Below, piece by piece: positions 1-25,477 of a stretch of 25,477 nt of DNA (the first letter of the stretch is position 1; every line of letters starts with the position of its first letter). Origin of the DNA: a virus; the IMG/VR virus record IMGVR_UViG_3300043399_000328, positions 1-25,477 of that record; one strand, given 5' to 3'. Both the position numbers and the translations under genes were made by a program. A model generated the notes under the pieces. It had not been told where the DNA came from. It made no database searches and saw only the letters and a list, made by a program, of their open reading frames with translations.

Positions 1-27
1 ACCGGGGAAGCAATTCCCCGGTTTTTT
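1..27 (+). terminator. Rho-independent terminator of an upstream gene
   Basis: A perfect 9-bp stem (ACCGGGGAA with TTCCCCGGT) closes a GCAA tetraloop of the stable GNRA class and is followed directly by six T residues. It ends a plus-strand transcript that enters from outside the window and separates it from the homing endonuclease gene that follows. Confidence 0.93.
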
Positions 28-41
28 ATATGGAGAATAAA

Positions 42-599
42 ATGCAAAAATATGGTTTTGTTTATATCTGGTTCGATAAAAAAAGAAAAATGTATTATAT
101 AGGCTCACATTGGGGGACAGAAGATGACGGATATATTTGCTCGTCTAACTGGATGAGAAATTCATATAATAGGAATCCACAAAATTTCAAAAGACGCATA
201 GTTAAAAGAATTTTCACAAATAGAATTGATTTACTGAAAGAAGAAGAAAAATGGTTGTTTTTAATAAAAACAGATAAGATGGTAAATTCTAATAAATCAT
301 TAGAATCAAGAAAAAATGTAAGGTATTATAATATAACTAAGACTATAAAAAATCCTTGGCATATGACTGAGGAAGGTATTAAAACTGTAGGTGAAAAAAT
401 ATCTGCTGCTAAAAAAGGTAAATCTACCGGACCATGTTCACCAGAAAAAGCTGCTAAAATTTCAGAAGCAAAAAAATCAAAAAATAGAAAATTTACTGAT
501 GAACATAAAGCAAAACTTAGAGCGGCAAAACTTGGCAAAAAATTATCACCAGAACATCGTGCTAAAGTAATAAAAACCTTAAAATATGTCAATGTATAA
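42..599 (+). CDS. GIY-YIG homing endonuclease with NUMOD3 repeats
   Basis: This is a probable free-standing homing endonuclease of the Seg type, a selfish DNA-cutting enzyme. An N-terminal GIY-YIG nuclease domain begins with YGFVYIW (residues 4-10) and YYIG (18-21), and an EEEKWL stretch probably carries the catalytic Glu. The C-terminal third is Lys/Ala-rich with two to three NUMOD3-like DNA-binding repeats (SPEKAAKIS, TDEHKAKL, SPEHRAKV). I chose the ATG at 42 because GGAG at 32-35 lies six bases upstream; an in-frame ATG at 30 would overlap that site. The gene is very A-rich and isolated between two strong terminators, which fits a mobile cassette. The class is clear; the target site is unknown. 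Confidence 0.85.
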   Translation: MQKYGFVYIWFDKKRKMYYIGSHWGTEDDGYICSSNWMRNSYNRNPQNFKRRIVKRIFTNRIDLLKEEEKWLFLIKTDKMVNSNKSLESRKNVRYYNITKTIKNPWHMTEEGIKTVGEKISAAKKGKSTGPCSPEKAAKISEAKKSKNRKFTDEHKAKLRAAKLGKKLSPEHRAKVIKTLKYVNV

Positions 600-635
600 A
601 TAAAAAAAATAAAGAGCCAGATTAACTGGTCTACT

Positions 636-664
636 AGAGGGGGCTTTGGCTCCCTCTTTTTTTT
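636..664 (+). terminator. Rho-independent terminator
   Basis: A 9-bp stem with one G-T pair (AGAGGGGGC with GCTCCCTCT... pairing inward to a TTTG loop) is followed by eight T residues. It ends transcription from the GIY-YIG gene. The last T of the run is also the first base of a late promoter, so termination and late initiation are packed together. Confidence 0.92.
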
Positions 665-671
665 ATAAATA
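664..671 (+). promoter_or_regulatory. T4-type late promoter for the tail-tube-like gene
   Basis: TATAAATA is the exact T4 late-promoter consensus recognised by RNA polymerase carrying the gene 55 sigma factor, which is encoded at 3589-4128. It lies 22 bases before a structural gene start and directly after the terminator, so the virion gene is isolated from read-through and switched on late. Confidence 0.85.
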
Positions 672-692
672 TCACAAAAACGGAGATCTGAA

Positions 693-1217
693 ATGACTGC
701 AATTGATGACACACCAATTAATAAAAACTTTTTATCACCATTAAATTTTAGATTTCAAATCAAAAAAGCACCATATCTTAATTTCTTCATTCAAAAAGTT
801 AATATTCCTTCTTTATCAATTCAAGATGTTCCAGTTTCTAATCCATTTGTCAAAATCCCATATTCTGGTGATCACATAGATTATGGATCATTCAATGTCA
901 CATTTAAAATAGATGAAGATTTCAAAAACTATTTCGAGATTCATAATTGGTTAAGAGGATTGGGATTTCCAGAATCATTTAAAGAATATAATGATTTAGC
1001 AGAAGGAAATAAGTTAGAAGGTAATGGATTAGAATCTGATATATCGTTAATTATATTAAATAGCAAAAGAATGGCAAATTATGAAGTTACATTTAGAGAT
1101 TGCTTTCCTATATCATTATCAGAAGTAGATTTCGATACAACTGATAGCAATGTTAATTTTGTTCAGGCAACATGTGAGTTTAAGTATACTTTGTTTAGCA
1201 TTGAAAAAATCAGTTGA
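693..1217 (+). CDS. Tail-tube-like virion structural protein
   Basis: This 174-residue protein resembles the tail-tube-fold structural proteins common in environmental T4-like phages (distant relatives of T4 gp19/gp54). Visible family features are the N-terminal FLSPLNFRF, a PSLSI...PNPFVKIPYSGD-like segment (residues about 37-57), the FNVTFKIDEDFKNY stretch with EIHNWLRGLGFP (about 65-95), and the C-terminal pattern PISLSEVDFDTT...F.YTLF. GGAG at 682-685 is well placed for the ATG. It has its own late promoter at 664-671 and a terminator upstream, as expected for a virion gene. Whether it is the main tube protein, a tube initiator or a baseplate paralogue cannot be decided here. Confidence 0.7.
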   Translation: MTAIDDTPINKNFLSPLNFRFQIKKAPYLNFFIQKVNIPSLSIQDVPVSNPFVKIPYSGDHIDYGSFNVTFKIDEDFKNYFEIHNWLRGLGFPESFKEYNDLAEGNKLEGNGLESDISLIILNSKRMANYEVTFRDCFPISLSEVDFDTTDSNVNFVQATCEFKYTLFSIEKIS

Positions 1218-1242
1218 CAGGGTAAATTGATGTTTGTATAAT
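1214..1242 (+). promoter_or_regulatory. Consensus sigma-70 promoter driving uvsY-uvsW
   Basis: TTGACA at 1214-1219 and TATAAT at 1237-1242 are separated by exactly 17 bases, so both hexamers and the spacing match the bacterial consensus perfectly. The -35 box contains the TGA stop codon of the tail gene. The predicted start near 1249 gives a leader of about 33 bases before uvsY. It probably acts early, using unmodified host polymerase. Confidence 0.88.
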
Positions 1243-1281
1243 GTTTGGTAACAGTAGAAACATTAGCTAATAGGTTTTATT

Positions 1282-1716
1282 ATGAACATTGAACAAATTG
1301 TAGATGAATGGACAATTGATACACAAATCGATCAAACAGATTTATCTACAGAATCACTAAAGATTCCTAAACTACATAACAAATACATTAAAATTCTATA
1401 CAACGAAAAACTAAGACTACGTAAATTAGATACTGAACTAAAAACTCTAAAACGTGAAAAGTACGAATTCTATACACAAGGTCCATCTAAAGAAACAGAA
1501 GAAAAAGGATGGAAATTACCTCCAAGGGGCATGATTCTTAAAACAGATATACCCATGTATCTTGATTCTGATGATGATATTATTAATCTTACACTAAAGA
1601 TTGGTTATTCAAAAGAGAAAATTGAACTTTTAGAGGAAATTATTAAGTCGATAAATAATAGAGGGTTTAACATTAAAGCTGCTATCGACTGGCATAGATT
1701 TACTATGGGTAATTAA
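1282..1716 (+). CDS. uvsY: UvsY-like recombination mediator
   Basis: UvsY loads the phage RecA-like recombinase UvsX onto single-stranded DNA covered by gp32 during recombination-dependent replication and repair. The 144-residue length is close to T4 UvsY (137). The N-terminal half is charged and helical, and the C-terminal pattern (SINNRGFNIKAAIDWHRFTMG) parallels T4 UvsY's GFAIK..DMRAFEAG ending. The neighbour is uvsW, as in T4. The stop overlaps the uvsW start by one base (TAATG), which suggests translational coupling. The ribosome site is weak (AGG at 1272-1274), but a perfect promoter precedes the gene. Primary sequence similarity is modest, so the call leans on the C-terminal pattern and on synteny. 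Confidence 0.82.
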   Translation: MNIEQIVDEWTIDTQIDQTDLSTESLKIPKLHNKYIKILYNEKLRLRKLDTELKTLKREKYEFYTQGPSKETEEKGWKLPPRGMILKTDIPMYLDSDDDIINLTLKIGYSKEKIELLEEIIKSINNRGFNIKAAIDWHRFTMGN

Positions 1717-3161
1717 TGGATTGTGTAAGAGTAAAAAAGTATAATGAAACATATAATAAGATAATATGTGATCCTAGTATAGCACAAGAGTTATCTGAAC
1801 ATTTTTCATTTTACGTTCCTGGATATAAATTTATGCCGTCCTACAGAAATAAAATGTGGGACGGCAAAATCCGTTTGTTCAACGTAATGAACTGTATGTT
1901 ATATTCAGGGTTGTTACAATATGTTGTAGAATTTTGTGAAAAACGAAAGTATGAAATAGTATTTGAAGATAACTATTCAGACAATGAATTTTCTTTACTT
2001 GAATGTAAATCATTTTTAGATACATTAAAATTAAATCTCGAACCAAGAGATTATCAAATAAATGCGTTGGTTCATGCTATAAGAAAAAATAGAGGATTGT
2101 TGTTATCACCAACAGCATCTGGTAAATCATTCATAATTTACTTACTAACGAGGTATTATGCGTCCCGCACTCTTATTATTGTACCAACTACTTCTCTTGT
2201 TAGTCAGCTTGCCTCTGACTTTACTGATTATGGTTTTGCTTCCGATAAGTACGTACATAGAATATACTCAGGACAAGATAAACAAACAGATAAACCAATT
2301 ACCATCTCAACCTGGCAGTCGATATACAAACTTCCTAAAGCGTATTTCGAACAGTTTGATGTGGTCATAGGTGACGAGGCACATCTGTTTAAAGCAAAAT
2401 CTCTTATGTCAATTATGGACAAATTAGGTAATTGCAAATACAGATTTGGGTTTACTGGTACATTAGATGGTACGCAAACACATCAATTGGTTTTAGAGGG
2501 ACTGTTTGGTCCTGTTAAGCGTGTCACTGCAACTCATGAACTCATTGAGAAAAAGCATCTAGCAGAGTTTGATATTAAATCAATTGTATTGACTTATCTT
2601 GATGATGTAAAGAAAAATGTTTCTAAGATGAACTATCATGATGAGTTGAGTTTCATCATATCATATCAACCTAGAAATAATTTTCTTAAGAATCTTGCAT
2701 TATCTTTAGATGGAAATACATTATTGTTGTTTCAATTCGTTGACAATCACGGTAAAGTATTGTATGATTTAATCTCTAAAGAAGCGAAAGATAGAAAAGT
2801 ATTTTTTGTTTCTGGATCAATTGATGGCGAAGAACGTGAAAGAATACGAAAGATAGTAGAAACCGAAAAGAATGCTATTATTGTGGCATCATTTGGAACA
2901 TTTTCTACTGGTGTGAATATCAAAAATCTTCACAGTATTATATTTGCATCACCTTCTAAATCAAGAATTAGAATTCTACAATCTATTGGACGTGGATTGA
3001 GAAAATCAGAAACAAAAACGAATTCTATTCTATATGACATAGCAGATGATTTGTCTTGGAAATCAAAACAAAATCATACTCTAAGACATTACTTAGAGAG
3101 AATCAAAACATACAACGAAGAAAAATTTTCGTATAAAATATATAGGGTTAATATAAAATGA
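1716..3161 (+). CDS. uvsW: UvsW-like superfamily 2 DNA/RNA helicase
   Basis: UvsW is an ATP-dependent helicase that unwinds R-loops and branched recombination intermediates and helps switch from origin-dependent to recombination-dependent replication. The 481-residue protein shows the UvsW N-terminal DNA-binding segment (FSFYVPGYKFMP with KMWDGKIRLF, about 30-56), a Q-like RDYQ (111-114), Walker A SPTASGKS (131-138), the DEAH box (220-223), motif III TGT (247-249) and the motif VI arginines in QSIGRGLRK (432-440). All key helicase motifs are intact and the length is close to T4 UvsW (about 500). It is coupled by overlap to uvsY upstream and by ATGA to the Sm-like gene downstream. Confidence 0.95.
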   Translation: MDCVRVKKYNETYNKIICDPSIAQELSEHFSFYVPGYKFMPSYRNKMWDGKIRLFNVMNCMLYSGLLQYVVEFCEKRKYEIVFEDNYSDNEFSLLECKSFLDTLKLNLEPRDYQINALVHAIRKNRGLLLSPTASGKSFIIYLLTRYYASRTLIIVPTTSLVSQLASDFTDYGFASDKYVHRIYSGQDKQTDKPITISTWQSIYKLPKAYFEQFDVVIGDEAHLFKAKSLMSIMDKLGNCKYRFGFTGTLDGTQTHQLVLEGLFGPVKRVTATHELIEKKHLAEFDIKSIVLTYLDDVKKNVSKMNYHDELSFIISYQPRNNFLKNLALSLDGNTLLLFQFVDNHGKVLYDLISKEAKDRKVFFVSGSIDGEERERIRKIVETEKNAIIVASFGTFSTGVNIKNLHSIIFASPSKSRIRILQSIGRGLRKSETKTNSILYDIADDLSWKSKQNHTLRHYLERIKTYNEEKFSYKIYRVNIK

Positions 3162-3586
3162 CAATTAGTTTAATCAAATTAGTAAACGGTGAAGAAATAC
3201 TTGGATCTATCATATCTAATGATGAATATGGTATAAGAGTTCAAGACCCTTTACTTATTTCAATTGAAAGAGATTTTAAAACAGGTCTATCTGGGTTAAC
3301 ATTGGTAACATATATCCCATATGCAGATGAAAAAAATATTATATTGAATAATAATTCAGTCATAACATTCACAGAAGTTGATATTTACATGACTGAATAT
3401 TATGAAAAATCATTACAATATAATAAAAAGTATCATGATAAGAAATATAAGCATAACATTAACTATGCTATCAGTCAAATTGATACTATTTTATCTGATG
3501 AACCGGTTAAAACAAAAAAGAAAACCGAACCTAATAACAATGTGGTTTATACATCTTTCAACATTTCAAGTAACACATATAACTAA
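3158..3586 (+). CDS. Sm-like (LSm-type) small phage protein
   Basis: The first 60 residues look like the small Sm-like beta-barrel proteins often found near recombination genes in T4-like phages: SLIKLVNGEEILGSII, then IRVQDPLLISI and LVTYIPYADEKNI. Sm/Hfq-type folds generally bind RNA, but no function is established for this phage family. The C-terminal half is charged and Asn/Lys-rich, probably disordered. The ATG overlaps the uvsW stop (ATGA), and the gene precedes gene 55 by two bases, so it belongs to the same transcript. The fold assignment is by pattern resemblance only. Confidence 0.62.
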   Translation: MTISLIKLVNGEEILGSIISNDEYGIRVQDPLLISIERDFKTGLSGLTLVTYIPYADEKNIILNNNSVITFTEVDIYMTEYYEKSLQYNKKYHDKKYKHNINYAISQIDTILSDEPVKTKKKTEPNNNVVYTSFNISSNTYN

Positions 3587-3588
3587 AA

Positions 3589-4128
3589 ATGGCAAAAAAT
3601 TACGTTAACAACAAAGATTTATATGAGGCAATGTGTAAGTATCATAGTTCTGTAAAGGATTATGAGAAAGGTTTATTAAACAAAAAACCCCAAATACCTA
3701 ACTACATTGGTGAATGCATATATTTAATTTGCACTCGACTATCATATAAACCAAACTTCATTAATTATTCTTACAAAGAAGAAATGGTTGGGGATGGATT
3801 AGAGAATTGCATTGTTGCAATTGATAATTTTAATCCAGAAAAGTCTGCAAATCCTTTCGCATATTTCACGAAAATTGCATACAATGCTTTTATTAGACGT
3901 ATTTTAAAAGAAAAGAAACAAACGTATATCAAGCATAAAAATTTTGAAAATTTATATTCATTAGATGAAATTGAAGGTGTTTTTAAAGATAACCATTCAT
4001 CTAGTCAATACTCGAATGATTATTCAAATGAAATTATTTTAGCATTTGAAGAAAAAAATAATGTAAAAATAAATCAAAAAAAGTTAACAAAAACAAACGC
4101 AAACTTATTTGAAGAGGAAAACGAATGA
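3589..4128 (+). CDS. 55: Late sigma factor (T4 gp55 homologue)
   Basis: gp55 is the minimal sigma factor that lets host RNA polymerase recognise TATAAATA late promoters; it is activated by the DNA-loaded sliding clamp. The 179-residue protein (T4: 185) begins with KNYVNNKDLYEA, very like T4's NYVNNKELLQA, and contains YKEEMVGDGLENCI...NF.P.K..NPFAYFT.I.YNAFIRRI.KEKK (about 62-108), matching the conserved core. The acidic/hydrophobic C-terminus (LFEEENE, 173-179) corresponds to the clamp-binding tail of T4 gp55. Four exact late promoters for this factor are visible in the window (664, 4329, 10189 minus, 12547). Its stop overlaps the next gene by ATGA. Confidence 0.94.
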   Translation: MAKNYVNNKDLYEAMCKYHSSVKDYEKGLLNKKPQIPNYIGECIYLICTRLSYKPNFINYSYKEEMVGDGLENCIVAIDNFNPEKSANPFAYFTKIAYNAFIRRILKEKKQTYIKHKNFENLYSLDEIEGVFKDNHSSSQYSNDYSNEIILAFEEKNNVKINQKKLTKTNANLFEEENE

Positions 4129-4316
4129 AAAATTTGCATTTAATCCCTCCATCTGTAATAGATATTGCAGAAAAATATAGTTCACCTATAGCACAACAAA
4201 ATGAAAAGATGAATTATATTTTACGACTAGAGGCAACAAGAAATTTTTGTGATGAAATTATTAAGAAGCATAACGATCAAAATATGATCTTTGCTAAGAA
4301 AAAAGTTAATAGATGA
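4125..4316 (+). CDS. Small conserved-type protein downstream of gene 55
   Basis: This 63-residue protein is coupled to gene 55 by an ATGA overlap. It has the pattern IPPSVIDIAEKYSSPIAQQNEKMNY followed by LRLEATRNFCDEIIKKH; I recall similar short proteins next to gene 55 in other environmental T4-like phages, but no function is known to me. It is predicted mostly helical and soluble, with no cysteine cluster and no membrane segment. Its own stop sits in another ATGA whose ATG (4313) opens a six-codon fragment resembling the original start of gene 47. Confidence 0.75.
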   Translation: MKNLHLIPPSVIDIAEKYSSPIAQQNEKMNYILRLEATRNFCDEIIKKHNDQNMIFAKKKVNR

Positions 4317-4333
4317 AAATCATTATTTTATAA
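4313..4333 (+). pseudogene. Displaced original start of gene 47 (six codons, then stop)
   Basis: ATG at 4313 overlaps the upstream stop as ATGA, the same junction used at 3158, 4125, 6110 and 7816. It reads M-K-I-I-I-L and then TAA. Gene 47 now starts at 5054 with M-R-I-A-L-I followed by TDTHF, so the fragment aligns residue for residue with the first six codons of gene 47. I infer that it is the native gene 47 start, separated from its body by the HNH homing gene. The fragment is short, so the call rests on position as much as on sequence. Confidence 0.55.
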
Positions 4334-4336
4334 ATA
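4329..4336 (+). promoter_or_regulatory. T4-type late promoter before the HNH homing gene
   Basis: TATAAATA, the exact late consensus, lies 35 bases before the HNH gene start and immediately after the gene 47 start remnant. It would drive the homing gene, and possibly genes 47 and 46, late in infection. T4 homing genes are also often late. Confidence 0.8.
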
Positions 4337-4370
4337 TTTTTACATATGCCCAAATAAAAGGACATGGTAA

Positions 4371-5054
4371 ATGATATTTACAAAAAATAAATACACTAAA
4401 TGGTATTTCAATATTATTGAAAATGCAAAGAAAAGATTACCTAATTTTGAAGGTGAAATTCATCATATAATACCTAAATCATTAGGGGGATCAAATAAAA
4501 ATGAAAATCTTGTAAAGCTTTTACACAGAGAACATTATATATGTCATTTGTTGTTAACAAAAATGTTAGAAGATAAAAATTCTATTATAAAAATGTGTTG
4601 GGCTTTACATAGATTAACTTTTTCTAAAACTATTTTTAATAGTCATCAATATGAAATTAGTAGAAAAATTCATATTAAAAATTTAAAAGAAAATCACCCG
4701 TCAAAAAAACAAAGTTGGAGAGATAAAGTATCTGATATTGTTTATAGTCATTGGGAAAATAATGAAAAAAGAAAAAAAGACACATCCAATAGAATGAAAA
4801 AAAATTGGATTAATAATAAAGAAAAATTATTAGAACATAACAGAAATATTTCTAAATTAGGCGGACAAGCTTCTAAACAAAAAAACTCAAAAAAAATTGA
4901 ATATAAAGGTGAAACATATATGGGATGGAAAGAATTAGAAGAAAAAACTAACATATCTAAACATTTGTATGTAAAATATTATATTAACGGCATTGATCCT
5001 GAATTTAGAGTTGGTGCTAATGGTCCTCTTAAAAATGTAAAGGAGAGTCAGTGA
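4371..5054 (+). CDS. HNH homing endonuclease (Mob-like)
   Basis: This 227-residue protein carries an HNH nuclease motif at the N-terminus: GEIHHIIPKSLGG (residues 28-40), an Asn in SNKNENLV (41-48) and LLHREHYICHLL (50-61), giving the His-Asn-His pattern. The middle is very Lys/Asn-rich, and the C-terminal YKGETYMGWKELEEKTNIS resembles a NUMOD1-type helix-turn-helix specificity module. AAGGA at 4358-4362 sets the start. It sits between a small gene-55-linked gene and gene 47, and its TGA stop overlaps the current gene 47 ATG by one base. Its extreme A-richness differs from its neighbours. Flanking structure suggests that it inserted at the gene 47 start and brought a substitute start with it. 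Confidence 0.88.
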   Translation: MIFTKNKYTKWYFNIIENAKKRLPNFEGEIHHIIPKSLGGSNKNENLVKLLHREHYICHLLLTKMLEDKNSIIKMCWALHRLTFSKTIFNSHQYEISRKIHIKNLKENHPSKKQSWRDKVSDIVYSHWENNEKRKKDTSNRMKKNWINNKEKLLEHNRNISKLGGQASKQKNSKKIEYKGETYMGWKELEEKTNISKHLYVKYYINGIDPEFRVGANGPLKNVKESQ

Positions 5055-6113
5055 TGCGTATAGCACTTATAACTGACACACACTTTCGGTATTCGAAATG
5101 ATAACATTGCGTTCTTGGATAACAATAAGCTGTTTCTTGATAATGTCTTCTTTCCTTATTTGGAAAAACATGGAATACGTGATATTATTCATCTTGGGGA
5201 TCTCGTTGATCGTAGGAAATTTATTAACTTCAATACTTTGAACAGATTAAAAGAGGATTTTTTACATCCTCTTACTGGCAGAAATATGAATGTTCATATC
5301 ATTGCTGGCAACCATGACACATACTTTAAAAACACAAACGAAATTAATGCACTACGTGAATTAGTATACGGTAAGTATCCGTTTCATATTTACGATAGAT
5401 ATGCAGAAGTTGTAAAATTCGAAAACCTACCTATTCTTTTAACACCATGGATATGTGATGACAACAGAAAACAAGTTTTGGAAACAATACAGCGAGGCGG
5501 CACGTCAGTTTGTGCAGGACACTTGGAAATTCAAGGTTTCGAGATGTATAGGGGAAGTATCGTATCACATGGTGACGACCGTTCTTTATTTGGGCGTTTT
5601 GACATGGTTCTTAGCGGTCATTTTCATCACCGTTCCACTGATGGTTCTATTTTCTATCTTGGCAGTCATGGCGAGTTTACCTGGTCTGACTATGATGATC
5701 CTCGAGGATTTCATATTTTGGATACAGAGACGTTGGAACTCACGTTCATAGAAAATCCATATAAAATGTTTAATAAGATATGGTATAATGATACAAACCC
5801 ATATGTTATTGAAGAATTAGATTTATCTAAGTATGCAGGTCAATATATAAAAGTGGTTGTTTCAAATAAGAATGATCCTTATACATTTGATAGATTTATT
5901 GATTGTTTAGAAAAATCAAATCCTTTAGATGTTCAAATTGTAGAGGATCATTTGAATCTTGATATAGAAGATGAAAGCATTATCAATGAAGCAGAATCAA
6001 CTTTAGATATATTTAATAAGTACATTGAATCTATTGATTCTCAAAATTTTGATAAACAAAAAGTAGCAACTAAGATAAACGAAATATATTATGAGGCATT
6101 GAAGATAGAATGA
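5054..6113 (+). CDS. 47: Recombination nuclease subunit gp47 (SbcD/Mre11-like), apparent +1 frameshift
   Basis: gp47 is the nuclease of the gp46/gp47 complex that resects DNA ends for recombination-dependent replication and helps degrade host DNA. ATG at 5054, with AGGAG upstream, reads M-R-I-A-L-I-T-D-T-H-F and then stops at 5099 after 15 codons. Skipping one base (C at 5087) restores GIRNDN and a continuous frame to 6113, about 352 residues (T4: 339). Metallophosphatase motifs are DTH (8-10) before the shift, then GDLVDRR (48-54), GNHD (85-88), GH (155-156) and GHFHH (188-192). Motif I is upstream of the shift, so an internal TTG start at 5115 would lose it. Either a sequencing error, a mutation, or +1 frameshifting at TTT-CGG is involved. 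The stop overlaps gene 46 by ATGA. Confidence 0.9.
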
Positions 6114-7819
6114 TATTGATGAAAACAATTAGATGGAAGAATTTTCTATCTACAGGTAATGTTTTTACAGAACTAAAATTAAATACATTCAACAACAGTT
6201 TAATTATTGGTGACAATGGCGCAGGCAAATCAACTTTGCTTGACGCCTTGTCATTTGCATTGTTTGGAAAAGCATTTAGAAAGATCAATAAGCCCCAATT
6301 AATCAATACAATTACACAGAAAAATCTAATAGTAGAAATTGAATTTTCAATTGGTAAAACAGAATACAAAGTTATAAGAGGCATAAAGCCCAATGTCTTT
6401 GAACTGTATAAGAATGATGAATTGTTAAATCAGTCATCAACTTCGTTAGACTATCAAGAGATTTTAGAAAAGAATATATTAAAAGTAAATCATAAGTCTT
6501 TTTGTCAAGTTGTTACATTAGGTTCAGCAACGTTTCAACCTTTCATGCAACTATCTTCTGGTCAAAGACGTGAAGTTATTGAGGATTTATTAGACCTTCA
6601 AATCTTTGGTACTATGAACGCTATTGTGAAAGAAAAGATTAGCAATAACTCACAACAAATTCAAGAACTAAACTATAATAAAAAGTTAGTCGAAGAAAAA
6701 ATTAAGATGATGAAGGAACATCTTAAGAAAATTGCTAATGATAAAGATCAGATGATTAAAGAGAAAAACAATCTAATCATTGATACAGATGCACAAATAC
6801 AAAAACTAAATGATGCATTAAATGGTCTTGATGAAAAGAAACAACAATTTGAAAATGATGTACAAGACATTGATTCTTTAAATAAAAAGATGCAAAAATT
6901 ATCTAAGTTAAAGAATCAAATCGAAACTAAAATGACTATTGTTAATGATGAATTAACATTTTTCAATTCACATGACAATTGTCCAACGTGCAAGCAATCA
7001 ATTGATGACTCATTTAAATGTGAAACTATAAAAGAAAAAGACACACAATTAAAAGAATTTGATTCTGGATTATCATTATTGATTGAACAATATGAAGATG
7101 CTAATGCAAAATTGAAAGCAGCTCTAATGATTTCTGATAACTTGAATGATATCAAGATGGAAATTCATAAAGTCAAAACTAAAATCAATTCACTAAATGA
7201 TTACAAAGAACAAATTCAAATAGAAATAAAGAAATTATCAAAGAATACAAATGAAACGCAAACATTTAATATTGATGACGAACTAAAACAATTAAAAATA
7301 CTAGAAAATGAATATGAAAGTTTGATTGAAGAAAAAACTGTACTTGCTTGCTCAGCATCTTTATTGAAAGATGGTGGAATTAAATCAAAAATTATTAAGC
7401 AATACATTCCTATTATTAACAAGTTAATTAACAAGTATCTATCTTCTATGGAATTTATGTGTCAGTTTGAACTTGATGAAAACTTTAACGAAACAATTAA
7501 GTCAAGATACAGAGATGATTTTAGTTACTCGTCATTCTCTGAGGGAGAAAAGATGCGTATCAATCTTGCAATTCTTTTCACATGGAGAGCAATAGCAAAG
7601 ATGAGAAATTCTATCAACACAAATATTTTGATTATGGATGAGGTGTTCGATTCTTCTTTAGATTCAACAGGAACAGAAGAATTCTTAAAGATAATTAACT
7701 CATTGACATCTGACACAAACACATTTATTATATCTCACAAAACAGATTCATTATTAGACAAATTCAATAATGTAATCAAATTTGAAAAGCATCATAACTT
7801 TAGTAGGATTGCAGCATGA
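6110..7819 (+). CDS. 46: Recombination endonuclease subunit gp46 (SbcC/Rad50-like ATPase)
   Basis: gp46 is the ATPase partner of gp47 in DNA end resection. The 569-residue protein (T4: 560) has Walker A GDNGAGKST (34-42), a Q-loop region near FCQVVTLGSATFQPF (131-145), two coiled-coil arms, the zinc hook CPTC (291-294), the ABC signature FSEGEK (476-481), Walker B ILIMDE (506-511) and D-loop SSLD (515-518). The segments around DGGIKSKIIKQYIP and FDE..NETIKSR are highly T4-like. The ATG at 6110 overlaps the gene 47 stop; an alternative Met four codons in is possible. All catalytic motifs are intact, so selection still maintains the complex despite the gene 47 frameshift. Confidence 0.97.
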   Translation: MILMKTIRWKNFLSTGNVFTELKLNTFNNSLIIGDNGAGKSTLLDALSFALFGKAFRKINKPQLINTITQKNLIVEIEFSIGKTEYKVIRGIKPNVFELYKNDELLNQSSTSLDYQEILEKNILKVNHKSFCQVVTLGSATFQPFMQLSSGQRREVIEDLLDLQIFGTMNAIVKEKISNNSQQIQELNYNKKLVEEKIKMMKEHLKKIANDKDQMIKEKNNLIIDTDAQIQKLNDALNGLDEKKQQFENDVQDIDSLNKKMQKLSKLKNQIETKMTIVNDELTFFNSHDNCPTCKQSIDDSFKCETIKEKDTQLKEFDSGLSLLIEQYEDANAKLKAALMISDNLNDIKMEIHKVKTKINSLNDYKEQIQIEIKKLSKNTNETQTFNIDDELKQLKILENEYESLIEEKTVLACSASLLKDGGIKSKIIKQYIPIINKLINKYLSSMEFMCQFELDENFNETIKSRYRDDFSYSSFSEGEKMRINLAILFTWRAIAKMRNSINTNILIMDEVFDSSLDSTGTEEFLKIINSLTSDTNTFIISHKTDSLLDKFNNVIKFEKHHNFSRIAA

Positions 7820-8160
7820 AGGTAATTATTGCAGGAAGTAGAAATATAACTGATTATAAAGCAATTGGTCAAGCAATTACAGCATCAAAATTTGAAATAA
7901 CAGAAGTTGTATGTGGATGTGCTATAGGTGTTGATCGTATAGGTCAAACGTGGGCAATTGCAAACGGCATTCCTGTTAAAGAATTTCCTGCAAATTGGGA
8001 TGTATATGGAAGATCAGCAGGTCCTATGAGGAATATTAAGATGGCAGAATATGCAGATGCTGCAATTATAGTTTGGGATGGAAAATCTCCAGGATCACTT
8101 AACATGATCCAAGAAATTAAAAAAGTAAATAAACCATATTTTATAGATGTTGTCACATGA
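7816..8160 (+). CDS. SLOG-family (DUF2493/YspA-like) nucleotide-binding protein
   Basis: This 114-residue protein has the Rossmann-like pattern of the DprA/LOG-related SLOG family: MKVIIAGSRNITDY at the N-terminus (GSR at 7-9), VCGCAIGVDRIG (about 33-44), IPVKEFPANWDVYGRSAGPMRN-type core, and ADAAIIVWDGKSPGS. Members bind nucleotides or nucleotide-derived ligands, but their role in phages is not established. The usual second Gly of GGA is Cys here (CGCA). It is coupled to gene 46 by ATGA and to the next small gene by another ATGA. Confidence 0.82.
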   Translation: MKVIIAGSRNITDYKAIGQAITASKFEITEVVCGCAIGVDRIGQTWAIANGIPVKEFPANWDVYGRSAGPMRNIKMAEYADAAIIVWDGKSPGSLNMIQEIKKVNKPYFIDVVT

Positions 8161-8333
8161 ATAACACATACATTGTTACATTAGACGAAGATCCTGAAAC
8201 AAAAGAACTAATAATGCCTTTACCTGTAGATTTACTTAATCAGATGGGATGGCATGAAGGTACAGAATTATTTTGGGACATAAAAGATGGTCATTGGATT
8301 ATAAAGGAGAAAAAAGATGCAATTAGTGAATAG
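8157..8333 (+). CDS. 58-residue AbrB-like phage protein
   Basis: ATG at 8157 overlaps the SLOG stop (ATGA) and opens a 58-codon frame ending at 8333. The central and C-terminal pattern LPVDLLNQMGWHEGTELFWDI, with GHWIIKEKK, resembles the swapped-hairpin (AbrB/MazE) fold, in which a GW.EG turn follows a helix. Similar short proteins recur in T4-like phages with no assigned function. The deformylase ribosome site and start lie inside its last 17 bases in another frame, so the two are translationally linked. Identification rests on the sequence pattern and on the clean operon junctions. Confidence 0.72.
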   Translation: MNNTYIVTLDEDPETKELIMPLPVDLLNQMGWHEGTELFWDIKDGHWIIKEKKDAISE

Positions 8334-8799
8334 TGACGATCTCATTTTGAGGAACCCATGTGACGAGTTTAATTTTAGTAATCCTCCTTTTGATCCTATT
8401 GAGTTTTCTAAGGAGATGGTTAAGTTTATGTACGATAATAATGGTATCGGTCTTGCTGCCAATCAAGTGGGAGTACCTTATCGTATTTTTACTATGCGTG
8501 GAATGCCTGAGAATTTTGTTTGTTTCAATCCTAGGATTGTGCAACCTTCTGAAGAAGAAGTTGTTTTGGAAGAAGGATGCTTGAGTTATCCAGGGTTATT
8601 AGTTAAAGTTAAGAGACCACAACATGTTCGTTGTCGATTTCAAACACCAAACGGTGAAACTTTAACTAAAATGTTCACTGGTATGACTGCTCGTGTGTTT
8701 CAGCATGAGTTAGACCATTTAAATGGCATTGTCTTTTTTACAAAGGCAAACAGATTCCATCGTGATCAAGCATTGAGAAAGTGGCGTAGAAAGGCTTGA
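8317..8799 (+). CDS. def: Peptide deformylase
   Basis: Deformylase removes the formyl group from the initiator methionine of new proteins. All three metalloprotease motifs are intact: GIGLAANQ (43-50), EGCLS with metal ligand Cys88 (86-90), and QHELDH (129-134) with two His ligands and the catalytic Glu131. The 160-residue length is typical of short bacterial and phage forms. GGAG at 8306-8309 sets the ATG, inside the end of the preceding gene. Deformylases are frequent in marine T4-like phages, where they are thought to support host or organelle-type protein turnover and fast phage protein synthesis. It should be active. Confidence 0.96.
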   Translation: MQLVNSDDLILRNPCDEFNFSNPPFDPIEFSKEMVKFMYDNNGIGLAANQVGVPYRIFTMRGMPENFVCFNPRIVQPSEEEVVLEEGCLSYPGLLVKVKRPQHVRCRFQTPNGETLTKMFTGMTARVFQHELDHLNGIVFFTKANRFHRDQALRKWRRKA

Positions 8800-8800
8800 C

Positions 8801-8986
8801 ATGAAGTCTTTTTTTAATTACATTAGATACTCTAACGTCAACTTGTCAATAAATCTTAATCCGTTTGTGTGGGGCTTTCATGTTGTGTATGAACGTCCCA
8901 CAACAATGGATCCAAAGATGTATTTCTTTGCAATTAAGATATTGATGTGTAGACTATCAATTGTGATAGATGATGGGAGTTACTAG
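8801..8986 (+). CDS. Small conserved-type phage protein of unknown function
   Basis: This 61-residue protein starts one base after the deformylase stop and ends in a TAG overlapping the next GTG start. It contains NLSINLNPFVWGFHVVYE and a C-terminal hydrophobic stretch followed by VIDDGSY. I recall similar short proteins (NPFVWGF...DMDP...VDDG) in other environmental T4-like phages, without function. It has one moderately hydrophobic segment, but the pattern looks more like beta strands than a membrane helix. No obvious motif supports an enzymatic role. Confidence 0.65.
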   Translation: MKSFFNYIRYSNVNLSINLNPFVWGFHVVYERPTTMDPKMYFFAIKILMCRLSIVIDDGSY

Positions 8987-9525
8987 TGAACATTTTCTAT
9001 ATTGATGAAGATCCGGTTGTTGCAGCACAACAAATGGTTGATAAGCATGTTGTAAAGATGATCCTTGAGTCAGCGCAGTTGCTTTCAACAGCACATCGTT
9101 TTCTTGATGGTCATTTAGTCATGGGTAAATCTGAAACAGGTCGCAATGTTAAGCGTTGGATTTTAGCAGATGCACGTGAACCTATTCTTTATCAAGCAAC
9201 ACATATCAATCATCCATCAGCAATTTGGTGTCGTGAATCTGTAGAAAATTATAATTGGTTAGTCGATCATTTCTTCGCACTTATGAATGAATATACACAT
9301 CGTTATGGTAAGCACCATAAGTGTTCAGGTGATATTTCATACATGTTGCAATCACCTCCTCATAAACTAGAAGAATTTGATAGGACAAAGATGCCATGTG
9401 CAATGGCAGAAGAATATATTATTTCAGATGATTCTGTAATCAACTATCGCAATTACTATAAAGTAGGTAAAGCACATTTACATTCTTATACTAAAAGAAA
9501 TCCTCCTGACTGGCTACTCGCTTGA
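8986..9525 (+). CDS. Conserved-type phage protein of unknown function with a substituted C-terminus
   Basis: The gene uses a GTG start (8986) fixed by GGGAG at 8975-8979. The 179-residue protein has an N-terminal MNIFYIDEDP, a helical segment around DKHVVKMILESAQLL (19-33), the motif HINHPSAIW (73-81) and a Trp/Tyr-rich helical middle (NYNWLVDHFFALMNEYTHRYGK). Similar proteins recur in T4-like phages; the helical DKH...E arrangement is vaguely like T4 DenV pyrimidine-dimer glycosylase, but I would not assign that function. Its current C-terminus (AHLHSYTKRNPPDWLLA) is closely paralleled by a remnant at 10191-10247 beyond the antisense homing gene, which suggests that the end was replaced when that gene inserted. 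It overlaps the homing gene by 35 bases tail to tail. Confidence 0.75.
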   Translation: MNIFYIDEDPVVAAQQMVDKHVVKMILESAQLLSTAHRFLDGHLVMGKSETGRNVKRWILADAREPILYQATHINHPSAIWCRESVENYNWLVDHFFALMNEYTHRYGKHHKCSGDISYMLQSPPHKLEEFDRTKMPCAMAEEYIISDDSVINYRNYYKVGKAHLHSYTKRNPPDWLLA

Positions 9526-10156
9526 GATGTCTTGATAGATTTCCGGGGTCATAAAGTTTATTACAATGTGGGCATTGTTTTTTAACTGGAGAATTAAAGT
9601 TCTCCACTTTATGACCCCTCCTATTGCGTCTTAACTGACGTATTTCTTCTGCTCTTTCAGGTCCGTATATCTCTTCGTAAGTTTTTCCTTTGAGATAAAT
9701 TTTAGATTTGCATTTCAAACTATCGGATAACTTATTTTTGATTTTCTGTGATTTTTCAATCCCGAATAATTCATCAAAAGATGAACCTTTTCTCTTTTCA
9801 CTGAGTTTTCTCTTGGTTTCTTCAGAATGTTTTTTACCACTCATACCTTTGGGATGAACTGCATATCTTATTGCACCGGCTATGTTGGCATTTAGCCATT
9901 CTGTTTTATTTAAAACTTTAAGTCTTCTTAAAACTCGCTGTTCCCATGATATAGCTGCTTCTTTGCTATCAAAAACTTTACGGATTTGATAGTCAAATGA
10001 TTCTATCCCATACTCTTCGATTAAAAATCGAACTTTCTTAGAGGAAGAAAAATAAGTTTTCCACAAATCATTTGGGGAGCAGTTATTTGCATAACGTACT
10101 CCATAGTATTTAACTCCTGTAGGTCGATGAAATAAATAATATGTGAAAGGTGTCAT
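9491..10156 (-). CDS. GIY-YIG homing endonuclease, antisense
   Basis: This gene is on the opposite strand to its surroundings. The N-terminus shows a GIY-YIG domain (TYYLFHRPTGVKYYGVRYAN), a probable catalytic Glu in ISWEQRVL and the typical WLNANI element. NUMOD3-like repeats follow (MSGKKHSEETKRKLSEK), then Arg-rich helices and a C-terminal CPHC...GNLSRHLKR zinc-finger-like end in which the expected last ligand is missing (Val). GGAG on the minus strand lies eight bases before the Met at 10156, so I prefer it to a Met two codons earlier. An exact late promoter precedes it. Its 3' end overlaps the neighbouring plus-strand gene. It is most likely a selfish homing gene inserted at the original 3' end of that gene. 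Confidence 0.87.
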   Translation of the reverse strand: MTPFTYYLFHRPTGVKYYGVRYANNCSPNDLWKTYFSSSKKVRFLIEEYGIESFDYQIRKVFDSKEAAISWEQRVLRRLKVLNKTEWLNANIAGAIRYAVHPKGMSGKKHSEETKRKLSEKRKGSSFDELFGIEKSQKIKNKLSDSLKCKSKIYLKGKTYEEIYGPERAEEIRQLRRNRRGHKVENFNSPVKKQCPHCNKLYDPGNLSRHLKRVASQEDFF

Positions 10157-10181
10157 TGACATAACTCCGTATATAATATAT

Positions 10182-10189
10182 TATTTATA
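10182..10189 (-). promoter_or_regulatory. T4-type late promoter for the antisense homing gene
   Basis: TATTTATA on the plus strand reads TATAAATA on the minus strand, the exact late consensus, 25 bases before the homing gene start. It is followed by an AT-only palindrome (10173-10184) and the ribosome site. Late transcription from here would be antisense to the 3' end of the 179-residue gene. Confidence 0.8.
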
Positions 10190-10190
10190 T

Positions 10191-10247
10191 GAAGCTAACT
10201 TTCACAAGTGGACTAATCGTCAACCACCGGAATGGATTAATGGATAA
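10191..10247 (+). pseudogene. Displaced original 3' end of the 8986-9525 gene
   Basis: In the frame ending at TAA 10245-10247 the sequence reads E-A-N-F-H-K-W-T-N-R-Q-P-P-E-W-I-N-G. This parallels the current C-terminus of the upstream gene, A-H-L-H-S-Y-T-K-R-N-P-P-D-W-L-L-A: seven of fifteen positions are identical (A, H, T, R, P, P, W) and most others are conservative. The fragment has no start of its own. Its stop overlaps the deaminase ATG at 10240 by eight bases, the sort of junction expected if it once was the true end of the preceding operon gene. I infer displacement by the antisense homing gene. Confidence 0.75.
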
Positions 10248-10698
10248 GTGGCATAATAGGTTTTTAGAGTTAGCAAAGCATGTTTCATCATGGTCGAAGG
10301 ATAGCACCAAAGTTGGAGCGGTTATTGTCAAACCTTTCAGCAAGAAAGTTATTGGTCTTGGATATAATGGTTTTCCTCGTTTCGTTGATGATGATCCTGA
10401 TCGTTATTCTGACCGTGATACAAAACTAAAGTTTGTTTGTCACGCTGAATTAAATGCTATTTTCAACGCAAATGGACCTGTTGACGGATGTGATATTTAC
10501 GTATATCCTACGATGATGAATCCTGCTTCATGTCCTGAGTGTGCAAAAGCAATTGTACAGTCAGGCATTCGTTCATTATATTATTATAAGAATAATAAAA
10601 CAAATCCTAAGTGGGATGAATTGTCTGTATTTTCAAAAAAGATTTTATCAGAAGGACGTGTTCATTGCGTCGAAATAGAGGAAAATAATAATGAGTAA
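10240..10698 (+). CDS. cd: Deoxycytidylate (dCMP) deaminase
   Basis: dCMP deaminase converts dCMP to dUMP and feeds thymidylate synthesis for phage DNA. From Met at 10240 (MDKWHNRFLELAKHVSSWSKDST...) the protein is 152 residues and matches the family start. The zinc-site motifs CHAELNAI and PASCPECAKAIVQSGI carry the His, catalytic Glu and two Cys ligands, and GYNGFPR is the substrate-loop motif. A longer in-frame reading from 10189 adds 17 residues, but these come from the out-of-frame remnant of the previous gene, so I reject it. The ribosome site (GGA at 10229-10231) is weak, consistent with coupling to the original upstream stop. The stop overlaps mazG-like by eight bases. Confidence 0.93.
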   Translation: MDKWHNRFLELAKHVSSWSKDSTKVGAVIVKPFSKKVIGLGYNGFPRFVDDDPDRYSDRDTKLKFVCHAELNAIFNANGPVDGCDIYVYPTMMNPASCPECAKAIVQSGIRSLYYYKNNKTNPKWDELSVFSKKILSEGRVHCVEIEENNNE

Positions 10699-11101
10699 TT
10701 GGTACAGAGATGTTATGGACTTTCATCGTTCTTTTGGGCAGCGCGTAGGAAGGATTCCTGAGCTTCCTGGCGAAGCTGAGAGATCATTGAGGGCTAAGCT
10801 TCTCGCTGAAGAATATTACGAATACAAGGACGCCGAGCGTAACAACGATATCGTTGAAATCGCTGACGCTCTTGCAGATATTATCTACATTGCTTGTGGA
10901 ACTGCTGTATCTTATGGTATCCCGCTTGATAAGATTTTTGAGGCAGTGCATAATTCTAACATGGCAAAGCTGGTAGATGGTAAGCCTCTTCGTCGCGAAG
11001 ATGGTAAGGTGCTAAAGCCTGAAGGTTGGACGCCTCCACAAATTGAAGCAATCCTTGAAAAAGAAAAAGAAATTTGTAGAAATGCTCAAATTACACTATA
11101 A
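10691..11101 (+). CDS. MazG-like nucleotide pyrophosphohydrolase
   Basis: This 136-residue all-alpha NTP pyrophosphohydrolase-like protein probably hydrolyses (d)NTPs to monophosphates. The metal-binding pattern EEYYE (residues 40-44) and EIADALAD (56-63) is the ExxE...ExxD signature of the MazG/PRA-PH group, and YGIPLDKIFEAVHNSNMAKL is the typical following helix. The C-terminal RREDGKVLKPEGWTPP is also common in phage members. It overlaps the dCMP deaminase by eight bases, so the pair forms a nucleotide-metabolism unit. The first 350 bases look richer in G and C than neighbouring genes, which may reflect a different origin. The exact substrate is unknown. Confidence 0.88.
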   Translation: MSNWYRDVMDFHRSFGQRVGRIPELPGEAERSLRAKLLAEEYYEYKDAERNNDIVEIADALADIIYIACGTAVSYGIPLDKIFEAVHNSNMAKLVDGKPLRREDGKVLKPEGWTPPQIEAILEKEKEICRNAQITL

Positions 11102-11132
11102 TTAAGCATAAATAGTTCCAAGGAGATTTACT

Positions 11133-11654
11133 ATGGCAAAATATTATTCTACAAAAACATATGGCAATGACCGTGGTCTTTCTTGTTGCTTTCGTCAATG
11201 GCGTTCTAAACATTCTCATTGCTCACTTCTTCACGGGTATTCTATTGGTATCAAGCTAGTTTTTGAATCTGATACACTTGATGATCGTAATTGGGTTATG
11301 GACTTCGGTGGGTTGAAGGCATTCAAGGAATGGTCAGAATGGATGTTCGATCATACACTTGTAATTGCAGAAGATGATCCACATCTTGATAAGTTCAAGA
11401 CTCTTGCAGCAATGGGTCTAAATGATGTTGGTGGTGTATGTGATCTCCGCATTGTTTCAGGTGTTGGTTGTGAAAAGTTTGCAGAGCTTGCATATAACAC
11501 AATGAATGCTATACTTACTGCATTCAAGTCAGGAAAACCTATTACTATTGCAGGCAAAGAATATTCTGCACGTTATCCTGTAGGTAAAGGTGTACGTCTA
11601 AAGAGTGTTGAAGTGTTTGAACATGCTGGTAATTCGGCAATTTATGAAGGTTGA
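11133..11654 (+). CDS. queD: QueD-like 6-carboxytetrahydropterin synthase
   Basis: QueD makes 6-carboxy-5,6,7,8-tetrahydropterin from dihydroneopterin triphosphate, the second step to preQ0. The 173-residue protein shows the family core SKHSHCSLLHGYSIGIKLVFE (split here as HSHC, 27-30, and LHGY, 33-36), NWVMDFGGLK, MFDHTLVI and VEVFEHAGNSAIYE, so the catalytic Cys30, Asp-His and Glu are present. Compared with E. coli QueD, two of three zinc ligands differ (Phe20 and Tyr36 at the first and third His positions); His27 or His29 might substitute. AAGGAG at 11119-11124 sets the start. A one-mismatch late-like box (CATAAATA, 11106-11113) lies upstream. It is followed at two bases by queE. Confidence 0.88.
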   Translation: MAKYYSTKTYGNDRGLSCCFRQWRSKHSHCSLLHGYSIGIKLVFESDTLDDRNWVMDFGGLKAFKEWSEWMFDHTLVIAEDDPHLDKFKTLAAMGLNDVGGVCDLRIVSGVGCEKFAELAYNTMNAILTAFKSGKPITIAGKEYSARYPVGKGVRLKSVEVFEHAGNSAIYEG

Positions 11655-11656
11655 TA

Positions 11657-12508
11657 ATGTCAAAAATTAAAGTAGCAGAACTATTTTATTCACTTCAGGG
11701 GGAGGGTCAATATCTTGGCACTCCTTCTGTGTTTTTGCGTGTATTTGGTTGTAATTTCCAATGTCAAGGCTTTTCTATGCCTCGTGGACAATTATCAACA
11801 GAACGTATGAACATTGATCCATCTAAGTATGAACGATATGATGATTTACCTCTTGTTCATACAGGTTGTGACTCATATGCATCATGGGATCCACGTTTCA
11901 AGCACCTGTCACCTGTTCTTACAGTTGAAGCAATCGCAGATCGTATCCAACAATTATTACCTGGTGGTAAGTTTAGCAATGACAAGCATCTTATTATCAC
12001 AGGCGGTGAACCATTACTCGGATGGCAACGTGCATATCCTGCATTATTTGATGAGTTTCATCGTAGGGAAATGGATCTAACACAAGTTACATTTGAAACA
12101 AATGGCACGCAGGAATTAGATATTGATCTAATCAATTCAATTCGTGACCATGAGTTGGATGTAACATTTAGTGTCAGTTCAAAACTTCCTAGCAGCGGTG
12201 AAAAGTGGGAAGATGCGATTAAGCCTGAAATTATTAAGCAATACTACAATGTAGGTGACTTTACATATTTCAAGTGGGTTGTGTCTGATCAATCAGATTA
12301 TGATGATGTTGTTCGTGCAGTTGAGGCATATACAGATGTTCTTGGGTTTAGAATGTATCATATTCCGATCTATCTAATGCCTGCTGGTGGTACAACTATG
12401 CATTATAATGAAAATGAAAAATGGGTTGCAGATCTTGCTATGAAGAATGGATGGCGTTATAGCCCACGTCTACAAGTTTTACTTTGGGCCAACGCATGGG
12501 CAACATAA
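11657..12508 (+). CDS. queE: QueE-like 7-carboxy-7-deazaguanine synthase (radical SAM)
   Basis: QueE is a radical-SAM enzyme that contracts carboxytetrahydropterin to 7-carboxy-7-deazaguanine. The N-terminus has FYSLQGEGQYLG (10-21), the GGEP SAM motif is at 116-119, and the protein ends with the family-typical SPRLQVLLWANAW. The iron-sulfur ligands are unusual: Cys32 and Cys36 (GCNFQC) are followed not by C at +3 but, after about 34 residues, by Cys71 in TGCDSYASWDP. Such expanded cluster loops occur in some QueE homologues. I start at ATG 11657 with AAGG six bases upstream; an in-frame TTG at 11651 overlaps the queD stop. It is 283 residues. Confidence 0.92.
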   Translation: MSKIKVAELFYSLQGEGQYLGTPSVFLRVFGCNFQCQGFSMPRGQLSTERMNIDPSKYERYDDLPLVHTGCDSYASWDPRFKHLSPVLTVEAIADRIQQLLPGGKFSNDKHLIITGGEPLLGWQRAYPALFDEFHRREMDLTQVTFETNGTQELDIDLINSIRDHELDVTFSVSSKLPSSGEKWEDAIKPEIIKQYYNVGDFTYFKWVVSDQSDYDDVVRAVEAYTDVLGFRMYHIPIYLMPAGGTTMHYNENEKWVADLAMKNGWRYSPRLQVLLWANAWAT

Positions 12509-12523
12509 AATATTTTAACTAAT

Positions 12524-12585
12524 TATAGTGTCCCACGTATTAGTTGTATAAATAATACATTAACTAATATACGTGGGACACTATA
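12524..12585 (+). promoter_or_regulatory. Long hairpin sequestering the homing gene's ribosome site, with a late promoter in the loop
   Basis: TATAGTGTCCCACGTA at 12524-12539 is perfectly complementary to 12570-12585, and TTAGTT at 12540-12545 continues with AACTAA at 12562-12567 across a two-base bulge, giving 22 pairs around a 16-base loop. The right arm contains GGGA (12575-12578), the ribosome site, and ends one base before the ATG at 12586. Read-through RNA would fold and hide it; RNA begun at the late promoter in the loop (12547-12554) would lack the left arm. T4 gene e, gene 49 and the I-TevI gene use this arrangement. Confidence 0.85.
12547..12554 (+). promoter_or_regulatory. T4-type late promoter in the hairpin loop
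   Basis: The exact TATAAATA sequence sits wholly within the 16-base loop of the 12524-12585 hairpin. Initiation several bases downstream, near 12560-12562, would begin at the right arm, so late transcripts lose the left arm and expose the ribosome site. Confidence 0.85.
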
Positions 12586-13326
12586 ATGACCAATCCTAAA
12601 AATAAAAAAACATTACAAGATCTTATTAATGAAACAAAACATTTAAATATAGTTTTTATTAGTGAATATGTTGATACTGATACAAAAATAAAATATATTT
12701 GTCAGCATGGCGAAAATGAATCACGTCCGTGGCAACTAAAAAAGCAAAAATTTTGTTGTAGAAAAGATTATTATAATTCTGGTATTATGTGGTCATCAAA
12801 TAAAAAAGATATTTCATATAGACAACAAGAAATATTATCCAAATATGAATGTGTTAATGTTGATGAAATATCAATAGATTCAGTTTATGTATATAATATA
12901 AAATGTACTAAACATAATATTGTTTATAATCAACGTTTAGCATCTATTCAAAAAGGTTTAAATGGGTGTAAACAATGTAAAAAAGAAACTAAAATTTTAT
13001 ACGCTAAGCAAAATTTAAACAATAATAATTTTGGAGGATATGTTTCTAAAGCAGAAACTAATTGGTTAGATAAAATTGCCCCTAATTGCAAAAGACAATA
13101 TTGGCTTAATGATGTAAAATATAAAGTTGATGGTTTCGATGAAACAACAAATACTGTATATCTTTATCATGGAAGATTTTGGCATGGTTGTCCTGAAACA
13201 TATGATCCTGAAATGGTTCACCCTGTTGTAAAATTAAAAATGAAAGACTTATACGAAAAAACAAAATATTATGAGAATAAAATTATAAAAGCGGGATATA
13301 ATTTGATAGTTGAATGGGGAACTTGA
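12586..13326 (+). CDS. EDxHD/Vsr-like homing endonuclease
   Basis: This 246-residue protein resembles phage homing endonucleases with a very-short-patch-repair-like fold (the I-Bth0305I EDxHD group). The C-terminal nuclease domain shows AETNWLDKIA (catalytic Glu), KYKVDGFDE (Asp), VYLYHGRFWHGCPETYDP (the His motif), then DLYEKTKYYENKIIKAGYNLIVEW, the usual ending. The N-terminal half has Cys pairs (CRKDY, CTKH, CKQCKKE) that may form zinc-stabilised DNA-binding modules. It interrupts the deazaguanine block between queE and the YkgJ-like gene, is strongly A-rich, and is controlled by the hairpin and late promoter upstream. Its TGA overlaps the next ATG by one base. Confidence 0.83.
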   Translation: MTNPKNKKTLQDLINETKHLNIVFISEYVDTDTKIKYICQHGENESRPWQLKKQKFCCRKDYYNSGIMWSSNKKDISYRQQEILSKYECVNVDEISIDSVYVYNIKCTKHNIVYNQRLASIQKGLNGCKQCKKETKILYAKQNLNNNNFGGYVSKAETNWLDKIAPNCKRQYWLNDVKYKVDGFDETTNTVYLYHGRFWHGCPETYDPEMVHPVVKLKMKDLYEKTKYYENKIIKAGYNLIVEWGT

Positions 13327-13997
13327 TGACAACAAATGTTGATAGTTTAGACAAGATAGTAAAAATTTATTTTGCATGTGTAACAAACGAGGCATTTACA
13401 TATAAGGGAACAACATTTGAGCCTAAAGAGTTATATGTATCGCCATTGCTTTTACGTGGATATACCTGTCCTGCAATGTGCGGGGGCTGTTGCCCTCGCT
13501 TTTCGTTAGACTATTTGCCATTTGAACAAAAACCTGATATTGTTCAAGAACGCATTGTTACATTTAATGATAGACAATTTTCTATCTATTCAGATATGCA
13601 ATCTGACCATAAGAATAAAAAATGTAGAAATTTAGATATGTCTAATGGTAGATGTAACATTCATAAAGTACGTCCATTCTCTTGTGATTTTGAATTGATT
13701 AGATTTCTTGTTTCTGGTGATCAGGAAAAACGTAAAAATGTTTTAACACAGAAACTATTTGGTCGTGGTTGGATGATGCAAAGGGTTGATGGTGAACGCG
13801 GTGCATTATGTGAAATGACACCTATTGATCCTGAAAGTATTTCTGATAATATTAGAAAGCTAAATAGATTAAAAGAATGGACTAATTATTTTGGCATTAA
13901 AACAAAAACAGATGCTATCATTAATTGGATTCAATCACAAGAAGATTATAATAAAATGAAACCATTACTACTTGACAAAGATGGTAATGTGATGTAA
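13326..13997 (+). CDS. YkgJ-like cysteine-cluster protein
   Basis: The 223-residue protein has the Cys pattern of the YkgJ/UPF0153 zinc- or iron-chelating family: C48-x3-C52-x2-C55-C56 (CPAMCGGCC), then C100, C110-x2-H113 and RPFSC120. All expected ligands are present. The family may bind Fe-S clusters or zinc, and its function is not well defined. The start at 13326 is preferred because GGGGA at 13316-13320 precedes it and it forms a TGATG junction with the homing gene stop; an in-frame ATG at 13314 lies earlier. Its place between queE and folE suggests a link with the deazaguanine pathway, perhaps metal or cluster handling, but that is inference. Confidence 0.78.
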   Translation: MTTNVDSLDKIVKIYFACVTNEAFTYKGTTFEPKELYVSPLLLRGYTCPAMCGGCCPRFSLDYLPFEQKPDIVQERIVTFNDRQFSIYSDMQSDHKNKKCRNLDMSNGRCNIHKVRPFSCDFELIRFLVSGDQEKRKNVLTQKLFGRGWMMQRVDGERGALCEMTPIDPESISDNIRKLNRLKEWTNYFGIKTKTDAIINWIQSQEDYNKMKPLLLDKDGNVM

Positions 13998-14027
13998 ATT
14001 GCACAGTCGATTAACTATGAGGTTGAT

Positions 14028-14714
14028 ATGAAAATTTCAGAAACAATTCGTGAGCGCCTTGAACGTAAAGGTGTTAGGTATTTTGCATGTGATAACATTT
14101 CTGACCATATCACAGATGCAGAACGTGAGATGCTCATCAGTGAACTAACAGATAAGTTCAATGATGTATTAGAATCACTCGTCATTGATCGTAAGAATGA
14201 TCCCAATTCAAAGGGTACAGGTAAGCGTCTTGCAAAGATGTATGTAAATGAAATTATGTCTGGTCGATATTTCGAACGTCCAGAGGTAACAGCATTTCCA
14301 AATACAGGTAATAGCAAGTATAATGGTATGTTGGTCATAAGAGCAGAAATTAAATCAATATGCTCTCACCATCATCAGCCAGTAACTGGTATTGCATATA
14401 TTGGTATCATACCTTCCAAAAAGGTATTAGGTCTTTCAAAGTATGTTCGTCTTGCACAATGGTGTGCCCGTCGAGGTACATTACAAGAAGAATTATGCAA
14501 TGATATTGCAAACACTATTATGTCTGCAACAGAATCAGAAGATGTTGCGGTTTACATTGCAGCGACTCATGGTTGTTGTGAAAATCGTGGTATTATGGCA
14601 CATTCATCTCTTACACAGACAACTGTATTGAATGGTCAATTCCATGACGCAGACGTAAAGAAAGAATTCTTTGATAACATCTCACTCCAAGAAAAGTTTA
14701 CTAATGGAAGATAA
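14028..14714 (+). CDS. folE: GTP cyclohydrolase I
   Basis: FolE converts GTP to dihydroneopterin triphosphate and formate, the first committed step toward preQ0. The 228-residue protein has the conserved zinc site C112-x2-H115 (ICSHHHQP) and C183 (THGCC), plus GLSKYVRLAQWCARRGTLQEEL (core helix, residues about 135-156) and the end MAHSSLTQTTVLNGQF. The N-terminal 80 residues are a typical helical extension. GAGG at 14017-14020 precedes the ATG. The dpdA-like gene starts within its last 11 bases. In this neighbourhood the role is precursor supply for DNA base modification rather than folate synthesis. Confidence 0.95.
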   Translation: MKISETIRERLERKGVRYFACDNISDHITDAEREMLISELTDKFNDVLESLVIDRKNDPNSKGTGKRLAKMYVNEIMSGRYFERPEVTAFPNTGNSKYNGMLVIRAEIKSICSHHHQPVTGIAYIGIIPSKKVLGLSKYVRLAQWCARRGTLQEELCNDIANTIMSATESEDVAVYIAATHGCCENRGIMAHSSLTQTTVLNGQFHDADVKKEFFDNISLQEKFTNGR

Positions 14715-16056
14715 GCAATTAGAGTATGTAATCTCTGCATGTGGTATGATGGGCGTCTTTACACCAGAGCATGATGCACCATGGTTCCCTCTTTACAAAA
14801 GAGCAACACTGTCTCTAATGAGGACTCTCAACAGACGTATATCAGAAACATGTGTTAATAGTAAGCCTTTGATCTCTACATTGTATAATGCATACACAGA
14901 AAAAGGACACGTAGAAGAAATGCGTCTCCTTGATAATCTTGGATCACATTCTGTGTATGCAGATTCTGGCGGATTACAAATCGTAACCGCTGGTAAAACA
15001 ATTACAGATGAAATTAAACAACAAATTTACAACACGCAAACATATGCAGATTATGCAATGTGCTTTGACGTTATCCCTTTGTCATCTGTTTCATTGACTC
15101 GCACTCGAAATGAAAGATCGAATGTGGGCAATAAGATATTTCACTCAATAAATCTTGATGAATCTGCTGATGCAACAGCAAACAACATCAAGCAGCAAGT
15201 AAAGTTCTTTCGTGAGAACAATGCAAAGACAAAGGTTATCATCATTGTCCAAGGCAATACAACAAATGACATGATTAATTTCTTTAAGAGAATACAAAAC
15301 ATTCTCACAGAAGAAGATTATGCAAATATTGGTGGATTGGCAATTGCAGACACATGTATGGGCAATGGTGAATTAGAATCAATTGAAATGTTGATTGCTG
15401 CTAAAAAGATATCTGAGTTTTGCCATGAAAATGTAAAAAGACATCTTCATGTTCTTGGTGTCGGTTCAATTGCAAGAATGCGACCAATCATCTATCTTTT
15501 GAAGTCAGGTTATCTAAATGCCTATAAGAGAGTCTCATATGACTCATCATCCCATACATCTACATTTCAGTATGGACTGGTTAAGATCAATGGCACATGT
15601 AGATCAATTGGTTCATATAAGAATCAAGAAGTAGATGATCACTTTAGAAATGTTTATCGTTTGTTTGAAGATACGTTCACTGAATATGTTTCAGAAGATA
15701 GATTCATTAAAAATATTTTTGGTGAAACTGTAGGTGACTGGAAATATTCAACGATTAAAAATCGTATCTTGACTTCAGATAATGAAGATGATATTGTATC
15801 AACACTACTTTGTAATGCTGCATACACATATTTCCAAATTCACAACTTCGTCACAAACATTGATAGATTATTTTCACATGTTCATGGTAAAAAAGACGAA
15901 AGTGATAAAAAGTGGGATCTGCGTATCAATAATTTATTAACAGTTACTAATGATGATCATATGAATGATTGGATTATAAACAATTCTAATTTAGTTAAAT
16001 CAAAGCGAATTAATAGAGATACAAAAATGGGCACATTAGATGGATTATTCTCATGA
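14704..16056 (+). CDS. dpdA: DpdA-like 7-deazaguanine DNA transglycosylase (TGT-like)
   Basis: Phage DpdA proteins are tRNA-guanine-transglycosylase relatives that exchange guanine in DNA for preQ0 or a derivative. The 450-residue protein has a TIM-barrel TGT pattern: YADSGGLQ (85-92, general-acid Asp87), VQGN (182-185), GGLAIADT (210-217), LGVGSIARMRPI (251-262) and SYDSSSHT (278-285, probable nucleophile Asp280). The Cys-rich zinc site of bacterial tRNA enzymes is not visible, as in other phage forms. The C-terminus is TLDGLFS, resembling a sliding-clamp tail. ATG 14704 overlaps the folE end by 11 bases; an in-frame TTG at 14671 is less likely. It is coupled by ATGA to queF. Whether DNA is modified must be tested. 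Confidence 0.88.
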   Translation: MEDKQLEYVISACGMMGVFTPEHDAPWFPLYKRATLSLMRTLNRRISETCVNSKPLISTLYNAYTEKGHVEEMRLLDNLGSHSVYADSGGLQIVTAGKTITDEIKQQIYNTQTYADYAMCFDVIPLSSVSLTRTRNERSNVGNKIFHSINLDESADATANNIKQQVKFFRENNAKTKVIIIVQGNTTNDMINFFKRIQNILTEEDYANIGGLAIADTCMGNGELESIEMLIAAKKISEFCHENVKRHLHVLGVGSIARMRPIIYLLKSGYLNAYKRVSYDSSSHTSTFQYGLVKINGTCRSIGSYKNQEVDDHFRNVYRLFEDTFTEYVSEDRFIKNIFGETVGDWKYSTIKNRILTSDNEDDIVSTLLCNAAYTYFQIHNFVTNIDRLFSHVHGKKDESDKKWDLRINNLLTVTNDDHMNDWIINNSNLVKSKRINRDTKMGTLDGLFS

Positions 16057-16970
16057 GTGAAATTGAACAAATTGCATCCGTACATCTTGGCAAGGCAGGA
16101 GATGGTTCTGTTGTTAAGCCATATATCACACCAGAACAAGTAGACGCATCACTACTTGTTCCTATTCCACGTAAGTTAAATCGTACACAATATAATATTG
16201 ATGAAAACAATTTACCATTCTGTGGTTATGATACATGGAATTGTTATGAAGTGTCATTCCTTTTAGACAATGGATTTCCTGTGTCATGTGTTGCCAAAAT
16301 TGTTTATATGGCACGATCTGAATTTATTGTTGAATCTAAATCACTTAAGTTGTATCTCAACTCATTCAACATGCATAGGTTTGGTGATACAATCAATCAG
16401 GCAATTAAATCTGCAACAAATAGAATTACACAAGACTTAGAAAATATTTTAGAAACTGTTGTTTCTGTCCATCTATTTGCATTTGATGATGAGCCTAGAA
16501 GGCCTTTAACTGGTGCATTTATGCCATTAGAACAAATGATTAAGGTTAATGAATTAGAATTTGATAGGTATAATGAGTCACCAGATATCCTTGTGCCGTC
16601 AAATTCTAATACGCCTGTTTGGTATCATTCTAATTCATTACGTTCGAATTGTCGTGTAACAAATCAACCAGATTGGGGTGATGTTTACATTTACATGTAT
16701 GGAAAGGTTGTGCCTACATCACAATCACTATTACAATACATTGTATCCATGCGTAAAGAAAATCATTTCCATGAGGAAATTTGTGAGTGTATTTACAAGC
16801 GATTGTATGATATGTTTACACCTAAAGATTTGTTTGTTGCATGTCTTTACACTCGTCGTGGTGGGATTGATATCAATCCTGTACGTGCATCATCACCACA
16901 TCTTTTGACTGAGATTTCAAAAAATCTTATGATTCCATCTGTCCTTGTTCAAAAAACTATGAGGCAATAA
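16053..16970 (+). CDS. queF: QueF, 7-cyano-7-deazaguanine (preQ0) reductase
   Basis: QueF reduces the nitrile of preQ0 to the aminomethyl group of preQ1 with NADPH. The 305-residue protein is the long two-domain type (E. coli: 282). The NADPH motif ESKSLKLY (94-101) is intact, the catalytic Cys200 and Asp207 lie in NCRVTNQPD, and the substrate pair His240-Glu241 lies in NHFHEE, followed by YTRRGGIDINPVR. The complete NADPH motif argues against a QueF-like amidinotransferase. It overlaps dpdA by ATGA and queC by one base (TAATG). Its presence beside DpdA suggests preQ1, rather than only preQ0, as a DNA base or intermediate. Confidence 0.95.
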   Translation: MSEIEQIASVHLGKAGDGSVVKPYITPEQVDASLLVPIPRKLNRTQYNIDENNLPFCGYDTWNCYEVSFLLDNGFPVSCVAKIVYMARSEFIVESKSLKLYLNSFNMHRFGDTINQAIKSATNRITQDLENILETVVSVHLFAFDDEPRRPLTGAFMPLEQMIKVNELEFDRYNESPDILVPSNSNTPVWYHSNSLRSNCRVTNQPDWGDVYIYMYGKVVPTSQSLLQYIVSMRKENHFHEEICECIYKRLYDMFTPKDLFVACLYTRRGGIDINPVRASSPHLLTEISKNLMIPSVLVQKTMRQ

Positions 16971-17725
16971 TGCTAAAAGAAACACTTGCTTTATTACCAG
17001 ATACAAAGGGTGCAATTGTTGTTTTATCCGGTGGTATGGATTCAACAATTGCAATGCGTCTTTGTGTTAAAAAGTATGCTGCAGAAAATGTTCGAGCACT
17101 TACATTTTTTTATGGACAAAAGCAATCACTTGAAATTGAAAGAGCAAAACATTCAACTGTATTGCTTGGTGTAAAGCATAAGATTTGTGATCTATCTGTT
17201 CTAGGTGATATTGGTCAGGGTTTCTCTGCAAACCTTGACAAGAACATTGAAATGCCAACAATTCGAGATGTGTTAGGTGATCCTCGTCCTAAGACATATG
17301 TTCCCAACCGCAATATGATTCTGATGTCTATTGCTGCTGCATATGCAGAAGTTGAAAACATTGATACAATTGTTATGGGATTACAGATTCATGATGAATA
17401 TGGTTATCATGATACGACCGGTCGATTTGTCAATAAGGTAAACGATGTTCTTTCTGAAAATCGTATCATTAAGATCAAGATTACTGCACCGTTTGCATCA
17501 TTATCAAAGTTTGATGAGATTAATATTCTTAAGGAATTAGATGGTAATGTAAACTTGCTTCAATATACACTAACATGTTATAATCCTAATGAAGGTGGAT
17601 TGTCATGTGGTAAATGCCCATCGTGTTCAGAACGCATTGCAAACTTTGCAAAGGCAGGTATCATTGATCCAATCCCATATGCAAAAAATATTAATTGGAG
17701 TGAAATTATAAAGTGTGCTCAATAA
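16970..17725 (+). CDS. queC: QueC, 7-cyano-7-deazaguanine synthase
   Basis: QueC uses ATP and ammonia to turn 7-carboxy-7-deazaguanine into the nitrile preQ0, through an amide intermediate. The 251-residue protein has the PP-loop SGGMDST (20-26), PNRNMILMSIAAAYAE, and the zinc-binding cysteines CYNPNEGGLSCGKCPSC near residues 212-226. All key residues are present. Its last 13 bases overlap the start of a free-standing class II glutaminase gene, which could supply ammonia. Fused glutaminase-QueC proteins are known from other deazaguanine-modifying phages; here the two parts are separate. Confidence 0.95.
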   Translation: MLKETLALLPDTKGAIVVLSGGMDSTIAMRLCVKKYAAENVRALTFFYGQKQSLEIERAKHSTVLLGVKHKICDLSVLGDIGQGFSANLDKNIEMPTIRDVLGDPRPKTYVPNRNMILMSIAAAYAEVENIDTIVMGLQIHDEYGYHDTTGRFVNKVNDVLSENRIIKIKITAPFASLSKFDEINILKELDGNVNLLQYTLTCYNPNEGGLSCGKCPSCSERIANFAKAGIIDPIPYAKNINWSEIIKCAQ

Positions 17726-18336
17726 TTGGTTCTTTTAAGAAAGAAAAGATAATTGAATTGTGTGAGTTGAATGCATATCGTGGTCAACAATCACATTCAA
17801 TTGGTTATTATGATCCAGACATTCAAGATTTCTTTTATATTTGTAGATCATATGGGCCTGTCAATTATGATATGATTGACATTCCCGAAGATAATTATTG
17901 TGTTGTGCATATGCAGGCACCAACAACTGATTCTGATGATGATTCTATTCATCCAGCAGCAATTGGTAGATCATTGTTATGGCACAATGGTATTTTAAAG
18001 CAAAAAGAAATTCAACGCCTACAAAAAATATTTAATACAGACGAGACCTGGGACACATATCTTTTGCTTATGCAGATGATAAATAAAGGAACGCCCGAGA
18101 ATATAGACGGAACATTTTCATGTCTATATTATAATGGTTCAAACCTTCATCTATTTCGTAATGAAATATCTCCAATGTTCATTGATAATGATTGTAATAT
18201 TTCTTCTACAAAGTTTGAAGGTTCACATCCTACAAAAGAAAATACCTTATATTTGTTTAGACCTGAGAGAAACATCTTAAACGAGGTCTTTACATTTAAA
18301 ACAGTGGAAAACCCCTATTATTTTGGTGGAGATTGA
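17713..18336 (+). CDS. Free-standing class II glutamine amidotransferase paired with QueC
   Basis: This 207-residue protein is a class II (Ntn-hydrolase) glutaminase domain with no synthetase domain. It uses a GTG start at 17713, fixed by the need for Cys as the second residue, which becomes the N-terminal nucleophile (MCSIIGSF). Further markers are AYRGQQSHS (21-29), VHMQAPTTD (65-73), WHNGIL (90-95), ETWDTYLLL (111-119) and IDGTFSCLYYNG (131-142). GGAG at 17697-17700 precedes it. The gene overlaps queC by 13 bases, so I infer that it channels ammonia to QueC, equivalent to the glutaminase part of phage Gat-QueC fusions. Its product might be preQ0, an amide, or an amidine (archaeosine-like) base. 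Confidence 0.88.
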   Translation: MCSIIGSFKKEKIIELCELNAYRGQQSHSIGYYDPDIQDFFYICRSYGPVNYDMIDIPEDNYCVVHMQAPTTDSDDDSIHPAAIGRSLLWHNGILKQKEIQRLQKIFNTDETWDTYLLLMQMINKGTPENIDGTFSCLYYNGSNLHLFRNEISPMFIDNDCNISSTKFEGSHPTKENTLYLFRPERNILNEVFTFKTVENPYYFGGD

Positions 18337-18338
18337 TC

Positions 18339-18995
18339 ATGATTTCGAATTTTTCAGTAGTATACGACTCATCAGTTGACTATGAAACGTCACAAGAAGT
18401 GTATAATATTTTTCAGAACAATAAAATCCGTGTAAAGCCCGTGCATGTGGAAAAGAACAATTTTATGTTCTATGATTTTTTCAACAATGAAATACCCCCA
18501 CATCTATTTGCTGGTATGGATTGCATCTACGAATATGTGTTAATGGAAACACCTATATACGTTGGATCATCAACAAATTTCTTTAGGAATAGGTTGACAA
18601 GACAACTACCTGCATTGTATATTAATAAATTCTTCAATATGAAGAGTCCTTCTCTCGGTTATAATAGAAAGAATGCTCGTGAGAAGTTCATCTATGATAT
18701 ACATGAGCTTAATATTAATAAAGATGCACTGACGCTAAATATTTTGTGTCTAAACAAAAATGTTCTAAAAGAAAAGTATAATAAAATCATTGAAATTACA
18801 AAGATGAATAATATTGGCTTTGTTGAGCAAGGTATTATCAATACCTACATTAGAAATGGCATTCAATTGCTCAACAAAGTTCCTGCAACACATCATAGAA
18901 AACTCACTGCTGATATTATTAGCGGAAGTAAGTTTTCCCATGATGTTTACGTTAAAAATAGATCAAGCTCACTTGATGGTTTATTTGTAAAATAA
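18339..18995 (+). CDS. GIY-YIG nuclease-like protein with a clamp-tail-like C-terminus
   Basis: This 218-residue protein has an N-terminal domain of about 60 residues that I do not recognise, then a GIY-YIG-like core: CIYEYVLMETPIYVGSSTNFFRNR (in parts, YEYV at about 67-70 and IYVGSS at 75-80, with an Arg pair after), a probable catalytic Glu in FVEQGIIN, and Asn in LLNKVP. It lacks NUMOD repeats and is not unusually A-rich, so it may not be a homing gene. It ends SSSLDGLFVK, sharing LDGLF with the DpdA-like protein. GGTGGAG at 18325-18331 supports ATG 18339. T4 EndoII (DenA), which cuts unmodified DNA, is also GIY-YIG; a similar role is possible. Confidence 0.7.
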   Translation: MISNFSVVYDSSVDYETSQEVYNIFQNNKIRVKPVHVEKNNFMFYDFFNNEIPPHLFAGMDCIYEYVLMETPIYVGSSTNFFRNRLTRQLPALYINKFFNMKSPSLGYNRKNAREKFIYDIHELNINKDALTLNILCLNKNVLKEKYNKIIEITKMNNIGFVEQGIINTYIRNGIQLLNKVPATHHRKLTADIISGSKFSHDVYVKNRSSSLDGLFVK

Positions 18996-19004
18996 AGGTA
19001 TAAT

Positions 19005-19415
19005 ATGAGTAGTTACAGTAATAATTCTCCTACTGAATATGATGATTTTATCACAGATTTTATTTCTGTTAATGCATCTGATGATATTGTTTTCGATGGA
19101 AATTTAGAAGATTATACAATTTCATTGACTAATAATATTTCATATAAGTATGCTGAAGATAGAATTCTTCAAGATTTAAAATCTTATATTGATGATACAT
19201 ATGGTCAGCATTATAAGACAAATCAACAATCCATCGAATGCTTCGACGCATGGATTGCTATGGGAGAATCGACTCCTACATTTCGTAACACTGCTATCAA
19301 ATACTTGTGGCGTTATGGAAAGAAGCACGGAAATAACAAAGACGATTTAATGAAGGCATTACATTATGTTATGATGTGTCTTTATGTTGATCACTATCGT
19401 AATGAAGTAAAGTAA
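19005..19415 (+). CDS. DUF3310-family protein
   Basis: The C-terminal half (about residues 68-130) matches the DUF3310 pattern: QSIECFDAWIA, FRNTAIKYLWRYGKKHG, and DDLMKALHYVMMCLY. The domain is common in phages, often annotated loosely as nucleotide-kinase-like, with no firm function. The N-terminal 60 residues are acidic and poorly structured. AAGG at 18995-18998 precedes the ATG. It follows the GIY-YIG gene by nine bases and precedes the glycosyltransferase by nine, so it is probably cotranscribed. Confidence 0.82.
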   Translation: MSSYSNNSPTEYDDFITDFISVNASDDIVFDGNLEDYTISLTNNISYKYAEDRILQDLKSYIDDTYGQHYKTNQQSIECFDAWIAMGESTPTFRNTAIKYLWRYGKKHGNNKDDLMKALHYVMMCLYVDHYRNEVK

Positions 19416-19424
19416 GGATATAAT

Positions 19425-20270
19425 ATGGAAATTAAGATTGCAGTAGAAGAATTACGTAAGAACAAGTTATTCCTAGCAACACCTATGTATGGTGGTCAAT
19501 GTGCAGGTATGTTTGCAAGGTCGGTCGCTGACCTATCTGCAATGTGTACACATTATGGAATTCCACTTCAAATGTATTTCCTATTTAATGAGTCACTAAT
19601 TACACGCGCTCGTAATTATTGTGTTGATGAGTTTATGCGTTCTGATGCAACGCATTTAATGTTTATTGACTCAGACATTGGATTCAATCCGAATGATGTT
19701 ATTGCACTAATGGCATTATCTCGTGATGACTCGCCCTATGATATTATTGGTGGTCCTTATCCAAAGAAGTGTATCTCATGGGAAAAGATTAAGCTAGCCG
19801 TTGATAAGGGTGTTGCAGACAAGGACCCAAATGTGCTAGAAAAGTTCGTTGGTGACTATGTGTTCAATCCCAAGGGCGGAAGTGGTTCTATTCCGATTGG
19901 TGAACCTGTAGAAGTTCTAGAAATTGGTACAGGGTTCATGATGGCACGAAAGAACACGTTCCAGAAGTTTTCTGAGGCGTTCCCACAATATTCATATAAG
20001 CCAGATCACGTTAGGACAGCACATTTTGACGGATCGCGTGAAATTATGCAATATTTCCAGGCAGAGATTGATCCAAAGTCAAAGAGGTATCTATCTGAAG
20101 ATTACTGGTTTTGTCAGAAGGTACAAGAGCTAGGACTAAAGACTTGGTTCTGTCCTTGGATGCAAATGCAGCACGTAGGAACATATATCTTTGGTGGATC
20201 ACTAGCAGATCTCGCATCTATTGGAGCATCTGCAACAGCAGATCTAGAATCACTAAAGAAAAAGAGTTAA
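19425..20270 (+). CDS. Phage glycosyltransferase (GT-A-like)
   Basis: This 281-residue protein has the pattern of glycosyltransferases widespread in T4-like environmental phages: LFLATPMYGGQCAG (15-28), NESLITRARNYCVDEF (55-70), THLMFIDSDIGFNP (76-89) with the metal-binding D82-S-D84, DIIGGPYPKK, and a late SEDYWFCQKV acidic motif. It lacks a signal peptide and is probably cytoplasmic. The acceptor is unknown. Its position between the deazaguanine block and the clamp gene allows, but does not show, a role in glycosylating modified DNA; these genes also occur without such blocks. AAGGA sets the start. The C-terminal tail is Ala/Ser-rich. Confidence 0.82.
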   Translation: MEIKIAVEELRKNKLFLATPMYGGQCAGMFARSVADLSAMCTHYGIPLQMYFLFNESLITRARNYCVDEFMRSDATHLMFIDSDIGFNPNDVIALMALSRDDSPYDIIGGPYPKKCISWEKIKLAVDKGVADKDPNVLEKFVGDYVFNPKGGSGSIPIGEPVEVLEIGTGFMMARKNTFQKFSEAFPQYSYKPDHVRTAHFDGSREIMQYFQAEIDPKSKRYLSEDYWFCQKVQELGLKTWFCPWMQMQHVGTYIFGGSLADLASIGASATADLESLKKKS

Positions 20271-20287
20271 TTAAAGGAGACTATATT

Positions 20288-20944
20288 ATGAATTTTGACC
20301 CACATACAATTAATGTTTTGAAGAACTTTTCTACAATTAATCCTTCCATTCTTATCAACAAGGGTGATATGCTTAAAACCATATCACCTACCAAGTCAAT
20401 CTTTGCAAAGGCAAAGATGAAGCAGACATTTGACCATCAGATTTCAATCTATGATCTATCAAACTTTCTATCAGCATTATCAATGTTTGAGACACCTACA
20501 TTGAATATTGAATCTGATAAGTTTGCAACAATCAGTTCAGATAATGATTCTAGAGGTATCAATTACTATTTTGCTGACCCAAGGACAATCATCACACCAC
20601 CAGAAGGTGACATTAAGTTAAATGACTATGAAGTTAAGTTCTCACTTAAGAACAAGTCAATTACAGATGTTGTCAAGGCAATTGGTATTTTGAATCTTCC
20701 AGAAATTGCAATCGTTGGTGATGGATCAAATATCACCATTCAAGCAGTTGATTCTAAGAAGAATGGTTCTAATTACTACGATATTGTGGGTCAAACAGAT
20801 AAGAAGTTCACTGCATACTTTAAGGCAGAGAATATCAAGATCATTCCTGCAGATTACGAAGTGACGATATCTAAAAAGTTTGCTTTGTTTGCATCACCTG
20901 ACATTGAATACTACATAGCAGTTGATCAGAATAGCAAATTTTAA
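20288..20944 (+). CDS. 45: Sliding clamp (T4 gp45 homologue)
   Basis: gp45 forms a trimeric ring that tethers DNA polymerase to DNA and activates late transcription with gp55. From ATG 20288 (AAGGAG at 20274-20279) the protein is 218 residues (T4: 228). The start NFDPHTINVLKNFSTINPSI parallels T4's KDTTALLKNFATIN, followed by ISIYDLSNFLSALSMFETP as in T4's VAIYDLNGFLGILS, and the C-terminus has the beta-strand pattern PADYEVTISKKFALF. A longer frame begins inside the previous gene, but the ribosome site and homology fix this start. It is followed by a terminator and then genes 44 and 62, the T4 order. Confidence 0.94.
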   Translation: MNFDPHTINVLKNFSTINPSILINKGDMLKTISPTKSIFAKAKMKQTFDHQISIYDLSNFLSALSMFETPTLNIESDKFATISSDNDSRGINYYFADPRTIITPPEGDIKLNDYEVKFSLKNKSITDVVKAIGILNLPEIAIVGDGSNITIQAVDSKKNGSNYYDIVGQTDKKFTAYFKAENIKIIPADYEVTISKKFALFASPDIEYYIAVDQNSKF

Positions 20945-20953
20945 TATAATACA

Positions 20954-20982
20954 GGGTGTAGAAATACACCCTTTTCTTTTTT
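20954..20982 (+). terminator. Terminator/attenuator between genes 45 and 44
   Basis: A 7-bp stem GGGTGTA/TACACCC closes a GAAA tetraloop and is followed by TTTTC and six more T residues. It sits ten bases after the clamp stop and 17 before the clamp-loader start. It probably lowers loader expression relative to clamp, in keeping with the need for more clamp. No strong promoter is visible between the two genes, so read-through must occur. Confidence 0.9.
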
Positions 20983-20998
20983 ATGATGGAGATATATT

Positions 20999-21934
20999 AT
21001 GACAGACTTTCTTTGGGTTGAAAAGTACAGGCCACGTACAATTGATGATACGATTCTTACCACAACACTGAAAAACACGTTTAAGCAATTCGTATCACAA
21101 AAGAATATTCCAAATCTAATTCTTGCAGGGTCTGCCGGTATTGGAAAGACAACTGTTGCTCGTGCAATGCTAGATGAAATTGGTGCAGATTACTATATCA
21201 TTAACGGATCAATGAATGGTAATATTGATACTCTACGTAATGACATTCAGCAGTTTGCGTCTACAGTTTCATTTACAGAAGGGCGTAAGTATGTGATTCT
21301 TGATGAGGCGGATTATCTAAATCCTAACTCAACACAACCTGCACTTCGCAATTTCATGGAAGAATTCTCACGTAATTGTGGATTCATTCTCACATGTAAT
21401 TTCAAGAATCGTATCATTGAACCTCTGCATTCACGTTGTTCTGTAATCGAGTTTAAGATCACAGCAGATGAAATGCCAAAACTTGCAACTCAATTCTTTA
21501 AGCGAGTATGCAACATCCTTACATCTGAAAATATTGAATATGACAAGGCAGTCATTGCAGAAATCATTAACAAGCATTTTCCTGATTGGAGACGTGTTCT
21601 GAACGAACTGCAGGTATACTCTGCAACAGGGAAGATTGATTCTGGTATCCTTGTTAATATCAATAAGCAATCATATGACCAGTTGATTGGGTTTATGAAG
21701 GATAAGAACTTTACACAGTCACGTAAGTGGATTGCAGAAAACTCTAACAATGATCCAACAACATTTTTCAGCGATCTATACGATAATTCTGTTAACTACT
21801 TTAAACCCAATTCCATTCCACAACTCGTATTGATTATTTCAAAGTATCAATATCAAGCAGCATTCGTCTCTAATCAAGAGATCAATATGGCTGCCTGTAT
21901 CCTAGAAATTATGTCTGACTGTGAGTTTAAATAA
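20999..21934 (+). CDS. 44: Clamp loader large subunit (T4 gp44 homologue)
   Basis: gp44 is the AAA+ ATPase that, with gp62, opens and loads the gp45 clamp at primer ends. The 311-residue protein (T4: 319) begins FLWVEKYRPRTIDD, has Walker A GSAGIGKTT (44-52), Walker B VILDEADYL (99-107), sensor-1 TCN (132-134) and the SRC arginine-finger motif (145-147). GGAG at 20988-20991 precedes the ATG. Its stop overlaps the gene 62 start by one base (TAATG). All catalytic residues are intact. Confidence 0.97.
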   Translation: MTDFLWVEKYRPRTIDDTILTTTLKNTFKQFVSQKNIPNLILAGSAGIGKTTVARAMLDEIGADYYIINGSMNGNIDTLRNDIQQFASTVSFTEGRKYVILDEADYLNPNSTQPALRNFMEEFSRNCGFILTCNFKNRIIEPLHSRCSVIEFKITADEMPKLATQFFKRVCNILTSENIEYDKAVIAEIINKHFPDWRRVLNELQVYSATGKIDSGILVNINKQSYDQLIGFMKDKNFTQSRKWIAENSNNDPTTFFSDLYDNSVNYFKPNSIPQLVLIISKYQYQAAFVSNQEINMAACILEIMSDCEFK

Positions 21935-22356
21935 TGAAGCGAACGAAAGCAGAAAAGGATACAAAGGGGTCTAACACATCTCCCCTGTTCATGTACCTAG
22001 ACTCAATAACCTACAGCAAAAAGGATCTAATGGGATCTGAATGCTCTGAGAAAGATTATGTCCCATTCATTATCAATAAAGGTTTATCCCTTTATGAAGA
22101 TACAATCTATTATGCGAATCTAATGAACATACACAATAATGCATCAAAGAGGATGCATTATGATTTCTATCTTAATTCTATCAGACAACGTAAACGATAT
22201 TCTAAATGGCCTAAGTTCGAACCCACTGAAAACTATAGGATAATTTCAGAATATTATAAATATAATCACGAAAGAACATTAGAAGCATTAAAAATTCTTT
22301 CTGAAGAACAAATTGATGAAATTAAGAAAAAATTAGAAAAAGGTGGGATTAAATGA
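21934..22356 (+). CDS. 62: Clamp loader small subunit (T4 gp62 homologue)
   Basis: gp62 is the single non-ATPase subunit of the T4-type clamp loader. The 140-residue protein is shorter than T4 gp62 (187), which is usual in environmental T4-like phages. It shows YLDSITYSKKDLMG, a KDYVPFIINKGLSLYEDTIYY segment (residues about 40-60, in parts), and DFYLNSIRQRKRYSKWPK, comparable to T4's AVPRGKRYGKWAK. The start overlaps gene 44 and the stop overlaps regA by ATGA, the T4 order 44-62-regA. Primary similarity to T4 is low, so synteny and the RKRYSKW motif carry the call. An internal TATAAATA (22255-22262) is probably coincidental. Confidence 0.88.
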   Translation: MKRTKAEKDTKGSNTSPLFMYLDSITYSKKDLMGSECSEKDYVPFIINKGLSLYEDTIYYANLMNIHNNASKRMHYDFYLNSIRQRKRYSKWPKFEPTENYRIISEYYKYNHERTLEALKILSEEQIDEIKKKLEKGGIK

Positions 22357-22748
22357 CTACATTAGAATCGCTTATTGAAGTGAAGATTGGAGAGCAAGAA
22401 GATTTCCTAAAGATCAAGGAAACATTAACTCGTGTTGGTGTTGCATCTCGAAAAGAAAAGAAACTATATCAATCTTGCCATATTTTACACAAGCAAGGTA
22501 AGTACTATATCGTACACTTTAAGGAAATGTTTTTACTTGACGGCAAGACAGCAGACATTTCAAAGGAAGATATTTCGAGAAGAAATAGGATTGCACTTCT
22601 TTTGGAGGATTGGGGCTTGCTAAAGATTATTGAAAAGAGTAAAATTGAAAATGATTTAGCTCCTATGTCACACGTTAAGATAATTAACCACAAGGAGAAA
22701 TCTGAATGGCAACTTGTGACAAAGTACAACATCGGGAAAAGAAAATAA
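22353..22748 (+). CDS. regA: RegA-type translational repressor
   Basis: RegA binds the start regions of many early phage mRNAs and blocks ribosome access. The 131-residue protein (T4: 122) is very close to T4 RegA: EDFLKIKETLTRVGVA, LYQSCHILHKQGKYYIVHFKEM (residues about 38-60, given in parts) and LLEDWGLLKI, then SEWQLVTKYNIGKRK at the end. It is the last gene of the replication block, coupled to gene 62 by ATGA, followed within 26 bases by a terminator. Likely targets include its own start and those of the clamp genes and the minus-strand early genes. Confidence 0.97.
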   Translation: MTTLESLIEVKIGEQEDFLKIKETLTRVGVASRKEKKLYQSCHILHKQGKYYIVHFKEMFLLDGKTADISKEDISRRNRIALLLEDWGLLKIIEKSKIENDLAPMSHVKIINHKEKSEWQLVTKYNIGKRK

Positions 22749-22773
22749 ATACCGATGATACAACTACAATTAT

Positions 22774-22813
22774 AGAGGTCCGGAGTCCATGTGACTCTGA
22801 GGCCTCTTTTTTT
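22774..22813 (+). terminator. Terminator after regA
   Basis: AGAGG/CCTCT plus T-G and C-G pairs form the base, a small internal loop follows, and GAGTC/GACTC with a five-base loop forms the tip. Seven T residues follow directly. It ends the long plus-strand block from uvsY or later through regA. Confidence 0.88.
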
Positions 22814-22856
22814 AGATGTGAGTATTGTAACTGTTGGAAAAATTGGAGAATTTGGA

Positions 22857-23054
22857 ATGAGCAATCAAAAGACATATCAGAAGATTGAAACAATTGTTGA
22901 GTGCATAGATGATATGATGCATCTGTCTGAAAAGATGTATGAAGAACGTCTGCATTCAAATTACAGGCAATATTATCAATACAAAGATCAATATGAACAA
23001 AAAAAAGAGCTCATGAAAAGAGCTCTTTGTGAAATTATTTTAAAGGTTGAATGA
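22857..23054 (+). CDS. 65-residue charged helical protein
   Basis: ATG at 22857 has GGAG at 22845-22848. The protein is hydrophilic, rich in Tyr, Lys, Glu and Gln, and probably a single helical hairpin or coiled coil (NYRQYYQYKDQYEQKKELMKR). I do not recognise a family. It lies between the regA terminator and the convergent minus-strand genes, and its 3' part contains the hairpin that probably ends minus-strand transcription. No clear promoter is visible between the terminator and the gene, so it may rely on read-through. Coding status is supported by the ribosome site and the length of the open frame only. Confidence 0.55.
   Translation: MSNQKTYQKIETIVECIDDMMHLSEKMYEERLHSNYRQYYQYKDQYEQKKELMKRALCEIILKVE
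22999..23028 (-). terminator. Minus-strand terminator inside the convergent small gene
   Basis: AAAGAGCTC (23004-23012) pairs with GAGCTCTTT (23020-23028) around a seven-base loop. Read on the minus strand, the hairpin is followed by a run of T residues (complement of the A run at 22999-23006), so it would stop transcripts of the minus-strand genes 28 bases past the last stop codon. On the plus strand the following T run is poor, so the activity is mainly for the minus strand. Confidence 0.8.
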
Positions 23055-23055
23055 A

Positions 23056-23319
23056 TTACTTTGCATATTCACGCAAATATTCTTTTGCCTCTTCCTTGGT
23101 CATCATCTCGCCCGTCCAATCGTTCTGAATTGTACCATCCAACTGATCAATTAACTTACAGAGGATTTCGACACGTTCTACAGTTGGACGATCCATCATA
23201 GCAGAAACAGGCAGGTTCTCCATATAGTAATCCTTCATGAGAGCTACAGAAGATTCTGATAGGTTATCCCAACCCTTGACTGTACCCCACTTTAGTAAAA
23301 GATATTCTTTGCTCATCAT
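23056..23319 (-). CDS. Small early protein of unknown function
   Basis: This 87-residue protein begins SKEYLLLKWGTVKGWDNLSE and ends with an acidic helical TKEEAKEYLREYAK. I recall the KWGT.KGW pattern from other phage early proteins, with no function. It is soluble and helical, with no Cys cluster. The ATG at 23319 overlaps the upstream zinc-ribbon gene stop by ATGA, and AAGG lies just upstream. It is the last gene of the minus-strand unit, followed by the terminator at 22999-23028. Confidence 0.7.
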   Translation of the reverse strand: MMSKEYLLLKWGTVKGWDNLSESSVALMKDYYMENLPVSAMMDRPTVERVEILCKLIDQLDGTIQNDWTGEMMTKEEAKEYLREYAK

Positions 23320-23513
23320 ATCACCTTCAATCTAGTCTTACCACACTTAGGACATTCGACATAAACCTTTGCTGGATAAGAAACCAATACGACATTAGGC
23401 TGAGGTAGGATCATTTCCGTACCACAGTCGTCGCACTTAACTCCGGCAGAACAAACCTTTGGTTCTGCATTAATCTTATAGATGTATTCGTTATGCTCTT
23501 CAAGAGTCTTCAT
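23316..23513 (-). CDS. Small zinc-ribbon protein
   Basis: From ATG 23513 the protein is 65 residues (MKTLEEHNEYIYKIN...) and has two Cys pairs, CDDCG and CPKCG, forming a typical zinc ribbon, with an extra upstream Cys (PKVCSAG). Such small ribbons bind nucleic acid or proteins; the target here is unknown. The start forms a TGATG junction with the upstream gene, and GAGGAA precedes it. A longer frame to 23555 exists but would overlap the upstream coding sequence, so I reject it. Its stop overlaps the next gene. Confidence 0.75.
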   Translation of the reverse strand: MKTLEEHNEYIYKINAEPKVCSAGVKCDDCGTEMILPQPNVVLVSYPAKVYVECPKCGKTRLKVI

Positions 23514-23701
23514 CACTTCCTCAAACACATTGGAATGCTTCTTGTAGGTATCCAAGATCCACCAGTGTTAACACACTCAGATTGGGCCTTATAGTACAGC
23601 TCATCATGATAACGGTTATAAACAAAAATAAGTGCAAAACAAATCAAAAACGTGACTGCGGCCAAACTCCAAAAACAAATCCAATACGTATTATCACTCA
23701 T
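23513..23701 (-). CDS. Small single-pass membrane protein
   Basis: This 62-residue protein has one clear membrane segment near the N-terminus (about residues 6-28, WICFWSLAAVTFLICFALIFVY) followed by a polar tail with two Cys (ECVNTGGSW, PMCLRK) that could form a disulfide. The short N-terminus suggests insertion in the inner membrane, orientation uncertain. ATG 23701 overlaps the upstream stop in TGATG, with AGGTGA as ribosome site. An in-frame GTG lies one codon earlier. I know no family for it. A role in membrane remodelling or exclusion is possible but unproven. Confidence 0.65.
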   Translation of the reverse strand: MSDNTYWICFWSLAAVTFLICFALIFVYNRYHDELYYKAQSECVNTGGSWIPTRSIPMCLRK

Positions 23702-23880
23702 CACTTCACCTTTTCGTTGAAGCCGGCCACAATCTCGCCTACAATCCGCCCAAGTGAAGCAGGATCAATTGCAGCATAATAAGCTGCATATCCCATTACA
23801 GCCCATGTTGCTAAGACCATAATGATAAGAGTGGTCGTAAACACGTCACTCGCAAACCATGGAGTTTTTTGCTTGTACAT
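23701..23880 (-). CDS. Small single-pass membrane protein
   Basis: This 59-residue protein has one hydrophobic helix (about residues 14-38, VFTTTLIIMVLATWAVMGYAAYY) and a short amphipathic C-terminal helix (IVGEIVAGFNEKVK). The start at ATG 23880 lies in the sequence AGGTGAAGTGATG, where ribosome site, upstream stop and start are merged; the next gene downstream has the same 12-13 base junction. I recognise no family. It and its neighbour (23513-23701) form a pair of early membrane proteins. Confidence 0.65.
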   Translation of the reverse strand: MYKQKTPWFASDVFTTTLIIMVLATWAVMGYAAYYAAIDPASLGRIVGEIVAGFNEKVK

Positions 23881-24224
23881 CACTTCACCTCATCCAAACG
23901 ATACGCTGCACGCACCAAGAATCCCTTAGAGTCAGACAACTCCACGTTAAAGTCTTCGTTTTCAGCCACAGCGTCCACGAAGGCATCTACTGCCCGATTA
24001 AACGTGCGAAACGTTTCGCTAAAGACAAAATCATTATTAGCATTGAACACTTCTAGAGTAAATGCCATATGTTCCTTTTCCTCTTCATCTTCGCACATCC
24101 AACCTAACCCACCACACCTCATACAAATCTCACTATAAGGTGCAACACCATCGCCTTCACACATCGCACACTCGAACTGAATCTTGCCAACTCTGCCGTA
24201 TGCATCTTGAAAAAACTCAGTCAT
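23880..24224 (-). CDS. Small protein with DnaJ-like zinc-finger motif
   Basis: From ATG 24224 (AGGG six bases upstream) the protein is 114 residues. The N-terminal part has CAMCEGDG and CMRCGGLGW, two CxxCxGxG repeats like the DnaJ/HSP40 zinc-finger motif, so a zinc site is likely. An acidic linker (CEDEEEKEH) leads to a C-terminal domain starting MAFTLEVFNANNDFVF, which has its own AAGGA five bases before that Met and might also be made separately. The function is unknown. An in-frame TTG at 24230 is less likely. Confidence 0.7.
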   Translation of the reverse strand: MTEFFQDAYGRVGKIQFECAMCEGDGVAPYSEICMRCGGLGWMCEDEEEKEHMAFTLEVFNANNDFVFSETFRTFNRAVDAFVDAVAENEDFNVELSDSKGFLVRAAYRLDEVK

Positions 24225-24226
24225 AG

Positions 24227-24325
24227 TCAACCCTTAGATAGAACTATATAGGCGATTGTAAAGAAACCGAGCATGATACATATGCCCATCACATATAGTG
24301 TAACTTGCAATTGATATAATGTCAA
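24227..24325 (-). CDS. Possible 32-residue membrane micropeptide
   Basis: A TTG at 24325 overlaps the upstream stop (TTGA) and opens 32 codons ending in TGA at 24227, three bases before the next gene start. The product is almost all membrane segment (LYVMGICIMLGFFTIAYIVL). It fills the only gap in a run of overlapping genes, and the two flanking genes are spaced as though it were translated. Against it are the TTG start and a weak ribosome site (AAGAAG). Confidence 0.4.
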   Translation of the reverse strand: MTLYQLQVTLYVMGICIMLGFFTIAYIVLSKG

Positions 24326-24528
24326 CTTCTTGTCTTCTTTCGAATTTCTTGTGAGTTAAACATTGTCAGTTTACCATCAATCGCCTTATATGAATCGACG
24401 TACTTGAAGTAACCATCAGAGTACTCAACCTGCAAAGCGCCATGCTCATACGTTACTGTAGCATTAGGAAACCTCTTCTCAAGAATTTCCTTACAGCGGA
24501 GAATATTGAATATTGCGTTGCTTGACAT
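24322..24528 (-). CDS. Small early protein of unknown function
   Basis: This 68-residue protein has an N-terminal helix (FNILRCKEILEKRFP), a beta-like segment (ATVTYEHGALQVEYSDGYFKYV) and a basic C-terminus (EIRKKTRS). I do not recognise it. GAGGG precedes the ATG at a good distance. It is the first gene after the early-type promoter at 24553-24581 and heads a minus-strand operon running to 23056. Confidence 0.68.
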   Translation of the reverse strand: MSSNAIFNILRCKEILEKRFPNATVTYEHGALQVEYSDGYFKYVDSYKAIDGKLTMFNSQEIRKKTRS

Positions 24529-24552
24529 TAATTAGCCCTCCATCATGTTTCT

Positions 24553-24581
24553 ATATTATCAAAAAGAAATCATGTTGTCAA
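24553..24581 (-). promoter_or_regulatory. Early-type sigma-70 promoter (copy 1)
   Basis: On the minus strand TTGACA (24581-24576) is followed by 17 bases and TAATAT (24558-24553), preceded by TG at the extended -10 position. The -35 box contains the stop codon of the upstream gene. It closely resembles the promoter at 25342-25370, including the spacer and a shared ACATGATGG at the transcript start. Confidence 0.82.
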
Positions 24582-24775
24582 ATTAAACTTTCATCACCAC
24601 GTCGAACGAGTTCCTCATAGATCAACGTCTTTGATTGTTTGAAAACGGGATCTGACATATACACTTCATTCTTCTTAAATTCAGCCGTATCCAAAAACTC
24701 ATAAGCAGAAATCAATGCGGCTGTAGAATAAAATCGCAGCTTAAACTTTCTATACTGTCTAATAAACATATTCAT
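24578..24775 (-). CDS. Small basic early protein of unknown function
   Basis: This 65-residue protein is basic and aromatic at the N-terminus (FIRQYRKFKLRFYS) and acidic at the C-terminus (LIYEELVRRGDESLI). It is predicted helical, with no membrane helix and no Cys cluster. AAGGA lies seven bases before the ATG at 24775. Its TGA stop is part of the -35 box of the promoter for the next unit. I recognise no family; a host- or polymerase-binding role would be typical of such early proteins but is not shown. Confidence 0.62.
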   Translation of the reverse strand: MNMFIRQYRKFKLRFYSTAALISAYEFLDTAEFKKNEVYMSDPVFKQSKTLIYEELVRRGDESLI

Positions 24776-24790
24776 TTCATATTCCTTAGA

Positions 24791-25072
24791 TTAGTCTGCA
24801 AACTTATGATGTTTTGTTATGTTCCACTTTTCAATAGTCCATCCATTTTCTGTTTCATCAACGATAACGTGTGCAACAGATCCCTTGACGTATGCATAAC
24901 GTGTTTCACCGTTGAATCCAACAAAGATCATATGTGGAAAGACGACATTACGTCCACCATGTGCCAATGGTGACAGAATCATTTGATCGGCATTCGTATA
25001 ATCAAACAACTTGCCATGAGTCATTTCAGTGAAGTAACCAATGGTCTTGACATTATTTGCAGCAAGTCCCAT
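24791..25072 (-). CDS. Small early protein of unknown function
   Basis: This 93-residue protein begins MGLAANNVKTIGYFTE and seems mostly beta-structured (VVFPHMIFVGFNGETRYAYV and VAHVIVDETENGWTIEKWNI), with a His-rich end. AAGGAG, which lies within the end of the upstream gene, is well placed for ATG 25072. It lies in the first minus-strand unit of the window between two unknown genes. I do not recognise a family. Confidence 0.7.
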   Translation of the reverse strand: MGLAANNVKTIGYFTEMTHGKLFDYTNADQMILSPLAHGGRNVVFPHMIFVGFNGETRYAYVKGSVAHVIVDETENGWTIEKWNITKHHKFAD

Positions 25073-25074
25073 GA

Positions 25075-25311
25075 TTATATCTCCTTATTTGCATCACGGA
25101 AGGTAACAACAAACTTCATCATCTTGAGATATGATTCTGTTCCACAGAGACGATCACGAACTTGTTTGTTATTGACTGTATGTTCAATTAGTAACCATGG
25201 AATCAGTTCACCTTTGCCATTACGATCAAGGCACATAGAAACGATTTCGCCTCGAATAGTACCTGCATGACATTCCCAGCGAACACGATCACCAATCATG
25301 ATATTGTTCAT
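25075..25311 (-). CDS. Small early protein, SH3-like pattern
   Basis: I start at ATG 25311 because GGAG lies six bases upstream; several in-frame ATG codons before it (from 25335) fall in a repetitive ATG-rich leader. The 78-residue product has IGDRVRWECHAGTIRGEIVSM, then LIPWLLIEHTVNN, and ends KFVVTFRDANKEI. The GDRVRW...G.I.GEIV pattern is like small SH3/KOW-type barrels. No function is assigned. It is the first gene after the promoter at 25342-25370. Confidence 0.65.
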   Translation of the reverse strand: MNNIMIGDRVRWECHAGTIRGEIVSMCLDRNGKGELIPWLLIEHTVNNKQVRDRLCGTESYLKMMKFVVTFRDANKEI

Positions 25312-25341
25312 CATCATCTCCATCATCACCATCATGTCTGT

Positions 25342-25370
25342 ATATTATCAAAACAAAATCACATTGTCAA
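25342..25370 (-). promoter_or_regulatory. Early-type sigma-70 promoter (copy 2)
   Basis: On the minus strand TTGACA (25370-25365), 17 bases, then TAATAT (25347-25342) with TG at the extended -10 position. The -35 box includes the stop codon of the partial gene upstream. It drives the genes from 25311 downwards and is nearly identical in plan to the promoter at 24553-24581. Confidence 0.82.
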
Positions 25371-25477
25371 ACCTTAGTTGATTTCGCAGACCAGCCCGAC
25401 AATTCATTGTTCATATTAACACCTGGTGTCATATTTCTATTACGTAAATATTCTGCAATCGCCTCACGTATAATAGC
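25367..25477 (-). CDS. 3' end of a minus-strand gene, partial
   Basis: An open frame enters from the right edge and encodes 36 residues ending in SGWSAKSTKV before TGA at 25367. The visible part has a helix (REAIAEYLRNRN), suggesting a small soluble protein. The start lies outside the window, and I do not recognise the fragment. Coding status is supported by the operon direction and by the stop lying in the next promoter, as at two other promoters here. Confidence 0.5.
   Translation of the reverse strand, partial: AIIREAIAEYLRNRNMTPGVNMNNELSGWSAKSTKV

Follow-up and report, generated by a model that had tools for sequence, protein, structure and literature searches.

The window, that is, the whole stretch of DNA analysed here, covers positions 1 to 25,477 of the IMG/VR record IMGVR_UViG_3300043399_000328, a 25.5-kb virus contig with T4-like genes of replication and nucleotide metabolism. 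One of its genes, 8986-9525 on the plus strand, belongs to the family PF03013 (Pyr_excise; phrog_624), and its product ends with GKAHLHSYTKRNPPDWLLA. The gene appears to be a composite. Its body (8986-9474) is homologous to the element-free relatives L016 and L002 up to about 9471-9473, which marks it as the part derived from the recipient of an insertion. Its last codons (9475-9525, AHLHSYTKRNPPDWLLA and a stop) do not match the relatives of their own gene body; they resemble the ends of other nuclease-bearing loci and of L226, and will be called the substitute end.

Antisense to this target lies the free-standing gene of a GIY-YIG homing endonuclease (9491-10162, minus strand). Its 3' end overlaps the substitute end by 35 nt (9491-9525), and its stop codon is found within the sequence ACTAAA of the latter. 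The predicted protein matches PF19835 (SegE_GIY-YIG) with 30.4 bits at a cut-off of 25 (E 5e-7) and the homing endonucleases of phrog_314 with an E of 5e-19; a NUMOD3 match stays just under the cut-off. The C-terminal region, separate from the nuclease domain and taken as DNA-binding, contains a zinc-finger-like motif, CPHC-x11-H-x4-R (9524-9574, minus strand), which is the most conserved region when the nuclease is aligned with those of two other loci, L088 and L089. Twenty nucleotides 5' of the nuclease start, the pattern TATAAATA (10182-10189, minus strand) resembles a T4 late promoter; with 6 such matches in the window and 3.7 expected, it is weak if taken alone.

Beyond the nuclease gene, the plus strand encodes a second version of the target's end (10191-10247, ANFHKWTNRQPPEWING and a stop), which has no usable start. 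It runs into a dCMP deaminase gene (10240-10698, plus strand; PF00383), the native downstream neighbour, and its stop shares eight bases with the deaminase ATG (ATGGATAA, 10240-10247). The leftover probably contains the ribosome-binding region of the deaminase gene, since it overlaps the start of the latter. A sigma-70-like sequence (11 of 12 positions; 10156-10184, plus strand) near the nuclease start is directed at the same gene; as the consensus scan found 4 such sequences in the region with 3.2 expected, it is a lead only. For T4 it is believed that homing genes are more readily retained when they contain a promoter (PMC2988022), and the start overlap and the sigma-70-like sequence may likewise be leads as to why the leftover has persisted. 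For annotation it is a trap: an ATG at 10189 reads via the leftover into the deaminase gene and yields a spurious N-terminal extension of 17 residues.

Which of the two ends is the native one can be decided by comparison. The best 80 of 346 relatives of the target gene in viral contigs were retrieved, and a profile was built from 93 native gene ends. On this profile the fragment 10191-10247 scores 54.0 bits, the end now in use 35.4, and the chance maximum, determined on the reverse strands of 200 loci, is 2.9 bits. The fragment is more native-looking than the gene's current end. In a shared-peptide scan of about 90 homing genes, the pair of ends in the window scored 58; the limit was 52, the maximum of 150 mismatched pairs. 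In L016, the target gene with a native-type end (GKASMHSWKKRQPPEWIFDKVAQ and a stop) is followed directly by a deaminase gene 79% identical to that of the window. The window can be aligned with L016 up to 9473 and again from 10209 on; in L016 the two blocks are 13 nt apart. The window thus has the layout of L016 plus about 0.72 kb inside the 3' end of the gene, and the profile score and this homology identify 10191-10247 as the native 3' end of the gene at 8986-9525.

A preliminary description of the stretch had already drawn the parallel between the C-terminus of the target product and this fragment, and its coordinates, its peptides and the eight-base overlap prove to be exact. It had further predicted that in phages without the homing gene the target would run with the native type of end into the deaminase gene, which is what L016 displays. 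The opposite layout, the 9475-9525 end beside the deaminase gene without any sequence like 10191-10247, was not found in the element-free relatives. In the close relatives among these, substitutions were not generally enriched at the insertion site.

The arrangement is not unique. In 2.9 million viral contigs, the top two relatives of the nuclease are those of L088 and L089. The former is 58% identical to the window nuclease across the whole protein; the latter has a different N-terminal half and shares with the window the C-terminal half (59%). Both contain weak zf-C2H2 matches. No relative of the C-terminal domain was detected in 84,980 prokaryote genomes, and among the matches listed from phage records, the nuclease relatives all lie at places other than this site. 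In L088 and L089, too, the nuclease gene is antisense to a gene of the PF03013 family and overlaps its 3' end; the surrounding genes are different from those in the window. The target genes end with GKKHLHKYTKRQPPQWLYG and GKKHLHKYTKRSAPFWL, respectively, and past each nuclease gene, just 5' of the next gene, stands a truncated native end (HLHKWRK... in L088; KLHKWTK and a stop in L089). These leftovers are short and, scored alone on the native-end profile, do not rise above chance. They count as evidence because of their position and the synteny. The next gene of L088 directly follows a native-ended gene in the element-free L244, L246 and L247 (88-94% identical), that of L089 in the element-free L220 (72%). 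Past the nuclease gene, L246 is 95% identical to L088 across 778 bp and L164 is 95.7% identical to L089 across 1,748 bp; on the gene side, L164 and L089 agree to 89% up to about codon 159. The nuclease gene is thus an allele present or absent at this site, with empty sites in L016, L164 and L246. All leftovers start two or three codons ahead of HKW, which implies that insertions in three backgrounds occurred at one position.

A metagenome contig may of course be an assembly chimera, here of two strains. Assembly may be difficult at this site, as a few contigs of the target gene stop nearby: L001, L057, L068 and L238 have their right ends no more than about 50 nt away from it. Yet the same architecture recurs in contigs of different samples with different neighbours, and also at thyX (see below), which makes a chimera highly improbable. 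We also considered these contig ends as a sign of polymorphism in the population; the ends are few and the idea arose post hoc, and it was given up.

A native-type end in frame past an insert would also be expected of an intron, with the displaced end as a second exon joined by RNA splicing. The gene, however, needs no splicing to be complete, the antisense nuclease gene occupies 672 of the approximately 715 inserted nucleotides, and the leftovers of L088 and L089 are truncated. Searches of the window for Rfam introns and for a group I ribozyme core gave no match, and none that was meaningful at a permissive threshold. The intron reading was rejected; we give it practically no credence.

The substitute ends are of foreign affinity. 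The body of the L089 gene is 93% identical to that of L162, the end only 53%; compared with L088, the end has 93% identity and the body only 64%. At nucleotide sites that distinguish L162 from L226, the L089 body sides with L162 (167:20) and the end with L226 (2:12; p 2.6e-9). At sites that distinguish the native L002 from L226, which has the YTKR type of end, the window body sides with the native gene (107:41) and the end with L226 (1:13; Fisher p 2e-6). The preliminary description had asked whether the two ends come from different lineages, and by this contrast their affinities differ. Taken alone, the L088 end shows no significant departure from its body (p 0.07). All these p-values assume independent sites, and the genes compared were picked after looking. 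Taken together, the foreign ends are more alike than the gene bodies predict.

Two homologous ends on either side of a nuclease gene could in principle go back to a 3' end that was first duplicated in tandem in this lineage; the nuclease gene would then have entered between the two copies, which diverged. We consider this very unlikely. The end in use is nearer to those of distant nuclease-bearing phages than to the displaced copy or to local relatives, no element-free relative among those examined has two ends, and three lineages would each require the duplication.

One codon stands out at the site. All three nuclease-bearing genes have tyrosine (TAT) where 119 of the 122 others, among 125 distinct genes, have tryptophan (TGG). 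The contrast is an association, not three independent changes, because the three ends share ancestry. Among genes without the nuclease gene, tryptophan is lacking in L226 (HKYTKRNPPDWL), in L046/L056 (HAYTN) and in one distant gene. In L226 the end is of the donor type and the nuclease gene is absent. That the tyrosine codon might be forced by the overlapping nuclease gene was considered and dropped: the TAT lies outside the nuclease reading frame, since the nuclease stop is in the adjacent ACTAAA.

An unrelated target, thyX, provides a further view of such insertions. Loci above the limit of the shared-peptide scan, apart from the window, were L154 (123), L046 (118), L111 (117) and L101 (62). 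In L111 (624-2029) another GIY-YIG gene, again antisense, shares about 32 nt with the 3' end of thyX, and past this nuclease gene the end of thyX occurs a second time; no second end was seen in the thyX relatives tabulated. The antisense overlaps between nuclease gene and target 3' end are of similar size (29-35 nt) in L088, L089, L111 and L389. Close relatives of the L111 nuclease gene (79-88%) are present in six contigs; phage records yielded distant relatives only. In L389 and L390, the nuclease gene is located between an intact thyX, which it overlaps by 35 nt, and another gene, and there is no displaced end. From reading its sequence, we take this neighbour to be nrdA, the gene of the large ribonucleotide reductase subunit. 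In L387, L388, L391 and L392 the nuclease gene again adjoins this nrdA-like gene, and thyX lies farther off. The thyX genes of these phages contain HYCELR, as does the present end of L111, whereas the L111 leftover reads HFIALR, like ordinary thyX. The contrast between body and end in L111 is modest and weaker than for the PF03013 gene. The order thyX-nuclease-nrdA without a displaced end likely is the ancestral state: the nuclease gene would sit harmlessly behind its target and leave by homology on the gene side only.

These observations argue that a free-standing GIY-YIG gene invaded a phage gene at its conserved 3' end through one-sided homing, a reading to which we assign a probability of about 0.7. 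In the donor, the nuclease gene would lie antisense just past an intact copy of the target, with some 30 nt of overlap. This layout is seen in the thyX version (L389/L390); for the PF03013 gene it occurs in no contig examined. In the recipient, the nuclease would cut the target near the codons for GK-x-x-x-H-x-W, where the junctions coincide. The break on the gene side could pair with the donor's copy of the gene, whereby the donor 3' end and the nuclease gene would be copied in. The other break would lack a homologous partner, as donor and recipient have different genes downstream, and would presumably be joined illegitimately, which strands the recipient's native 3' end. This would give the observed order: the recipient's gene body, the end from the donor, the nuclease gene in antisense, then the recipient's native end and its downstream gene. 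The change of TGG to TAT at the presumed recognition site may guard the new allele against being cut again.

The preliminary description had proposed that the element came in "bringing or leaving" a divergent end that kept the host gene functional. The first part holds in so far as a foreign end appears to have been brought; the second does not, since the native end was not left in place but displaced. That the insertion was without harm is plausible from structure prediction: the hybrid product has full length, and the model is confident throughout, the substitute end included (mean pLDDT 92). A search of the host-gene profile against the PDB and a fold search with the model gave no significant match, so the function of the host protein rests on the Pfam and PHROG names only.

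The substitute end needs no purpose-built patch. Its simplest cause would be co-conversion of the donor end during one-sided repair. Co-conversion tracts would vary in length, and they seem to: the divergence of L088 from L246 starts about 65 codons further left than the foreign tract of L089, as expected for a longer gene-side tract. One may instead regard the end and the nuclease gene as a fixed mobile unit, selected as a patch for gene repair and inserting whatever its neighbours. The two overlap by 29-35 nt, always occur together in nuclease-bearing loci, and the ends are alike across divergent bodies. The left boundary, however, is not fixed, as the L088 tract reaches further than that of L089, the thyX nuclease gene occurs also without a displaced end, and ordinary co-conversion explains the end with no special selection. 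We therefore regard the fixed unit as unlikely and return to one-sided homing, for which precedents exist.

The layout itself is known from fungal mitochondria. Hybrid genes have been described for atp6 of Allomyces macrogynus and for atp6, atp9, cox2 and nad3 of Glomus sp. (PMC3630166). They have the order core, foreign C-terminal end, endonuclease ORF, displaced native end, and their foreign and native ends fall into different clusters (PMC3630166). The window likewise has its substitute end in frame and the displaced native end past the endonuclease ORF, and the foreignness of the substitute end is reflected in the incongruence of body and end in the window and in L089, though not significantly for L088 alone. 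The fungal cases differ in that they are mitochondrial and mostly involve LAGLIDADG enzymes, with one GIY-YIG (atp9), and in that the ORF is in some of them in phase with the gene (PMC3630166); here it is antisense, overlaps the substitute end and resides in phages. The intergenic relative of the nuclease, as seen at thyX, is a further feature of the phage case that sets it apart.

One-sided homing with illegitimate junctions has been demonstrated for the td intron of T4 (Parker et al. 1999, reviewed in PMC2988022). It shares with the course proposed here the homology on one side only and the non-homologous junction on the other. It was a laboratory intron system, however, whereas here natural free-standing genes are concerned and a displaced gene end is the product. 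The seg endonucleases of T4 are similar in their GIY-YIG fold, in being free-standing and in the co-conversion of flanks; their genes lie between genes common to relatives and are transferred by two-sided homology (PMC2988022), whereas the present one is inside a gene and has replaced its end. Free-standing homing genes within coding sequence are also known as mobE in nrdA of Aeh1 and mobA in gene 60 of T4, but these split the gene into two polypeptides (PMC2988022), and here one full-length gene with a replaced end results. Finally, phage nuclease genes have been found at exchange boundaries, where homology between phages changes as it does here; the passages concerned describe no duplicated or displaced gene end (PMC10448857). 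The search for end replacement by a homing gene in phages covered the open-access literature and revealed no published case.

The same layout in other phages looks like a recurring way to invade coding sequence while the gene is kept unbroken. It would provide a route by which free-standing homing genes target conserved coding sequence without splicing. It ties the one-sided repair of T4 in the laboratory and an oddity of fungal mitochondria to natural phage genomes. The displaced gene end may serve as a readable scar to map invasions across unrelated phages, and the nearly identical filled and empty sites make the spread of free-standing homing genes to new contexts testable. Tentatively, at slightly less than even odds, we suggest that phage homing genes have, besides self-splicing introns and inteins, a third general route into conserved coding sequence: exchange of a gene end, be it 3' or 5', through co-conversion of an intact donor end, which leaves a whole target, a resistant site and a fossil end. 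If so, each fossil of a native end records one invasion. The exchange would affect unrelated genes, i.e., the PF03013 gene at both ends, thyX and probably nrdB/glutaredoxin and another gene, and involve at least two nuclease types.

The 5' version is encountered in L046 (640-2320) and L077 (1251-2931). A nuclease-like gene of 302 residues, with a TnsA-like domain just under the cut-off and a weak zinc finger, is situated inside the 5' part of a PF03013 gene. Upstream of it, roughly the first 28 codons remain as a leftover that reads into a stop; on the downstream side the gene is whole, and its first approximately 35 codons are different. L056 (1-140) represents the empty-site allele: 78 of 79 nt are the same as in the leftover of L046/L077, and the sequence then continues as the gene. 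By this comparison L046/L077 is taken as the mirror case, in which the 5' end is replaced. The target genes of L046 and L077 differ from each other in 12 of 20 nt at nucleotides 511-530 of 558 and in 1 of 538 elsewhere. The 20 nt coincide exactly with the GIY-YIG insertion site (HLHAYTN vs RMHSWKN), and the difference looks like a possible local swap of the putative recognition site.

In L154 (959-2302), the end of an nrdB-like gene occurs a second time, fused behind a glutaredoxin-like start and placed between two homing-gene-like ORFs; L155 is without this copy. In L101 (1800-3708), the homing-gene ORF is in sense orientation, and the C-terminus that it encodes (KYMKKHVFGNKIYNT) repeats the end of the preceding gene (KYMRAHVFGGKVYET), as if the displaced end had been turned into a part of the nuclease ORF.

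The window contains further homing-endonuclease-like genes at 30-599, 4371-5054 and 12586-13326 (phrog_314, phrog_655, phrog_681); the shared-peptide scan detected no flanking shared peptide at any of them. The pattern TATAAATA occurs a few dozen nucleotides 5' of those at 4371 and 12586, as for the gene starting at 10162. In the region 5053-5115, a gp47-like gene has an apparent extra base near 5088 (ATGCGTATAGCACTTATAACTGACACACACTTTC/GGTATTCGAAATGATAAC), because of which the gp47-like start is out of frame with the ORF at 5115-6113; it appears to be either a sequencing error or a real frameshift.
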